From contig JAMPCJ010000011.1 in the NCBI GenBank assembly GCA_023666275.1, positions 1 through 64,000 on the forward strand: a DNA stretch of 64,000 bases, given 5' to 3'. The stretch is from Treponema brennaborense. Its GTDB lineage: Bacteria; Spirochaetota; Spirochaetia; Treponematales; Treponemataceae. The notes beneath the pieces were generated by a model. The model saw nothing but the letters and a program-made list of their open reading frames with translations. It did no database searches and was not told the DNA's origin. Shown one piece after another: positions 1-64,000 of this stretch (position 1 is the first letter of the stretch; every line of letters begins with the position of its first letter). The translations under genes and the position numbers were made by a program.

Positions 1-264
1 GTTATGCTCGAATGGAAAGCGTTTGTCGCGGAGCAAAAAGAAAAGGAACTTGCGGAAATAATTGCGGAAGAAAAGTTAAAGGACGAGGAAACACGCAAGT
101 TTATAGATTATTCGTTCCGCGACGGAGTGATGAGAACGACGGGTACAGATATAGACAAAATTATGCCGCCAATGTCGAGATTCGGCGGCGGCAGGGAACA
201 AAAGAAAGCCGAAGTCATTCAAAAGCTGTCGCAATTTTTCGAGCGGTTTTTCGGAATCAGCTGA
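1..264 (+). CDS. hsdR: Type I restriction enzyme R subunit, C-terminal fragment
   Basis: The frame is open at base 1, so the gene starts upstream and only the last 87 residues are visible. The block TGTDIDKIMPPMSRFGG followed by a lysine-rich helix ending in FFERFFGIS is the conserved tail of HsdR proteins of the EcoR124 type. In HsdR this helical end docks the motor and nuclease subunit onto the methylase. The nuclease, helicase and the M and S subunits are outside the window, so it cannot be said whether the system is complete. The last codons and the DNA just past the stop resemble the end of the type III Res gene near 15.97 kb. Confidence 0.8.
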   Translation, partial: VMLEWKAFVAEQKEKELAEIIAEEKLKDEETRKFIDYSFRDGVMRTTGTDIDKIMPPMSRFGGGREQKKAEVIQKLSQFFERFFGIS

Positions 265-285
265 AAACTGCGCTTCAAAGCCGCG
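249..285 (+). repeat. 37-bp repeat copy 1, spanning the hsdR stop codon
   Basis: 34 of 37 bases match positions 15974-16010, which span the stop codon of the unrelated type III Res gene. Both copies encode FGIS-stop, run on through the same CTGCGCTTCAAAGC, and are followed at different distances by a run of eight C (295-302 here, 16054-16061 there). Two different restriction systems thus share one 3' end. Confidence 0.8.
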
Positions 286-411
286 CGGCGGCCTCCCCCC
301 CCGCCCGATTATCTTCCGCCGATTGGGAAAGCACGCGTTCATCGGCGATTGAGCGTGCGCTGTTTGACAGCAGACATGCCGCGCAGCGCCCGCATTTTGT
401 TCGATTCGCCC

Positions 412-1185
412 TTAGTTCCAAATTGTTTTACTGTTGCTTATAAGCCAATTTATTACGTCGGTATTTTTGTATCCCAATTCGGGAATTTCAAAATGTCCTG
501 CACCGTCGAATGCAGTCAGCTTCGCTTTATCATTTACTTTTTTCAAGCTGTTTATAAAATCAATTGATGATTTTGGATCACTAATTGTGTCCTTTAAGCC
601 GACAAAAGCCCATATCGGAATATTTTTGAGTTTTTCTATATTAGCCTTGTTCGTCAGTACGCGGCCGCTCATCGGAGCAGCGCAGGAAAACAAATCAGGA
701 TAAGCAAGTGCAATATCGTAAGTTCCTCTTCCACCCATTGAATGACCCGTAATGCTTATCTTATTCGGATTGATATTGTATACGTTTTCCGCATTAACAA
801 TCAAATCTTTTATTGCTTCTTTTATATCAGTCCATCTATTGTAATTTGACGGAAGCTGCGGCATTATCACATAAGAAGGAATATCGCCCAGTTCACCGTC
901 TTTTAAAAACTTCGGGAAACTTCCCTGCACCACCAAATCCAAGTCATTCCCTTTTCCGCTGCCTCCGTGCAAATATAAAATAAGCGGCATATTCGGCGCG
1001 GGATTTTTTGGCGTGTACAGCCAATATTTTAAATTTATGCCTTCCGCAGTTTTAAGCATTTTTTCCGACAGTCCGCCTGCATCATCCTGCACAGCCGAAT
1101 TAAAAGCCGCCTCAATAGCAGTTAATCGTCCGATAACCAAAACAACAAAAATTGCAGTCACAATTTTATTTTTTGCAGTTTTCAT
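412..1185 (-). CDS. Secreted alpha/beta hydrolase (prolyl-oligopeptidase/esterase type)
   Basis: A 257-residue protein starting MKTAKNK, chosen because GGAG stands just upstream of this ATG; the longer frame has no ribosome site. The N-terminus has a lysine-rich start and a hydrophobic stretch, so it is exported or lipid-free periplasmic. An oxyanion segment LYLHGG lies near residues 71-75, the nucleophile elbow GHSMGG puts Ser at 149, an Asp sits in VGLKDT near 199, and His is at about 231 in GAGHFE. Members of this fold cleave esters or peptides; substrate is unknown. It lies downstream of the LysR gene on the same strand, separated by a gap holding a dispersed repeat, so it may or may not share its transcript. 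Confidence 0.8.
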   Translation of the reverse strand: MKTAKNKIVTAIFVVLVIGRLTAIEAAFNSAVQDDAGGLSEKMLKTAEGINLKYWLYTPKNPAPNMPLILYLHGGSGKGNDLDLVVQGSFPKFLKDGELGDIPSYVIMPQLPSNYNRWTDIKEAIKDLIVNAENVYNINPNKISITGHSMGGRGTYDIALAYPDLFSCAAPMSGRVLTNKANIEKLKNIPIWAFVGLKDTISDPKSSIDFINSLKKVNDKAKLTAFDGAGHFEIPELGYKNTDVINWLISNSKTIWN

Positions 1186-1290
1186 AATTTCTCCAATTAT
1201 ATTATATTTTCGGATGCTGCGGCGCTTTCGACACGCTCCGACTGCCGCGGCGAGTTTTCGCAGGAAAGTCGTTAAGCAAAGTGCAGGTGC

Positions 1291-1362
1291 GGCAATCCAC
1301 AAGATAGATTGCTTCGGCTGAAGATTCGCAAAGACACGGGCAACAGCCGGATTGCTTCGTTC
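1291..1362. repeat. Dispersed repeat of the GATTGCTTCG family (diverged copy)
   Basis: Contains GCAATCC, GATAGATTGCTTCG and GGATTGCTTCG, the same words found at 11044-11119 and 29070-29146. It fills the gap between the hydrolase and the LysR gene. Related inverted repeats built on this word occur between genes in many bacteria. This copy has lost the clean outer arms. Confidence 0.6.
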
Positions 1363-1377
1363 CCCTGCCAATGAAAT

Positions 1378-2232
1378 TCACTTTTTCTTCCACAAAAAAA
1401 ATTCCTGCGTGGCGGATTTGTCGCGGATGGGGATTACGGCTTTTTCCTGAACGGGACGGTTTTGAAAGTGCAGGCTCAGGTCGCTTACAAAATGCGGCAG
1501 ACTTGAATTGCGCGTAATTTCTTCGAGCGCGGTTTTATCGCTTTGCGTGATAAAGCGCGAATGCGGGAGGTGCTCTTTTTGGAGCACGTCCCAAAATCCG
1601 ATTTGCGATGCAACGATGAAAGTTTCGCCGTCCATTTGCGAAAATGAAAGCGACTTGCGGTGCGCGAGGCGGTGCGTTTTCGGAAGCGAAAAGAAAAGTT
1701 TTTCGAGACAGATTTTTTGCGAAGAAAATTTCTGCGGAATTTCCGCCGCGCGCTTTGGGTAAAATCGTTTTGAAATTTCCGCGGTGTTTTCTGCGGCAAA
1801 GTTGAAAATCGCGCATTCGCATTTTCCGCTCGATAATTCTTTTAAAAGTTTTTTTTCATCCATAATTTTCCATTCGATTTTTCTTCCGCCGAAGTCTTTC
1901 GGAGGATTTTCGTTCAAAACCCAAATCGGCGCGGGCGCAACGCTTCCGACAAGCACGGCGTGGTTTTGTTTTTCCAAAAGCGCGACGTTTTCTGCCATCT
2001 CCTCGCAAAGCGCGATGATTTTTTTTGCGTAGGCTGCGGCAGCAAGTCCCGTTTTGTTAAGCGCGACTTTGTTTTTTGTGCGCACGAACAAAGACACGCC
2101 GAGTTCGCTTTCGAGTTTTTTCATCGAGCGCGTAATGGCAGGCTGCGACGTGTTGAGCATTTCCGCCGCCCCGCTGAACGTGCCGCATTCCGAAAACGCC
2201 GCCAAATGTTCCAAAATGTACGTTTCTATCAT
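1378..2232 (-). CDS. LysR-family transcriptional regulator
   Basis: A 284-residue LysR protein. The N-terminal winged helix-turn-helix covers roughly residues 1-60, with the recognition part GAAEMLNTSQPAITRSMKKL and the family ending ELGVSLFVRTKNKVALNKTG. The rest is the periplasmic-binding-protein-like effector domain. It is divergent from the flavodoxin-esterase-AKR genes across a 158-bp gap that carries a T-N11-A palindrome, so it probably controls that transcript and itself. LysR genes beside flavodoxin, aldo/keto reductase and esterase genes are a common arrangement. The effector is unknown. Confidence 0.92.
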   Translation of the reverse strand: MIETYILEHLAAFSECGTFSGAAEMLNTSQPAITRSMKKLESELGVSLFVRTKNKVALNKTGLAAAAYAKKIIALCEEMAENVALLEKQNHAVLVGSVAPAPIWVLNENPPKDFGGRKIEWKIMDEKKLLKELSSGKCECAIFNFAAENTAEISKRFYPKRAAEIPQKFSSQKICLEKLFFSLPKTHRLAHRKSLSFSQMDGETFIVASQIGFWDVLQKEHLPHSRFITQSDKTALEEITRNSSLPHFVSDLSLHFQNRPVQEKAVIPIRDKSATQEFFLWKKK

Positions 2233-2271
2233 ATTTGCATTTTAGCGCAAAATCCGAAAAACGTCATCACT

Positions 2272-2286
2272 ATTCGCCAAGCGAAT
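2272..2286. promoter_or_regulatory. Candidate LysR operator
   Basis: Perfect palindrome ATTCGC-CAA-GCGAAT in the divergent gap between lysR and the flavodoxin gene. It contains the T-N11-A core expected for LysR proteins and sits 40 bp from the lysR start codon. Binding is inferred from position and symmetry only. Confidence 0.6.
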
Positions 2287-2390
2287 ACCGGAAGCCGAAT
2301 GTTTTATTGTACAAAGCGAAATGCAGGAGAGTATAATCGAATTGTGTCATTAGACTTGTTCCAAACAATGACAGACAATCGGAGGAAAAA

Positions 2391-3023
2391 ATGAAATTGA
2401 TTCAGACAAAAAAACTGTATTCCGTTTTTGCGGCGCTGTGCGTCTTTGCATCGGCGTGCGCGCAGGCGGGAACAAATCAAGCCAAAGCAGGCGGCAAAAA
2501 AATTCTTGTGGCGTATTATTCGGATACGGGAACGACAAAAGCCGCTGCACAGAAAATCGCCAAAATCACCGGCGCGGATTTGCTTGAAATCGAAATCGAA
2601 AAGCCGTATTCATCTGCCGATCTCGACTGGACGAACAAAAAAAGCCGCGTCTGTGCGGAACACGATTTGATTTTTGCGGGAAAAGCGAACGGACAGGCGA
2701 CGGCTTCCGATATGAAAAAACTTTTGCCCGCGCTCAAAAACAAAATGCCGAACTTTGCGGACTACGGCACGATTTTCATCGGCTATCCGATTTGGTGGGG
2801 CGTTTCCGCGTGGCCGGTTGCGTCGTTCGCGGCGCAGGCGGATTTCGGCAGCGCGGACGTGATTCCGTTCTGCACTTCGATGAGTTCGCCGCTGGGACGA
2901 AGCGGCGTTTTGCTCAAGGAAATCGCAGGCGGGAAAGGAAAGTGGAAAGAGGGAAAACGATTCGGCACGCGCGCGACGGAATCGGAAGTCGGCGCCTGGC
3001 TTTCGGAAATCGGAGCGAGATAG
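2391..3023 (+). CDS. Exported flavodoxin-like protein
   Basis: 210 residues. A signal sequence ends in VFASAC, a plausible short spirochaete lipobox with Cys at 23, so the protein may be a lipoprotein. The mature part has the flavodoxin FMN phosphate loop YYSDTGTTKAAAQ and the later block FIGYPIWWG, typical of the Flavodoxin_4 group. GGAGG stands just before the ATG. First gene of a plus-strand set with the esterase (22-bp gap) and the aldo/keto reductase. Flavodoxins of this group are often found with reductases in stress or quinone metabolism, but an exported form implies an extracytoplasmic redox role that cannot be specified. Confidence 0.85.
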   Translation: MKLIQTKKLYSVFAALCVFASACAQAGTNQAKAGGKKILVAYYSDTGTTKAAAQKIAKITGADLLEIEIEKPYSSADLDWTNKKSRVCAEHDLIFAGKANGQATASDMKKLLPALKNKMPNFADYGTIFIGYPIWWGVSAWPVASFAAQADFGSADVIPFCTSMSSPLGRSGVLLKEIAGGKGKWKEGKRFGTRATESEVGAWLSEIGAR

Positions 3024-3045
3024 ATTTTTTAGGAGGTATATAAAA

Positions 3046-4113
3046 ATGAACATTCAGATGAAACGCGCAGTATGCGCAGCAGGCGCCGCGGCTTTGCTTG
3101 CGGCAGCAGCATTCGCAAAGGACAAGCCGCTTTCGATTGCGCGGCAGGGCTTGTTTTCTTCCGGCGGAACGGTGACGGATCCTGTTCCGGGAAAATACGA
3201 CGAAACGACGAACTGGCTTGATGCGACGCGGGCGGGAACAACGGCGCATATCGATCACGCAAATGTGTTTTTCCAGATTCCGGCAAAAGAAAAAGGACTG
3301 CCTGTCGTATTTCTGCACGGTTACGGACAAAGCCGCATGGGCTGGCAGACGACTCCCGACGGACGCGAAGGCTGGAGCGACTTTTTTCTGCGCGCGGGAC
3401 ATTCCGTGTTCCTTGTCGATCAGCCGCGGCGCGGAGCAGCAGGCGCAACCGCATCGATGACACGCGATGCGACTGACACTTGGAGCGCGGATTCCAAAGA
3501 CTACAAGAGCGGCGATCAGGCTTGGTACACGCATTTCAGAATCGGGCGAATTGCGCCGGATCGGTATGAAGGTTCGCAGTTTCCCGCGGGAGATGAAGCG
3601 CAGAATCAGTTTTTCCGGCAGATGACGGTGAACACGGGAAGCTATGACGAAAAGCTCTTCGGCGAAAGTCTCGGCGCGGTGCTTTCCGATGTGCAGAAAA
3701 TGACCGGAAAAAAATCCGTGTATGTTACGCACTCGCAGGGCGGACGGGTCGGCTGGGCGACACCTGCGGAAAACATGGCGTGCATCGTTGCCGTGGAGCC
3801 GGGCGGATGTCCTGAACGCGGAAGCGAGGCGTACAATAAATTTCTCAAAGCGGGCGTGCCAATTCTCGTCATCTTCGGCGACAACATCGACAACGGTCCC
3901 GCAGACATTCAGTCAACGGCGTTCTGGAAAACAATCCGCGACGGCGCGAACGATTTCGCCGAAAAGTACACGGCGGATGGCGGTTTTGCGGAAGTCTACG
4001 ATTTGCCGAAAATGGGCATCACGGGCAACAGCCACTTTCTGTTTCAGGAATTGAACAACAAGGAAATCGCCGAGCTCGTGGAGAAATGGATTGCGGAGCA
4101 CGCGAAGAAATAG
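3046..4113 (+). CDS. Secreted alpha/beta hydrolase (esterase)
   Basis: 355 residues with a signal peptide (KRAVC...AAFAKD, cleavage near residue 24) and AGGAGG before the ATG. An oxyanion segment FLHGYGQ starts near 89; the nucleophile is Ser230 in THSQGG; a late His lies in GNSHFLF. The long insert between residues 105 and 220 is typical of esterases of this group. It follows the flavodoxin gene by 22 bp and precedes an aldo/keto reductase, so it belongs to the LysR-linked set. The substrate is unknown. Confidence 0.82.
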   Translation: MNIQMKRAVCAAGAAALLAAAAFAKDKPLSIARQGLFSSGGTVTDPVPGKYDETTNWLDATRAGTTAHIDHANVFFQIPAKEKGLPVVFLHGYGQSRMGWQTTPDGREGWSDFFLRAGHSVFLVDQPRRGAAGATASMTRDATDTWSADSKDYKSGDQAWYTHFRIGRIAPDRYEGSQFPAGDEAQNQFFRQMTVNTGSYDEKLFGESLGAVLSDVQKMTGKKSVYVTHSQGGRVGWATPAENMACIVAVEPGGCPERGSEAYNKFLKAGVPILVIFGDNIDNGPADIQSTAFWKTIRDGANDFAEKYTADGGFAEVYDLPKMGITGNSHFLFQELNNKEIAELVEKWIAEHAKK

Positions 4114-4283
4114 AGAACTGCGGAACGCGCATAAAACTGCGTGAGGGATTGTAGCACCGCCGCAGGCGTTCCAAAGCGAGCGAAAGCAAGCTGCGGAATG
4201 GAGCGACAGCGGAAGTGCGCAAAGCCCGACCCGCGCCTGCGCGGGACACGCCCAAATTTAGCGAAAAAAAATTGGAGAAAATT

Positions 4284-5141
4284 ATGGAATACAAAACATT
4301 GTCAAACGGCGTGCAAATGCCGATGCTCGGCTACGGCGTTTATCAAGTGACGAAAGAGGAATGCGAGCGGTGCGTCATTGGCGCGCTGAGTGCCGGCTAC
4401 CGCCACATCGACACGGCGCAAAGTTATTTCAACGAAGAAGAAGTCGGCTCGGCAATTGCAAAGTCGGGAGTGGCGCGGAAAGAGATTTTTTTGACCACGA
4501 AAATTTGGCTTGAACATTACGGCTATGAAGCGGCGAAAAAATCGCTCGAAGTTTCATTGCAGAAACTCGGCACGGACTACATCGATTTGGTTTTGCTGCA
4601 CCAGCCGTTCGGCGACACTTACGGCGCATGGCGGGCGTTGGAGGAATTGTACGAGGCGAAAAAAATCCGCGCGGTCGGCATTTCGAATTTTTATGTCGAC
4701 CGCATGGTCGAGTTCGCGAATTTCACGCGAATCCGTCCGATGGTAAATCAAGTGGAATGCCACATTTTCAACCAGCAGAAAGTCCTCAAAGAATGGGCGC
4801 AAAAATACGGCATCGCACTCGAGGCATGGGCACCGTTCGGCGAAGGACGCGGCGGCACTTTTGAAAATCCCGTCGTGGGCGAAATCGGCAGAAAATACGG
4901 AAAGAGCGCAGCGCAAGTGATGCTTCGCTGGAATATCCAGAACGGAGTGGTCGTCATTCCCAAGTCAACTCACATTGAACGAATGAAGGAAAATCTTGCT
5001 GTCTTTGACTTTTCGCTTTCTTCCGATGACATGGAAAAAATCGATGCGCTCGACACGGCGAAAAGTTCGTTCTTCAGCCATCAAGATCCCGCAATGGTCG
5101 AATGGTTCGTGAAGATGATTGAAGAACGCAAAGGGAAGTAA
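4284..5141 (+). CDS. Aldo/keto reductase
   Basis: 285 residues; GGAGAA lies just before this ATG, and the longer upstream frame lacks a site. The catalytic tetrad is intact: Asp43 and Tyr48 in HIDTAQSYFNEEE, Lys73 in TTKIW, His106 in LLHQPFG. The NADPH-binding end is marked by VVIPKSTH. It is closest in pattern to 2,5-diketo-gluconate-reductase-like bacterial enzymes, which reduce aldehydes and ketones in the cytoplasm. A 170-bp gap separates it from the esterase, but direction and content fit a common redox/ester cluster with lysR. Compare the catalytically stripped AKR-fold protein at 51.8-52.5 kb. Confidence 0.92.
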   Translation: MEYKTLSNGVQMPMLGYGVYQVTKEECERCVIGALSAGYRHIDTAQSYFNEEEVGSAIAKSGVARKEIFLTTKIWLEHYGYEAAKKSLEVSLQKLGTDYIDLVLLHQPFGDTYGAWRALEELYEAKKIRAVGISNFYVDRMVEFANFTRIRPMVNQVECHIFNQQKVLKEWAQKYGIALEAWAPFGEGRGGTFENPVVGEIGRKYGKSAAQVMLRWNIQNGVVVIPKSTHIERMKENLAVFDFSLSSDDMEKIDALDTAKSSFFSHQDPAMVEWFVKMIEERKGK

Positions 5142-5154
5142 ATTAAAAACCGAA

Positions 5155-5210
5155 ATGTCATGCCGAACTTAATGCAGCGTCCGGATGTCCGAAACAAGTT
5201 CGGCTGACAT
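5155..5210. repeat. Long inverted repeat in the AKR-esterase gap
   Basis: Arms ATGTCATGCCGAACTT (5155-5170) and AAGTTCGGCTGACAT (5196-5210) pair with one bulge around a 25-bp loop. The word GTCATGCCGAACTT resembles a type of intergenic repeat seen in many genomes. There is no U run after it, so it is not a classical terminator. Confidence 0.65.
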
Positions 5211-5345
5211 TATCATTCCGTATTTGAACGATACAGATACAATAAAAGTTATCCGAGTGAAATACAATTCAAAAACCGCCTGAAGGTTATTATCAAATAA
5301 AAGCTCGATGACGTAATGACGGCGGAAAATAACGAGGTTCGGCAA

Positions 5346-7817
5346 ATGAAAAAAAGAATTAGTTTTATGCAGAAATTTAATACGAAAAAACCGGCTGCAT
5401 TTTTGCTGATGATATTTGTGCTGGCGGCAGCTTTTGCCGAAGACACAACACTTGTAAAAACCAAAAGCGGAATTGTTTGCGGAACGCAGACAAACGGGAT
5501 TTTCCGTTATCTGGGAATTCCTTACGCAACTGCACAGAAGCGATTTGTTCCCGCAAAAAAGGCTAAGTGGCGCGGAGTTTTCAATGCAGCCGAATACGGA
5601 AAAATCTGTCCTCAGCCGTCTGATTTGACAAGCGGCAAAATAACGGAAACTCCGGACATGTCAAACGACTGCCTGAATCTGAATATCTGGACTCCCGCTC
5701 TTGACGGAAAAAAACGTGCGGTAATGGTATGGCTTCACGGAGGTGGATTTTCCACAGGTTCTTCTCATGAAATGCCGGCTTACGACGGCGAAAATCTTTC
5801 GAAGCGAGGAAACCTTGTTGTCGTAACGGTAAGTCATCGTCTTAACGTGCTCGGTCATCTTGATTTGTCGGCTTACGGCAAAGAATACAAGTACTCGGCA
5901 AACGTCGGAATTGCGGACATTGCAGACAGCCTGAAATGGATTAAGGCAAATATCGCACGTTTCGGCGGCGATCCGAAGAATGTTACGATTTTCGGCGAGT
6001 CCGGCGGCGGCGCCAAGGTGCTTGCGCTTATGGTAAGTCCGAAAGCAAACGGCCTTTTTGCCCGCGGAATTATCGAAAGCGGCGCCACAGAAACAATGGG
6101 CGTTGTTTTCAACAGAAAAGATGCGGCAGAACTTCACGCAAAACTCACATTCGAAAATCTCGGACTTGAAGACGGCGATGCGGAAAAACTGCAGACTGTT
6201 TCTTACGGCGATTTATTTGCCGCCGCACAAAAGGCGCTTGTTCAGGCCGGAGAGGAACTTGCAATTCATTCCTGGACCGGAGATTACGGATTGGATTACG
6301 AACCGGTGATCGACGGCGATTTTTTGCCGGAAAATCCGGTAACCGCAAGCGGCGTGTTTGCGTCGAATGCAAAAAAATATCCGCTTTTAATCGGAAGCAA
6401 TCTGCATGAATGGACTCCGATTTTCGCAGGCGCTGTTTCTTTCGGTTCGGCAGAATCGGTTTCTTTAAGTGAAAGCGACATTGAAGCAAAACTTGAGGAG
6501 CGGTTCGGCGGCAAAAAAGATGCGGCAGTTTCCGCATTCCTCAAAGCCTATCCGCAGCGCTCGAAATTCGACGCGCTCTATTCGGAAACAATGCTCAGGC
6601 TTCCGATTCTGAAAATAACTATCGCAAAGGCGCTTCAGAATTCGGCGCCGGTTTATTCGTATGTTTTTGCTTACGGCACTCCGTTCAGCTATCACACGGC
6701 GGAAATTCCGTATGTGTTTGCGAATCTCGATAAGCAGGGAATTCCGAAAACAAATACAGCGGCTTATGCAATGCAGAACACAATGGCTGACATTTGGATC
6801 AATTTCTCCAAAACCGGCATTCCGTCGGCACAGGGAATTCCCGAATGGCAGGCATTTACTGTCGGCGGCCGCGAAACCATGATTTTGGACAGTACGAGCA
6901 CTCTTGCAGAAAATCATGACAGAGAATTTCTTGAAATGCTTGCGGGCGAATACATGAAAACGCTGCCTTCTTCGGATAATTTTTCGGACATCCGGTTTGA
7001 AAAAGGAAATCCGGTTTCGGCAGGCTTTACGGGAAAAGTTTATCTGAAACCGCTCATCAATCTTGACGATACATACAATTTTCCGCAGACAAATCTTATT
7101 ACGTTTGAACCTTCCGCAAGAAGCGGCTGGCATGTTCACGGCGGAATGTATGTAATCGGCGTCGGCGGAGTCGGACTTTATCAGGAAGAAGGAAAGGATG
7201 CCGTTATCATCAGGAAAGGCGACGTAATTCAGATTCCCGCAGGCACAAAGCACTGGCACGGAGCCGCTCCCCGCAGCTGGTTTCAGCAGATTGTTGTTTA
7301 CGACGCGGCATGGACTGCACCGCAGGGAATCGATACTCACGGAAAAGCCGTCGGCGATGAAGAATATGCTTCCCTGAAAACGGCGGAATTTTCCGGCCGC
7401 GCCGCCAAACCCGATGAAACGCTTATGTTTGCCCGCGGAAAAGAACTTTTGAATCTTCCGGCATTTACCGGCGGAATTTATCTTTCGGATGCCGTAAGCG
7501 AAAAAAACGAAGCGAACGCGCCCGGACTGCACTATGTGGTTTTCCCGAAAGGTGTTTACAACGCCTGGCATATTCACGAAGGCGGTCAGATTATAATCGC
7601 AACGGACGGAATCGGCTATCATCAGACGGAGGGCGGACAAGTCGAAGTTCTGCGCCCCGGCGATGTTGCTTTTTGTCCTCCGGGAACTGCCCACTGGCAC
7701 GGCGGAAGTCTTGCAGGAACATTTGCGCACCTTGCCGTAAATACAAATCCCTGCAAACGCGGCGTGCAATGGAAAGATTTTCTCGGCGAAGAAGACTATA
7801 AAAAACTTCGATATTAA
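5346..7817 (+). CDS. Secreted type-B carboxylesterase fused to two cupin domains
   Basis: 823 residues from the ATG behind GAGG; a start 30 bp earlier has no site. A signal peptide ends at about FAED. Residues about 35-540 form a type-B carboxylesterase: NDCLNLNIW, the oxyanion WLHGGGF (about 131-135) and GESGGG with Ser219. The last 250 residues hold two cupins: HVHGG...GTKHWHG (about 595-640) and HIHEGG...GTAHWHG (about 740-785), each keeping the metal His set. The cupins resemble the small manganese cupins related to bacterial hydroxynitrile lyase. Esterase plus double cupin in one exported chain is uncommon. The SMP-30-like and esterase genes follow at 22 bp and 3 bp. Confidence 0.85.
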   Translation: MKKRISFMQKFNTKKPAAFLLMIFVLAAAFAEDTTLVKTKSGIVCGTQTNGIFRYLGIPYATAQKRFVPAKKAKWRGVFNAAEYGKICPQPSDLTSGKITETPDMSNDCLNLNIWTPALDGKKRAVMVWLHGGGFSTGSSHEMPAYDGENLSKRGNLVVVTVSHRLNVLGHLDLSAYGKEYKYSANVGIADIADSLKWIKANIARFGGDPKNVTIFGESGGGAKVLALMVSPKANGLFARGIIESGATETMGVVFNRKDAAELHAKLTFENLGLEDGDAEKLQTVSYGDLFAAAQKALVQAGEELAIHSWTGDYGLDYEPVIDGDFLPENPVTASGVFASNAKKYPLLIGSNLHEWTPIFAGAVSFGSAESVSLSESDIEAKLEERFGGKKDAAVSAFLKAYPQRSKFDALYSETMLRLPILKITIAKALQNSAPVYSYVFAYGTPFSYHTAEIPYVFANLDKQGIPKTNTAAYAMQNTMADIWINFSKTGIPSAQGIPEWQAFTVGGRETMILDSTSTLAENHDREFLEMLAGEYMKTLPSSDNFSDIRFEKGNPVSAGFTGKVYLKPLINLDDTYNFPQTNLITFEPSARSGWHVHGGMYVIGVGGVGLYQEEGKDAVIIRKGDVIQIPAGTKHWHGAAPRSWFQQIVVYDAAWTAPQGIDTHGKAVGDEEYASLKTAEFSGRAAKPDETLMFARGKELLNLPAFTGGIYLSDAVSEKNEANAPGLHYVVFPKGVYNAWHIHEGGQIIIATDGIGYHQTEGGQVEVLRPGDVAFCPPGTAHWHGGSLAGTFAHLAVNTNPCKRGVQWKDFLGEEDYKKLRY

Positions 7818-7839
7818 AATTAAAGATTAAGGCGGAAAA

Positions 7840-8655
7840 ATGAAAAAGACTGCTTTTATATGCGCGGCACTGTTTATGCCGGCAGTTTTTTCTGCATTTG
7901 CAGAGGAAACCCCGAAGACACTTCGTCCCTTAATAAAAGACCTACATATATGCGGCGCAATCTCTTTCGATAAATCCGATCATGCGTATATTTCCGAATG
8001 GTCTTCCGAACGCGTAGGCATTTATGACAAAAACGGAAATCTCATAAGAACCATCGAAGAAATCGGGGATCCTTCCGGCAATACGTTTGACGATGACGGA
8101 AATTTTTACGTATCTTCCTACAGTTACGGAACAATTTGGAAAATAACACCGAGCGGAGAAAAAAGCATTTATGCTTCCGGATTCAATGTTCCCGCAGGTT
8201 TGTCCTGGATTGAAGGCAGCCTGTATGCTGCAAATCGAGATGCGGGAGAACTTGTAAGCATCGATAAAAACGGCAGAAAAAAAGTTCTTGCGGAAAATCT
8301 TCCGCAGCCGGTTTCGTGTTTGAAAATGAAAGACGGCTCAATTGTAATCAGCTGCTTAAATGGCAGTCCGCATATTCTTGCACCGGACGAAACTGTTTCC
8401 GTTTTGATTCCGCAAATTTCTTCAAGCGGCATAAATATTATTCCCGACGGACAAAACAGTTTTTTATTCTGCGTGATTTCCGACGGAACAGTCGAGCGGG
8501 TAACTGTTTCGAAAAACTCCGAAAGCTATACAGCAGCCCGAAAAATACTTGCAAGCGGATTTTCCGTTCCCATAGGAATTGCAAGAAGATCCGACGGAAA
8601 AATTCTGTTTGATGCCTGGGGACAAAGTGCCGCGTATTTGATGACGGTAAAATAA
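7840..8655 (+). CDS. Secreted SMP-30/NHL-like beta-propeller protein
   Basis: 271 residues with a signal peptide (FMPAVFSAFAEE). The mature part consists of repeating segments such as NGNLIRTIEE, DDDGNFYVSSYSYGTIWKI and NKNGRKKVLAENL, the pattern of SMP-30/gluconolactonase or NHL propellers. Some family members hydrolyse lactones with a bound divalent metal. I cannot place all metal ligands, so lactonase activity is only a guess from the neighbouring esterases. It lies 22 bp behind the esterase-cupin gene and 3 bp before the next esterase, clearly one operon. Confidence 0.72.
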   Translation: MKKTAFICAALFMPAVFSAFAEETPKTLRPLIKDLHICGAISFDKSDHAYISEWSSERVGIYDKNGNLIRTIEEIGDPSGNTFDDDGNFYVSSYSYGTIWKITPSGEKSIYASGFNVPAGLSWIEGSLYAANRDAGELVSIDKNGRKKVLAENLPQPVSCLKMKDGSIVISCLNGSPHILAPDETVSVLIPQISSSGINIIPDGQNSFLFCVISDGTVERVTVSKNSESYTAARKILASGFSVPIGIARRSDGKILFDAWGQSAAYLMTVK

Positions 8656-8658
8656 ATT

Positions 8659-9612
8659 ATGAAACACAAAATCTGTATCTTCGCATTAGTGATTTTTCGC
8701 TGCATATTCTGCGGTTTCGGGGAGCCTTTGAAAATGATAACAGAACATACAACAGTCGGCGAAATTAAATCGATTAAAGAATTCAAAGATTTCGGAAGAC
8801 TGCTGTTCCCTGTAAATCGGGGAGTTTCCGATTCAATGACGCTTAAAGATGTAAGTACAAGTTCGGTTTATGTGTGGTATTCGAACATCTCGGTTCAAAA
8901 AACTATTGAGATTATCGCACACCTTAAGGAGCATGCGGAAAAAGGCGAACAGGTTTTCTTTCCGATTTATTCGGAAAAAGAAATGCAGCTTGATAAAAAC
9001 AAACAGAACACGGGACTGTTTTTCTTTCAGGGAAAAGAAGGAAATCCATTTGCCATAGTGAATGCCGGCGGCGGATTTATGTACGTAGGCGCAATGCATG
9101 ACAGTTTCCCGCATGCCCTTGAACTGAGCAAAAACGGATATAATGCTTTTGCGCTGATTTATCGTCCCGATTCGCCGTATGAAGATTCGGCTCGCACTAT
9201 TTCTTTTATCCATGACAATGCAAAAAAGCTTGGAGTTTCCGAAAACGAATATTCGCTTTGGGGAGGCTCGGCAGGAGCCCGCATGGCGGCAGTGCTCGGA
9301 AACAAAACAGCGCTTTTTAATTTGACCGGCCGCACAGATATACCGCAGGCGCAGGCTGTTATCATGCAGTACACGGGTTATTCATCGGTTTCGGAATACG
9401 ACGCGCCGACGTATGCCTGCGTCGGAACATCCGACGGCATTGCTTCACGGCAGACAATGGAAAGCCGCCTGGCAAACTTAAAACGCATGGGAATCCCGAC
9501 GGAATTTCATGCATATCAGGGGCTTTCTCATGGTTTCGGCTTGGGAACGGGAACCGCTGCGGAAGGCTGGATCAAAGACGCGATAAACTTCTGGGAAGAA
9601 CAACGAAAATAA
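8659..9612 (+). CDS. Exported esterase of the acetyl-esterase/lipase type
   Basis: 317 residues. A short hydrophobic start (ICIFALVIFRCIFC) suggests a signal or lipoprotein anchor. NAGGGFMYVG replaces the usual HGGG oxyanion motif, WGGSAGARM carries the nucleophile Ser, and GLSHGFGLG near the end supplies the His. This resembles the BD-FAE/acetyl-esterase group that removes acetyl or feruloyl groups from plant polysaccharides, though the substrate here is unknown. Last gene of the esterase-cupin/propeller operon; it ends a few bases before a CotH gene remnant. Confidence 0.78.
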   Translation: MKHKICIFALVIFRCIFCGFGEPLKMITEHTTVGEIKSIKEFKDFGRLLFPVNRGVSDSMTLKDVSTSSVYVWYSNISVQKTIEIIAHLKEHAEKGEQVFFPIYSEKEMQLDKNKQNTGLFFFQGKEGNPFAIVNAGGGFMYVGAMHDSFPHALELSKNGYNAFALIYRPDSPYEDSARTISFIHDNAKKLGVSENEYSLWGGSAGARMAAVLGNKTALFNLTGRTDIPQAQAVIMQYTGYSSVSEYDAPTYACVGTSDGIASRQTMESRLANLKRMGIPTEFHAYQGLSHGFGLGTGTAAEGWIKDAINFWEEQRK

Positions 9613-9675
9613 ACAGCTCGGACTTTCGTACACGGCCGCACGATGCGCGGCGAGTTTGTCATGCTGAAACTGAAT
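9612..9675 (+). pseudogene. Remnant of a CotH-family gene
   Basis: About 60 bases match the intact CotH gene around 16631-16690 (shared ACAGCTCGGACTT, CGTACACGG, and TGCGCGGCGAGTTTGTCATG), with a short insertion that breaks the frame. In the intact gene this part encodes EQLGLPYTVRGEFVMLKLN. No reading frame continues. It marks a recombination or deletion scar between the esterase operon and the PIN toxin genes. Confidence 0.75.
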
Positions 9676-9745
9676 AAGCGGCAATACGCCGCGAACATTG
9701 AAAAAAACCTGAAGAATGCGTTATAATAATTTGCGGAGAAATGCA

Positions 9746-10222
9746 ATGCGAAAACCGAAAGTGTATTTGGATACCTCAGTCATCAGCCATTTATTGCAAG
9801 AGGACGCACCGGAAAAAACGGCTGACACACGAAAATTGTGGGAAATGTTCAAGGCTGGAAAATACGATGTTTATTTGTCGACAGTTACTTTGGAAGAAGT
9901 GGCGAATTGTCCAGAGCCGAAGCGGACTGAATTGCGGAATTATTTGAAGCAAATTTCATACACTTTGTTCGACATTACGCAAGAAGCATTGGATGTAGCG
10001 AAACAAATTATCGCCGCGGGAATATTGGCAGAAAGAAGTTTCGATGACTGCCAGCACATCGGAGTTGCCGTCGTAAATGAATGCGACTGCATCATCTCTT
10101 GGAATTTCAGGCATATCGTAAACATCAAAACAATTCGCGGCGTAAGATCGATTGCCAATTTGCAAGGCTATAAGCCGATTGAAATTTGGAATCCAACGGT
10201 ACTCTTGGAAAACGAGGAGTAA
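9746..10222 (+). CDS. PIN-domain ribonuclease (VapC-like toxin)
   Basis: 158 residues; GGAG stands 6 bp before this ATG. The N-terminus VYLDTSVISHLL has the first PIN acid (Asp9), LEEVAN the second (Glu50/51), SFDDCQH the third (Asp100/101), and IISWNFRHIV is the typical last block. PIN proteins of this type cut RNA with Mg2+ and usually act as toxins. The next gene begins 2 bp downstream and encodes a small protein, so the pair looks like a toxin-antitoxin module in the less usual toxin-first order. It sits between a CotH remnant and a type III R-M system. Confidence 0.85.
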   Translation: MRKPKVYLDTSVISHLLQEDAPEKTADTRKLWEMFKAGKYDVYLSTVTLEEVANCPEPKRTELRNYLKQISYTLFDITQEALDVAKQIIAAGILAERSFDDCQHIGVAVVNECDCIISWNFRHIVNIKTIRGVRSIANLQGYKPIEIWNPTVLLENEE

Positions 10223-10224
10223 TT

Positions 10225-10419
10225 ATGGAAAAGCCGATTTTAAGCACGCTCTTTTCAATTGAAGATATTCACAAACTGCGCGAATACAACTACTTTTTCA
10301 CAAAAGATATGAGCGACCAAGAAAGAATGGATTACTACAACAACGCCGGACACGCATTTCAGCAAGAAATTGAAGAAACAAAGCTCAAAAATGCGCCGTT
10401 ACGTAAAAGCCGATTTTAA
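10225..10419 (+). CDS. Small partner of the PIN toxin (putative antitoxin), altered C-terminus
   Basis: 64 residues, MEKPILSTLFSIEDIHKLREYNYF..., after GAGGAG. Small proteins with an IxDIHKxREYNY N-terminus accompany PIN genes in other genomes, and I infer an antitoxin role from that and from the 2-bp spacing. Its final codons (KSRF-stop) come from the second copy of a 54-bp duplication, so the original C-terminus has been replaced. Whether it still neutralises the toxin is uncertain. Confidence 0.65.
   Translation: MEKPILSTLFSIEDIHKLREYNYFFTKDMSDQERMDYYNNAGHAFQQEIEETKLKNAPLRKSRF
10229..10282 (+). repeat. 54-bp perfect direct repeat, copy 1
   Basis: Identical to 10405-10458, 176 bp downstream. 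Copy 1 lies at the 5' end of the putative antitoxin gene. Confidence 0.95.
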
Positions 10420-10458
10420 GCACGCTCTTTTCAATTGAAGATATTCACAAACTGCGCG
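10405..10458 (+). repeat. 54-bp perfect direct repeat, copy 2
   Basis: Copy 2 of the antitoxin-gene 5' end. It supplies the antitoxin stop codon and then runs on with no start codon of its own. This is the footprint of a tandem duplication of which only part remains. Confidence 0.95.
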
Positions 10459-10489
10459 CAAATATCTCGTTCCGAATTCTTAACTTCTT

Positions 10490-10813
10490 TCATTCTCCCA
10501 AATATTCTTCCAGCGTGTCCAAAAGTTCCGCAACATTGCTTCGAAGCCGTTTCATTAAATTTCTGGTGCGTTTTATGTCATAGCGGGCGCTTTGCGCGTT
10601 CGGCAGAAGAAGCTCGTAAGGTTCAACTTCAAGTGCGTTTGCAAGGGCGACAAGCGTTTCGAACGAGCCCCACTTTTTGCCGTTTTCGATGTCGCTCAAA
10701 AAACTGGGACTGATTTTCGCCTGCTCGGATAATTTGTCCTGACTGAAATTCTTTTCATTCCTGTAGTTTTTTATATTCTTTATGTAAACCGCGTTCAATT
10801 CCGTTTCCGTCAT
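10490..10813 (-). CDS. XRE-family transcriptional regulator
   Basis: 107 residues. Helix-turn-helix in the first 70: IKNYRNEKNFSQDKLSEQAKISPSFLSDIENGKK..., then a short helical tail. It is transcribed away from the type III mod gene across a 329-bp gap containing palindromes, an arrangement like controller proteins of restriction systems. A role in timing mod/res expression is inferred. Confidence 0.88.
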   Translation of the reverse strand: MTETELNAVYIKNIKNYRNEKNFSQDKLSEQAKISPSFLSDIENGKKWGSFETLVALANALEVEPYELLLPNAQSARYDIKRTRNLMKRLRSNVAELLDTLEEYLGE

Positions 10814-11142
10814 ACTCGAATTTTATAGTTATCTAAAAGCGAATTTAATAATCATTGTGCAAAGAATATTATAAATAAGCGAATTAAATTCGCCGATAGA
10901 TAATCAGAAAGCAAGATTATCGGCAAAAAAATATGTTTATTCGCTGTCTGATAATCAAAAACAGATTTTCGCGTCAAGGCCGCATGACAGGCCGCATGGC
11001 TTACCGAGTTTGTGCAACAAACTCGCGCGGGAATGACAAAAAATGTCATTGCGAGGAGCGAAGCGACGAAGCAATCCGCAATACGGAATAGATTGCTTCG
11101 CCTGCGGCTCGCAATGACAATCTGAACTTTGGAGTAAAAAAT
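10814..11142. promoter_or_regulatory. Divergent XRE-mod control region with palindromes
   Basis: The gap holds GCGAATTT at 10839, the perfect palindrome GCGAATT-A-AATTCGC at 10879-10893, and ATTCGC...GATAATC segments at 10888-10905 and again at 10939-10956, 51 bp apart, with an inverted GATTATC at 10915. These are candidate operators for the XRE protein and may be a decayed version of the palindromic arrays seen elsewhere. The right half is a dispersed repeat. No gene is seen. Confidence 0.5.
11044..11119. repeat. Dispersed inverted repeat, GATTGCTTCG family
   Basis: Outer arms TGTCATTGCGAG (11044-11055) and CTCGCAATGACA (11108-11119) are perfect. Inside are GAAGCAATCC and GATTGCTTCG. Related copies lie at 1291-1362 and 29070-29146. 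It sits directly upstream of mod. Confidence 0.85.
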
Positions 11143-13212
11143 ATGCCATACACTGAAAACGCACAGACGAATGCGCTGAAACTGCGCATTGAAAAAATTC
11201 TCCGCAGTGTACAGGGTTTTGCCGCGGAAGCGAGCGAACTCAAAATGAACAAAATAAAAGAAAGCGCCGAAAGCGGCGACGCGCTTTTGCTTGCACCGCT
11301 TTTAAAAGACGCGCAGGCGAAAAAGGCGTTTTTTACGCCCGTGCTTGACAGTTTTGTTTTTAAGACGCGCGAGTTCAAAGAATTTCTTGACTTTTCGTTC
11401 GCGTGCAATTCGTATTCAAAATATCTGGGAAAGAAAATCGGGCTGTATTTCGGCGACGAAGAAATCACCGACAGGACGGAAGTGGTGCTGAACTTTCCGT
11501 TCAAGGACTGCGTTTTGCAAGGCGGGCAGACAAAAGAGGACGGGCTCGACGCATACTACAAATGGAACGAAAGCGGAAACGGCTTTGCAGAAGCAAGTGC
11601 GAAGCGCGGCGAAATTTTCTACAATCAAGTTTTGGCGCGCGACGAAATCGACGAGCTTTTCAGTCCCAAAGCGTTTGCCAACGCGAAAGTATATGACAAG
11701 AACGGCGAAAAACCCTGCGCAAAACTGCATCGCGACGCGAAATTGAACGAGCGGCGCGGGCTTCCTCCGGACACAATCACCGACAACCTTATCATAAAAG
11801 GCAATAACCTTTTGGCACTCCATTCGCTCAAAGAAGAATTTGCGGGCAAGGTAAAGTTGATTTACATCGATCCGCCGTACAACACGGGAAGCGACAATTT
11901 TTCCTACAACGACAATTTCAACCATTCAAGCTGGCTCACATTTATGAAAAATCGTTTGGAAGCGGCAAGAGAATTGCTGAAAGAAGACGGATGCATTTTT
12001 GTGCAAATTGATAACAACGAACAGGCATATTTGAAAGTATTGATGGACGAGATTTTTGGGCGGGAAAATTTTATCGAAACAATAACAGTCGTAAACAATC
12101 CTCGTGGTCGTGATTATGGCGGAATTGCAAATATGCATGAATTTATTCAAGTATATGTAAAAAATATAAGCAACTATGAATTTAACAGACTGCCAGACCC
12201 GAATAAAAAATTTCCTTTTGCTGATTCAATTGGAGAATATGAAGTAAGGGAATTACGAAATCGCAATACGGCTTTTACAATAGAAAATCGTCCAAATTTA
12301 TGTTATCCGTTTTATGTGAATCCCAATAAGAAAGTCGATAACAATTTTTTAGAATTATCTCTTGAACCAAAAAAGGGATTTGTTAAAGTTTATCCTGCAA
12401 AATCAATGGGAAAACAAACTGTATGGAGATGGGGAAAAGAAAAATCTCAAAAAAACCTGAATGTAAATATTGTTGGCAAGGCAATGCAAGAAGACGGCAG
12501 ATTTATGATTGTTGAAAAATATAGAGAAAGTTCACAAATGGCGCGTTCTGTTTGGTGGGATAAAGAAGTGAATTCTGAACGTGGCACAATTCATCTTCGA
12601 GAACTGTTTGGAGAGAAAGCATTCATGTTTCCGAAGCCTGAAGAAACTTTACAGCGAATTCTTCAAATCTCTACCAACCCATCCGACATTGTTCTCGACT
12701 ATCACTTCGGCTCCGGAACGAGCGCCGCCGTTGCGCACAAAATGCGCCGTCAATACATCGGCGTGGAGCAAATGGATTATGTAAAAACCATTTCCTGCGA
12801 ACGCCTCAAAAAAGTAATCGCCGGCGAGCAAGGCGGCATTTCAAAATCGGCGAACTGGAACGGCGGCGGATCGTTCGTGTACGCAGAGCTTGCACAGAAA
12901 AATCAAAAGGCGATTTCTCTTATCAATGCCTGCAAAACTTACGATGAGCTTATATCCCTTTTCGACAGCCTTTGTGCAAAATATTTTCTGCATTACAATG
13001 TGCGCGTAAACGAATTTAAAAACGAAATCGCCGCTTCGCCGCGCTTCAAAGAACTTCCGCTTTCACGGCAAAAAGAAATGTTCTGCCGAATGCTGGACTT
13101 GAACCAGCTGTATGTGAATTTCTGCGGCCGCACCGACAAGGATTCGGGGCTTTCAAAAAGCGACATCGCATTCACGGAAGACTTCTACAAAAAACTAAAG
13201 GAAGAGCAATGA
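11143..13212 (+). CDS. mod: Type III restriction-modification methylase (Mod)
   Basis: 689 residues. DPPYNTG at 243-249 is the catalytic motif IV and comes first; the AdoMet-binding motif DYHFGSGTS (about 520-528) comes late. This beta-class order is normal for type III adenine methylases. The stretch between them reads the target. The region encoding about residues 306-512 (12060-12680) is clearly more AT-rich than the rest, as expected if the specificity part was exchanged. The gene overlaps res by 4 bp (ATGA). Mod methylates one strand of an asymmetric site and directs Res. No simple-sequence repeat for phase variation is visible in it. Confidence 0.93.
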   Translation: MPYTENAQTNALKLRIEKILRSVQGFAAEASELKMNKIKESAESGDALLLAPLLKDAQAKKAFFTPVLDSFVFKTREFKEFLDFSFACNSYSKYLGKKIGLYFGDEEITDRTEVVLNFPFKDCVLQGGQTKEDGLDAYYKWNESGNGFAEASAKRGEIFYNQVLARDEIDELFSPKAFANAKVYDKNGEKPCAKLHRDAKLNERRGLPPDTITDNLIIKGNNLLALHSLKEEFAGKVKLIYIDPPYNTGSDNFSYNDNFNHSSWLTFMKNRLEAARELLKEDGCIFVQIDNNEQAYLKVLMDEIFGRENFIETITVVNNPRGRDYGGIANMHEFIQVYVKNISNYEFNRLPDPNKKFPFADSIGEYEVRELRNRNTAFTIENRPNLCYPFYVNPNKKVDNNFLELSLEPKKGFVKVYPAKSMGKQTVWRWGKEKSQKNLNVNIVGKAMQEDGRFMIVEKYRESSQMARSVWWDKEVNSERGTIHLRELFGEKAFMFPKPEETLQRILQISTNPSDIVLDYHFGSGTSAAVAHKMRRQYIGVEQMDYVKTISCERLKKVIAGEQGGISKSANWNGGGSFVYAELAQKNQKAISLINACKTYDELISLFDSLCAKYFLHYNVRVNEFKNEIAASPRFKELPLSRQKEMFCRMLDLNQLYVNFCGRTDKDSGLSKSDIAFTEDFYKKLKEEQ

Positions 13213-15989
13213 TGCTTTGCGATGAAATTCAATCAAAAAAAGATGTGCTTGAAGCAGAGGACTACGCTGTTCCGTCCTACATCACGGACAATTTGAAATA
13301 TCCGCTTTTCGACTGGCAGAAAACCGCGCTGGAAAATTTTTTGGTAAACGAACGCGTGAGAAAGATGAAAGCGAAAAAAGGCGAAATGCTTTTGCCGAAC
13401 CATTTGCTTTTCAACATGGCGACGGGAAGCGGAAAGACGCTCGTTATGGCGGCGTTGATTTTGTATTACTACAAGGAATGCGGCATTCGCAGCTTTATTT
13501 TTTTCGTAAACCAAAACGCGATTCTGGGAAAGACGCAGGATAATTTTATAAACGCATCGCACGGCAAATACTTGTTCAAAGAAAACATCACGATTGAAGG
13601 CAGAAGAATCCGAATCCGCGAAGCGGAGCAGTTTTCAAATGCAACAGGCGGCACACAGGACATTCAAATAAAATTCACCACAATCCACAAACTGCACAAC
13701 GACATCTATAAGGAAAACGAAAACTCGCTCTTGCTTTCCGACTTGCAGAAACGAAACATTGTCTTGCTTGCAGACGAGGCGCACCATTTGAACGCGGCAA
13801 CGGGCAAAAAGAAAAAGGCGGCTGCGGCGGAATTGGAAGACGCATCTTTTTGGGGCGAGCTGAAAGAAAGTGCAAAGGCGGAGGATGTGGAAAAGTCTTG
13901 GGAAACGACTGTCTGTCATTTTATCTTGAACAAACAGGGAAAGTGCATCACCGAAAACAAAAACGCGCTTTTGGAATTTACCGCCACCGTTCCGGAAAAC
14001 GAAGAAGTACAAAAAAAGTACGACAATAAAATCATAATGAAATTCGACTTGAAGGATTTTGTGCTTGCGGGCTTCACAAAGCACATCCGTCTTGTGCGTT
14101 CCTCGCTTTCGCAAAAGCAGCGGATTTTGCAAGCCCTCGCATTGAACTGGTACAGGCAGCAAATTGCACTGAAATACAATGTTTCAAACTTTAAAAGCGT
14201 GATTTTATTCAGAAGCAGAACAATAGAAGATTCAAAAAAAGATTTGCAGGAATTTTTGAAAATCACTTCGAGTGTTACGGCGGACGACTTGCGGTTTTTG
14301 GGAAGCGGGACAGAGCGATTGAATGATGAAAAAAATCTTCCGTTTGCATACGAGGCTTCGAAAGATATTTTTGAAAGAATAAAGTCGTATTTAAAGCAAA
14401 ATAAAATTCCTTTGAGCAGGATTGCGGATTTTATAAAAGAATATTTTACAGAGCGCACTTGCCTCATCACAAACAGCAAGACGAACAAAACGCAGAGGGA
14501 AAAAACCGACGGCGAGCAGGACAAGCTCTTGAACAGTCTGGAAAACATTCACAATCCAATCCGCGCGGTTTTTACGGTGCAGCGTCTGACGGAAGGCTGG
14601 GATGTGTTGAACTTGTACGACATTGTGCGATTGTATCACGGGCGCGACACGGACTCTAAAAACAAAAAGGCAGGAAAAAGCACAACGAGCGAAGTGCAGC
14701 TTATCGGGCGCGGCGTGCGATATTTTCCGTTTGCATATCAAGATTTGCCGGCAAACAAGCGCAAATTCGATTCCGACATAAACCATGAGCTTCGCATTCT
14801 GGAGGAATTTTATTTTCACAGCGACGATGATGTAAAATATTTGAGCGAACTGACGGCGGAATTAAAATCAAAAGGCTTGATTCGCGAAACGAGAATGCAA
14901 AAAACATTCGCGCTGAAAAAAGAGGCGAGTGAATTTTTGAACAGACAGCTTTTGTTTGTCAACGAAAAAAAAGAAAACCAAAATCGCCGTCTGAAAACGC
15001 TTCCCGACGATTTGAAAAACCTGACTTTTGATTATACGGTTCATTCCGAATATTCGAAAATTCTTGATGTAAAAATGAACGAGGAAAAACAAACAGGTGA
15101 ATTTTTCGTGCAGGCTTCCGGCAGCTGGAAAACAATTTGCACTTCGATAAAAAAGTTTCCGCTCCACATTGCACAAAAGGCAATTCATATTTTGAACACT
15201 GATTTTCATTCGTATTTTTGTTTTGAGAATTTGCGAAAAAGGTTTTATATTTCTTCGCTGAACGATTTTTTTGAGTACTTGGACGCAGTGAAAATCAATG
15301 TGCACTGTGCACGGAATTTTAAATCAATCGAAGAAATCGAAAACAAAACGCTTTTGCAAATCGCGATTCGATTTTTTTTGTTCTGCAAAAACGCATTTGA
15401 AGAATTCGATCATCCATTTGTCGGAAGCTGTTTCAAACTCGTTCCGTTTAAATCGTGCTTTGCAGGCGAAAAGGTAAAGCTGCTCGATATTGCCGAAGGC
15501 GACAATGCAAAGGAAAATGGAACGCTTGAAGCCGAACTGAAAAAACTTTCCTGGTACGCGCTGGATTCTTTTTGGGGAACAAGCGAGGAGCGTGCGCTGA
15601 TTGAGTTTGTAAAAATGCGCATGGGAAATCTTGAACAAAAATACGAGGCGTGTCTTTTGCGCAATGAGGAAGTCTACAAGATTTTCGACTTTGAAAGCGG
15701 CGAAGGATTTTGCCCCGACTTTTTGCTTTTTCTCAAAGAAAAGAGAACGCAAAAAGAGCCTGTATTTTTTCAAGTTTTCATCGAGCCGAAAGGCGCACAC
15801 CTTTTTGAAAAAGACGCATGGAAAGAAAAGTTTTTGAAAGAAATCGCCGCAAAGTACGGAATCAAAAAACCGATTTTAGAACAAAACGAAAAATATGTTT
15901 TGATTGGGCTCCCTTTTTTCAACTCGCAGGACGCAATGAAAAGCGCGGAGTTTGCGGCGCAGTTTTCGGAATATTTCGGAATCAGTTGA
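13209..15989 (+). CDS. res: Type III restriction endonuclease subunit (Res)
   Basis: 926 residues, translationally coupled to mod. ATPase motifs: Walker A ATGSGKT at 71-77, DEAH at 189-192, and the later RLTEGWDVLN and QLIGRGVRY helicase motifs. A C-terminal nuclease of PD-(D/E)XK type is suggested by CPDFLLF near 836 and VFIEPKG near 858-862. It forms a complex with Mod and cuts DNA at a distance from unmethylated sites after ATP hydrolysis. Length and motif spacing look intact. The last codons and following bases are shared with the end of hsdR at the window start. Confidence 0.93.
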   Translation: MMLCDEIQSKKDVLEAEDYAVPSYITDNLKYPLFDWQKTALENFLVNERVRKMKAKKGEMLLPNHLLFNMATGSGKTLVMAALILYYYKECGIRSFIFFVNQNAILGKTQDNFINASHGKYLFKENITIEGRRIRIREAEQFSNATGGTQDIQIKFTTIHKLHNDIYKENENSLLLSDLQKRNIVLLADEAHHLNAATGKKKKAAAAELEDASFWGELKESAKAEDVEKSWETTVCHFILNKQGKCITENKNALLEFTATVPENEEVQKKYDNKIIMKFDLKDFVLAGFTKHIRLVRSSLSQKQRILQALALNWYRQQIALKYNVSNFKSVILFRSRTIEDSKKDLQEFLKITSSVTADDLRFLGSGTERLNDEKNLPFAYEASKDIFERIKSYLKQNKIPLSRIADFIKEYFTERTCLITNSKTNKTQREKTDGEQDKLLNSLENIHNPIRAVFTVQRLTEGWDVLNLYDIVRLYHGRDTDSKNKKAGKSTTSEVQLIGRGVRYFPFAYQDLPANKRKFDSDINHELRILEEFYFHSDDDVKYLSELTAELKSKGLIRETRMQKTFALKKEASEFLNRQLLFVNEKKENQNRRLKTLPDDLKNLTFDYTVHSEYSKILDVKMNEEKQTGEFFVQASGSWKTICTSIKKFPLHIAQKAIHILNTDFHSYFCFENLRKRFYISSLNDFFEYLDAVKINVHCARNFKSIEEIENKTLLQIAIRFFLFCKNAFEEFDHPFVGSCFKLVPFKSCFAGEKVKLLDIAEGDNAKENGTLEAELKKLSWYALDSFWGTSEERALIEFVKMRMGNLEQKYEACLLRNEEVYKIFDFESGEGFCPDFLLFLKEKRTQKEPVFFQVFIEPKGAHLFEKDAWKEKFLKEIAAKYGIKKPILEQNEKYVLIGLPFFNSQDAMKSAEFAAQFSEYFGIS

Positions 15990-16010
15990 AACCTGCGCTT
16001 CAAAGCGGCG
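15974..16010 (+). repeat. 37-bp repeat copy 2, spanning the res stop codon
   Basis: Partner of 249-285 (34/37 identical). Followed at 16054-16061 by a run of eight C, preceded by eight T. Confidence 0.8.
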
Positions 16011-16144
16011 GACTGCTCCGATATATATGCGGTTCGCAATGATACTTTTTTTTCCCCCCCCGCCTCTCCTTCAAAGCTTCCGCGCTTCATACGGAAAAAA
16101 TCCGCGGACATTCCGCGCACACCGGTTTTCAAAAATAAAAGGTC

Positions 16145-16172
16145 TTGACCTATCCCCCCCCCGTGCTATTTT
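16145..16172 (+). promoter_or_regulatory. CotH promoter with a poly-C tract in the spacer
   Basis: TTGACC (16145-16150) and TATTTT (16167-16172) are separated by 16 bp that contain nine consecutive C (16154-16162). GGGAGG lies just before the ATG at 16209. Slippage in such a tract changes the -35/-10 spacing, a known route to on/off promoter switching. Here it is inferred from sequence alone. Confidence 0.6.
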
Positions 16173-16208
16173 AGCGCATCAGCTTTTTCAGAGGGAGGCA
16201 GCGGTTTT

Positions 16209-17426
16209 ATGCATCGTATTTTTTCCCGCGCGCAAGTTTTGTTTTGCGCAATCGTTTCGGCGCAGCTCGTGTTTTTTTCGTGCGCGAATTCGGCGGAAGA
16301 CGGCGGCGAAGAAACATTCGTTCCGAAACGCATTCCGATTCTTTCGATTGAAACGCCGAACGGCGCGGAAATCACTTCAAAAGAAGACTGGCTCAAAAAT
16401 GCCGAAATGTCGCTTACGGGCGCGGACAATATTTCGCACGATTTTTCCGATATTTCTTTGAGCATCCGCGGACGCGGAAATTCCACTTGGGCGCAGCCGA
16501 AAAAGCCCTACGCGCTCAAGCTCGACGAAAAGCGCGAACTTTTGGGAATGCCCGCGCACAAGCGCTGGGTTTTGATTGCGAATTATCTTGACAATACTTT
16601 TATGCGCAACTGCCTGGCGTTTTATTTGAGCGAACAGCTCGGACTTCCGTACACGGTGCGCGGCGAGTTTGTCATGCTGAAACTGAACGGAAAAGCGCAG
16701 GGCTTGTATTGGCTCGGCGAGGCAATCAAGGCGGACGAAAATCGCGTGAACATCGACGAGGACAACGATTTTTTGATTGAGCTCGATTCATATTTTGACG
16801 AAACATGGAAATTCAAATCCGCGAAAAAAGAATTGCCGTACATGATAAAAAACGACGATACGATGACGGACACGCGGCTTGCGTTTTTGCAGGCGAACGC
16901 CGCGCTTCTCGAATCGCTTTTGTATCCGGAAGGAAACTCCACGCCGAACGAAAAATATTCCGAACTTCTCGATGTCGATTCTTTTGCGGAATTTTATCTT
17001 GTGAACGAACTGATGAGCAACGGCGAACTTACGCATCCGAAAAGCTGCTATTTTACGTTCAGCCTTTCCGACACGAAATTCAAGGCGGGACCCGTCTGGG
17101 ACTTCGACTGGGCGAGTCTTTCGCAAAGCGAAATCTGCGGTTTGACGAACACGCTTTATTACGACGCGCTTTTCAAGTCGCCGAAGTTCAAAAAACGGCT
17201 CAAAGAAATTTGGAACAGCCGCAAAAGAAAAATCGATATAGAAACGCAAATCGAGCATCTGCGGCAAACGCTTTGCGAAGCGCAGGCGGAAGACGAAAAA
17301 ATCTGGGGCGCGCACCTCGACCCGTCGGAAATCGCACGCGCAGACTTTGATGCATACGTTGATTTTTTGAAAGAAACGCTCGCGAAAAAACGCGATGCCG
17401 TCGAGCAGATGATACAAGGTTTATAA
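16209..17426 (+). CDS. CotH-family lipoprotein
   Basis: 405 residues. A signal sequence ends in LVFFSC, a lipobox with Cys near 25, so the protein is probably anchored on the cell surface or in the periplasm. CotH blocks: SIRGRGNSTWAQPKKPYALKL, the segment KRWVLIANYLDNTFMRN, GLYWLGEAIK, and GPVWDFDW. CotH of spore formers is an atypical kinase of coat proteins; bacteria without spores carry many secreted relatives of unknown role. A fragment of a second CotH gene lies at 9612-9675. Expression may vary through the poly-C promoter. Confidence 0.88.
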   Translation: MHRIFSRAQVLFCAIVSAQLVFFSCANSAEDGGEETFVPKRIPILSIETPNGAEITSKEDWLKNAEMSLTGADNISHDFSDISLSIRGRGNSTWAQPKKPYALKLDEKRELLGMPAHKRWVLIANYLDNTFMRNCLAFYLSEQLGLPYTVRGEFVMLKLNGKAQGLYWLGEAIKADENRVNIDEDNDFLIELDSYFDETWKFKSAKKELPYMIKNDDTMTDTRLAFLQANAALLESLLYPEGNSTPNEKYSELLDVDSFAEFYLVNELMSNGELTHPKSCYFTFSLSDTKFKAGPVWDFDWASLSQSEICGLTNTLYYDALFKSPKFKKRLKEIWNSRKRKIDIETQIEHLRQTLCEAQAEDEKIWGAHLDPSEIARADFDAYVDFLKETLAKKRDAVEQMIQGL

Positions 17427-17470
17427 GACGCAAAAACGCCGCGCCGAACGAAACGCTTTGCGCACGCAAT

Positions 17471-17725
17471 TTCTCTGTGAGAACGCATTCGCTCCTCTGG
17501 TGAGAACCGCCGCTTTTTTCCCGAAAAAACAGCGGTTTCTCACGTGAGAAATGAAAAGCTCCTCTGTGAGAGAGGTGCCGTTTCTCAGTGAGAAGCATCT
17601 CGGTTCTCACTGAGAAGCGATCGGCTTCTCACTGCAAAACGGGTGCGTTCTCTGTGAGTATCGGAGTGATATCCAGTGCGTACCGATTTTTTCTCACTGC
17701 GTATCGAAATTTTCTCTGTGAGAAT
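17471..17725. repeat. Palindromic tandem array 1, 22-bp period
   Basis: Units built on the 13-bp palindrome TTCTCASTGAGAA begin at 17471, 17493, 17537, 17560, 17582, 17604, 17626, 17648, about 17670, 17691 and 17712, a 22-bp step with one unit replaced by a CCGC...AAAAAACAGCGG hairpin (about 17508-17535). The best copies are TTCTCACGTGAGAA (17537), TTCTCAGTGAGAA (17582) and TTCTCACTGAGAA (17604). The array fills most of the 347-bp gap between the convergent CotH and HExxH lipoprotein genes. The period is not a multiple of three. There are no unique spacers, so it is not CRISPR. Confidence 0.88.
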
Positions 17726-17773
17726 CGAAACGCAAACCGAACGTCTGCACGAAACGCTTTGCGGCTGCGGTTT

Positions 17774-19636
17774 TCAATAGCGGACAGTTACAAGCGAAAT
17801 CCTGCCCGCGGCAAGTCCCCATTTTTCGGCAATGTACGAATCGAGTTTTGCCGCGGCGTCCGCAAAAGCGGCTGCCTTTGTTGTCCGAATGTACTGCGTC
17901 AAATCCGGTTCTGCCGCGCCGATATAGCGGCGGGAAGCGATATTTTCACTGAAATAACGTTCCGCCGCCGACACCGGCTGCTGAAGCAAATAGGACATGA
18001 ATTCGTTCTGCATCAGATATTCGTTTTCCGTGTCGTAAAGCAGGCTCGGCGTTACTTCGAAATAGCGCTTCAAAAACAATACGGATGTTTTATCGCAGGC
18101 CGCGTAAATTTTCGCCGTCTGTTCCCGAAAATCGGCGTGGGTAAAATACAAGCCGTGCAGTCCTTCGTGCACCATCAGCATATTGCGCAGATACGGCGGC
18201 GATTCCCGCGAAACGGAAACGACGGCACCGCTTCCCGCGCAAAAGCCGGAAGCATTCTTCGCGGATTTTTCGATAATTCCCGCGGAAAGCAGCGCGCCGC
18301 GGAGAATCAATTCATATTCGTTCAGCGGGAACTGTTCTTTTTCCGCAAGATCGAAAAAAGATGCAAGCGTAGCGGCGTTATAGTCGTGCGCATTGTATCC
18401 GTGTTCGCGCGCGATTTCATGATCAAACGCGAGCCTGCCGGCGTATCCTTTTTTTTCCGCGAAAAACGCAAGGCGCTTGAAAAACAAATCCTGCACCGCG
18501 TAGTCCGCCGTATCGAAAATCATAACGGACGGAAATCTGTCCCAGGAAAAAATCTCGAAGTCCGGATGCCGCCAATTTTCGGCGGGCCAGACGATAATTT
18601 GACCGGGATCTGCCGCAATCGGCGCGGGCGCGGAGGATGCGCCGTTAACGGGAACGGAAGCTTTCGCGCGGTGCGGATAATCGTCGGGAATATACACAAG
18701 TCCGTCGGGCGTATTTTCCGCATTCGGCGCGGCGGTGCACGAAATCACCGGAGATGCAAACCCTGCCGGATTCACAAGCTGCCGTGTCTGCCCCGCAGCA
18801 CGCCGCACGGAAACAGAGGCGGCATCGTTATTCAGCAAAGACATTTGCAGGCGGAAAGACGGCGCAGCGCCCTCGGATGCGGAATCGCCGTACAGCACGT
18901 ACAGCGCGCCGCTCGAAACAGGCTCGGCAAAACGATATGTCAGTTCGGGCAGCAGCGCTTCCCCGCCGCCGTTTCGGGAATCCCGCACGGAAAACGCCGC
19001 ATTGACGCTGCCGCCGCTTTCGGGAAAATACAAGCGGAACGCCTGTCCTGTTTTTCGATAGCCCGCACGGATGCCGCTGTCCGTTTCGACGGACGCCGCA
19101 GCGATTTTTGCGGGACGCGCGGAAAATATCATAAAACCGCGCACATCCGTCCGATTATTCGCAAATACCAATTCGATAACGCCGCTGCCGGTTTGCGCGG
19201 CGGCGGAAAAAAGATTGAAGCCGCTCACAAGATTTCTGTCCGCGAGCGTTTTTTTCAATCGGGCGGAATTTTTCGGCGAAAAATCATCGGCGTACAAATA
19301 GCCGAGCGCGAAATCAAACGGAAGATCGGGATTCGGAATGCCGCCTTCTTCCGCAAATCGGACGGAAACTTTCAGTACGGCGCAGTGCGCGGAATAGGAA
19401 AAAATGCGGGAAACTTCCGGCGGAAATAAAAAATACATCCAGGGAGATTTCGCCGCAGCAGTCGTTTCGCCCGCGCGGGCATTTTCATTCAGCGCCGTCA
19501 GCGCAATGCCGCCGGAATCTGCGGCGTTTTTGACGCCGAACGGAACGGCCGATTCGGCAGTGCGGGAACATGATATGTCCGCCGCCGACAGCACAGCAAA
19601 AAGCACGGCGGCAAAAAACAAGCGCTTTGCGTTCAT
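17774..19636 (-). CDS. Lipoprotein with an HExxH metalloprotease-like motif
   Basis: 620 residues; signal sequence with lipobox ADISC. The long N-terminal half is beta-rich with no family I recognise. Near residue 490 stands LMVHEGLHGLYFTH, an HExxH zinc-protease signature (His490, Glu491, His494), followed by a helical C-terminal third (ENEYLMQNEFMSYLLQQP) whose glutamates could supply the third ligand as in gluzincins. I infer a surface or periplasmic zinc peptidase with modest confidence. It is convergent with CotH across palindromic array 1 and divergent from the next gene by 45 bp. Confidence 0.6.
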   Translation of the reverse strand: MNAKRLFFAAVLFAVLSAADISCSRTAESAVPFGVKNAADSGGIALTALNENARAGETTAAAKSPWMYFLFPPEVSRIFSYSAHCAVLKVSVRFAEEGGIPNPDLPFDFALGYLYADDFSPKNSARLKKTLADRNLVSGFNLFSAAAQTGSGVIELVFANNRTDVRGFMIFSARPAKIAAASVETDSGIRAGYRKTGQAFRLYFPESGGSVNAAFSVRDSRNGGGEALLPELTYRFAEPVSSGALYVLYGDSASEGAAPSFRLQMSLLNNDAASVSVRRAAGQTRQLVNPAGFASPVISCTAAPNAENTPDGLVYIPDDYPHRAKASVPVNGASSAPAPIAADPGQIIVWPAENWRHPDFEIFSWDRFPSVMIFDTADYAVQDLFFKRLAFFAEKKGYAGRLAFDHEIAREHGYNAHDYNAATLASFFDLAEKEQFPLNEYELILRGALLSAGIIEKSAKNASGFCAGSGAVVSVSRESPPYLRNMLMVHEGLHGLYFTHADFREQTAKIYAACDKTSVLFLKRYFEVTPSLLYDTENEYLMQNEFMSYLLQQPVSAAERYFSENIASRRYIGAAEPDLTQYIRTTKAAAFADAAAKLDSYIAEKWGLAAGRISLVTVRY

Positions 19637-19681
19637 GCGTTCATACTACACGAAAACCGCAAAAAATAATATAGTGTGTGC

Positions 19682-20434
19682 ATGGAAAGCGCCGCAGACA
19701 GCAAACGAATATCGATGCAAGCATCGGAAAACGAAACGCTCCGAATAAAAACAAATGAAGCGTTTTTGTATAATCCGCGCACCGTTCCCGCAGGCGGAAT
19801 GCGCGTAACGGCGCTTGTTCCGCACGGCAACGTAACGGCGCAGCTCGAACAATTACAGGATGCCGTTCTGCGCGCGTGCGGCGCCGTTCCGCTTTCCGCA
19901 GCACTGTATCCCTTGCAGCCGTTATTCTGCCCGCTGGAAGTGTTTGAAGTGCACGCGCTGCGGGAACCGCCTGCAAGCGCAGGCGAAGAAGACGAACAAG
20001 CGCGCGCCGCGGATTGGAAAAACCGTTTTCTTGCGGAAAGCCGGGAAGAATGCCGCCCGCCGGTTCCCGTACTGTATCCGCCGGTTTTTATAAACGGCGC
20101 AGTCGTCTGCCCTGCGGCAATCGATTTTTCGGGCGGCGCGAATCACGCGGCACACGGCGGTTTGCGCGGCGCGCGGCAGAATATAACCTCGGCGGTGCAG
20201 CTTGCTTTTTTGTCCGCGGAAAAAACAGACGAACGGGAAAAAGCCGCGCTTGAAGCGGCCGTGCGGCAGGCGGCAAAAGCCTGCTTGTTTCCCGCCCGAA
20301 TCCCGCTGCGGGTATTCAGAATCCAAACACTGGAAATTGCGCCCCTGCCGGAAAGCAGCGGCATTCGATGCGGCTGGCAGTGGAATCAAACGGCGGAACT
20401 GTGGGTAAAACTGCCCAAAAAGCGGACAGTTTGA
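19682..20434 (+). CDS. Uncharacterised protein
   Basis: 250 residues from the first ATG; a GTG 6 bp earlier is possible. No signal peptide or membrane segment. The sequence is rich in Ala and Pro, with the pattern VPHGNVTAQLEQLQDAV near the start and IPLRVFRIQTLEIAPL near the end, which reads like a compact alpha/beta protein. I do not recognise the family. It is divergent from the HExxH lipoprotein with only 45 bp between them, and convergent with the pectate lyase gene. Confidence 0.6.
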   Translation: MESAADSKRISMQASENETLRIKTNEAFLYNPRTVPAGGMRVTALVPHGNVTAQLEQLQDAVLRACGAVPLSAALYPLQPLFCPLEVFEVHALREPPASAGEEDEQARAADWKNRFLAESREECRPPVPVLYPPVFINGAVVCPAAIDFSGGANHAAHGGLRGARQNITSAVQLAFLSAEKTDEREKAALEAAVRQAAKACLFPARIPLRVFRIQTLEIAPLPESSGIRCGWQWNQTAELWVKLPKKRTV

Positions 20435-20486
20435 AAACGCGCTGCGGCAGTTTGTCTGCCGAAAGTGCATAAAATCCGCGCAGAAA

Positions 20487-21779
20487 TCAGTGTGCGGCGC
20501 GCCAGGCGGGATATTTTTTCAGGATTTTCTGCGGCCATTTGCCCGTATAGGAGTATCCGTTTCTGCGTTCGCGGCTCATATCGTTGAACGAAGCGCAGAA
20601 GCGGCGATCGCGGTCGCACCACAGCGGCGCCATTGTTTCCAAATCGTAAAAGCGCGCCCATAAATCCGGGGCATTTTCGTCATCCTCAAGAATCTGCTCG
20701 TAATCGGAATAGCGGCCGTTCAAAACTTCCGCAGCGGCGCTTTTTCTCACCAATTTTTTTCCCTTGATGATAATGTCGGGACGGGAAAGCCATTCACAGG
20801 CGGAAGCTACCGCAATCTTTACCTGTTCCGACGGATTTTTTTCTTCCATAAGCAGCTCGATTATACCGACAGACTCGCATGCCGTTACAGACGGCGGTTC
20901 GAATGTCCGCGCCCATATCGGTTCGAGCGTTTCATGGTCATGCTGCTGGCACCAGGCGGTGAGTATTTTTCCGCCGTCCGCCGTACGGACGGCAATCTGC
21001 GTATTCAGAATGCAGTCAATGCCTCTTCGATACGCGGCGGCGGCTCTCCTGCGGCTGTCGTCCGAAAAAAAACCGTAGCGTTCGCTGTTTTCCGCAATAT
21101 CGCGCAGAACGCGAAGCGTGCCGGTCATAACATCGTCGTTGTACGTAACGGCATATACATCCGCGCCGGTAAATCCGCCGGAACGGGGATGCTGCGCGCC
21201 GAGTATCCATTCGAGCGCGCGTTCCATGCAGTCAATGTAGCGCGGATCCGGCAGCTGCCCGTACACAAGCGAAAGATATTCGATTTGGGAATAAATATTT
21301 CTGTTGTCGAGCGTGCTTTCCCGCGCCGTCTGCTTTTTGCCGTAAGCAACCGGTTTTACGGTACGCAAAGACGCGCGCAGTTTTTCCAATTCCGGCTGCG
21401 AATATTTGCGCGCGTAATCGTAATTCTTTGCCCAGCCGCCGTCGGGATTCTGCATATACAGCATGTTTTCCGCAATGCCGGCAATTTGCCGTTCCGTGTA
21501 AATTTCATACGGCGGCACGCTGTCTTTATACGAGTACCGCGCGTGATTGACAGAATCGGCGAAGCGCGAAAGCGAAACGGGCTCGTAATTTTTTTCGAGC
21601 GCTTCCCTGCGGATGCTGTCCGCGGCAGCATTTTCCGAAGAAGCTGCGGAGGCCGTCTGCGCATTTGCCGCGCACGAAAGCATGACGGCGGCGAAACAGC
21701 ACAGTGCCGCCCCGAAAAGCGGCGCTGCCGTTTCCATGCGGTTCACTCGTTTGCAAATGCGCTTTGCGGAAAACATCAT
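20487..21779 (-). CDS. pelA: Secreted pectate lyase, polysaccharide lyase family 10-like
   Basis: 430 residues if translation starts at the ATG overlapping the argC stop (TGATG), which I choose because of coupling; another ATG lies 42 bp inside. The N-terminus is basic, then hydrophobic, ending VMLSC, so a lipoprotein. PL10 features: MQNPDGGWAKNYDY, STLDNRNIYSQIEYLS, GGFTGADVYAVTYNDDVMTG, TAWCQQHDHETLEP, and a conserved end with RFYDLETMAPLWCDRD. Such enzymes cleave polygalacturonate by beta-elimination with Ca2+. Its coupling to an arginine-biosynthesis gene is odd and is probably incidental. Confidence 0.9.
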   Translation of the reverse strand: MMFSAKRICKRVNRMETAAPLFGAALCCFAAVMLSCAANAQTASAASSENAAADSIRREALEKNYEPVSLSRFADSVNHARYSYKDSVPPYEIYTERQIAGIAENMLYMQNPDGGWAKNYDYARKYSQPELEKLRASLRTVKPVAYGKKQTARESTLDNRNIYSQIEYLSLVYGQLPDPRYIDCMERALEWILGAQHPRSGGFTGADVYAVTYNDDVMTGTLRVLRDIAENSERYGFFSDDSRRRAAAAYRRGIDCILNTQIAVRTADGGKILTAWCQQHDHETLEPIWARTFEPPSVTACESVGIIELLMEEKNPSEQVKIAVASACEWLSRPDIIIKGKKLVRKSAAAEVLNGRYSDYEQILEDDENAPDLWARFYDLETMAPLWCDRDRRFCASFNDMSRERRNGYSYTGKWPQKILKKYPAWRAAH

Positions 21780-22723
21780 GCAAGTGCGGTATCTTCCGGA
21801 ACGCCGAGCATGATATTCATGCACTGCACCGCGGCGCCGCTTGCGCCTTTTCCGAGATTATCGAAACGGGAACAAATAAGCACCCGCTCGTCGTTTCCGC
21901 AGACAAACAATTCCATTCGGTTTGTTCCGACAAGCTCGTTGGCGGCAATAAATCCGTCGCGCAGAATATCGGTTCCCATAAACTGCGCCACTTTGATAAA
22001 CGTACAGCCCGCGTAGTATTCCGCAAGATTTTCGCGGATATCCTGTGCCGTCATTTTGCGGGATAAAAGCCGCGTGTGCAGCGGCACGGAAACCGCCATG
22101 CCCGCGTAGTAATCGCAGATATACGGATTGAACACCGGCGCAAATGCAAGAGCGCTTATTTTCTGCATTTCGGGGAGATGCTTATGCTGCTGCGAAAGCG
22201 CGTATTGGCGCGGGGAATCAAGTTCCGCATCGCGTTCGGCAGCCTCATACTGCAAAACGGCTTTTTTTCCCGCGCCGGAATATCCGGACACGGCATGGCA
22301 CACGACAGGATAATCCGGCGGCAGTATTCCCAGCCGCACAAGCGGATAACAAACAGACGCAAATCCGCTCGCATAGCATCCGGGAACCGCGACGCGTTTG
22401 GACTCCGCGATATTCCGGCGGAATTCCGCGGACAATTCGGGAAATCCGTATGCCCAAAGCGGATTCGTGCGGTGCGCCGTCGAAGCATCGATAATTTTGA
22501 CGCGGGGATTATCGCACAAAGCGGCGGATTCTTCCGCGGCTGCGTCCGGCAGACACAAAAACGTTATGTCGGACTCGTTTATCATTTTTTTGCGCGCCGA
22601 CGGATCTTTGCGCGCTTCTTCGGGAATGCGCAGCATCTCGACATCCGAACGCCCCGCAAAACGTTCGAAAATCTTCAAGCCGGTCGTGCCTTCGCTGCCG
22701 TCGATAAAAACTTTATATGCCAT
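21776..22723 (-). CDS. argC: N-acetyl-gamma-glutamyl-phosphate reductase
   Basis: 315 residues; GGAGAA precedes this ATG (MAYKVFIDG), while the longer frame has none. The NADP loop FIDGSEGTTGLK, the short C-terminal domain and the active-site segment AVPGCYASGF (Cys near 118) mark the type 2 ArgC group. It reduces N-acetylglutamyl phosphate to the semialdehyde in arginine and ornithine synthesis. Ornithine is the cell-wall diamino acid in treponemes, so the gene may serve peptidoglycan too. No other arg gene is nearby; the pectate lyase gene overlaps its stop codon. Confidence 0.92.
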   Translation of the reverse strand: MAYKVFIDGSEGTTGLKIFERFAGRSDVEMLRIPEEARKDPSARKKMINESDITFLCLPDAAAEESAALCDNPRVKIIDASTAHRTNPLWAYGFPELSAEFRRNIAESKRVAVPGCYASGFASVCYPLVRLGILPPDYPVVCHAVSGYSGAGKKAVLQYEAAERDAELDSPRQYALSQQHKHLPEMQKISALAFAPVFNPYICDYYAGMAVSVPLHTRLLSRKMTAQDIRENLAEYYAGCTFIKVAQFMGTDILRDGFIAANELVGTNRMELFVCGNDERVLICSRFDNLGKGASGAAVQCMNIMLGVPEDTALA

Positions 22724-22813
22724 CAGTATTCTCCGCTGCGGTTTTTCGATTGCGCGCATCTTCGCAAATTACGCGCCGTATATTCATACTATATCGGCAA
22801 AATGCAGGAATGT

Positions 22814-22861
22814 GAATAAGAATTATTCTAAATTGACGGCGGAAAAACTTTGCATTACAAT
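22814..22861 (+). promoter_or_regulatory. Promoter of the hydrogenase-like sensor gene with upstream palindrome
   Basis: TTGACG (22833-22838), a 17-bp spacer and TACAAT (22856-22861) form a good sigma-70 promoter. A perfect palindrome GAATAA-GAA-TTATTC (22814-22828) lies directly upstream and is a candidate operator. Confidence 0.65.
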
Positions 22862-22906
22862 TGTAAGCGTCAGCTTTGCAGACCAACATCATATCAGGAG
22901 AAAATT

Positions 22907-24973
22907 GTGGAAGAACGAATGACCCGCGTAATCAAGGTGGATAAAGACAAATGCGTAAACTGCCACAGATGCATTGCAGTATGTCCGGCGAAAATGTGCA
23001 ACGACGGTTCCGGCAGCTACGTAAAAATAAACGAAAAACTATGCCTTGGCTGCGGTTCCTGCATAGACGCCTGCACGCATAACGCGCGGATAGGCATTGA
23101 CGACGCTCCGCAGTTTTTCGAAGACCTGAAAAACGGACAAAAAATCATTGCCATTTCGGCGCCGGCTGTCGCCGTCAACTTTCAGGGAAAAGATCTTGAG
23201 CTGAACGGCTGGCTGCGCTCGCTGGGCGTAAAAGCGGTATTCGACGTCGGATTCGGCGCGGAACTGACGACAAAATCGTATGTGGAATACATGAAGAAAA
23301 ACAATCCCGACTGCCTTATATCGCAGCCGTGTCCGGTTCTCGTTATGTTTATCGAATTATACCGCCCCGACCTCATCAATTATCTCGCGCCGGTTCACAG
23401 CCCCATGCTGCATACCGTCCGGATGATCCGCGAATTTTATCCGGAATATGCGGACTGCAAAATAGCCGCAATTTCGCCGTGCTACGCAAAACGGCATGAA
23501 TTCGACGAAACCGGACTGTGCGATTACAACGTAACGATGCGTTCAATCGATGCGTATTTTGCGGAACACGGCGTTTCTCTGGCGGATTTTCCGCAAGCCG
23601 ATTACGCAAACCAGCCGGCGGAACGCGGCGTACTGTATTCCGCGCCGGGCGGGCTCATGCGCACCGCGGAACGCTTTTTGCCGGCAGTTTCGGACATCAC
23701 GCGCAAAATCGAAGGGCAGCCGCACGTGTTTGAATATTTCGCCAATTTGGCAAAATCGATACAGCAGGGAGAAAAGCCCGTTTTCAAGCTGATAGACTGC
23801 CTCAACTGCACAAAAGGCTGCAACGGCGGCGCGGGCACAACGGATCACAACATGCCGCTTGACAAAATGGAAGGTTTCGTTGAAAGACGAAGCAACGCAC
23901 GCCGCGATTTGTGGAAGAAAAAAGGTCTGAAAAAACTCAATAAAACAATCGATGCATACTGGAAGCCGGAATTATACAAGCGGACGTATATAAACAGAAA
24001 TTCCATATTCAAATCGGAAATAAAGCGGCCGACCGACGACGACATACAGCAAATATTTCACAACATGAAGAAATTCAATAAAGAAGATTTGCTGAACTGC
24101 GGTTCATGCGGATACAACAGCTGCGAACAAATGGCGGTCGCCATTTTCAACGGACTTAACAAACCCGAAAACTGCCGCCACTATATGATGCTGGAAGTTC
24201 AGAAAATGAACGAAGATCATCGCGAAGAACTGAAATCGGCAATGAAACAAACTTCCGCGAAAGCCGTCGAAAATATCGAAACCGTGGAACAGAAAACGGA
24301 AAATCTCGTAAGCGCCGCGAAAGACATGACTTCCAGCGTGGCGACTTCTTCCGCCGCAATCGAAGAAATGATAGCGAACATCAATTCAATCAGCAGAATT
24401 CTCGAAAAAAACGCGCAGGCTGTTACCGATCTCGACAGTGCCACGCAGACCGGCAAAACAAACCTCGAAAATGTCAGCGTAATTGTCAACTCAATAGAAG
24501 AAAATTCGAAAGGCTTGAGCGAAATGAGTTCCGTCATTCAAAATATCGCAAGCCAGACCAATTTGCTCGCTATGAATGCCGCCATAGAAGCGGCGCACGC
24601 GGGGGAATACGGAAAAGGTTTTGCCGTTGTTGCGGATGAAATCCGCAAGCTTGCCGAAAATTCGGGCTCGGAGGCAAAGAAAATCTCCGATGTTTTGAAA
24701 AAAATCACATCGCTTATCACATCCGCTTTCGGCACAACGGTTTCCGCGCAAAAAGATTTTGAAAATGTCGTATCGCTTTCTTCCAAAGTCATGGATCAGG
24801 AATTTGTCATGAAAAAAGCAATGGAAGAACAAAACGAAGGCGGCGCGCAGCTGCTTCAGGCATTGCAGCAAATGAAAGACCTTACAAGCTCGGTTTCTTC
24901 CGGCGCGGAAACGCTTCGGGACAATACGGAACAGATAAAAAAATCGCTTTTAATGCTGGGAAGCGAACAGTAA
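22907..24973 (+). CDS. [FeFe]-hydrogenase-like sensor fused to a chemoreceptor signalling domain
   Basis: 688 residues from GTG, which AGGAG precedes by 6 bp; an ATG lies 12 bp inside. Order: two 4Fe-4S sites (Cys16, 19, 22, 26 and Cys46, 49, 52, 56); a hydrogenase-like domain with SQPCP (Cys142), SPCYAKRHE (Cys192) and [11 protein letters not shown] (Cys298, 301, 305), counterparts of the three H-cluster motifs in altered form; a CGSCGYNSC Fe-S segment near 400; then a long coiled coil with the MCP hairpin tip [20 protein letters not shown]. No transmembrane segment is seen, so it is a cytoplasmic receptor. Probably senses hydrogen or redox state and signals to CheA. Confidence 0.88.
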
Positions 24974-25104
24974 AAACGCACGCGGGCACGGCGCTTTTTC
25001 CGCAGAAGCCGCTTTTTCAAAGCGAAAATTCGGTTCCGCCGGAAAGCCGCCCGCAATACCCCTCGCGGATAAAAGCGGATCGATACATACAGCAGGAACA
25101 TGCC

Positions 25105-25545
25105 ATGAATCAAGATGCCATTAAAGCAAAAGAATTATTTTCAAGCGGCAAGTACACGTGCGTGCTGGTTAAAGACGGCGTTGTGCATACAAGCGTATTG
25201 ACGGGAATCGCGCCGCTGCTTGCTTTTATCGAAAACGGCACGGCGCTTGAAGGATTTTCCGCGGCGGATAAAATTGTGGGCAAAGCGGCTGCGCTGCTGT
25301 TCACGTTTCTCGGCATAAAAGAATTGTACACGCCCGTTTTAAGCGAAGCGGCGCGCGGCGTCCTTGAAGCACACGGCATACTGTATCACGCGGATACGAT
25401 TGCCGAAGAAATCATCAACAGAAGCGGAACGGGATGCTGTCCCATGGAATGCGCCGTGCGGCATATTTCAGAGCCGAAAGACGCAGTTCCGGCACTGAAA
25501 AACGCGCTTTCCCTGCTCCGCGCGAAAAGCCGTCCCGATACTTAA
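25105..25545 (+). CDS. DUF1893 family protein
   Basis: 146 residues after AGGAA. The sequence GKYTCVLVKDGVVHTS, the core FSAADKIVGKAAALLFTFLGIKELYT and the end NRSGTGCCPMECAV match the DUF1893 family as I remember it; its function is not established. The conserved Cys pair near the C-terminus could bind metal. It lies 131 bp behind the hydrogenase-like receptor gene, which may hint at a redox link. It is convergent with the next XRE gene across palindromic array 2. Confidence 0.8.
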   Translation: MNQDAIKAKELFSSGKYTCVLVKDGVVHTSVLTGIAPLLAFIENGTALEGFSAADKIVGKAAALLFTFLGIKELYTPVLSEAARGVLEAHGILYHADTIAEEIINRSGTGCCPMECAVRHISEPKDAVPALKNALSLLRAKSRPDT

Positions 25546-25582
25546 CACGGCGCTCGTTCTCAGGCAAAAATCGAAAATTTCG

Positions 25583-25714
25583 CGAAATTTCTTTCTACAA
25601 GACTCTTGTTAGTTACTAATGAATGGTTTGTCAGTAACCGACAAGCGATTTGTTAGTTGCTGACAAGAGACTTGTTAGTAACCAACAAACCTCTTGTCAG
25701 CTTGCTTGCACGAT
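25583..25714. repeat. Palindromic tandem array 2, 22-bp period
   Basis: Five clear units start at 25605, 25627, 25649, 25671 and 25693, exactly 22 bp apart, with a decayed sixth at 25583. The core reads TTGTTAGTTGCTGACAA in the best copy (from 25650): arms TTGTYAG and CTRACAA around a 3-bp centre. It lies between the 3' ends of the DUF1893 gene and the XRE gene. The sequence is unrelated to array 1 but has the same period and symmetry. Confidence 0.9.
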
Positions 25715-25769
25715 GCTTGCCGGCGCGGGATTTGCACGAATACTGAATATCAGCGGAAGTTTTTCCGAA

Positions 25770-26063
25770 TTACAGGCTGTTCAAGAAGTCGTTCAAAAGC
25801 CGTTTTTGTTTCGGAGAAAGTTCGGAAACCTTGTCGTGTTCGGCCGTATAGGATGGAGTATCGGCGAAAAAGCTGGCGAGGGTCATGTCAAGTCCGTCAC
25901 ACACAACAAAACTCAAATATTCCACCGTAGGACATTTCGCGCCGCTTTCAATTTGGTAGATGTACGTGGGAGAAATGCCCGCAAGTGTCGCCAGCTTGCT
26001 TTGCGTGAAGCCTTTTTTTTCGCGAAAAAGCCGAATTCGTTTTCCTACCTCAACAGCATCCAT
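25770..26063 (-). CDS. XRE-family transcriptional regulator
   Basis: 97 residues; a helix-turn-helix GFTQSKLATLAGISPTYIYQIESG in the first 60, then a short helical tail (LSPKQKRLLNDFLNSL). It is divergent from the adenine methylase genes across a 105-bp gap carrying the palindrome at 26078-26093, as for controller proteins of restriction systems. Regulation of the methylase-helicase block is inferred. Confidence 0.88.
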   Translation of the reverse strand: MDAVEVGKRIRLFREKKGFTQSKLATLAGISPTYIYQIESGAKCPTVEYLSFVVCDGLDMTLASFFADTPSYTAEHDKVSELSPKQKRLLNDFLNSL

Positions 26064-26077
26064 AAAATCTGCCTTTC

Positions 26078-26093
26078 TAACACTATAGTGATA
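26078..26093. promoter_or_regulatory. Candidate XRE operator
   Basis: TAACACTATAGTGATA with a perfect CACTATAGTG core, 15 bp upstream of the XRE start codon in the divergent gap before the methylase gene. Confidence 0.5.
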
Positions 26094-26168
26094 TTTTAGC
26101 GATTTTTGGAAAAGATTGTTTTTACTTTTGTGTTGATTTTATTAAACTTTTGTGCTATGCATGAATGT

Positions 26169-26849
26169 ATGCCGAATTTTCAAACCAAATCGCGTGAACG
26201 CGTGCGCGACCACGGCGAAGTGTTCACCGCCGAACGCGAAGTAAAAGCCATGTGCGACTTGGTAAAAGACGAATGCGAGCGCATAGACAGCCGTTTTTTG
26301 GAACCCGCCTGCGGCGACGGCAATTTTCTTGCCGAAATCCTTGCGCGAAAACTTGCGGCAGTCAAGCGCAGGTACGGCAAAAGTCATTTCGACTACGAAA
26401 AAAACGCCGTGCTTGCCGCGTCGAGCATTTACGGCGTGGACATCCTGCTTGACAACGTGCTCGCATGCCGCAATCGCATGTTTGCGATTTGGGACGCAGA
26501 ATACGGCGCCGCCTGCAAAAACGAATGCAGCGATCAAACGCGCGAGGCGGTCAAGTTTATTCTTTCGCACAATATCGTCTGCGGCAACGCCCTTACGCTT
26601 AAATGCGTGGACGAAAACGCAAACGACACCGCCGAGCCGATTGTGTTTTCCGAATGGGCATTTGTTTCCGAAAGCCGAATGCAGCGGCGCGACTACACAT
26701 TCGCCGCGCTTTTGAACACGGCGGAATATAACGAAAAAAACAAGGAAAAAGGACAGCGCAGTTTGTTCGCAAACGAAGAAGGCGAAGACGAGCCGACATT
26801 CCTGAAACAATACGTATCGCATTACAGGAGCGTGCATGAAAACGGCTGA
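26169..26849 (+). CDS. Adenine methylase-like protein, first ORF
   Basis: 226 residues from MPNFQTKSRERV; upstream starts add a stretch unlike the family, and no ribosome site is clear. HGEVFTAEREVKAM and FLEPACGDGNFLAEIL (motif I, AdoMet loop) are typical of N6-adenine methylases, but no NPPY motif follows, so on its own it lacks the catalytic tetrapeptide. The next ORF overlaps by 14 bp and has both motifs. The two may form a heteromeric methylase, or this ORF may be a degenerate duplicate. Confidence 0.75.
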   Translation: MPNFQTKSRERVRDHGEVFTAEREVKAMCDLVKDECERIDSRFLEPACGDGNFLAEILARKLAAVKRRYGKSHFDYEKNAVLAASSIYGVDILLDNVLACRNRMFAIWDAEYGAACKNECSDQTREAVKFILSHNIVCGNALTLKCVDENANDTAEPIVFSEWAFVSESRMQRRDYTFAALLNTAEYNEKNKEKGQRSLFANEEGEDEPTFLKQYVSHYRSVHENG

Positions 26850-28332
26850 CACAATATTCGGAAACGTTTATAACCCCGACGTGCTTTCCTGCCTTGCGAA
26901 TTTGAGCAGCGACGAAGTTTTTACGCCGCCGGAAATCGTAAATCAGATGCTCGACATGCTGCCGCAGGAATTGTTCGAAAATCCCGACACGACCTTTTTA
27001 GACCCCGCGTGCAAAACGGGCGTGTTCCTGCGCGAAATCGCCAAGCGGCTTATAAAAGGCTTGGAGCCGCAATTCCCCGACTTGCAGGAACGCATAGACC
27101 ATATATTCCGCAAGCAGCTTTTCGGGATTGCCATAACCGAGCTTACGAGCCTGCTTTCGCGGCGCAGCGTGTATTGCAGCAAAAGAGCGGACGGCGAGTT
27201 CTCGGTGAGCCGCTTTGACAGCGCCGAAGGGAATATCCGTTTTAAGCGCATAAAGCACACCTGGAAAAACGGCAAATGCATCCACTGCGGCGCAAGCCGG
27301 ACCGAATACGAGCGCGGCGGCGAGCTGGAAACCCACGCTTACGAGTTTATTCACACTACCGATTTGGAGAAGTTATTCGATATGAAATTCGACGTTATCA
27401 TAAGCAATCCGCCGTATCAACTGAGCGACGGCGGCGCACAAGCGAGCGCAATTCCTATTTATCAGCATTTTGTAGAAACAGCAAAAAAATTAAAGCCGAG
27501 ATATTTGACGATGATTATTCCCGCAAGATGGTTTTCAGGAGGAAGAGGTTTGGATAATTTCCGTGCTATAATGCTGCATGACAAAAGAGTTTGCTATTTA
27601 TACGACTTTTTTGATTCAAACGATTGTTTTCCTGGAATAGATTTGTCTGGTGGCGTCTGTTACTTTTTGTGGGACAGAGAATATAACGGGAAATGTAAAG
27701 TTACTTCAAACTATCAAGATAAAGTCACTACACTAAGTCGTTATTTGATAACAGACGATGATGTGTTTGTTAGATTTAATGAAGCAGTTAGTATTTTAAC
27801 GAAAATTTTTAATCATCAAGAGAAAAAATTTTCAACTTTGATAAGTTCAAGCAAACCATTTGGGTTACGTACATTTTATAAGCCAAAAGATATTGGAAAA
27901 ATTCATTTATACGCTTATCCCAAAGCGGGATATTGTGACTTACAAGATATTGTAGTAAATCAAGAATTTATCGATAAATACAAAGTGTTTATTTCCGCAG
28001 CATATGGTGAAAGAGGTGCATTCCCATATTTAGTAATAGGAAAACCATTTTTAGGTGAACCTAATTCTATTTGTACTGAAACATATCTTATGATAAATCC
28101 AACAACAAGCAAACTAGAATGTGAAAATGTTATATCATACATAAAAACAAAATTTTTTCGATTCCTTGTTTTATTAAGAAAAAACACGCAACACGCAGTT
28201 AAAGCCGTCTATCAATTTGTTCCTATGCAGAACTTTTCCAAGTCTTGGACTGATGAAGAACTGTACGCCAAATACAATCTCACGCAAGATGAAATCGACT
28301 TTATCGAAAGCATGGTTCGCCCTATGGAGTAA
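26836..28332 (+). CDS. N6-adenine DNA methylase, Eco57I-like
   Basis: 498 residues. DEVFTPPEIVNQMLD, motif I FLDPACKTGVFL (54-65), catalytic NPPY at 191-194 within FDVIISNPPYQLSDGG, then a target-recognition half. A Cys4-like CIHCG segment lies near 149. From about 27560 to 28250 the DNA is markedly AT-rich compared with the first half, which suggests an exchanged specificity domain. It methylates adenine to protect host DNA; the likely nuclease is the GIY-YIG-like helicase 0.8 kb downstream, beyond an inverted toxin-antitoxin pair. Confidence 0.88.
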   Translation: MKTADTIFGNVYNPDVLSCLANLSSDEVFTPPEIVNQMLDMLPQELFENPDTTFLDPACKTGVFLREIAKRLIKGLEPQFPDLQERIDHIFRKQLFGIAITELTSLLSRRSVYCSKRADGEFSVSRFDSAEGNIRFKRIKHTWKNGKCIHCGASRTEYERGGELETHAYEFIHTTDLEKLFDMKFDVIISNPPYQLSDGGAQASAIPIYQHFVETAKKLKPRYLTMIIPARWFSGGRGLDNFRAIMLHDKRVCYLYDFFDSNDCFPGIDLSGGVCYFLWDREYNGKCKVTSNYQDKVTTLSRYLITDDDVFVRFNEAVSILTKIFNHQEKKFSTLISSSKPFGLRTFYKPKDIGKIHLYAYPKAGYCDLQDIVVNQEFIDKYKVFISAAYGERGAFPYLVIGKPFLGEPNSICTETYLMINPTTSKLECENVISYIKTKFFRFLVLLRKNTQHAVKAVYQFVPMQNFSKSWTDEELYAKYNLTQDEIDFIESMVRPME

Positions 28333-28355
28333 ATTGTCTTATGCGCATCCAAACA

Positions 28356-28655
28356 TCACTTCCCGAACAAGTCGGCGTGCGTGCCTGTGCGGATCAGTTC
28401 CAAAACGAGCACATCTTCTTTAATTTGGTAAATCAAAAGCCAGTCCGGGCGGATGTGGCACTCATAATGGTTTTTCCACTTTCCTTCCAAAGCGTGGTCG
28501 TTGTATTTTTCGGGGAGCGTTTCGCCGTTCGCGAGAAGTTTTACAATGGGATAAAGTTCTTTTATGTCCAGCCCTCTTTTCTTTGCGAGTTTGATTTCCT
28601 TTTTGAATTTAGAGGTCCCGCGGACTGTATATTTTGCGTTTTCAAACGCTACCAT
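28356..28655 (-). CDS. yafQ: YafQ-type mRNA interferase toxin
   Basis: 99 residues: YTVRGTSKFKKEIKLAKKRGLDIKEL, then DHALEGKWKNHYECHIRPDWLLIYQI and LELIRTGTHADLF. The last part holds the RelE/YafQ-fold active-site histidines and ends at HADLF as in YafQ. These toxins cut mRNA on the ribosome. It overlaps the antitoxin gene upstream by 7 bp. The pair is opposite in direction to the methylase and helicase genes that flank it. Confidence 0.92.
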   Translation of the reverse strand: MVAFENAKYTVRGTSKFKKEIKLAKKRGLDIKELYPIVKLLANGETLPEKYNDHALEGKWKNHYECHIRPDWLLIYQIKEDVLVLELIRTGTHADLFGK

Positions 28656-28966
28656 TTTTTCATATCCTCAAAAAGTTCCTCCACGTTGTCATACAAACCG
28701 TATTTCTTGGGATTTTTCTTGTATTTTTCGGGATTCTTCGCGTACTTCGCAAGAAATCTGTCGCCCTCTTTCATCGCGCGGATTGTTGCCCTGTTCGGTT
28801 TTTCTTCGGGATATTCCACTTTGAACGGAATGCCGCGGTGCAGAATCGCCTGCCGCAAAAAGACGTTCACCGCATCGCTCAAGGTGAGCCCCAATCCTTC
28901 GAAAAGCTGCGAGGCTTCCGCCTTTACGTCCTCGTCAATGCGAATATTCGTGCTTACCGATGCCAT
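28649..28966 (-). CDS. dinJ: RelB/DinJ-type antitoxin
   Basis: 105 residues. The ribbon-helix-helix start TNIRIDEDVKAEASQLFEGLGLTLSDAVNVFLRQ is typical of DinJ, and PFKVEYPEEKPN starts the toxin-binding part. The acidic/lysine C-terminal extension (KYKKNPKKYGLYDNVEELFEDMKKW) is longer than in E. coli DinJ. It neutralises YafQ and represses its own promoter in the gap before the dispersed repeat. Confidence 0.9.
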   Translation of the reverse strand: MASVSTNIRIDEDVKAEASQLFEGLGLTLSDAVNVFLRQAILHRGIPFKVEYPEEKPNRATIRAMKEGDRFLAKYAKNPEKYKKNPKKYGLYDNVEELFEDMKKW

Positions 28967-29069
28967 GTTTTTCTCCCTTTGGTTCGTGCTTTTATGCGCA
29001 CATCATACATCAAAATATGCCGTTTGTAAATACATTGTAAATCGAAAACTCGGCGCATTGTTTGCCGCT

Positions 29070-29146
29070 GTAGGCGAAGCAATCTATTGCGCGGATCGCT
29101 TCGCCTACGGCTCGCGATGACGGTGCGACGAAGCAATCTATATTTC
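29070..29146. repeat. Dispersed inverted repeat, GATTGCTTCG family
   Basis: Perfect arms GTAGGCGAAGC (29070-29080) and GCTTCGCCTAC (29098-29108), then GCTCGCGATGAC and a further GACGAAGCAATC to 29138. It lies between the antitoxin gene start and the helicase gene, close to the presumed promoters of both. Confidence 0.8.
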
Positions 29147-29157
29147 ATGGAGCAAAA

Positions 29158-31731
29158 ATGAAAGAAAACGATTTTTTTCCCGAACGTCCGAAACTTACGC
29201 CCACGATTTACGCCTATGAATTGCCCGGCGTTCCGTCGCACGAGGGCTATATCAAAGTGGGCTATACCGACCGCTCCGCCGAAGAGCGCATCAAAGAGCA
29301 GCTGCACACAAGCGCCGTGCCTTACAAAATAGTATTGAAAGAATCGGCAATGCGCGCGGACGGCACTTCTTTCCGCGATGCCGACGTGCACAAAATACTG
29401 CGCCGCAAAGGTTTCAGGCAGCTCAACGAAGGCAAAGACAAAAACGAATGGTTTGCGTGCACGGCGGACGACGTGCTTTCGGCACTGCTCGAATTGCGCG
29501 ACGGCATTATATCCGAAGAAAACCGCACGCTCGCTTTCAAAATGCGCCCCGAACAGACACGCGCCGTGCAGAAGACCATGGCGTATTTCGAAAGCGCAAG
29601 CCGCGAAGATGCGGACAAGCCTCCCAAATTTTTATGGAACGCGAAAATGCGTTTCGGCAAAACGTTTGCCGCGTATCAGCTTGCGCGCGAAATGGATTTG
29701 AAGCGCGTTCTCGTGCTCACATTCAAGCCCGCCGTGGAATCCGCCTGGCGCGAGGATTTGATTTCGCATGTCGATTTCGAGGGCTGGCAGTTTGTCTCGA
29801 ACAAAGACGCGCGCGACAGCAGCGTGAATATCGACGAGCAGTTTGCCGCGTGCGACAAGTCGCGGCCGATTGTCGTCTTCGGTTCGTTTCAGGATTTGCT
29901 CGGCACAAACGAAAGCGGCGGCATCAAGGCGAAAAACGAATTCATTCACACCGCAAACTGGGACTTGGTGATTTTCGACGAATACCATTTCGGCGCCTGG
30001 CGCGAGAATGCGAAAAAGCTGTTCGAAGATCCCGACGACGAAGCAAACGCCGATTTCGATGCGGAACAGTACAAGCGCACCGAGGCGGACAACGCATGCA
30101 ACGAAGATTTTCTGCCGATTACCGCGCGCCGTTATTTGTTCCTTTCGGGCACGCCGTTCCGCGCGCTTAACAGCGGCGAATTTATAGAAGACCAAATCTA
30201 CAACTGGACATATTCGGACGAACAGCGCGCCAAAGTACAGTGGCGCGGCTCTGACAATCCGTATCTTGCCCTGCCCCGCATGGTTTTGCTTACCTACCGC
30301 ATTCCCGAAAGCATCCGGCAGATTGCCCTGCACGGCGAATTCGACGAGTTCGACTTGAACGTGTTTTTTTCGGCGGAAGGAAAAGGCGCGGAAGCAAAGT
30401 TCGTGTACGAAAGCGAAGTGCAGAAATGGCTTGATTTAATTCGCGGCTCGTATCTGCCGAGCAGCATCGACGATTTGAAGCTCGGTCAGGACAAGCGCCC
30501 GCCGATGCCCTATTCGGACACGCGGCTTTTGAATGTGCTTTCGCATACGCTGTGGTTTCTGCCGAATGTGGCGAGCTGTCAGGCAATGGCGAATCTGCTC
30601 GCGCAAAAACAGAACGCGTTTTATCACGACTATAAAATCATCGTCTGCGCGGGCAGCGGCGCGGGAATCGGGGTTGACGCACTGCGCCCCGTGCTCGCCG
30701 CAATGGAAAAAAATCCGCTCGAAACAAAAACTATCACGCTTTCGTGCGGCAAACTCACGACGGGCGTTACGGTAAAGCCGTGGACGGGCATTTTCATGCT
30801 GCGCAATTTGTCATCGCCCGAAACGTATTTTCAGGCGGCATTCCGCGTGCAAAGCCCGTGGGAAATCACCGACGGCAGCGGCGATCGGCAGATTATGAAA
30901 AGGGAATGCTACATCTTCGACTTTGCGCTCGACAGGGCGCTGCGGCAGATTTCCGACTATTCCTGCCGCCTGGACGTCGAAGAAAGCAACCCCGAAAAGA
31001 AAGTCGCCGAGTTTATTTCGTTCTTGCCCGTGCTTGCTTATGACGGAAGCACGATGAAACAGATTAACGCGCAGGACGTTCTCGATATTGCTATGGCAGG
31101 CACGAGCGCAACGCTGCTCGCCAAGCGCTGGGAATCGGCGCTGCTTGTAAACGTAGACAACGAAACGCTTTCGCGGCTCTTGAACAACAAGGACGCGCTC
31201 GATGCGATTATGAAAATCGAAGGCTTCCGTTCGCTCAATTCCGACATCGAAACAATCATCAACAAATCGGGCATCGTGAAAAAAGCGAAAAAAGAAGGCG
31301 GCAGTCTTTCCCAAAAAGAAAAGGCCGAGGTTTCCGCAGCGGAAAAAGAATACAAGTCCAAGCGCAAACAAATTCAGGAAAAGCTGATAAAGTTTGCGAC
31401 GCGCATTCCCGTGTTCATGTATCTCACCGACTGCCGCGAGCGCTCGCTCAAAGACGTGATTACGCAGGTGGAGCCTTCGCTTTTCAAAAAAGTAACGGGG
31501 CTCGGCGTAAAGGATTTCGAACTGCTGTGCTCGCTCGGCGTTTTCAACGCGAGCTTGATGAACGACGCCATTTTCAAATTCAAGCGTTATGAAGATTCGT
31601 CTCTTTCCTATACGGGCATAGACCGCCATGCGGATGAAAAAGAAGTCGGCGGCTGGGATACGGAAATCCGCCGCGAGGAATACGAGCGGCTTTTTTACGG
31701 ACAGCAGGCAGGGGTAAAATCAGGGCAATGA
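29158..31731 (+). CDS. GIY-YIG-like nuclease fused to a DEAD/DEAH-type helicase
   Basis: 857 residues. The N-terminal 100 (IYAYELPG at 17-24, GYIKVGYTDRSAEERIKEQ from 30) resemble the T5orf172/GIY-YIG nuclease fold. Then comes a superfamily-2 ATPase: Walker A in KMRFGKT (163-169), box DEYH at 274-277, SGTPFRAL motif III, and TYFQAAFRVQSPW as motif VI. The C-terminal part includes a charged coiled coil (KKAKKEGGSLSQKEKAE). With the methylase ORFs this makes a probable restriction system in which this protein is the translocase and nuclease. The antitoxin-toxin pair separates it from the methylases. Confidence 0.82.
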   Translation: MKENDFFPERPKLTPTIYAYELPGVPSHEGYIKVGYTDRSAEERIKEQLHTSAVPYKIVLKESAMRADGTSFRDADVHKILRRKGFRQLNEGKDKNEWFACTADDVLSALLELRDGIISEENRTLAFKMRPEQTRAVQKTMAYFESASREDADKPPKFLWNAKMRFGKTFAAYQLAREMDLKRVLVLTFKPAVESAWREDLISHVDFEGWQFVSNKDARDSSVNIDEQFAACDKSRPIVVFGSFQDLLGTNESGGIKAKNEFIHTANWDLVIFDEYHFGAWRENAKKLFEDPDDEANADFDAEQYKRTEADNACNEDFLPITARRYLFLSGTPFRALNSGEFIEDQIYNWTYSDEQRAKVQWRGSDNPYLALPRMVLLTYRIPESIRQIALHGEFDEFDLNVFFSAEGKGAEAKFVYESEVQKWLDLIRGSYLPSSIDDLKLGQDKRPPMPYSDTRLLNVLSHTLWFLPNVASCQAMANLLAQKQNAFYHDYKIIVCAGSGAGIGVDALRPVLAAMEKNPLETKTITLSCGKLTTGVTVKPWTGIFMLRNLSSPETYFQAAFRVQSPWEITDGSGDRQIMKRECYIFDFALDRALRQISDYSCRLDVEESNPEKKVAEFISFLPVLAYDGSTMKQINAQDVLDIAMAGTSATLLAKRWESALLVNVDNETLSRLLNNKDALDAIMKIEGFRSLNSDIETIINKSGIVKKAKKEGGSLSQKEKAEVSAAEKEYKSKRKQIQEKLIKFATRIPVFMYLTDCRERSLKDVITQVEPSLFKKVTGLGVKDFELLCSLGVFNASLMNDAIFKFKRYEDSSLSYTGIDRHADEKEVGGWDTEIRREEYERLFYGQQAGVKSGQ

Positions 31732-31787
31732 CAAAGTTCTGCCTTGCGAATTGTGCAGCGAAGCGGATTACTAAATTAAAAAAACGC

Positions 31788-32888
31788 TTAATATGTTACT
31801 TTCCAACAGCCGTTCTTATCCGCCCCGATGCGTTCAATAAGATTAAGACTTTCCAAAGTTCTCAAATTGGTTCTGACGGTTTCTCTTGTTTTTCCGATTT
31901 TTTCAGCCAATTCATCATACGTGTAGCGCGGGTTTTTAAGGAGCAATTCCAAAAGTTTGCGTTGTGCTGCATTTACAGGCAGATTTACAGGCAGATTTAC
32001 AGGCAGAATGCCGTCTGTATTTTCGCTGTTTTCTGCATTTACAGGCAGATTTTCTGCACGGATATGAAGATATCGGTTCTTTAATTCGTTGTGTTCCCCA
32101 AGAAGAAGATTCCTGAAAAATCGTTCCAGAAAGACAGGACTTTCTTGAATGCCTTTCTGAAGGTTTGTATAATTCGCACGAACTAAAGCATTTCTAAAAT
32201 ACCATGAATTTTCGGCAAAGATATTGTTGTCAGCATTAAAACCAAGCGAACGCAAATATTTGATTGTAAATACAGCTGCAGTTCTTGTATTTCCTTCGCC
32301 GAATGCATGAATCTGCCAGAGATGAGAAACAAAGAACGTAATATGCTTTACAATTTCTTCCATGCTGAGATTCTTGTAATTGAAATTCCTTTCCTGCTCA
32401 AAGTCATAATCCAAAGCTGCTTTCAATTCAAATGCAGCACCATACATTACAGTATCACCGTCAAGAACCCATTCTCGTTTTGAAATATCATAGTCGCGAA
32501 TCTTTCCGGCATACTTGAAGATACCTTCAAACAATCGGCCATGGATTGCAATCAAATGAGATGGAGAAAAGTTGAAGGATTTTTCACTGAGAATCTGTGC
32601 TATACGAGAAGCAACTTTATCAGCTTCTTCTGTGCGTTCTTCATCATCCGAAGTTCTGTCTGTTTTTGATTCATAGTAACTGTCAATAATAAACTTTGCT
32701 TCATCAAAAGTAATATCGCCTTCAATGTTTCGTTTTGCGGTTTCATAGAGATATTTTGACGGAGTAAGACCGTCCACCTGCTGCAAACCGATGGCTGTAG
32801 ACCATGCGTAAGTCTTTTCCTTTTTTGAAGGTTCGGAATTTCTTATGTATTCTTCAAAGTCCAATTCGTAATTTTTTTTGCTTGGCAT
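31788..32888 (-). CDS. Fic-domain protein with C-terminal winged helix
   Basis: 366 residues. The Fic motif is HAFGEGNTRT (194-203), a variant of HPFxxGNGR with Ala for Pro. The N-terminal TAIGLQQVDGL helix is the usual start of this subfamily. Residues about 290-312 are a linker built of ILPVNLPVN repeats encoded by a 12-bp tandem repeat. The end (LLKNPRYTYDELAEKIGKTRETVRTNLR) is a winged helix. Fic enzymes modify proteins with AMP or a related nucleotide part; this class usually has a DNA-binding tail. Lower GC than neighbouring genes. Array 3 lies directly upstream. Confidence 0.88.
   Translation of the reverse strand: MPSKKNYELDFEEYIRNSEPSKKEKTYAWSTAIGLQQVDGLTPSKYLYETAKRNIEGDITFDEAKFIIDSYYESKTDRTSDDEERTEEADKVASRIAQILSEKSFNFSPSHLIAIHGRLFEGIFKYAGKIRDYDISKREWVLDGDTVMYGAAFELKAALDYDFEQERNFNYKNLSMEEIVKHITFFVSHLWQIHAFGEGNTRTAAVFTIKYLRSLGFNADNNIFAENSWYFRNALVRANYTNLQKGIQESPVFLERFFRNLLLGEHNELKNRYLHIRAENLPVNAENSENTDGILPVNLPVNLPVNAAQRKLLELLLKNPRYTYDELAEKIGKTRETVRTNLRTLESLNLIERIGADKNGCWKVTY
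31972..32049 (-). repeat. 12-bp tandem repeat inside the fic gene
   Basis: TTTACAGGCAGA occurs three times head to tail (31972-32007) and once more at 32038-32049, encoding LPVN units of the linker on the minus strand. Copy change would keep the frame and alter linker length. Confidence 0.9.
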
Positions 32889-32907
32889 ATTTATATCCTA
32901 ATTTATA

Positions 32908-32999
32908 GCCTATTTGCGGTATATCAAATAGGTTATTTATGATATACCAAATAGCCTATTTATGATATGTCAAATAGCCTATTTGCAATATGCTCAACA
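32908..32999. repeat. Palindromic tandem array 3, 23-bp period
   Basis: Four units start at 32908, 32931, 32954 and 32977, exactly 23 bp apart; weaker units flank on both sides (about 32885 and 33000). Each has arms CCTATTTG and CAAATAGG (or close) around an ATAT centre. The leftmost weak unit overlaps the fic start codon, so the array is the fic upstream region. The sequence is unrelated to arrays 1 and 2. Confidence 0.88.
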
Positions 33000-33271
33000 G
33001 CCTGTCGGCGCAATGACGGGGTGCGGTTAGTGATTTTCTTCTTATTTTTGCCGTGCAAAAAAACGCGGCGGCATTTATGCAAACGAACTTTGCCGAGGTT
33101 CTCCGCAGCGGACGGCACGCACTGCGCATCCGCGTCATATACCCGCTTCGGCGCAAATGAATGCAAAACGTCCGCAGCGGCAATGTTCGCTGCAAAAGCC
33201 GCCGCACGGCAGTTTGATTCATGCGGAGAGTTTCATAGCCCCGATGCTTGCGTCGAGGCATGTTGATTTTG
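33000..33271. other. Intergenic stretch with no recognisable gene
   Basis: Between array 3 and the small Cys-rich gene. Frames here are short, have no ribosome site and no family resemblance. Apart from a decayed fifth array unit at the left edge I see nothing. Confidence 0.5.
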
Positions 33272-33421
33272 TCATGATGCCGAACAGCTGCGTCCGCAGC
33301 AGCCGCAGTTGCCGCAGCATGCGCCCGTCCGCTTCATCAGTATTCGGCGGCGAATCATTGATTTGATTATCGCCGCAACGGCGACAATCAGCGCCAAAGA
33401 AATTACGACCGTTGCAATCAT
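33272..33421 (-). CDS. Small FeoB-associated Cys-rich membrane protein
   Basis: 49 residues, behind a strong GGAGG site. One transmembrane segment (VVISLALIVAVAAII), then a basic turn and a Cys-rich end GACCGNCGCCGRSC. Such tiny proteins are common downstream of feoB and are thought to help iron transfer or FeoB assembly. It lies 362 bp downstream of feoB on the same strand, separated by several hairpins. Recognised from layout and Cys pattern. Confidence 0.8.
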   Translation of the reverse strand: MIATVVISLALIVAVAAIIKSMIRRRILMKRTGACCGNCGCCGRSCSAS

Positions 33422-33478
33422 AAAACCTCCAATTTTGCGACAGTGAGCGAATTATAAAATTCGGGAACAGTTGCAAAC

Positions 33479-33694
33479 GCGATTTCGCAATGCAATGAGA
33501 AATCGCAGTGAATAAGCGAGTTTCGCGCGAAGCGTAAAACTCGTATTAAAATCAGCGGCACCATCTTTGCCGCTGATTTTAAATGTCCCTTAATTTCCGG
33601 CATTTAAGGAAACTTCGGTTTCCGAAATCGCCGAAAAAGTTGTTTCACAGAAAAGGAAGTTAAAATCCGCACGCAATTTCAGCGCGGATTTTAA
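33479..33694. terminator. Series of hairpins between feoB and the Cys-rich gene
   Basis: Three clear inverted repeats: GCGATTTC/GAAATCGC (33479-33506), TTAAAATCAGCGGC with a perfect 14-bp partner (33546-33582), and TTAAAATCCGC/GCGGATTTTAA (33660-33694). The last two have A/T-rich stem bases able to act as terminators or RNA-stabilising ends for the feoB transcript in the minus direction. The rest of the 33422-33783 gap shows no gene. Confidence 0.6.
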
Positions 33695-33783
33695 TTTTAA
33701 CTTCCATATAAAAGCGCGATGCCGAAAGCTTCGATTTCCGAAGCAAAATACGGCACCGCCGAAACAGCGTACCGCGCCGAAAA

Positions 33784-35925
33784 TCAGACGCGCTGCTTCG
33801 CCGGACGGAACAGCAGCCACAAAAAGGCAGCGGCAGCAAGGAATGCGAACACAGTGCCCGCGCCGAACGCGCCGCCCGATACAAACGTACCGATTTGATA
33901 AATGCACAAAGACACAATGTAAGCAAACACGCATTGATAGCCGATCGCAAACGCAGTCCATTTTCCGTTGTTCATTTCGCGCTTAATCGCGCCCATTGCG
34001 GCAAAGCACGGCGCGCACAGCAGATTAAACACCAGGAACGCATACGCCGAAAGCGAAGTGAAATCCGCCGCAAGAACGTCGAAGATTTCCGCGCCGTCTT
34101 CGGCAACTTCCGCAAAGCCGTACAGAATACCGAATGTTCCGACAATATTTTCTTTGGCAACAAGTCCGGTAAGCGCCGCAACCGCAGCTCTCCAGCTGCC
34201 GAAACCGACCGGAATAAACAGCCAGGAAACAGCGTTGCCGAGTTTCGAAAGCAGACTGTTGTTCATGTCTTCGACCATGCCGAAGCCGTCTTCAAATCCG
34301 AATCCCTGCAAAAACCAAACAATGATTGTCGAAAGAAGAATGATCGTTCCGGCTTTCTTGATGAACGACCAGCCGCGCTCCCACATGCTGCGCAGAACAT
34401 TGCCGATTGTCGGCAAATGGTACGCGGGAAGTTCCATGACAAACGGCGCGGCGTCGCCGGCAAACAGCTTTGTTTTTTTCAGAATAATGCCCGAACAAAC
34501 AACCGCGGCAATACCGATAAAATACGCGCTCGGAGAAACCCACCAGGCGCCGTCAAATAATGCGCCGGCAAAAAGCGCGATAACCGGCAGCTTGGCGCCG
34601 CAGGGAATAAACGTCGTGGTGATAATCGTCATTTTGCGGTCGCGGTCGTTTTCTATCGTGCGGGAAGCCATGATGCCCGGAACGCCGCAGCCGCTTCCGA
34701 TCAGCATCGGGATGAACGATTTTCCCGAAAGCCCGAAACGGCGGAACAAACGATCCATGATAAACGCAATGCGCGCCATGTAGCCGCACGATTCGAGAAA
34801 CGCAAGAAAAATAAAAAGAACAAGTATTTGCGGCACAAATCCGAGCACCGCGCCGACGCCGCCGATGATGCCGTCGACAACAAGTCCCGTCAGCCATTCC
34901 GCGCAGCCCGTAGCTTCCAAAATGCCGCCTACGCCCGGCAGAATCCATTCGCCGAAAAGCGTATCATTTGTCCAGTCCGTCAAAAACGCGCCGACTGTCG
35001 TTACCGACACATAATACACACAGAACATTACAACGGCGAATATCGGCAGCGCAAGGAATCTGTTTGTTACGACACGATCGATTCGATCGGACAGTGACAT
35101 TTTCTGCGCCGACGATTTCCGCGTGCAGCAGTTTTTTATAATGGATTCAATATAGCGATAGCGTTCCGCTGTGATGATGCTTTCGCTGTCGTCATCGAGT
35201 TCTTTTTCGCAGGATACAATGTCGGTTTCGATATGCGCACACAAATCCGCCGAAACGGCAAGTTTTTCGGTTATTTTTTTATCGCGCTCGAACATCTTGA
35301 CGGCATACCATCTTTGAATTTCTCCGGCGTTCTGATACGAAGCCGTATTCTGAAGCAGCGCTTCTTCGATGTGGGCAAGCGCATGCTCGACGCAGCCGGT
35401 AAAGCGATGCATTGCCGCCGCCGTGCCGTTTTTTGCCTGCGCAACTGCCGCTTCCGCCGCATCCATGCATCCCATTCCTTTAAGCGCGGAAACAGCCATC
35501 ACAGGGCAGCCGAGGATTTTTTCCATTTCTTTCAGATGAATTTTGTCGCCGTTTTTCTTCACGATGTCCATCATATTGACCGCGACCACCATCGGAATGC
35601 CGAGTTCCGCAAGCTGCGTTGTGAGATACAAATTGCGCTCCAAATTGGAACCGTCGACAATGTTGAGAATCACATCGGGATGTTCTTCCGTCAAATATTC
35701 GCGGGACACGATTTCTTCCTGCGTATACGGCGAAAGCGAATAAATGCCCGGCAAATCCACGATAACCACTTCGTCATTCGCGGAATGTCCTTTTAATTTT
35801 CCTTCTTTTTTTTCAACAGTAACTCCCGGCCAGTTCCCGACAAACTGATTCGAACCGGTCAACGCGTTGAACAGCGTCGTTTTGCCGGCATTCGGATTTC
35901 CGGCAAGCGCAATTTTCAGTGCCAT
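33784..35925 (-). CDS. feoB: Ferrous iron transport protein B
   Basis: 713 residues; AGGAGG before this ATG (MALKIALAGN) rules out the longer frame. The N-terminal G domain has GNPNAGKTTL (about 7-16), DLPGIYSL and NMMD; the membrane domain has the two gate halves with IGSGCGVPGIMASR and later MGAIKREMNNGKW. FeoB takes up Fe2+ across the inner membrane, driven or gated by GTP. FeoA genes lie upstream on the same strand. A palindrome at 36092-36107 lies in the feoA-feoB gap. Confidence 0.96.
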   Translation of the reverse strand: MALKIALAGNPNAGKTTLFNALTGSNQFVGNWPGVTVEKKEGKLKGHSANDEVVIVDLPGIYSLSPYTQEEIVSREYLTEEHPDVILNIVDGSNLERNLYLTTQLAELGIPMVVAVNMMDIVKKNGDKIHLKEMEKILGCPVMAVSALKGMGCMDAAEAAVAQAKNGTAAAMHRFTGCVEHALAHIEEALLQNTASYQNAGEIQRWYAVKMFERDKKITEKLAVSADLCAHIETDIVSCEKELDDDSESIITAERYRYIESIIKNCCTRKSSAQKMSLSDRIDRVVTNRFLALPIFAVVMFCVYYVSVTTVGAFLTDWTNDTLFGEWILPGVGGILEATGCAEWLTGLVVDGIIGGVGAVLGFVPQILVLFIFLAFLESCGYMARIAFIMDRLFRRFGLSGKSFIPMLIGSGCGVPGIMASRTIENDRDRKMTIITTTFIPCGAKLPVIALFAGALFDGAWWVSPSAYFIGIAAVVCSGIILKKTKLFAGDAAPFVMELPAYHLPTIGNVLRSMWERGWSFIKKAGTIILLSTIIVWFLQGFGFEDGFGMVEDMNNSLLSKLGNAVSWLFIPVGFGSWRAAVAALTGLVAKENIVGTFGILYGFAEVAEDGAEIFDVLAADFTSLSAYAFLVFNLLCAPCFAAMGAIKREMNNGKWTAFAIGYQCVFAYIVSLCIYQIGTFVSGGAFGAGTVFAFLAAAAFLWLLFRPAKQRV

Positions 35926-36091
35926 AACATACCTCCTAAAAACACAATACCGCAGGAAGTTCCGGCTTCCGAGGATCTGCATTTATCCGCGGAAGCAAAC
36001 ACGCACATAAAACAGTCCGCACACAAACCTCCGCTTGAAAACAGAAACACTGCTTCGAGGCGGCTTTACCTTTCCTGCAAACAACAGCTTT

Positions 36092-36107
36092 GTTAGAATT
36101 AACTAAC
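36092..36107. promoter_or_regulatory. Candidate metal-regulator operator before feoB
   Basis: GTTAG-AATTAA-CTAAC inverted repeat in the 198-bp gap between feoA and feoB. It resembles the TTAGT/ACTAA palindrome in the promoter at 36677-36705, so the same regulator could bind both. Confidence 0.5.
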
Positions 36108-36123
36108 TAACAGGCAAAAAAAA

Positions 36124-36351
36124 TTATTTTTGTTCCCGTACCTGAATCAATTCCGCATCCGCTTTTCTCAGAGAAAGCTCGTACCCTCTGATTGTTATCT
36201 CGATAGGATCTCCGAGCGGCGCGACTTTCCGCACATACACTTCAACGCCTTTTGTAATGCCCATGTCCATAATGCGGCGTTTTACTGCGCCGCTGCCGAG
36301 CAGCTTTTCCACAACGGCAGTCTGCTCCGTTTTTACATCCCGCAATGTCAT
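36124..36351 (-). CDS. feoA: FeoA domain protein
   Basis: 75 residues from the ATG behind GGAGG. An SH3-like FeoA domain: AVKRRIMDMGITKGVEVYVRKVAPLGDPIEITIRGYELSLRK. The GDP/PLGDPI turn is typical. FeoA binds FeoB and is needed for uptake. It follows a second FeoA-type gene by 77 bp. Confidence 0.92.
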   Translation of the reverse strand: MTLRDVKTEQTAVVEKLLGSGAVKRRIMDMGITKGVEVYVRKVAPLGDPIEITIRGYELSLRKADAELIQVREQK

Positions 36352-36428
36352 ATAACACCTCCTTGCAATTTTTCTGACAGACAGTCGAATTTCCGCACAG
36401 CGCAAAAATCAAACGTTCCGAAAAATAT

Positions 36429-36638
36429 TCACACAATAATTTTTTCCGCCATTTCACGGCTGACGGCAACGCGAGAGTCTTTTATTTTCACAATTACATT
36501 GCCGGATATTTCGGAAATAACGCAGACGCGCGCGCCGGCAATAAATCCCAAGCTTTCGAGAAATTTGCGCGTTTCGCTTTTGCCGCCGACACGTTTAATC
36601 AAATGTTCTTCCCCTTTTTCACTCATAAGCAGCGGCAT
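36429..36638 (-). CDS. Second FeoA domain protein
   Basis: 69 residues behind AGGAGG. Pattern EEHLIKRVGGKSETRKFLESLGFIAGARVCVISEISGNVIVKIKDSRVAVSREMAEKI is a FeoA domain of the GNVIVxI type. Two FeoA genes before feoB are frequent in anaerobes. First gene of the iron operon, 39 bp downstream of the -10 box. Confidence 0.88.
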   Translation of the reverse strand: MPLLMSEKGEEHLIKRVGGKSETRKFLESLGFIAGARVCVISEISGNVIVKIKDSRVAVSREMAEKIIV

Positions 36639-36676
36639 ATTCGGCCTCCTTTCCGTCAAAAGCTCTGTCAGCGCAT

Positions 36677-36705
36677 ATATTAGTTTATACTAACTTTTGT
36701 GTCAA
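36677..36705 (-). promoter_or_regulatory. feo operon promoter with overlapping palindrome
   Basis: On the minus strand TTGACA (36705-36700), a 17-bp spacer and TAATAT (36682-36677). The palindrome TTAGTTTATACTAA (36680-36693) overlaps the spacer and the -10 box, well placed for repression by a metal-loaded DtxR/TroR-type regulator. The regulator type is inferred from the site's shape. Confidence 0.72.
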
Positions 36706-36828
36706 TATCATTTGCTCTTTTTCCGCGAAATACTGTAATTCCTGCCGCAGCAGCATTCCGCAAGCCGGCATGCAGGTCTGCGCTTTCGGATGAAAAACGC
36801 GAAACGCAGGCAGGAAAATATCGTTTTA

Positions 36829-36857
36829 TTGACTTAAATCGGCTGTTATGCTATAAA
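36829..36857 (+). promoter_or_regulatory. rpsP operon promoter
   Basis: TTGACT (36829-36834), 17-bp spacer, TATAAA (36852-36857), about 97 bp before the rpsP start. The rest of the 36639-36953 gap holds only this and the divergent feo promoter. Confidence 0.75.
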
Positions 36858-36953
36858 CTAAATTCGTATTTTACGCATACAGATGCAGATAATGCGGATT
36901 TATGCAAAATTTCGGGCGCGAAGCATACGGCAAAGCGTCCCTGGAGGAAAAAA

Positions 36954-37199
36954 TTGGTCAGAATCAGACTTAAAAGGTTTGGAACAAAAAAAAGACCATA
37001 CTACCGCATCGTAGTAATGGACTCTCGCAAACCGCGCGACGGCGAAACCATTGAGGAAATCGGCATATATCATCCCGTCGAAGCAGAAGAAAAACAGATC
37101 GCTTTTAACGAAGAACGCGCGCGTTATTGGGTTTCTGTCGGTGCGCAGCCCAGCAATACAGTGCGGAAGCTTTTCAATAAGAAAAATTTCACGCTGTAG
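36954..37199 (+). CDS. rpsP: 30S ribosomal protein S16
   Basis: 81 residues starting at TTG: GGAGG lies 6 bp before it, and the family start is (M)[29 protein letters not shown]. The upstream open frame has no family resemblance. A rare TTG start on a highly expressed gene is notable. First gene of rpsP-khpA-rimM-trmD-rplS. Confidence 0.97.
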
Positions 37200-37220
37200 C
37201 CGGCGGTATGGAGTACCGGA

Positions 37221-37454
37221 ATGGAAAAAGACCTGATTGAATACATAGCAAAATCACTGGTCAATGATCCAGAAGCTGTTTCAGTGCAGGAAACCGAGGG
37301 CGAGCTGTCTACGGTTATCGAACTGCGGGTTGCGCAGGATGATATCGGCAAAGTAATCGGAAAATACGGACGCATAGCAAAAGCGCTGCGGACGGTGCTG
37401 AGTGCTTCCGCCGGAAAATCGGGAAAGCGCTATACGCTTGAAATCTTGGACTGA
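37221..37454 (+). CDS. khpA: KH-domain RNA-binding protein KhpA
   Basis: 77 residues, the YlqC/KhpA size. The KH loop is IGKVIGKYGRIAKALRTVL. Such proteins bind RNA with KhpB and affect cell division and translation in firmicutes. It lies 21 bp behind rpsP and shares an ATGA overlap with rimM. Confidence 0.95.
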   Translation: MEKDLIEYIAKSLVNDPEAVSVQETEGELSTVIELRVAQDDIGKVIGKYGRIAKALRTVLSASAGKSGKRYTLEILD

Positions 37455-38074
37455 TGAAACAAAAGGTTGAATGTGCCGGCGCGGAAAAAAATCCGCAAGA
37501 CGGAGTACAACCGGAAATGAGTGTCGGGATTATCCGCGCAGCTTTCGGGTTGGCGGGTGATGTAAAAGTAGAAAGTACTTCGGGAGAACATGAACACTTT
37601 TCACGTTTGACGGAAGTAACTTTGAGAAAAGCGGGCGCGGAAACAGCAGCAGTTGTGGAAGCTGCCAGAACAAGCGGTGCTTTTCTTCTGGTGAAATTCG
37701 CGGGCATCGATACGATTGAACAGGCAAAAGCGCTTGCCGGTTCGGAAATCGTGGTTCCACGCGATATGGCATGTCCTCTGCGTACAGGGGAATATTATAT
37801 CGAAGATTTAAAGGGCTGTTCTCTTGTATATTACGGAGAGAACATTGACGGACCGGCGGCGGGCACCGAAACAGCGGGAACTGCCGCGGGAATTATCACG
37901 GACGTAGTAGAAGGCGGCGCGGGTTACCTCCTTGAGGTTTTGCCGGCCGAGAGCGCAGACAGCGGAAAAACTGCGCGGCGAACGGTTATGGTTCCGTTTA
38001 AAAACGAATTTATCGGAACAATAGATATTGACCGCAAGCTTGTCTGCCTGATGCACCTCTGGATTCTGGAATAG
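37454..38074 (+). CDS. rimM: Ribosome maturation factor RimM
   Basis: 206 residues with the ATG overlapping the khpA stop. VGIIRAAFGLAGDVKVES is the RimM start; GEYYIEDLKGCSLVY begins the PRC barrel, which ends VPFKNEFIGTIDIDRKLV. It assists 30S maturation around S19. The segment near 131-140 (GPAAGTETAG) is a low-complexity insertion compared with most RimM. Confidence 0.93.
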   Translation: MKQKVECAGAEKNPQDGVQPEMSVGIIRAAFGLAGDVKVESTSGEHEHFSRLTEVTLRKAGAETAAVVEAARTSGAFLLVKFAGIDTIEQAKALAGSEIVVPRDMACPLRTGEYYIEDLKGCSLVYYGENIDGPAAGTETAGTAAGIITDVVEGGAGYLLEVLPAESADSGKTARRTVMVPFKNEFIGTIDIDRKLVCLMHLWILE

Positions 38075-38078
38075 CTCC

Positions 38079-38828
38079 ATGAAATTCCATGTGCTGACCT
38101 TGTTTCCGGAGATTCCGCGTGCTTTTTTTGAAAGCTCCATTATGGCAAAAGCGGTTGATCGGGAAATCATTGCCTACGATCTTGTGAATATCAGGGATTT
38201 TTCCCTGGATAAACACAGGACATGTGATGACAGTCCTTACGGCGGCGGCGCGGGAATGCTTATGATGACCGAACCGCTGCAGCGCGCGCTTGAATCTGTG
38301 AAAATCGGACGGGGAAAGCACAAAAAACGTGTTGTGTATGTTTCTCCGTCGGGAAAATTGTTCACACAGAAACTTGCGTATGAATTAAGCAGGGAACAGA
38401 ATCTTGTGATTATCTGCGGGCGGTACGAAGGCATTGACCAGCGGATAATAGATTCTTATGTTGACGACGAAATCTCCGTCGGAGATTACGTACTTTCTTC
38501 CGGCGAAGTTGCCGCGACAGTCATTATCGACGCGGTATACCGGCTGATAGACGGTGTTATCAACACGGAATCGCTGCAGGAAGAAAGCTTTTCCGCAGGA
38601 CTTTTGGAATATCCGCAGTATACGCGGCCGGAAGTTTTCAACGGCATGAAAGTGCCGGAAATTCTGCTGTCGGGGCACCACGAAAAAATCAGGAAGTGGC
38701 GGCTGAAGCAGCAGTTGGCAAAAACGCTTGCGGTAAGACCGGATTTGATCGCTCAGGCGCGTCAGACGGGATTGCTGACAAGCGAAGCAGAAGCATTGAT
38801 TACGGAAATAACATCGTTAGGAGACTGA
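38079..38828 (+). CDS. trmD: tRNA (guanine-N1)-methyltransferase
   Basis: 249 residues. [39 protein letters not shown], and the knot motif [28 protein letters not shown] are all present, as is the C-terminal RRPEVFNG-type segment ([20 protein letters not shown]). It methylates G37 of tRNAs with AdoMet and prevents frameshifting. 4 bp after rimM. Confidence 0.97.
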
Positions 38829-38830
38829 TT

Positions 38831-39205
38831 ATGGATTTAATTAAAACGATTGAAGAAGCGCAGAAAAAAGACGATCCCGGCACATTTCATGTCGGCGACA
38901 CGGTAAAAGTCTTTTTCAAAATTATCGAAGGAAAAACCGAACGTATCCAAGTATATGAGGGATTGGTTATCTGCTTCAAAAACAGCGGAATTCGCAAAAC
39001 GTTCACGGTGCGCAAAAATTCCTACGGCGTAGGCGTCGAGCGTGTTTTCCCGCTGCATTCGCCGCGGATTGCGAAAGTCGAAATTGTGCAGCGCGGCAAA
39101 GTGCGCCGCTCGAAACTGTATTATATCCGTACAAAAATCGGAAAAAGCGCCCGCATCAAACCGCTGCTTACTCCCAAAGCACAGGCGCAGACAAGCACAA
39201 AATAA
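38831..39205 (+). CDS. rplS: 50S ribosomal protein L19
   Basis: 124 residues from the ATG behind [55 protein letters not shown] and RSKLYYIR are the L19 signatures. It is at the subunit interface of the ribosome. 2 bp after trmD; the stop overlaps the next ATG (TAATG). Confidence 0.97.
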
Positions 39206-40296
39206 TGACCGCAGATACGGTGCCTGTCCGCCGAACAGGCACTATTCCGCATTCCGCAAAACAAAACGCCGTTTCTCAGCCGCACTCGGAGGGAAACGGC
39301 GTTTTACTGCCAAACGGAAAATCTGCGCAGGAATATGTACATGCGCAGACAAAAACGGCAGATGCAATTACCCTGCCGCAAGCAAATGAAGGCGCATCGC
39401 CTCAAAGCACAGACAACATAAGCCGTCCGCAGGCTGAATCGCCGCAAACCGCATCTGCTTCATACATTCAAAGTACCGCCGGCGGAATTTCCGCAGACAC
39501 GGCACCGGCATATACGGATTTTTTCGCACGCCTTGATATGCAGGCAGACGCGGCATCCGTGCAAATTGTCCGCTTTATGCAGCAAATGGGTGCAAAAATA
39601 GAACCGATGCAGATAAAAAGAATAAAACGCACCGCAGAGAATGTTTCTTTCGGCAAAAAAAAACAAGCCGCGGAAACCGCCGCGCTGCTTGAAGAAAAAG
39701 GCATGCATGCAAATGCCGGCGCAGTTGAAAGCATGCTGGCGGCACTGCATGCGGATACGCAAGATGCCGGCGATTACAACCGCCGCGAAAAGCATCAGCA
39801 CGGCAGATACGTTCCCGGAAGCATAGATATCATAGACCGGCTGTACCGCACGCCGCCGGCAGATATGGACGACGCCGGAATGCTAGCACTGGCGAATCAT
39901 TGCGCAGGCAAAAATCTGCATTGGATTATGCTTCCGTTTGAATTTGACACGCAGGACAAAACAGAATCCGCCCGTACAGGAACAGACACGGCATCAGACG
40001 CATACGGTTCTGTCCGCATATTATGCGATATCCGGCGGAAAACCGCCCTGAAAACAGTCGTATGCATGCAGACAAAAACCGAAGAACTGCGTTTTCTGCT
40101 GATGTTTCCGCGCACAATCCGTTTTGCCGCCGCCCCGCAGCTTTCGGCGGCGGCACAGAAAATATACAAAGCGGAACTGCAGCGCATTTTCACGCCGCTG
40201 TCGTGGACAGATATTTCTTATGATGATAGTATAATGGAAAATGTTTTTTTTCACGAACAGCTGTCTGTACTGCCGGAAAGGGGAATTATAGGATGA
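39205..40296 (+). CDS. Uncharacterised protein, FliK-like C-terminus suspected
   Basis: 363 residues, coupled to rplS. The first 90 are a disordered Ala/Gln/Thr-rich stretch; residues about 100-200 are helical. The last third (NLHWIMLPFEFD, then GSVRILCDIRRKTALKTVVCMQTKTEELRFLLMFPR) has the alternating strand pattern of FliK-like hook-length domains. In Bacillus the rplS neighbourhood carries ylqG (FliK-like) and ylqH (FlhB-like) in this order, and here an FlhB-like gene follows with a 4-bp overlap. The call is from position and pattern, not from clear identity. Confidence 0.5.
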   Translation: MTADTVPVRRTGTIPHSAKQNAVSQPHSEGNGVLLPNGKSAQEYVHAQTKTADAITLPQANEGASPQSTDNISRPQAESPQTASASYIQSTAGGISADTAPAYTDFFARLDMQADAASVQIVRFMQQMGAKIEPMQIKRIKRTAENVSFGKKKQAAETAALLEEKGMHANAGAVESMLAALHADTQDAGDYNRREKHQHGRYVPGSIDIIDRLYRTPPADMDDAGMLALANHCAGKNLHWIMLPFEFDTQDKTESARTGTDTASDAYGSVRILCDIRRKTALKTVVCMQTKTEELRFLLMFPRTIRFAAAPQLSAAAQKIYKAELQRIFTPLSWTDISYDDSIMENVFFHEQLSVLPERGIIG

Positions 40297-40559
40297 AAAA
40301 AACGGCAGCGGCGCTCCGATATCCGCCGTATGCGGAAGCGCCGTTTATCGCCGCAAAAGGCAAAGGAGCGCTGGCGGAACGCATTGTGAAAATCGCGGAA
40401 CAAAACAATGTTCCCGTTGTTCTCGACGCCGACATGGCGAACATCCTCACGCTGCAGGAAATAGGCGACTGCATTCCGGAAGAAACATACGAAGTTCTCG
40501 CGGGAATATTCGCCTCTATTCGGAATATATATGGAAACACTGCGGAAAATACGCACTGA
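40293..40559 (+). CDS. FlhB C-terminal-like small protein
   Basis: 88 residues. AAALRYPPYAEAPFIAAKGKGALAERIVKIAEQNNVPVV...DIGDCIPEE-like order matches the cytoplasmic end of FlhB (YlqH type), without the membrane part and without the NPTH self-cleavage site. Stand-alone FlhB tails occur in many flagellated bacteria; their role is unsettled. Overlaps the genes on both sides. Confidence 0.8.
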   Translation: MKKTAAALRYPPYAEAPFIAAKGKGALAERIVKIAEQNNVPVVLDADMANILTLQEIGDCIPEETYEVLAGIFASIRNIYGNTAENTH

Positions 40560-40797
40560 AAATCTTGTCTGCGGAATGAAATTTTCCGCGCCGCTTTTTT
40601 TCGAAGATGAAGAACACATGTTTCTCGCGGAAAATAAACCGGTGCGGCAAATGCATCTCGATGCGGTTGCCAAATGGAAGATTCCGTTTGTGCTGACGTC
40701 CGGGCGGCTTTTGGAAAAAAACGAACCGCCGCTTCAGCCGGAAATTCCGGAAGAAGTTGAAGAAATCGAAAGTATCGATGACGGGGATTTTTCTTGA
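40531..40797 (+). CDS. Small protein like the N-terminal domain of an HD-GYP protein
   Basis: 88 residues, METLRKIRTENLVCGMKFSAPLFF. The order (Phe-Ser-Ala, a hydrophobic strand, a Lys-Pro turn, AVAKWKIPFVLTSGRLL) is like the first 60 residues of the HD-GYP-like protein at 50.6 kb (KENTYFSAEAMLDKTFLLLNNSLPI). The acidic tail (EEVEEIESIDDGD) ends it without an HD domain. Function unknown. It overlaps the FlhB-like gene by 29 bp. Confidence 0.65.
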   Translation: METLRKIRTENLVCGMKFSAPLFFEDEEHMFLAENKPVRQMHLDAVAKWKIPFVLTSGRLLEKNEPPLQPEIPEEVEEIESIDDGDFS

Positions 40798-40840
40798 AAA
40801 CGAACGGACAAAATCAGCCGGCAGCCGGAGAACAGCTTCC

Positions 40841-41266
40841 GTGAACGATGAAATTCAGGCGGGCAGCGCGGCAATGTTAAATTCCGCGCGGAAACATCGA
40901 ACAAATGCGGCAAAACGGCGGGGAAACGAGGGCGAACAAAAAGCCGCGGAGTTTCTGCGCCGCAGCGGATACACTATTATAGAAAGGAACTGGAGGACGC
41001 AAAGCGGCGAAATCGATATTATCGCGGAAAAAGACGGCGTAATTGTATTTGCGGAAGTCAAAACGCTGCCGTCCGGACTGCCGCAGACGCTTGAGCACGT
41101 ACTGGGAACAGCAAAACAGCAAAAAATTATTGAAACAGCTAAATGTTTTCTGTCTAAACATCGACAATATAATAACAGGCTCATCAGGTTTGATGCGCTT
41201 GTCATTGATATGCCGGATTTTCCGCCGATATATCATATCGCTGATGCTTTTTCGGAGCTGACATGA
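40841..41266 (+). CDS. yraN: YraN/UPF0102 endonuclease-like protein
   Basis: About 141 residues if GTG at 40841 (GGAG 10 bp upstream) is the start; an ATG at 40874 is also possible. RRGNEGEQKAAEFLRRSGYTIIERNWRTQSGEIDIIAEKDGVIVFAEVKT carries the YraN signature, with the Glu-Asp and ExK pattern of restriction-like nucleases. Its role in DNA or RNA handling is unproven. The stop overlaps the next ATG. Confidence 0.9.
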   Translation: MNDEIQAGSAAMLNSARKHRTNAAKRRGNEGEQKAAEFLRRSGYTIIERNWRTQSGEIDIIAEKDGVIVFAEVKTLPSGLPQTLEHVLGTAKQQKIIETAKCFLSKHRQYNNRLIRFDALVIDMPDFPPIYHIADAFSELT

Positions 41267-41451
41267 AAACTGCTGACACCCTATACCTTGACAAATCCGC
41301 TGTTCCCGCACGCATACTCGAACTGCGCATGAAAATTCGGGACGAAACATATATAACGAGCGCGGTTCATCGGATTGCGCTTGTGCTGAGCCGTCAATTG
41401 GTCGAAGACAAAAATTATCTTGATCAGAAAAACAAGCAAATAAAACCATAA
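41263..41451 (+). CDS. Small uncharacterised protein
   Basis: 62 residues, MKTADTLYLDKSAVPARILELRMKIRDETYITSAVHRIALVLSRQLVED. The start overlaps the yraN stop (ATGA), which supports translation. Mostly helical and charged; no family recognised. Confidence 0.65.
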   Translation: MKTADTLYLDKSAVPARILELRMKIRDETYITSAVHRIALVLSRQLVEDKNYLDQKNKQIKP

Positions 41452-41464
41452 CGGAGTTTCTATA

Positions 41465-41956
41465 ATGGAACAGAAAAGAAACAGGCAGAACAAAAAACAA
41501 ACAGCGGCAAACAGGCGCAATGAAGACAGTCAGTCGAGAAAAAACGATGCACATCAGAATTCGGGCTCATTTCAGTCAAAACAAAACAAAAACAGAACGC
41601 GGAATTTTTATTCGGCACCTGCCGAAAGCAGCATAAGCGAAAAACCGGTTTTGCGCAGTTTTATATGCACACGATGTTCAAAACCGATAACGGATTTATC
41701 CGCAGCTCTTGCGGAAAAAGAAAGCGGAGAACCGATTCATTTCGACTGCGTGCTTGAATTCTTAAAACAGCAGGAACCTTTGAAAACCAACGAAAAATTG
41801 ATATACATAGGCCAGGGCAGATTTGCCGTCGCATATTTTGAAAATCCTCATGATTTGCGCCATTTTTCCATCAGAAAAATTATAGAATGGGAAGAACGTG
41901 ATAAAAAATATGATTGGCGTTCGGAAATAAGCAGCCGCTACAGTCAAGTAAAATAA
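41465..41956 (+). CDS. Uncharacterised protein with a zinc-ribbon-like centre
   Basis: 163 residues behind GGAG. The first 55 are basic and disordered (Asn/Gln/Lys/Arg-rich), like an RNA-binding tail. Then FICTRCSKPI and, 20 residues later, HFDC, a likely Cys3His zinc site. It ends with a conserved-looking block KLIYIGQGRFAVAYFE. No function known; last gene of the rpsP-to-yraN run. Confidence 0.7.
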   Translation: MEQKRNRQNKKQTAANRRNEDSQSRKNDAHQNSGSFQSKQNKNRTRNFYSAPAESSISEKPVLRSFICTRCSKPITDLSAALAEKESGEPIHFDCVLEFLKQQEPLKTNEKLIYIGQGRFAVAYFENPHDLRHFSIRKIIEWEERDKKYDWRSEISSRYSQVK

Positions 41957-42093
41957 TACAAACAATTCGAAGGCGGTAATTTTCCGCCGATGCCGTCCCA
42001 GTCTAATGACCGCCGAAGAATTTTTCCGCAAGAACGCAGAAACAGCTTATAATCGAAAAATTTGTTTGATTTTTTAAGAATATCAAAGACGCT

Positions 42094-44439
42094 TCAGCGC
42101 TGCTTATGCAAATCGGACACGCAGACAATGTCATAGCCTGCATCTTTTGCCGCGCTGATAAGCAAATCCAATTTATCGTACAAATAATCACGGCGGATAC
42201 CGCCGCTCACACCGATTGAAACCGGTATTACGGCGCCGTCATGCAGCGCAGCAGCAAGATTATCTATCATTGCGGCTGCCGATACATACACGCCGTCATT
42301 ACAGGCGGCAGCTTCCAGCGTTACGGTGTCGCCGGGCAGAAGATTTCCGTGAATATATCGATAGCCGGACTGTTCCCCTGCACGCGCAATCATATCATTG
42401 TAATAATAGTACGGCGTGTGCCACAAAAGCGCAAGTTCCGTTCCCGTCAGTGCAAAAAAATCATCTTCGTTGCGGGCCAATCCGCGGCGAATAAATGTTT
42501 CGTCTATTTTATAATTTTCGGAGTCGAGCGGAAATGCCGCGTAAAAAAGGGATGCACATTCATGCCCCGCCGATGCGATTTCCTTTGCCGCAGACGGAAA
42601 CCGGCGCAAAAATTCTCCGTTTATGAAAAATGTCGCCCGCAGACGGTATTTTCGCAACGAAGCCAGCACCGCCGTTACACCGTCGGCACAATCTAGCGCA
42701 TCAAACACAAGTGCAATCCGCGGACGGCGAAGCGTATTGTGCAGCGCGGTATCAGGGAACAACGGAATGTTTGAGCTCACCGCCGAAAGGCTTCTGGCGT
42801 ATAATGCATTTTTATACAGCACATTGGGACTTGCGCCGATAAATACGCGGTAAGAATCGTTCGACAAAGACTGTTTCCTTGTTATCGGCCGATTTGACGC
42901 ATTCCACACATTGCGCGTTTCATCATATAAATAATATCCGCTTGCGTTTCCTGCCGCTATTTTTCCGTTTGCATTGTCCCAGGCATATCTGGGCGCCGAT
43001 GAAAGCAGCAGCACGGAATGAACACCCGAAGAAACATTCCATTCCCGAATCGTTTCTTCGCCGCCGACATACATAACAGCCGGCGATGCCCAGGTGAATG
43101 ATACCGGACGCTCATTTGAAAAAACCGCGTTTTGTTTCCAGCTGCGCAAATCGTACACATACAGCGCTTTTTCGCCGGCAAACGCAAGCTGCTTTTTATC
43201 GGGAGATATCAGCGGCTTTGAAACAGACGGCGGAAGCGGAAGCGCCGAAAAATACCGATTGCCGCGCGAAGTATCTTCTGCCAATTTGTACGCGTAACTG
43301 CGGGTGCCGCCGCTGCCGGATAATTCCAGCCATATATAAGGAATTTGTTTTTCATTGTTTTTTTTGCCGCTTTCCTCGGCGGCCGGAGTCCAGAACACAG
43401 AAAAGTTCACAGCGGTTCCCGGAATATTTACAAACGGATACGAAAACAGCGCCGAAGCAGAACCGAAATCCATGCTGCCTGTTTCCAAGTACCACAATGT
43501 CCGCCCGGACTGCGCAAGCACAACAGCGCTGCCGTTTTCATTTGTCCAAAATCTATCCGCTGTGCCGTCGAATGAATACGGAAGCCGCCCGATGATGCGT
43601 CCGGCACCGACAAGTTCCGAATACAGCGCCCGCGTGTACAATTCATTTGCCGGAATTGCATAGACGATTTCATTTGAAATATATATAAGCAGTTTCGGCG
43701 AAGCCCAAAACAAGCAGCGGATTGTCCCCTGCCCTATTTGCCGATAAAAATCGGGAATTTCCGTAACGGGAGATTTCCCTCGGACATCAAGAAAATACAA
43801 GATGCCGTTTTTTTCGTACGTAACAACAGAAGAATCCGGCGCCCACAGAACCGGCACCGTGTCAAAAGAATATTCTATGTCAGGCGAAAGTATATACACG
43901 CTGCCCGTTGCGGCTTCTGTCAGGATGAGATCTCCGGAAGCCGCAGTTTTTTTTCGGACAGAACAAATCCATTTTCCGTCGGGACTGACAGAAAGCCGAT
44001 TAAGCCGCCGGTCTTCAAGCGGAATAAAACGTTCCTCGTGGACCGCAAGTTCCGAGGGGCGTTCAACCCAGCGCAGCTGCTTTTCGTCCGTATAATAATG
44101 TGCAGTTCCGTAGCGGTTTCTGATTTGCAGAACTGTGCCGCCGTGCAGAATTTCCATTGACTGCGGATAACAAGTAATCAGTTTGGGATTGGGCTTTTTT
44201 GCGCCGGGAATATTTTGATGCGGCGGCTGATTTAAATCGTACACAAAAAGGCTTTTATATGATTCATCCGCTCCTTCCGAATGTTCCGCCGAAAAAAGCA
44301 GTCTGTTTTCGCTGTTGAGATCGAGATCGGAAAACGAAACCTGCGCGTTCAGCCGATGCGCCGCAAAAAACATATCGAAAAATCCCGCGGCAGCGCACAT
44401 AAGAAACAAGCGGCATTTTATCTTTGCGGAATGCTTCAT
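42094..44439 (-). CDS. Exported beta-propeller protein with polysaccharide-deacetylase-like C-terminus
   Basis: 781 residues. A signal or membrane segment (FLMCAAAGFFDMFFA), then about 530 residues of repeating strands (RRLNRLSVSPDGKWICSVR, KPLISPDKKQLAFAGEKALYVYDL), a TolB-like propeller. The last 220 residues resemble the NodB fold: ALVFDALDCADG for the first motif, FFINGEFLRR, GHECASL for the second, and LLWHTPYYYYND. The FDD and HxxxH metal motifs are degenerate, so deacetylase activity is doubtful. Overlaps the zinc-ribbon gene upstream by 4 bp. Confidence 0.72.
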   Translation of the reverse strand: MKHSAKIKCRLFLMCAAAGFFDMFFAAHRLNAQVSFSDLDLNSENRLLFSAEHSEGADESYKSLFVYDLNQPPHQNIPGAKKPNPKLITCYPQSMEILHGGTVLQIRNRYGTAHYYTDEKQLRWVERPSELAVHEERFIPLEDRRLNRLSVSPDGKWICSVRKKTAASGDLILTEAATGSVYILSPDIEYSFDTVPVLWAPDSSVVTYEKNGILYFLDVRGKSPVTEIPDFYRQIGQGTIRCLFWASPKLLIYISNEIVYAIPANELYTRALYSELVGAGRIIGRLPYSFDGTADRFWTNENGSAVVLAQSGRTLWYLETGSMDFGSASALFSYPFVNIPGTAVNFSVFWTPAAEESGKKNNEKQIPYIWLELSGSGGTRSYAYKLAEDTSRGNRYFSALPLPPSVSKPLISPDKKQLAFAGEKALYVYDLRSWKQNAVFSNERPVSFTWASPAVMYVGGEETIREWNVSSGVHSVLLLSSAPRYAWDNANGKIAAGNASGYYLYDETRNVWNASNRPITRKQSLSNDSYRVFIGASPNVLYKNALYARSLSAVSSNIPLFPDTALHNTLRRPRIALVFDALDCADGVTAVLASLRKYRLRATFFINGEFLRRFPSAAKEIASAGHECASLFYAAFPLDSENYKIDETFIRRGLARNEDDFFALTGTELALLWHTPYYYYNDMIARAGEQSGYRYIHGNLLPGDTVTLEAAACNDGVYVSAAAMIDNLAAALHDGAVIPVSIGVSGGIRRDYLYDKLDLLISAAKDAGYDIVCVSDLHKQR

Positions 44440-44687
44440 TCTGAAATCTCCAGCCGCAGCAGGATGTGAGAAATTTCTTCCTCAAGCGCATCGAGAGAAC
44501 GGCCGATACGCTCAAGCCGCTTGCGGCACTCCGAAGATTGAAGCTGTTCAAGCCGTTCAAATACGACGGGATCGATGTGCGCACCGGCCTCCGATTTTTC
44601 CGACTGCGGCGTGCCGCACCACGGGCAATACATAAACTGCTTTTCTATCGTTTTTCCGCATGACCGGCACACAGCAACCGCCTGCAT
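44436..44687 (-). CDS. Small zinc-ribbon protein
   Basis: 83 residues: CRSCGKTIEKQFMYCPWCG is a CxxC...CxxC zinc ribbon, then a coiled-coil tail (QLQSSECRKRLERIGRSLDALEEE). Lies 11 bp after the LysM/M23 gene and overlaps the propeller gene. Partner or regulator role unknown. Confidence 0.8.
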   Translation of the reverse strand: MQAVAVCRSCGKTIEKQFMYCPWCGTPQSEKSEAGAHIDPVVFERLEQLQSSECRKRLERIGRSLDALEEEISHILLRLEISE

Positions 44688-44698
44688 GGCATAACCTC

Positions 44699-45952
44699 TT
44701 ATTTATTCAGCACAGATAACGGCGATACCAATTTTCCGTTCTTATACACAGTAAAATGCAGATGAGGACCGGTGGAATAACCGGTACTTCCTACAAGTCC
44801 GATTTTGTCCCCCTGATTGACATACTGTCCTGTCCGCACCGTGTATTTCTGCATGTGCGCATATAATGTTTGGTATCCTTTTCCATGTGTAAGTATAACA
44901 TAATATCCGTAAATATTGTTGTATCCCGTCAGCGCAACACGTCCGCCTTTTGAAGCAAGAATAGGAGAACCGGCGGGCGCTGCCATATCAATGCCGGTAT
45001 GATTCGACGTTACGCCGGTAAACGGATCCGCGCGCGTTCCGAACGGCGAGGTCAGTCGCCAGGCAACTTTCAGCGGACTTCTGAACACTTCGCCGAGTGC
45101 ATCGCGAAGCGTTTCTCTGTCAAGCTGCGCGCCGGGAATAAACAATCGCGAACCTTCTTGCAAGATATCCGAATCAAGATCATTGACATCAAGCAGCATT
45201 TCGACGGAAACATTGTACTTTGCGGCAATTTCCGTAAGCGACTGTCCCGCATTTACCGTATGAAACATGCCGTCTATTGAAGGAATCTGCAATTTCTGTC
45301 CCGCATACAAACGCTTGACGTTTTCTATATTATTCACGGCAATCAGCGTCGAAATATTTGCAAGACCGAACTGCTTTGAAATATTGGAAATATTATCGCC
45401 CGATTTTACCGTATATTCCGTAAAACGGACGGCTTCCGGCAGGAGCGGTTTTTCGGAAACAGTTTCCAAACTGTCAAGATTTTCGCTGTCGTCAAAATCA
45501 TCAGGCGGCAATTGCAGCGCAAATATCCGCATCGCCGCATCAAGCGCCGTTTCCTGCGATTCTTTGCAGGCATCGAAGCGCACCGGCGCAAAACGCGGCA
45601 GCAAAGCATTCACCGCATACGGAATAATGAACGAACACACATACAGGCACGCAAGAGCGGCAAAAATATATTTCCCCTGCCGCGCATATACCGATAATCT
45701 GCGGACCATTTTAGCTGCTTCTGTTTTCAGCTGCGCCGCATCGATATCAAAAGCGCCGCGCAAATGCAGACGGCGCACGGCTGACACGGCATTTTTTTCG
45801 TTCAGCATGCTTCTTTTCGGGCGCAGATGAAACGTGCCGTCTGCGCCGACAGCGTATTTGTCCCGAAATATATTTTTTTCAAACAAAAAACGGCGGGCGA
45901 AATGTTTTTGTCCGGAATATTTGCCTTGCCGCTCATAACTGATAATTTCCAT
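44699..45952 (-). CDS. LysM and M23 peptidase domain protein
   Basis: 417 residues from MEIISYERQGKY; earlier starts would overlap the divergent lepB gene. A transmembrane segment (YIFAALACLYVCSFIIPYAV) anchors it. Two LysM domains follow (YTVKSGDNISNISKQFG and HTVNAGQSLTEIAAKYN), then an M23/LytM domain with SNHTGIDMAAP, LYAHMQ and GPHLHF. All zinc ligands (His, Asp, His) are present. It should trim peptidoglycan cross-links or activate amidases at the cell wall. First of three minus-strand genes. Confidence 0.88.
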   Translation of the reverse strand: MEIISYERQGKYSGQKHFARRFLFEKNIFRDKYAVGADGTFHLRPKRSMLNEKNAVSAVRRLHLRGAFDIDAAQLKTEAAKMVRRLSVYARQGKYIFAALACLYVCSFIIPYAVNALLPRFAPVRFDACKESQETALDAAMRIFALQLPPDDFDDSENLDSLETVSEKPLLPEAVRFTEYTVKSGDNISNISKQFGLANISTLIAVNNIENVKRLYAGQKLQIPSIDGMFHTVNAGQSLTEIAAKYNVSVEMLLDVNDLDSDILQEGSRLFIPGAQLDRETLRDALGEVFRSPLKVAWRLTSPFGTRADPFTGVTSNHTGIDMAAPAGSPILASKGGRVALTGYNNIYGYYVILTHGKGYQTLYAHMQKYTVRTGQYVNQGDKIGLVGSTGYSTGPHLHFTVYKNGKLVSPLSVLNK

Positions 45953-45999
45953 GCTTTTACTATCGACATAAAAACCTGTCGGTATTAGAATAACCGTTG

Positions 46000-46515
46000 A
46001 TGAAGCGGCGGCTTTTTTTTCCGATTTTGATTTTTGCATCGGTGTGCGCAGGACTTGCACTCAGATGGTTTGTTTTCGATATTCTCGTTGTTTCAGGCAA
46101 TTCCATGTATCCTGCCTGCAAAAACGGTTCGCGCATAGCGGTAAATAAACTGGCATACGGTCTGGGCAATCCGTTTTCGGGACGGCTGCTTGTCAAATGG
46201 GCGGAACCGCAATTGAACGATATCGTTATTTATTTGCATGACAATAAAATCGTCGTAAAACGCTGCCTCGGAACGACGGGAATGCCTCTTTCTTTTTCCG
46301 AGAATTCGGTATATAGTGCAGATATTTATATGATGAAAACACCGAACGGCAGCATTCCGCTTTCAGCCGAACAGTACCGAATGATCAAAAACAGCCCGGA
46401 AGTTCCGCAAAACAGAATTCTTGCCGTCGGAGATAATTACGAACAATCCATAGATTCGCGGAATTACGGCTTTGTTTCCGCAGACTGCATTCTGGGGAAA
46501 GTGTTATGCCGATAA
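46000..46515 (+). CDS. lepB: Signal peptidase I
   Basis: 171 residues from ATG; a TTG directly before it is also possible. One N-terminal membrane span, the nucleophile Ser35 in VSGNSMYPA, the general base Lys87 in KIVVKRCLG, and GDNYEQSIDSRNYGFV near the end. Short compared with enterobacterial LepB but of normal length for this group. Removes signal peptides at the membrane. Overlaps the penicillin-binding protein gene by 10 bp. Confidence 0.93.
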   Translation: MKRRLFFPILIFASVCAGLALRWFVFDILVVSGNSMYPACKNGSRIAVNKLAYGLGNPFSGRLLVKWAEPQLNDIVIYLHDNKIVVKRCLGTTGMPLSFSENSVYSADIYMMKTPNGSIPLSAEQYRMIKNSPEVPQNRILAVGDNYEQSIDSRNYGFVSADCILGKVLCR

Positions 46516-48389
46516 ATTCATTTTATTCGAAAAAGCGGCTCGGCGTTATATTTGTGTGTCTGACGGCATTCGCGCTGTACATTGTTTTCAATTACGGAAA
46601 ACTCGCGTTTGTTCCGGAATTAACACAGACAGCCGCTCCCGCGGAAACCGAACGCGGCGCCATTTTGGACAGAAACGGAAAACCGCTTGCCGTTCAAACC
46701 GATTTTTATAATTTTATCATAACGCCGTCCTCATTTACCGACAAGCAAATAGATGCCGCCGCGCAGCTTTTTGCGCCGCCGCTGCAGATGAGTGCCGAAC
46801 AGATAGCCGGCATTATCCGCAGTTCGCCGCCGGAATTCGCATATCTGAAAAAAAAAATCGATCAAAATGCTTACGAACAGCTTTCTGCCATTATCAAAGA
46901 ACACGGCATAAAAGGACTGCGCTTCGATAAAGTGCATGGAAGAATTTATCCCGAAAACTCGCTTGCTTCGCATGCGGTCGGCTGGATGGGCGACGACGGG
47001 AAAGGACTTTCCGGCATCGAATATTCAATGCAGCAGACGCTTGCCCCTGCCGCAGCAAAACCATCTGTTCCCGATGTGCAGCACGGCAAAGATATTTATC
47101 TGACAATAGACGCGAATTTGCAGTACAAACTCGACAAAGTTATGCGCGAAACGCTGGCTTCCACACAGGCGGAAAGCCTTATGCTTATCGCGGCATCGGC
47201 AAAAACGGGAGAAATACTTTCATATATCAGCCTGCCGGAAGTCAATCTCAATTCTTATCCTGCCGCAACAGAAATCGAACGGCTCGACAGACCGACAAAT
47301 ATTGCCTATGAACCGGGCTCCGTATTCAAGATTTTTTCCGTTGCGGCAATAGTGTCGTCCGGCGGCGTAGCTCCGAATAATACATTTTTGTGCGACGGAA
47401 AATACGAAATACGCGGCGCCAACGGGGAACTGATCCGTATTGCATGTCTTGAACATCACGGGTGGCTGTCGGCGCGGGAAGCTTTAAAATATTCATGCAA
47501 CGATGTTATCGCGCAAATGAGCGAACATATTACAGCAGAAGCGCTTATCGATTACTGCAGGGCATTCGGTTTCGGTTCAAAGACCGGCATAGAACTTTCC
47601 GGAGAAACGCGGGGCTTGCTCAGAAATCCGTCTGATGCGCTCTGGTCCGGACGTTCAAAACCGACTATCGCAATGGGTCAGGAAATAAGCGTTTCCGCGG
47701 TGCAGATGGTGCAGGCCACCACTGCGCTCGCAAACAAAGGCATTCCGGTACAAATTACGCTTATATCGAAAATCGTCAGCCACGGCGGCACGGCGGAATA
47801 CATACATAAGCCGCAGTTCAAGAACCGCATCATCAGCGAACAAGTGGCGCAGTATTTGCTCAGCTGCATGGAAACAACGGCAAAAGAAGGAACCGGCAGA
47901 CGTGCGTCTTTGGGCGACATATCTATCGGCGTAAAAACAGGAACGGCACAGATGATTGACAAAGAAAGCGGAAAATACAGTCAAACGGATTTTCTTTCAA
48001 ACTGTATGGCAGTATTTCCGATAGAGGATCCGCAAATTGTTCTGTACATTGTCATCACAAAAGCAAAGGGAGAAACCTATTCGGGACGTATTGTCGCGCC
48101 GGTTATAGCAAACGCGGCGGATATTATCATCGATCACCTGGGATTGGCGCGGGCAAATGCGGCATCGCTTGCCCATTCGGGACTTATTTCCGTAACGCAG
48201 GAAGCTCCCGTGTACATAACAGATACAATTCCTGATTTTACAGGCTGCTCAAAACGCACACTTGCGCCGCTTTTGAAGCGCACGGATATTTCATTCATCA
48301 TCAGCGGAGACGGCTGGGTTATATCACAGAATCCGCCGCCGGGAACGCCGGTAACGGAGAACATGACGGTTGAACTCATACTTGAATAA
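46506..48389 (+). CDS. Penicillin-binding protein with PASTA end (FtsI/SpoVD type)
   Basis: 627 residues. One membrane span near 13-30, ERGAILDRNGKPLA of class B PBPs, then the transpeptidase motifs SVFK (Ser272, Lys275), SCN (330-332) and KTGT (477-480). The last 60 residues (IPDFTGCSKRTLAPLL...VISQNPPPGTPV) form one PASTA domain. The domain set fits division transpeptidases (FtsI). Overlaps lepB upstream and the Maf gene downstream. Confidence 0.92.
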   Translation: MPINSFYSKKRLGVIFVCLTAFALYIVFNYGKLAFVPELTQTAAPAETERGAILDRNGKPLAVQTDFYNFIITPSSFTDKQIDAAAQLFAPPLQMSAEQIAGIIRSSPPEFAYLKKKIDQNAYEQLSAIIKEHGIKGLRFDKVHGRIYPENSLASHAVGWMGDDGKGLSGIEYSMQQTLAPAAAKPSVPDVQHGKDIYLTIDANLQYKLDKVMRETLASTQAESLMLIAASAKTGEILSYISLPEVNLNSYPAATEIERLDRPTNIAYEPGSVFKIFSVAAIVSSGGVAPNNTFLCDGKYEIRGANGELIRIACLEHHGWLSAREALKYSCNDVIAQMSEHITAEALIDYCRAFGFGSKTGIELSGETRGLLRNPSDALWSGRSKPTIAMGQEISVSAVQMVQATTALANKGIPVQITLISKIVSHGGTAEYIHKPQFKNRIISEQVAQYLLSCMETTAKEGTGRRASLGDISIGVKTGTAQMIDKESGKYSQTDFLSNCMAVFPIEDPQIVLYIVITKAKGETYSGRIVAPVIANAADIIIDHLGLARANAASLAHSGLISVTQEAPVYITDTIPDFTGCSKRTLAPLLKRTDISFIISGDGWVISQNPPPGTPVTENMTVELILE

Positions 48390-50328
48390 AAATCTGCGGC
48401 TTTTCGAAAACAGGTTTCCGGACTTATACAGCGAGCACAAAGATATTTTTTTGCAGGCACAAGCCGAATTAAACAGAAATTTCGACGAAGCAGCAATTCC
48501 TGCCGCTTCGCAATTGCTGCTTCCGTCATCGTGCGAATTGCTTGCGGCAAAATCCGGAGCCGTTACCCTAAAAGAAAACGGGCTGCTGCATCATTCTCTG
48601 TACGATCCCGAAAAAGAAGCTTTACGGCTGATACAAACGGCTTTTCCGCATAGTGCCGGCAGGGAACAAAACGGCAGCGCCCGCAGTGCAGACGATTCTC
48701 ATACGGCAGGCGTATTTTCGGCGTTCGGACTCGGATACGCTGTCATCGAATATGCACGCCGCTTTCCGCAAAACACACTTGTCATCATAGAAACAGACGC
48801 GCGCCGCTTGATTCCCGCTTTTTTCTGCACAGACTGGACGCCGTTTTTTTCAAACGGCAGTATTATTTTTCTCGTCGGCGCGCCGCATGAAACAGTTATT
48901 GCTGTGCTGGAAAAAATCGGAATCGAAAACTGCCGTTTTTTTTCATTGCCGGCGCAGACTGTTCACGCAGAATCATGGTTTTCTTCACTGCATACGCTGA
49001 TTGAACGGAACCGGCAGAAAAAAGACATAAATGACCGCACGCGAGAGGTTTTTTCGCGGCTTTGGCTGCGCAATACCGCCGTAAACAGCCGTGAATATGC
49101 GCGGCTTTCAAGCATAGCGCCGCTGAAAAATTCCGCGGAAAATACGGACGCCTGCGTACTTGCGGCAGGACCGACACTTTCCGAAGTGCTTCCGTATCTT
49201 GCGGAAATAAAAAAGCGCGCACTCGTTGTTTGCGTGGACACCGCTTTGCGCGCTTGTCTTTCCGTACATGTTCAGCCCGATGTTATTATGCTGTCGGATC
49301 CGCAATACTGGAATTCGCGGCATATCGCAGGACTTTCCGCACCGGACAGCATATTGGTTACGGAAACAGCCGCATGGCCGTCCGTATTCCGTTTTCCGTG
49401 CAGGCAAATTTGTCTGTATGCTTCCCAATATCCTGTAGGAAAATACCTTGAACAGCAATTTGAAAAACGCGGATATCCATCGTACCCTCAGCTCGGCGCG
49501 GGCGGTTCCGTCGCCTCAACAGCATGGGATTTCGCCCGATTCGCAGGCTGCCGCGCAGTATATCTTGCGGGACTTGATTTGGGTTTTCCGAATCGGCAGA
49601 CGCATATACGGGGAAGCACATTCGAAACAGCCGCCGCAGACAGCGCATCGCGCACAATTCCCGCAGAAACCGCAAACGCAGATGCTTTGCTCGGCGCATT
49701 TCCGTTTTACGGAAAAGATTATCTCGGCAACGATATACTTACGGACAAACGCATGTCATTGTACGCATGGTGGTTCGAAAGCAAATGCGCGCAGTACAAT
49801 AACTTCCGAACTTACACGCTCACGCCGAAAAGCCTGAAAATTCCCGGCGTTCAAACAGCGCCGCTTGATGCGATTTTATCGCAAAAAGACCGCAGCAGCG
49901 AAACGGACATATTCCTGCAAAAACGGATTCCGCACACCCAATTGATTTCGGCTGAAACGCTTGCGTGCATCACGGAAAATCTCGCCGAAAGCCTTCATGA
50001 ATTAAACGGCATTGCTCATCAGTGCCTGCAGACATGCAAAAACGCGCTGGAAAATTCCAAGAAACAGGATCCTTCCGCGGCGGAACAAAAATCAGTGTTC
50101 CGCGCGCTAAGCGAATACGACAACATTATTCTGCGCGCCGAATGTGCGGAAATAGCGGCGCTCGTATTTCCCGCTCGGCGGCAGCTTGAAAAAGCATACG
50201 CACGCATTTGCACCGATGAATCGGCATACCGCCAATCCGTCGGCAAAACAAAAATAACCTATGAACAAATCGCCGCATCAATTCAATACGCACTGAAAAT
50301 TTTGCAAAAAAATGCGGGAATATCCTAA
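48370..50328 (+). CDS. Maf-type motility-associated glycosyltransferase
   Basis: 652 residues if it starts at the TTG overlapping the PBP gene (GGAG 10 bp upstream); another TTG lies 12 bp further in. The central MptE-like/DUF115 domain has ACVLAAGPTLSEVLPYL, VVCVDTALRACL, PDVIMLSDPQYWNSRH, and LGAGGSVASTAWDFARF with VYLAGLDLGF. Maf proteins add nonulosonic sugars to flagellins in Campylobacter and relatives. In a spirochaete they may modify the periplasmic flagellin. Last gene before a strong terminator. Confidence 0.8.
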   Translation: MNSYLNKNLRLFENRFPDLYSEHKDIFLQAQAELNRNFDEAAIPAASQLLLPSSCELLAAKSGAVTLKENGLLHHSLYDPEKEALRLIQTAFPHSAGREQNGSARSADDSHTAGVFSAFGLGYAVIEYARRFPQNTLVIIETDARRLIPAFFCTDWTPFFSNGSIIFLVGAPHETVIAVLEKIGIENCRFFSLPAQTVHAESWFSSLHTLIERNRQKKDINDRTREVFSRLWLRNTAVNSREYARLSSIAPLKNSAENTDACVLAAGPTLSEVLPYLAEIKKRALVVCVDTALRACLSVHVQPDVIMLSDPQYWNSRHIAGLSAPDSILVTETAAWPSVFRFPCRQICLYASQYPVGKYLEQQFEKRGYPSYPQLGAGGSVASTAWDFARFAGCRAVYLAGLDLGFPNRQTHIRGSTFETAAADSASRTIPAETANADALLGAFPFYGKDYLGNDILTDKRMSLYAWWFESKCAQYNNFRTYTLTPKSLKIPGVQTAPLDAILSQKDRSSETDIFLQKRIPHTQLISAETLACITENLAESLHELNGIAHQCLQTCKNALENSKKQDPSAAEQKSVFRALSEYDNIILRAECAEIAALVFPARRQLEKAYARICTDESAYRQSVGKTKITYEQIAASIQYALKILQKNAGIS

Positions 50329-50455
50329 AGTTCCGCTGATACAGCCCGATATTCATATTGTAAGGTTTACAAAAAAACAACGGCGGTTATACAGACATCC
50401 AGACGCCGCTGCTTTTTGTACAGGGAACTAAAATATTTTTATTTCCGCCTATGTA

Positions 50456-50492
50456 GCCGAAAAACAGTGTGAAGTTTTTCGGCTTTTTTTTT
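50456..50492 (+). terminator. Rho-independent terminator after the lepB-PBP-maf run
   Basis: GCCGAAAAAC (50456-50465) and GTTTTTCGGC (50474-50483) form a perfect 10-bp stem with an 8-base loop, followed by nine T. Confidence 0.93.
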
Positions 50493-50575
50493 ATACTTTT
50501 CGCGCCTTTCTCTCAAGAAGCACGTCTTTTCTTCCGATAAATATACAGAAAGCCCGCAAAAGCGAAGGAGCGCGC

Positions 50576-51793
50576 ATGAACGAATTTTCTGTCGCAGATT
50601 TAAAAGAAAACACGTATTTTTCAGCCGAAGCCATGCTTGATAAAACATTTTTGCTGCTGAACAATTCACTGCCGATTACGCAGCAGCTTATCAAAGCATT
50701 GACAGACTGGGGTTTCAAACAAATATATTCCGAAGGAACAATCAGCAAGGAAAAAACCGACACCGATTTGCCGGATATAGGAGAACCGAAATCCGCCGCG
50801 CCCGTCGAAGACATGTCAACACGCATCAGAAAAGCGCTGGAAAAACAAAATGCCGCCGCACATGAATTAAAAAACACCGAAACGGATCGTTTCAATTCCG
50901 CGCAAAGCACATACAACGAGTATCAGGATTATATCGCTTCCGTATATGCACAAGCTGCGGCTCAAAAAGCATTGAATCTGGAGCAGCTTTCGGAAAAAGT
51001 AAAAAATTTATGCGTATTCGTCAAAAACAATCAGCGATATGTGCTGCGCATTCAGCCGGAACAAGGCAGCTCAAACAAAAATTTTTTGATCGGACACTCC
51101 ATGCGCACCGCAGTACTTGCAATTGCCATAGGATTGCAGCTGCGCCTGCCGCTGCCGAAACTGATAGAACTCGGCGTTGCCTGCATTCTGCATGAAATCG
51201 GCATGCTGCGTCTGCCCCCGCAATTATATCTCACGAACAAACCGCTTTCCCCTGCAGAAAAAAAAGCCATCGCAACGCATCCGGTCATTGCATACAATAT
51301 TCTGAAAGGCTATAACTTTCCGCTTCCTATATGCCTCGCCGTGCTCGAACATCACGAAAAAGAAAACGGTGCCGGATACCCGCGGCGGCTTGCCGGCACG
51401 CAAATTTCCGTATACGCAAAAATAATCGCCGTCGCCTGTTCCTATGATGCGATAACTTCTCCGCGTCAGTATAAAGAAGCTCAAAACCTGCATGCCGCCA
51501 TGGTGGAAATTCTGAAAAACACCGGCAAGCAGTATAACGAAAACGTAATCAAAGCATTACTGCTGTGTCTTTCGCTGTATCCGATCGGAGCCTATGTATA
51601 TCTTGCAAACGGAAAAGCCGCGCAAGTTATCGAAGTAAATCCGGAATCGCCGAAAAATCCCGTAGTGCAAATTTTCAACGAGAAGAATTCGCTCGGAGAA
51701 CCGATCACTGTTCAAACCGACGACAAAATAAACAAAATCATCAGAGCGCTTGATAAAAAAGAAACCGAAGATTTGCTGAAAACGGTGCGTTAA
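50576..51793 (+). CDS. HD-GYP-like protein (cyclic-di-GMP phosphodiesterase family)
   Basis: 405 residues. Residues 1-60 form a small N-terminal domain shared with the protein at 40.5 kb. The HD-GYP part has GHSMRTAVLA, LHEIGMLRLP, THPVIAYNIL, LEHHEKENGAGYPRRL and YAKIIAVACSYDAITSPR. The canonical HDIGK reads HEIGM here, with Asp to Glu and Lys to Met, so activity may be altered. GYP is kept in GAGYP. Likely controls motility or envelope functions through c-di-GMP. Its 3' end overlaps the convergent AKR-like gene by 4 bp. Confidence 0.85.
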   Translation: MNEFSVADLKENTYFSAEAMLDKTFLLLNNSLPITQQLIKALTDWGFKQIYSEGTISKEKTDTDLPDIGEPKSAAPVEDMSTRIRKALEKQNAAAHELKNTETDRFNSAQSTYNEYQDYIASVYAQAAAQKALNLEQLSEKVKNLCVFVKNNQRYVLRIQPEQGSSNKNFLIGHSMRTAVLAIAIGLQLRLPLPKLIELGVACILHEIGMLRLPPQLYLTNKPLSPAEKKAIATHPVIAYNILKGYNFPLPICLAVLEHHEKENGAGYPRRLAGTQISVYAKIIAVACSYDAITSPRQYKEAQNLHAAMVEILKNTGKQYNENVIKALLLCLSLYPIGAYVYLANGKAAQVIEVNPESPKNPVVQIFNEKNSLGEPITVQTDDKINKIIRALDKKETEDLLKTVR

Positions 51794-52548
51794 ACGGGAG
51801 AATTGCGCAGCGCACATATTTCCGCCGAAAACCGTTCGTCTGCAACGGGCGGATGCGCTTCAAAATACAATATCTGCTGCGCATCGTCTTCCGACTGAAT
51901 GGTCCACAGCGGCACAACATTTTCAAACTGCCTGATAAAACCAAATACAAGCGGAATATTTGCGCCGCATTTTTTATGCGCCGTTTCTGCGGCAATAAAA
52001 CCGGTTTCCGTCTGCCGGCACATTTTTGCAAGATCGCATTCCCGATCGGAAGAATATATGTCAAACGGATAGCAAATTGTTTCGTACAATCCGCTTTTCA
52101 GCGCGCGTTCCGCAACTTCGAGCGTTTCGGTAAAAATACCGATATGATGAACTTTGCCTGCTTTTTTTGCGGCAGACAGCGCATCATATATGCCGTCCGC
52201 GCCGCCTTTTTCAGGCATATCCGCGGCAGCATATATCTGAAACAAATCAACGTAGTCGCTTCGCAGCTGTTCCAAACAAGAATCGATATCCTTTGTCAAT
52301 TCGGAAGGAACGGCGGCGGACGAAGCGGCGGAAAAAAATATCTCACGCCGAATGCCGTAAAATGCAGAGCCTAATATTGAAGCGCATCCGCCGCGGCACA
52401 AACCCGCATCGAAAAAATTTATGCCGCCGTCATACGCGCACTGCAGCACGTGTACCGCATCGTCATCGGCAAGCGCCTGCAGTTTCGAAGTTCCGAACGC
52501 GGATCTGCTTACAAGCAAATCGGTTTTTCCCAGCGCCAGATATTCCAT
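51790..52548 (-). CDS. AKR-fold protein lacking the catalytic tetrad
   Basis: 252 residues; GGAGAC precedes the ATG. Fold landmarks remain (YLALGKTDLLVSRSAFGTSKL, YDGGINFFDAG, QLRSDYVDLFQIY, VHHIGIF), but the usual Tyr (here in LCRGGCAS), Lys (FFSAASSA instead of a TK) and His (FQIYAAAD instead of an IHW-like HxxD) are all changed. Only the Asp is kept. A reductase reaction by the standard mechanism is therefore unlikely. It starts 13 bp after glyQS on the same strand, so it is probably co-transcribed. Confidence 0.78.
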   Translation of the reverse strand: MEYLALGKTDLLVSRSAFGTSKLQALADDDAVHVLQCAYDGGINFFDAGLCRGGCASILGSAFYGIRREIFFSAASSAAVPSELTKDIDSCLEQLRSDYVDLFQIYAAADMPEKGGADGIYDALSAAKKAGKVHHIGIFTETLEVAERALKSGLYETICYPFDIYSSDRECDLAKMCRQTETGFIAAETAHKKCGANIPLVFGFIRQFENVVPLWTIQSEDDAQQILYFEAHPPVADERFSAEICALRNSPV

Positions 52549-52561
52549 AGCAAAACGTCTC

Positions 52562-53911
52562 CTAACGGCAGCTTTGATAATTTTTAATTTCACGGCGGAT
52601 GCACTGCGCCAGTTCTCCGCGCGGTACACGCAGTTGTTCCATAGAATCACGGAAACGCAGCGTTACGGAATTATCGGTTTTCGAATCATAATCGATTGTT
52701 ACGCAAAACGGCGTACCGATTTCATCCTGCCTGCGGTAGCGCTTGCCTATCGCGCCGCTTTGATCGTAATCCGTAACAAATTCTTCTTTTAACTCCTGCT
52801 GAATTTCGCGCGCGAGTTCCGCAAGTCCGTCTTTTTTCATGAGCGGCAGCACCGCAACGGTAACCGGCGCGATTTTGGGATGAAAATGAAGCACCGTGCG
52901 GTAATCTTCCGCTTCGCCTGCTTCGGCAAGATTTTGTTCTTCATACGCGTCGCACAGGAACATCAGAACATTGCGCGTAAGCCCCGCCGATGTTTCAATA
53001 ATATACGGAATATATTTTTCGTTATTGTTGTCCTGATCGATATATGCCATATCTTTGCCGGAATATTCGCTGTGCCGCGACAAATCGAAATTCGTCCGGT
53101 TATGAATGCCTTCAAGCTCGCTGAAACCCATCGGGAATTCATATTCGATGTCGTAGGCGTCTTTTGCGTAATGCGCGAGCTTTTCATGATGATACCAGCG
53201 GAGTTTTTCCATGCGGACGCCGTATTTTTTGTAAAAATTCCAGCGCTGTTCGCGCCAATATTGAAAAAATCGGTCATCATCGCCCGGCTTTACGAAAAAC
53301 TGCATTTCCATTTGTTCGAATTCGCATGTGCGGAAGATAAAATTTTTTGTTACGATTTCATTGCGGAATGCTTTTCCGACCTGCGCTATGCCGAACGGAA
53401 TTTTCATGCGGTTGGACTGAATGATGTTTTTATAATTAACATAAATCCCCTGCGCGGTTTCGGGACGCAGATACACGATGCTCGCGGTGTCTTCCGCCGG
53501 TCCGATATGCGTTTTAAACATAAGGTTAAACGCGCGCGGTTCTGTCAGCTCGCCGCCGCAGGCAGGACATTTTTTTGCTTCCAGCGCGGCTTGATCCATC
53601 GTGTCCGCGCGGTAACGCATTTTGCACTGTTTGCAGTCGACAAGCGGATCGGAAAAATTCGCAACGTGTCCCGACGCTTCCCACACGCGCGGATGCATCA
53701 GGATTGCCGCATCGAGCCCGACGATATTGTCATGCAGCTGCGTCATTTCTTTCCACCAGGCGCCCTGTATATTTTTTTTCAGCTCGATTCCCAGCGGACC
53801 GTAATCCCAAGCGCCGGACTGCCCGCCGTAAATTTCCGAAGACTGGAACACAAAACCGCGGCGCTTGCATAAGCTGACAATTTTATCCATTGTAATTTGA
53901 TGATTGTCCAT
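52562..53911 (-). CDS. glyQS: Glycyl-tRNA synthetase (dimeric type)
   Basis: 449 residues. MDKIVSLCKRRGFVFQSSEIYGGQSGAWDYGPLGIELKKN, PRVWEASGHVANFSDPLVDCK, the Cys4 site (CKQC...CPAC), FNLMFKT, RPETAQGIYVNYKN and PSAGLTRN-type motif 3 (ETSAGLTRNVLMFL) are all as in the alpha2 class II enzyme. The C-terminal anticodon domain is complete. Charges tRNA-Gly. Divergent from guaB over a 367-bp gap. Confidence 0.97.
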   Translation of the reverse strand: MDNHQITMDKIVSLCKRRGFVFQSSEIYGGQSGAWDYGPLGIELKKNIQGAWWKEMTQLHDNIVGLDAAILMHPRVWEASGHVANFSDPLVDCKQCKMRYRADTMDQAALEAKKCPACGGELTEPRAFNLMFKTHIGPAEDTASIVYLRPETAQGIYVNYKNIIQSNRMKIPFGIAQVGKAFRNEIVTKNFIFRTCEFEQMEMQFFVKPGDDDRFFQYWREQRWNFYKKYGVRMEKLRWYHHEKLAHYAKDAYDIEYEFPMGFSELEGIHNRTNFDLSRHSEYSGKDMAYIDQDNNNEKYIPYIIETSAGLTRNVLMFLCDAYEEQNLAEAGEAEDYRTVLHFHPKIAPVTVAVLPLMKKDGLAELAREIQQELKEEFVTDYDQSGAIGKRYRRQDEIGTPFCVTIDYDSKTDNSVTLRFRDSMEQLRVPRGELAQCIRREIKNYQSCR

Positions 53912-54278
53912 ATTTCAAAACCCCTTATTAAAGAGCAGCTGTGCGGGAAACATCCGTTTCCGAAAATCCGCATCTTGCACGACGCAGCGGCACGAAAAGC
54001 TGTCTTTTTCCGCGGAAGACAAAAAACGCACAATCACGCTTCCCGATTCTCCGCAGTTTTTTCACTATATCATAAAACAGCTTCCAATGTATAGAAGCAC
54101 GCATCATCCGCCGCGCACGGCAGGAACAGCGCATCGGCACGAAATGCTGACACACGAAAACAGAACAGCTTGCAAGTATTGCGTATTTTCGGTAAAATCA
54201 AAAAATTAAACTTCGGCAAAATAACTCATGCCGCATTAAGCGGCGAAAACACAGCGTCAATAAAAACAGGAGTTATCC
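53912..54278. other. Divergent glyQS-guaB gap; guaB promoter
   Basis: The guaB promoter is TTGCAA (54170-54175), a 17-bp spacer and TAAAAT (54193-54198). AGGAG stands before the guaB ATG. I see no tRNA, T-box or purine-riboswitch fold by eye in the rest. Confidence 0.5.
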
Positions 54279-55784
54279 ATGGCATTTTTTTTTGAAGAAC
54301 CATCGCACACATTCGGAGAATATCTGCTCGTGCCGGGTTATTCCTCGGCAGACTGCGTACCGTCAAATGTAAATCTTTCCGCACCCGTTGTAAAATTCAA
54401 AAAAGGCGAAACATCGCCGCTGACCATGAATATCCCGCTTGTTTCCGCCGTGATGCAGTCTGTTTCCGACGACAAAATGGCAATCGCGCTGGCAAAAGAA
54501 GGCGGCATTTCCTTTATTTTCGGTTCCCAGAGCATTGAAGATCAGGCAGACATGGTTGCCCGCGTAAAAGGATACAAAGCCGGATTCGTAAAATCCGATT
54601 CAAACATAAAACCCGATGCCACGCTTGCAGAAGTCATGGCGCTGAAAGAAAAAACAGGTCATTCGACCATTGCCGTTACGGAAGACGGCAGCGCATCCGG
54701 AAAATTGGCGGGCGTTATCACCAGCCGAGATTTCCGCATCAGCCATACCAAGCCCGGCGCAAAAGTCTGCGACTACATGACGAAATTTTCGGATCTCATC
54801 ACCGGCAAAGACGGAATTTCGCTGTCCGAAGCAAACGATCTCATTTGGAAACACAAACTCAATTCCCTGCCCGTCATTGACAGCAGCGGCTGCCTTGTAT
54901 CAATGGTATTCCGCAAAGATTACGCAAGTCACGAAGAACATCCGCTTGAATTGCTTGACGCACAGCATCGGTATGTTGTCGGAGCGGGAATCAACACCCG
55001 CGACTATATGGAACGGGTGCCCGCGCTGCTCAAGGCAGGGGCGGACGTGCTGTGCCTTGATTCTTCCGAAGGATTTTCGGAATGGCAGGCCCGCGCGCTG
55101 CATGATATCCATTCCGCTTGGGGCAGCAATGTGTACGTCGGCGCCGGAAACGTTGTCGACGCAGACGGCTTCAGATTTTTGGCAGAACACGGTGCGGACT
55201 TTGTAAAAATCGGCATCGGCGGCGGTTCGATTTGCATTACGCGGGAGCAGAAAGGCATCGGCCGCGGGCAGGCAACCGCGACCATAGAAGTCGCAAAGGC
55301 CCGCGATGAATATTTCGCGGAAACAGGCGTGTACATTCCCATTTGTTCGGACGGCGGCATTGTGCATGATTATCACATGACGCTTGCGCTTGCCATGGGA
55401 GCGGATTTTGTGATGCTCGGAAGATATTTCGCGCGTTTTGACGAAAGTCCTACAAACAAGCTTGTTGTCAACGGAAATTACGTAAAAGAATACTGGGGCG
55501 AAGGTTCAAACCGTGCCCGCAACTGGCAGCGCTATGATCTCGGCGGAGACCGAAAACTGTCATTTGAGGAAGGCGTTGATTCATACGTTCCGTATGCCGG
55601 AAGCCTGCACGACAATGTATCGATGTCCATGAGCAAAATACGGCATACCATGTGCAACTGCGGCGCGCTTTCCGTGCAGGAACTGCAGAAGAAAGCAAAA
55701 ATAACGCTGATTTCTCAGGCGTCAATCGCAGAAGGCTCGGCTCATGACGTTATCGTAAAAAATACGAGTCTGCGTGCGGAATAA
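54279..55784 (+). CDS. guaB: IMP dehydrogenase
   Basis: 501 residues. The barrel has SAVMQSVSD and ISFIFGSQS; two CBS domains are inserted at about 100-215 ([28 protein letters not shown]); the catalytic loop [18 protein letters not shown] holds the Cys, and the flap [15 protein letters not shown] ends the barrel. It oxidises IMP to XMP, the first step to GMP, with NAD+. The QSIEDQ and EGFSEWQ loops look like the type found in trypanosomes and some bacteria. Confidence 0.96.
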
Positions 55785-55841
55785 TTTTTCGGCAAAGCGC
55801 AGCCTTTCCATGATCCGCGCAGCAGGTCCGCACCGAAAACT

Positions 55842-55885
55842 GCACGCTATATGCCGTGCACGTTATTTCACGGCATATAGCGTGC
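55842..55885. repeat. 17-bp perfect inverted repeat between guaB and queD
   Basis: GCACGCTATATGCCGTG (55842-55858) pairs perfectly with 55869-55885 around a 10-base loop. The right arm is the last codons and stop of queD. With no U run on either side it is not a classical terminator, though its stem would serve both convergent genes. Confidence 0.9.
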
Positions 55886-56278
55886 GCGGCTCGTCGGTGT
55901 TTCATAAACATCAACTGCGTACAGCAGCGGCGCACAGCCGCGTCCCGCCGAAACGGAACCAAGCTCCTGCCGCAGCTGCACAAAAATATATTCGGCAATG
56001 CGTTCCGCGCTGGGATTTTGATCGAACACAAATTGTCCGCCGTCATTCTTCAGATCATTTAAATTGAGATGATCAAGCCGCGCACATACTTTCCTCAGTG
56101 CGTTTTTCAGCACGCCGAAATCACACAGCATGCCGCCTTCATCAAGCTGTTCCCCGCGGACATGCGCAAGCACCCGATAATTATGCCCGTGGAGCTGCTC
56201 GCATTTTCCGTGATAATTTTTCAAAAAATGCGCCGCGGCAAATTCCGCTTCAACCCGAACTTCAAACATAATTTTCAT
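55868..56278 (-). CDS. queD: 6-carboxytetrahydropterin synthase QueD
   Basis: 136 residues from MKIMFEVRVEAEF; an ATG 9 bp inside is also possible, neither has a clear ribosome site. Zinc ligands His17, His30 and His32 in AAHFLKNYHGKCEQLHGHNY, with the catalytic Cys26. The later DHLNLND and PSAERIAEYIF blocks are typical. It makes the pterin intermediate on the route to queuosine in tRNA. No other queuosine gene is nearby. Confidence 0.92.
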   Translation of the reverse strand: MKIMFEVRVEAEFAAAHFLKNYHGKCEQLHGHNYRVLAHVRGEQLDEGGMLCDFGVLKNALRKVCARLDHLNLNDLKNDGGQFVFDQNPSAERIAEYIFVQLRQELGSVSAGRGCAPLLYAVDVYETPTSRARYMP

Positions 56279-56326
56279 AATAACGCATACTTGCAATGAT
56301 GTATAGAACGCTGTAAAATTGCCCGT

Positions 56327-58072
56327 ATGGTCAAATGTCTTTCGGAACTGCTGAGCGGATTTTGTTATTCCCTGGCGGGAAAAGAAATATCGCCTGATTT
56401 TCCGGCAGAATTCCCGGACGCAGACTGCGAAATTTCGTCGCTGGCGTTTGATTCCCGCGCCGTGTCTGCGGGGACATTGTTTTTTGCGCTGCCCGGAACG
56501 CACGTCCACGGGAACGCTTTCATTCCTCATGCCGTAAAAGCCGGCGCGTCGGCGGTTTTTTTTCAGGATAATCTTTCCGACGATGTACGCAGAGAAATTA
56601 TCGGTGCCTGCGGCGAACGAAAAAAAACCGTAAAAACGGACAACGACGCAGCAACCGATAAAAGCGCAGACAGCACGCAAAAACAAACCTTGCCGGTTTT
56701 TGTGCGGGTTGCAGACACGCGCGCGGCGATGTCGCCCGTTGCCGATGCGTTTTACGATTCACCGTCGGCGAAACTTGCCGTCATCGGCGTAACCGGCACG
56801 GAAGGTAAAAGCACCACAGTATCGTTTGTATGGCAGTTTCTCAGATTTTTCGGCAAAAAAGCAGGATTCATATCGACGGTTCAATATTCCCTCGGCGATG
56901 ACGCGGTAAACAACAGCGAACATCAAACAACGCCGGAAGCGCCTATCATTCATGCGCGCCTTGCCGAAATGGTAAAAAACGGCTGCGAATATGCGGTAAT
57001 AGAATCGTCATCGCATGGACTTTCCGCAAAATTAAACCGGCTCGGCGATGTGCGCTTCGATGCGGCCGCTATGATGAACGTAACAAGCGAACATCTTGAA
57101 TTTCACGGAACATACGAACAGTACAAACATGATAAAGCAAATTTATTCCGCGCACTCGACGCTCATGACCACATAAAAACAATACAAGGTACCGCAAAAA
57201 AAGTGCCGTCATTCGGCGTAGTCAATTTGGATGATCCGGCTTCATCTTATTTTGCGGACAGTACGGATAAAACGGTATTCGGTTTTGCAGCGGGCAAGCT
57301 CGATTCTGCCGCGACAAGGAAAACAATTTCTTTTCTCCGCGCGGACACTATTTCAAGCAGCAAAGCGGGCGTTTCTTTTTTTGCTGCACCAAGCGCCAAT
57401 TCTTCGGGTAAATTCAAAATGCATATTCCGATGCAGGGCGAATTCAACGTGCACAATACGCTTGCTGCCGTGCTGCTTGCCGCAAATATTCTCGGCATAC
57501 CGGCGGAAAAATTGAAACCCGCGGCAGAAAAATTAAAACCGGTGAAAGGACGCATGACAGCCATTGACGACGGACAGCCGTTTGAAGTCATTGTCGATTA
57601 CGCTCACACGCCGTCGTCGTTTCAGGCAATACTTCCGCCGATCAGAGAACGAACCGCCGGCAATATTATCTGCGTATTCGGTTCCGGCGGCGAACGCGAT
57701 GTAAAAAAGCGTCCGGAGCAAGGACGCATAGCCGCGCAATACTGCGATATTGTTATCCTTACCGACGAAGATCCGCGCGACGAAAATTCCATGTCGATTC
57801 TCGCCATGATTGCCGAAGGAATTCCCGCCGGCTCAAAAACCGAAAATGAATCGCTGTTTTTTATTCCGGACAGAAAAGCTGCCATCAGGAAGGCATTCTC
57901 GCTCGCCTGCCCCGGCGATACGGTGCTTCTTCTCGGAAAAGCGCACGAAAATTCCATCATCTATCAGCATGAAGTAATGCCGTATGACGAAATAGCAGAA
58001 GCACACGCCGCACTTTCAGAGCTTGCAGCAAAAAACCGAAAAACTTTTACTTATTCGGAGGAGAGGAATTAA
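56327..58072 (+). CDS. murE: UDP-N-acetylmuramoyl-tripeptide synthetase MurE
   Basis: 581 residues, longer than usual because of a charged insertion at about 97-123 (RKKTVKTDNDAATDKSADST). ATP loop GVTGTEGKST (154-163), EISSHG equivalent ESSSHGLS, NVTSEHLEFHGT, and the diamino-acid site region LTDEDPRDENS, where mDAP enzymes have DNPR. The changed motif would fit another diamino acid; treponemes use ornithine. First gene of murE-ddl-dapF-like-murD. Confidence 0.9.
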   Translation: MVKCLSELLSGFCYSLAGKEISPDFPAEFPDADCEISSLAFDSRAVSAGTLFFALPGTHVHGNAFIPHAVKAGASAVFFQDNLSDDVRREIIGACGERKKTVKTDNDAATDKSADSTQKQTLPVFVRVADTRAAMSPVADAFYDSPSAKLAVIGVTGTEGKSTTVSFVWQFLRFFGKKAGFISTVQYSLGDDAVNNSEHQTTPEAPIIHARLAEMVKNGCEYAVIESSSHGLSAKLNRLGDVRFDAAAMMNVTSEHLEFHGTYEQYKHDKANLFRALDAHDHIKTIQGTAKKVPSFGVVNLDDPASSYFADSTDKTVFGFAAGKLDSAATRKTISFLRADTISSSKAGVSFFAAPSANSSGKFKMHIPMQGEFNVHNTLAAVLLAANILGIPAEKLKPAAEKLKPVKGRMTAIDDGQPFEVIVDYAHTPSSFQAILPPIRERTAGNIICVFGSGGERDVKKRPEQGRIAAQYCDIVILTDEDPRDENSMSILAMIAEGIPAGSKTENESLFFIPDRKAAIRKAFSLACPGDTVLLLGKAHENSIIYQHEVMPYDEIAEAHAALSELAAKNRKTFTYSEERN

Positions 58073-58076
58073 AAAT

Positions 58077-59222
58077 ATGAATATAGCACTTTTATTCGGC
58101 GGAAAATCCGGTGAACACGAGATTTCGCTTATTTCTGCGGCGGCAATCGCACGGAATATCGACGAGCAAAAACATACCGTGCATTTAATCGGCATAACAA
58201 AACAAGGTCTTTGGTATTTGCAGGATGAAGAACAGCTTAAGCACATCCGCGCAGACGAAAAGGCAAAGCTGTGCATCACGGAAAAACCGGAAAATCAAGT
58301 CCGCATTTTGCCGGGAGGCGGCGCCGAAAAAGCGCTGTATGTCGTTTCGCAAGACGGAAAGCAGCGCTGTCTGCCGGCCGATATTGTATTTCCGGTTCTG
58401 CACGGTACATACGGCGAAGACGGCACAGTTCAAGGCTTGTGCGAAATCGCGGATTTGCCGTATTGCGGCTGCGGCGTTTTGGCAAGTTCCCTGACTATGG
58501 ATAAAGAAAAAGCAAAAAATATCTGGAAAGAAGCGGGAATTCCCGTTGTTCCGTTTTTCGTTCTCAAACAAAAAGACCGCGCAGACAAAAAAACTTTCGA
58601 TTCGTACATAGAAAATATAGAAAGAAAATTTTCGTATCCCGTATTCGTAAAACCCTGCTGCGCGGGAAGTTCCGTCGGCGCAGCAAAAGTTTCCGACCGC
58701 AAAGAACTGATCGCGGCCGCGGACGCTGCCTTTGAGTGGGATACCAAAATCCTTGTGGAACAATACATTCCCGCGCGGGAAATCGAATGCGCCGTTACCG
58801 GAAACAGCGGGATTATTTCCGAATCATCCGTATGGGTATATGTTCCCGGAGAAATCTCCGCGGCAGGCGCGCATGATTTTTACGACTACGATGCAAAATA
58901 TAAAGATCCGAACGGATCATCGCTCAAAATTCCCGCAGACTTAACGCAGGAACAGCTCGAAAAAATCAGAAATTTCGCGGCGGAAGCCTACAACGCCGCA
59001 GACGCATCCGGTTTTGCGCGCATAGATTTTTTTGTTGACAAAAACACCGATTATATATATCTTAACGAACTAAACGCCATTCCCGGTTTTACATCCATAA
59101 GTATGTTTCCCCGAATGTGTGAAGCCGGCGGACTTGCATGGAAAGACCAAATAGAATTGATTTTGAGTCTCGGAATTGAACGCTTCCGCACTCGGCAGGC
59201 ATTAAAAACCAGCAAAATTTAG
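58077..59222 (+). CDS. ddl: D-alanine-D-alanine ligase
   Basis: 381 residues from the ATG after GGAGGAG. MNIALLFGGKSGEHEISLISA, LHGTYGEDGTVQGL, LTMDKEKAKNIWKEAGIPVVPF, VKPCCAGSSVGAAKV, and EIECAVTGN, ending LNELNAIPGFTSISMFPRM. Makes D-Ala-D-Ala for the peptide stem. The GGKSGEHE start is normal for the family. 4 bp after murE. Confidence 0.96.
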   Translation: MNIALLFGGKSGEHEISLISAAAIARNIDEQKHTVHLIGITKQGLWYLQDEEQLKHIRADEKAKLCITEKPENQVRILPGGGAEKALYVVSQDGKQRCLPADIVFPVLHGTYGEDGTVQGLCEIADLPYCGCGVLASSLTMDKEKAKNIWKEAGIPVVPFFVLKQKDRADKKTFDSYIENIERKFSYPVFVKPCCAGSSVGAAKVSDRKELIAAADAAFEWDTKILVEQYIPAREIECAVTGNSGIISESSVWVYVPGEISAAGAHDFYDYDAKYKDPNGSSLKIPADLTQEQLEKIRNFAAEAYNAADASGFARIDFFVDKNTDYIYLNELNAIPGFTSISMFPRMCEAGGLAWKDQIELILSLGIERFRTRQALKTSKI

Positions 59223-59241
59223 CATCGCGGAGAATGAATCC

Positions 59242-60123
59242 ATGCGTCTGCATTTTTACAAGCTGCATATAGGCGGAAATGCGTTTATCCTTGCACATCA
59301 AGAAGCGTTTCGGGACACAAGCGGAAACACATACAAAGACGCCGCAAAAAAATTATGCGACAGACGTTACGGCATCGGCGCATCCGGCTGTATGTTTTTG
59401 GGACAAAACAACACGATACGCATTTACACAAGCGACGGCAAAGAAACAGCGAACGCACCAGATGCATTTTTGTGCGCCGCGCGCTATGCATTTGACTCAG
59501 GGCGCATTAGCAAAACATCCGGCGGAGAAACAGAACTTGTATTTAAAACAATCAGCGGCGAACAAAAGCTGTCGGTTATTTCTTCACGGGAATTCGCGCT
59601 TGATTTAGGAAGTCCTTTCTCTCTTATTTCAGGCAAATTGATTACCCAGGAATTTTCCGACTGCATAGAAACATTTTCTATCGATGAAAAACCGGTATGT
59701 GTTTCCGGCGTACACATCGTCTCGGATTTTCTCGTAGCGCAGCCGTCGCATGATTTTTCTATTTCGCTGCTTGAATTTTACATAAAACTGCGGAAAAATT
59801 TTCACGGCAGACAAGTATATCCCGTTTTTGCGCGAACAATAACACAAGAAACGATTTCGCTTAGAACAATGAAACGCGGAATAGGAACATCAAGCGCAGG
59901 CGCCGCCGCGGCACTTGTTGCTTCAAGTTTAACCGGTTCATGCGGCTCGGCAGCAATTTGCATATTCGAAAAAGGAAATCCGTCTTTGTACAATCAGGAA
60001 ATTCATCTTGCAGACGACACAGACAATTCGAGAAAAATTGCCGCCGTTTGGAACACCGATAAAAACGAAATACAAGTGATCGGAACGGGCGGTTATCTTT
60101 TTGAAGGTGATTTCGAATTATAA
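59242..60123 (+). CDS. Diaminopimelate-epimerase-like protein with one catalytic Cys lost
   Basis: 293 residues. Both halves of the DapF fold can be followed: HIGGNAFILAH near 9-19, RRYGIGASGCMFLG at 41-53, and NAPDAFLCAARY (Cys78) where DapF has GNGxRC with its first catalytic Cys. In the second half RGIGTSSAGAAAAL stands for RGxGxTLACGTGA, so the second Cys is replaced by Ala (residue 219). Epimerase activity of the two-base kind is therefore unlikely. Lying between ddl and murD it may act on another step of wall synthesis. Confidence 0.75.
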   Translation: MRLHFYKLHIGGNAFILAHQEAFRDTSGNTYKDAAKKLCDRRYGIGASGCMFLGQNNTIRIYTSDGKETANAPDAFLCAARYAFDSGRISKTSGGETELVFKTISGEQKLSVISSREFALDLGSPFSLISGKLITQEFSDCIETFSIDEKPVCVSGVHIVSDFLVAQPSHDFSISLLEFYIKLRKNFHGRQVYPVFARTITQETISLRTMKRGIGTSSAGAAAALVASSLTGSCGSAAICIFEKGNPSLYNQEIHLADDTDNSRKIAAVWNTDKNEIQVIGTGGYLFEGDFEL

Positions 60124-60135
60124 TGAGGTACGCAA

Positions 60136-61692
60136 ATGCATAGCTATCCCAAAAATCCTGCACTTAAAACGCCGGACGACATAAAAAATAAAAACGTTAC
60201 AATTATGGGACTCGGATTAAACGGCGGCGGCGAGGCTGCGGTCCGTTTTTTTTCGCGATACGGCGCGAACATAACGGTTACCGATTTAAAAACAGAAGCG
60301 GAACTTATGCCGACACTTGACGCGCTCGAAAGCGATCCCGCAGTGAATACTCAAAAAATACGATTTGTGCTCGGACGGCACGAGATGCAGGATTTTTCAG
60401 ATGCAGATATCGTTATAAAAAATCCGGGCGCAAAATACGAAGGCAATAAATATCTCGCCGCCGCAAAAACAATCGAAACAGACATATCATTGTTTTTGCA
60501 GTTCACAAAAGCGCCTGTCATTGCCGTAACAGGAAGCAAGGGGAAATCTTCGACAGTCAGCGCCATACAGCACGGGCTTTCCCGTTTGGGAATCACCTCG
60601 TTTCTGGGGGGCAACATAACAGTAAGTCCGCTTTCTTTTCTTGAAAAAACAACGGAACAAACACCGGTAGTTTTGGAGCTGTCAAGCTGGCAGCTGGGCG
60701 ATTTACGGGGACGCGGCATTCTCAAGCCGTATATAGCTGTCATAACAACAATTGTTCCGGATCATCAAAACTGGTACGGCAATATGGAAAGCTATGTTGC
60801 TGATAAAAAACTCATTTATGCCGAACAAACAAGCAGCTGCTGGACAATTTGCGATTACAGCTGTCCATGGGGACACATATTCGCAGAAGAAACAAACGCG
60901 TCCGTTGCCTGGTGCAGCGGCAGCCCGTTTGATTTTGAAAAACAGGAAAACTGCGCAGCATGGCTTGATAATAACGGGATCGGCTGGGTTTTGCATCCGC
61001 ACAGAAACAAGCTGCAGCCTCCTGCATCATTATTTGAAAACAAATCATATTGTTTTTCTGCGGAAAAAAATTTCCGAGAACAACCAAAGCCGCAATGCAT
61101 CCTCGATACGATTTCCGCACCGGGCTTTCACACAAAGAAAAATGTGCTGAACGCATCGCTTGCACTGTATTTGCTCGGCATTCCTGCCGCAAGCATAAAA
61201 ACAGCCATGGAAACATATCAAGGCATTCCGCACCGACTGGAATTTTTTTATGAATGGCAATGCGGAAACATAAGTGCTTTGTTTTATAATGACTCCGCAG
61301 CAACGGTGCCGGAAGCAGCGGAAGCAGCAATAAAATCTTTTCCCGAAAAAATTATTGCAATTTGCGGCGGCACCGATAAAAATCTTGATTTTTCAGCACT
61401 TGCGGAAACGGCGAAACAAACAGAACGGCTCTATCTGCTTGCCGGCAGCGGAACAGATAAGCTGCTTCCGCTGCTCAATAAGAACCGAGCAGCCTACAAC
61501 GGTCCGTACAAAACGCTCGAAGAACTGCTTGCATCTTTGAAAAACGATCTGAACGCGGCTTCCGAGCATACGGGAAGCAAAAAAACAGAACGCATCGTAT
61601 TTACGCCCGGCGCGACATCTTTCGGCATGTTCCGGAATGAATTCGACCGCGGAGATACGTATAAGCAAACCGTAAAGCGCATATTTTGCTGA
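60136..61692 (+). CDS. murD: UDP-N-acetylmuramoylalanine-D-glutamate ligase
   Basis: 518 residues. TIMGLGLNGGGEAAVRFF is the UDP-binding start, VTGSKGKSSTVSAI at 131-144 the ATP loop, then LELSSWQLGDLR, IVPDHQNWYG and HRLEFFYEW, FYNDSAATVPEAA, ICGGTDKNLDF. Adds D-Glu to UDP-MurNAc-Ala. The length is greater than that of E. coli MurD. 12 bp behind the DapF-like gene, last of the mur run. Confidence 0.93.
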   Translation: MHSYPKNPALKTPDDIKNKNVTIMGLGLNGGGEAAVRFFSRYGANITVTDLKTEAELMPTLDALESDPAVNTQKIRFVLGRHEMQDFSDADIVIKNPGAKYEGNKYLAAAKTIETDISLFLQFTKAPVIAVTGSKGKSSTVSAIQHGLSRLGITSFLGGNITVSPLSFLEKTTEQTPVVLELSSWQLGDLRGRGILKPYIAVITTIVPDHQNWYGNMESYVADKKLIYAEQTSSCWTICDYSCPWGHIFAEETNASVAWCSGSPFDFEKQENCAAWLDNNGIGWVLHPHRNKLQPPASLFENKSYCFSAEKNFREQPKPQCILDTISAPGFHTKKNVLNASLALYLLGIPAASIKTAMETYQGIPHRLEFFYEWQCGNISALFYNDSAATVPEAAEAAIKSFPEKIIAICGGTDKNLDFSALAETAKQTERLYLLAGSGTDKLLPLLNKNRAAYNGPYKTLEELLASLKNDLNAASEHTGSKKTERIVFTPGATSFGMFRNEFDRGDTYKQTVKRIFC

Positions 61693-61849
61693 TATCTCGC
61701 GGAACATTGACTGCACGCAGCCGGCAAAATGCGCAGTTTTTCGCGGCGGATTTTCCGCTTCGGCACGGCGCAGTCTGCCGGTGCAATTTTCGGAAAGCAG
61801 CGGACAATATTCCGCACAAAGCATCAATTGCAATGCCGCAGGAAAGCAT

Positions 61850-63076
61850 TTATTTCTGCCACGGATCCGTCAGTATGAATGTTTCATCACGCTCGTATCC
61901 CACGGAAATAATACCGATTTTCACGCCGCAATATTGTTCTATAAATTCCACATATTCCCGTGCTTTTTGCGGGACGTCCGCATAATCGCGGCATTTTTTT
62001 AACGAAGTTTTCCATCCTTTGAATTTTTTCAATACAGGCTTTGCTTTGTCAAGCTGTTCGATTGATGCAGGAAAATCCGTAACTTCGCTGCCGTCCACGG
62101 TATACGCGATGCAGGCTTCTATTTCATCAAGCGTATCATAAATATCCAGATGCGTCAAAACCAATTCATCAATAGAGTTAACGCGGCAGGCATACCGCAG
62201 GGCGACAAGATCAAGATATCCGCAGCGGCGCGGGCGTCCCGTAGTTACACCGTATTCGCGTCCTGTATCACGCACATATTGATACAATTCGCTCTGCGTG
62301 TCTTCGTCAAATTCCGTCGGCATCGGTCCGTTCCCCACACGAGTGGAATATGCCTTAAAAACGCCGAGTACTTTATCAAGTGCGCGCGGCCCGATTCCCG
62401 CCCCGACTGCGGCGCCGGCTGCACAGGAAAGCCCGGAAGAAACATACGGATACGTGCCGGAATCAAGATCCAGCAGCGCGCCCTGCGCGCCTTCCAGCAA
62501 AATATTCGAATCGCGGAATTTCCACATTTCCGCGGTTAAATCAACCCGCATCTCCATAAGCTGCCGGCTGTATTTTTCCAAAAAAGCGCGGTCTTCTTCT
62601 TCGAGTTCGTCCAGTTTTTCTTTCCAGTCAAGATCCGCCAAACGTATGCCGTCCCGTTCGCTTTTCATTGAATATGTTGTTCCGATGCCGCGTCCGGTTG
62701 TTCCGATAGGTTTTTTCCGTTTCGCGTCGCGCTCCTTGTCCATTTTCCGGTAGCGCGGCAGCACGATATGCGCCCGATCCGAAATAAAAACACGGCCTTT
62801 CCAGCTTATTCCGCGCTCCTGAAGCATCTGCAATTCGGAAAACAGCGCTTCGGGATCAATTACCATGCCCATTCCGAGGTACACGGCTTTATCGGCATAC
62901 AAAATCCCTGAAGGAACAAGATGAAGCGCGTACTGCTGACCGCCGGCAACAATAGTATGTCCCGCGTTTGCGCCGCCGGCATAGCGGACGATAATATCGG
63001 CTTTGTCCGCAAGGAAATCCACAATTTTGCCTTTTCCTTCATCTCCCCACTGCGCACCGATCACGACAACTTTCAT
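61850..63076 (-). CDS. purA: Adenylosuccinate synthetase
   Basis: 408 residues from MKVVVIGAQWGDEGKGKIVDFL. The GTP/IMP loop GDEGKGK, YAGGANAGHT, GTTGRGIGTTY, EGAQGALLDLDSGTYPYVSS and TGRPRRCGYLDLVALRYA are all present. It joins IMP and aspartate on the way to AMP, the counterpart of the guaB step 7 kb away. Convergent with murD over a 157-bp gap without clear features. GGAGG lies 12 bp upstream. Confidence 0.97.
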   Translation of the reverse strand: MKVVVIGAQWGDEGKGKIVDFLADKADIIVRYAGGANAGHTIVAGGQQYALHLVPSGILYADKAVYLGMGMVIDPEALFSELQMLQERGISWKGRVFISDRAHIVLPRYRKMDKERDAKRKKPIGTTGRGIGTTYSMKSERDGIRLADLDWKEKLDELEEEDRAFLEKYSRQLMEMRVDLTAEMWKFRDSNILLEGAQGALLDLDSGTYPYVSSGLSCAAGAAVGAGIGPRALDKVLGVFKAYSTRVGNGPMPTEFDEDTQSELYQYVRDTGREYGVTTGRPRRCGYLDLVALRYACRVNSIDELVLTHLDIYDTLDEIEACIAYTVDGSEVTDFPASIEQLDKAKPVLKKFKGWKTSLKKCRDYADVPQKAREYVEFIEQYCGVKIGIISVGYERDETFILTDPWQK

Positions 63077-63306
63077 TTTGCATCTACCTCCAGAAAATAC
63101 GGAACAGCTTTGAAATATCAAGCGCTTAGAGTATAGCAAAGCGGCGCAATTTATTCAATGAAAGATCGGCACAAGGAGTGCAGCGCATTTATCTTTTCGC
63201 GTACCGCCGCAGATTTCCGAAAACAAAACGCCCTGCTGCGGAATGCGTCCGAATATTTCCGCGGAATGCCGGCAGGCTTCCCGAAAAATAAACGGAACAC
63301 TGCGTG

Positions 63307-64000
63307 CTACGGTTCAGCGTCAATAAAATCCACGGTAAGCTCGAATTCCGCAAGCTTCCCGCATTCTTCTTCTATGACCGAATCAAGAGGTACGCCCAAA
63401 GATTCTCTTCCGGCGATTTCGTCGGCATTTTCCGTAATCCCCCGCCTTGTCAAAATCAGCACGCAGTCTCCGCTGATCTCCCAATCAGCGCCCACACCGG
63501 TATATACGCAGTCTGTTTCATATTCATTTAATCCCTGCGCAGCAAATTTTTTCTCTTTCGGATTATAAAACCACATGTCGCCGGCTATATCCGCCGTTTT
63601 TCCCGAAACAGCGGCGAGGATTTTCTTTCCGGCAGATCCTTTCGGAAGAGCGAATACAGCAAACTGTCCTATATCAAGAGCGGCGGTTTTTGTTTTTCCC
63701 GCCTCCAAATCGGCAGGCTGTTTGTTCTTTTCAAAAAAATTTTCGACAGACAGCTTGTCATAATAATATTGCTTGCCGTCGAACGGTTTTTTGTTTAAGG
63801 CATCTTTTATTCTGTTCTTTGCTTCATTTATCTGCTCGTCAGAAAGCGACAAGCTTGCATCGCCTTTTATATCATCAACCGCTATGCCGGAAAAAAAGTG
63901 CAGGAACATCGCTGCGAACACATACGCTCCTTGATCGGACATGTGTCCGTCGCCAACATGATATTTCAATTTAAGCGGATCAAAAGGGTCTTCATAAGGA
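63307..64000 (-). CDS. C-terminal part of an SGNH-hydrolase-like protein (cut by window end)
   Basis: The frame is open to the window edge, so the start is missing; about 230 residues are visible. DPLKLKYHVGDGHMSDQGAY near the visible beginning is like the block-V Asp-x-x-His of SGNH hydrolases (DGHMSDQG), which would place the nucleophile Ser outside the window. The rest (VFALPKGSAGKKILAAVSG, MWFYNPKEKKFAAQG) is a beta-rich tail without a known name. Substrate unknown. Separated from purA by 230 bp without clear features. Confidence 0.5.
   Translation of the reverse strand, partial: PYEDPFDPLKLKYHVGDGHMSDQGAYVFAAMFLHFFSGIAVDDIKGDASLSLSDEQINEAKNRIKDALNKKPFDGKQYYYDKLSVENFFEKNKQPADLEAGKTKTAALDIGQFAVFALPKGSAGKKILAAVSGKTADIAGDMWFYNPKEKKFAAQGLNEYETDCVYTGVGADWEISGDCVLILTRRGITENADEIAGRESLGVPLDSVIEEECGKLAEFELTVDFIDAEP

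Follow-up and report, generated by a model that had tools for sequence, protein, structure and literature searches.

A soluble chemoreceptor gene with a hydrogenase-type input

We analysed a 64,000-nt stretch of a Treponema brennaborense draft genome (contig JAMPCJ010000011.1, positions 1 to 64,000; hereafter the window), in which a single open reading frame joins a hydrogenase-type module to the signalling part of a methyl-accepting chemotaxis protein (MCP; Table 1). A Shine-Dalgarno sequence AGGAG (22896-22900) lies 6 nt 5' of the start codon, and promoter and terminator scans stayed at chance level. In addition to the H-domain, Pfam recognises Fer4-type domains (residues 4-60), PF04060 (396-424, E 1.4e-8) and MCPsignal PF00015 (511-659, E 2.2e-29). 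Domain assignments and motif positions agree with the preliminary description, made from the DNA letters alone, according to which two ferredoxin sites, hydrogenase-like motifs, a further Fe-S segment and an MCP tip occur in one protein. The claimed lack of a membrane span was borne out as well: no transmembrane segment was found, the highest 19-residue Kyte-Doolittle mean being 1.11. This architecture is not a product of chance, since 21 orthologs, with 47-61% identity over ~420 aa, keep the same cysteines; the ferredoxin module also carries an extra conserved cysteine, C31.

In the AlphaFold2 model (pLDDT 87.9, 26 sequences in the alignment) the N-terminal part adopts a hydrogenase fold, with CbA5H, CpI and DdH as the best Foldseek and VIA matches (VIA Z 35-41). 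The C-terminal Fe-S motif ends with C423, and the first long modelled helix begins directly after this cysteine.

The downstream neighbour, a DUF1893 (TM1506) protein at 25105-25545 of the window, is not conserved beside the receptor family. Further along, at 26106-31731, what by eye appears to be a restriction-modification island is made up of a large ORF resembling helicases and two resembling DNA methyltransferases, amid which we noticed, also by eye, a RelB/YafQ-like toxin-antitoxin pair (minus strand, 28356-28966).

Table 1. Coordinates of the receptor gene and its features in the window
Feature	Position	Strand	Details
CDS, soluble hydrogenase-type chemoreceptor, 688 aa	22907..24973	+	GTG start, intact ORF
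2x[4Fe-4S] ferredoxin module	22931..23086	+	C16, C19, C22, C26; C46, C49, C52, C56
[FeFe]-hydrogenase-type H-domain, residues 79-309	23141..23833	+	Pfam PF02906 (Fe_hyd_lg_C), E 1.6e-31
L1 motif SQPCP, residues 139-143	23321..23335	+	ligand C142 kept; CpI C299 position is P
L2 motif SPCYAKRHE, residues 190-198	23474..23500	+	C192 and K195 (CpI K358) kept; M353 position is S
L3 motif with CLNC, 11 residues, 298-308	23798..23830	+	ligands C301 and C305 kept; M497 position is L
C-terminal Fe-S motif C398-x2-C401-x4-C406-x16-C423	24092..24178	+	PF04060
MCP antiparallel hairpin	24176..24964	+	helix 424-564, turn 565, helix 566-686 (AF2 model)
Candidate methylation segment SAAIEEMIA, residues 482-490	24350..24376	+	relaxed match only
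MCP tip, 39 residues, near-canonical	24551..24667	+	30-37 of 39 positions shared with ten further MCP tips of the genome

The active site is of the sensory type

In CpI, C299 is the proton-transfer residue, and K358 is known to hold the [2Fe] unit. Alignment to the CpI-type group A protein of the same genome reveals that all four cysteine ligands of [4Fe-4S]H are kept in the receptor, as are the equivalents of CpI P231, P324 and K358. The changes are confined to other positions: C299, M353 and M497 of the outer sphere are replaced by P, S and L, as in most orthologs, and near the [2Fe] site the equivalents of S232 and Q325 are A and M. Thus the motifs, earlier called altered, are indeed changed around the ligands, but the ligands themselves are all present. 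Nearly all orthologs retain these four cysteines and the K358 equivalent, and C298, a further cysteine shortly ahead of the third pair of ligands, is nearly invariant in the family, being missing in the more distant L032-L034.

The group A motif set (TSCCP / MPCxxK / xMAC, with the C299 cysteine) is not what the receptor carries; it shows instead the features of sensory groups C and D, with ligands kept, C299, M353 and M497 altered, two N-terminal [4Fe-4S] sites and a C-terminal Cx2Cx4Cx16C motif. Among published sensory hydrogenases P occupies the C299 position in ~10% and S the M353 position in ~32% (PMC10055695), and TamHydS shares the S and L of the receptor at M353 and M497 (PMC8163306). 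As read from the sequence, the changes in the receptor mark it as sensory, fall within the published range and by themselves are no proof that the H-cluster has been lost. The sensory enzymes TmHydS and TamHydS, with similar motif changes, continue to turn over H2, albeit slowly. The proposal that the changes indicate sensing rather than turnover therefore matches the sensory hydrogenases but was drawn too sharply.

TmHydS (Thermotoga maritima, group C with PAS) resembles the receptor in its two [4Fe-4S] sites, H-domain and C-terminal Cx2Cx4Cx16C motif, as well as in the replacement of C299, M353 and M497 with all ligands kept (PMC10055695, PMC8163306), but its output is PAS rather than MCP and its residues are A/G/S rather than P/S/L. 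In TamHydS (group D, M2e) the domain order is that of the receptor up to the C-terminal Fe-S domain (PMC8163306), whereas an output domain is missing. The local counterparts of both, namely the PAS-fused group C proteins and the D-like proteins with SSxCP in L1, form clades separate from the receptor.

A widespread family with exchangeable outputs

The 2.35 Mb draft genome, estimated to be 97.7% complete, encodes four PF02906 proteins, which by motif and domain order are a group A, a group B and a PAS-fused group C protein and the receptor. The group B protein has TSCCS in place of TSCCP, and group B-like and PAS-fused group C genes lie close together (G000:C14:16543-23998; L002, L003, L166).

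Orthologs of the receptor (at least ~45% identity) were present in 26 of 59 genomes, the set consisting of its own and those of 58 relatives from within its family and order. A scan of genome contigs located them in many Treponema assemblies from the gut, as well as in T. saccharophilum DSM 2985, T. ruminis RU1 and T. bryantii. No relative was found in viral contigs. Comparison of the best 80 of >500 loci gave no operon partner common to the family save hydEGF in five. E-values and absences here come from a first-pass search of mostly draft genomes, in which the controls behaved as expected. We conclude from these sequence comparisons that the receptor family occurs widely in Treponema and the order to which the genus belongs, and that it is strongly conserved there.

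In a tree of 49 rows with an arbitrary root, the receptor family and its sisters fall into one clade (100/99). Groups A and B, the PAS-fused group C and the D-like proteins of the local genomes form clades of their own, supported at 100/100 in every case, and stand apart from it. Within the receptor clade, the ferredoxin/H-domain/Fe-S module is joined to HisKA-HATPase-REC (L135), to GGDEF-EAL (L136-L138), to GGDEF-EAL-PAS (L139) and to a CheA-like PAS/Hpt-like/HATPase kinase (L140; only HATPase is called by Pfam, Hpt and PAS by eye). Of the sequence evidence for a sensory role of the module, this swapping of outputs among sister proteins is the strongest. The GGDEF-EAL fusions of L136-L139 suggest H2 or redox control of c-di-GMP.

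Several treponemes also have a 640-655 aa version of the receptor with a divergent tip. In two loci (L078:1913-6055 and L093:758-4878) such a copy, with the tip ADQTKIIAFNAELEAASSGEAGKNFHIVATEIRRLS, stands first in a tandem pair whose second member, of 697 aa, has the usual tip, and the two may form mixed receptors.

The link between hydrogenases and chemotaxis is not new as an idea, as HydDB already has a group C2, 'Chemotactic, putative', whose H-domain protein was proposed to sense H2 and to act via methyl-accepting chemotaxis proteins (PMC5037454); C2 candidates in clostridia were discarded by validation checks (PMC9431212). The receptor shares MCP coupling with C2 and carries MCPsignal on the same polypeptide; C2 is described in a classification table, the comparison with it is by description, and the tree covers the local A, B, PAS-fused C and D-like groups. 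A partial coverage of the literature returned no experiment on a 'chemotactic' [FeFe]-hydrogenase, and an earlier description of the fusion in termite treponemes is possible. Our analysis adds the breadth of the family, its separate clade, the swapping of outputs, the adjacency to hydEGF and the occurrence in hosts without maturases, the last of which is likely to surprise specialists and had no mention in the literature covered.

Proposed mode of action

The explanation we favour, with somewhat better than even confidence, is that of a cytoplasmic, CheA-coupled H2 or redox-taxis receptor with a sensory-type [FeFe]-hydrogenase as its input. H2 or the low-potential electron pool would react at the H-cluster, which would exchange electrons with the two N-terminal clusters; a resulting change in the H-domain may then pass via the C-terminal Fe-S domain, acting as a mechanical joint, into the coiled coil that starts at the last cysteine, and the MCP tip would shift CheA activity and so bring about H2 or redox taxis. 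We also considered that the C-terminal cluster might serve the MCP part as a redox relay, and ranked this lower. In TamHydS, H2 alters the secondary structure and the C-terminal cluster is not reduced under 1 atm H2 (PMC13104023), which argues for a joint rather than a wire. Points that count against the favoured explanation are the A and M residues near the [2Fe] site, the failure to find HydE, HydF or HydG in this genome and 11 other ortholog carriers, the lack of association between ortholog and HydEFG, the shorter hairpin and the missing match to a strict methylation consensus. The existence of orthologs in named strains from H2-rich guts (T. bryantii, T. ruminis, T. saccharophilum) puts H2 or redox taxis through a hydrogenase-type receptor within reach of experiment.

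Receptors in hosts without maturases

HydE, HydF and HydG scored over the cut-off in 27 of the 59 genomes each, and these were nearly the same genomes. All three were missing in 30, of which 26 nevertheless encode PF02906 proteins. Profile searches found none of the three in the genome of the receptor studied here, which is one of 12 ortholog carriers (out of 26) lacking the full set; a thirteenth, G037, has HydF only. Presence of the ortholog showed no association with HydEFG (13/13 vs 14/19, Fisher p 0.61; p 1.0 in genomes at least 90% complete).

A search for BATS-domain proteins, used as a net for divergent HydE or HydG, caught none in the receptor's own genome or in most of the maturase-less genomes, and the BATS proteins named in five other maturase-less genomes were BioB or ThiH, so we discarded the idea that divergent forms had been overlooked. 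The complete chromosome of T. ruminis has no HydG, and its sole BATS-domain protein is BioB, so that it has no HydE/HydG-type protein; its PF02906 proteins are limited to the fused receptor and one of group B. None of the three maturases was found in G014 or G031, each a single contig. An assembly gap is thus a possible cause of the absence in our draft genome, but not of the pattern seen in T. ruminis (HydE/HydG), G014 and G031.

Elsewhere, the receptor gene directly adjoins hydE, hydG and hydF, in several arrangements (L066, L080, L084, L114 and L117 among the best 80 of >500 loci; named by NCBIfam in L066 and L084), indicating that the receptor is meant to carry an H-cluster in some lineages. 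G015, an 81% complete draft, encodes HydE and HydG together with a HydF truncated at a contig end, yet no PF02906 protein other than the fused receptor was found in it.

In maturase-less hosts, either another route to the H-cluster exists or the receptor also works with [4Fe-4S] clusters alone. The second option, taken furthest, is a redox receptor that in this organism has no [2Fe] subcluster and reports ferredoxin or redox poise, or cluster damage by O2 or NO, to CheA, H2 sensing being ancestral and lost with HydEFG. We regard this as rather unlikely, yet it is the best of the alternatives. It accords with the lack of HydE, HydF and HydG in the searches of this genome and of any HydE/HydG-type protein in T. 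ruminis, with the independence of the ortholog from HydEFG, and with purifying selection on the H-domain in maturase-less pairs (receptor dN/dS 0.10-0.13). Against it, the active-site residues of the receptor are the same in hosts with and without maturases. Furthermore, no maturase-less ortholog examined has lost K195, and the complete TSCCP[GA]W / MPCxAK / [VI]MACxGGC set persists in the group A proteins of eleven genomes without maturases (G000:C14, L001 and L165; L175-L184 in G014, G031, G003, G018, G022, G035, G038, G039, G040 and G044). Because of the lysine and these group A sites, we lean towards the H-cluster reading over the Fe-S-only one. The sites also suggest that some route to the H-cluster remains; together with the unchanged receptor site, they led us to reject the argument that a genome without HydEFG must have a receptor without the [2Fe] site. 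For group A, dN/dS was 0.05-0.12 in three maturase-less pairs, one of which (L186/L188) has TSCSPGW in L1.

That the receptor is functional without HydE, HydF and HydG, through an unrecognised H-cluster route which also serves the group A enzymes or as a [4Fe-4S]-only redox-taxis sensor, we put at a little under an even chance. Its persistence in such hosts raises the question of whether there is another way to an H-cluster or whether hydrogenase domains have been reused as plain Fe-S redox sensors.

Possible coupling to the chemotaxis machinery

The genome encodes 13 MCPs over the cut-off and a Che set of two CheA, several CheW, CheR, CheB, CheX and CheY. One CheA belongs to a CheA-(CheW-CheR)-CheX-CheY cluster on contig C2, and the second is accompanied by CheR and CheB on contig C10. 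The receptor has the signalling hairpin and conserved tip of an MCP. One membrane MCP encoded in this genome shares 37 of the 39 tip positions with it, and nine others share 30-34. Its C-terminal arm extends 127 residues beyond the tip glutamate, compared to 174 in most of the other MCPs of the genome; with a hairpin 47 residues shorter, membership of the same receptor array is not assured. Coupling to CheA is possible in view of the tip and the available Che proteins. The strict methylation consensus had no match in the receptor.

Soluble MCP chemoreceptors likewise combine a CheA-binding tip and an antiparallel hairpin with the lack of a transmembrane span; they differ in using PAS, globin or similar inputs, where the receptor has a module of hydrogenase type in which four Fe-S sites are predicted. 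A hydrogen or redox taxis receptor had been named as the natural reading of the gene. The sensory role stands, given the HK-REC, GGDEF-EAL, CheA-like and MCP outputs of the clade, but H2 is a candidate rather than a secured ligand; the searches found no HydE, HydF or HydG in this genome.

It seems improbable that the receptor is a sensory hydrogenase serving another CheA-linked pathway or a separate cytoplasmic cluster in place of swimming taxis. The short hairpin of this soluble protein and the second CheA with its own CheR and CheB would fit such a role, but the tip nearly matches that of a membrane MCP, and the first CheA sits with CheW-CheR, CheX and CheY. Finally, a catalytic hydrogenase with an incidental MCP tail is very hard to sustain: the H-cluster ligands and ferredoxin relay are intact, but the C299 proton-transfer residue is P in the receptor and nearly all orthologs, and the protein branches apart from the group A and B enzymes among sisters with swapped outputs.

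The genome also has its own HydABC-type operon (L165:2026-7778, G000:C14), composed of genes for a 2Fe-2S thioredoxin-like protein, a HATPase, HydB and HydA. A CheW gene directly follows this operon; none was seen next to HydA at the remaining group A loci that we checked.
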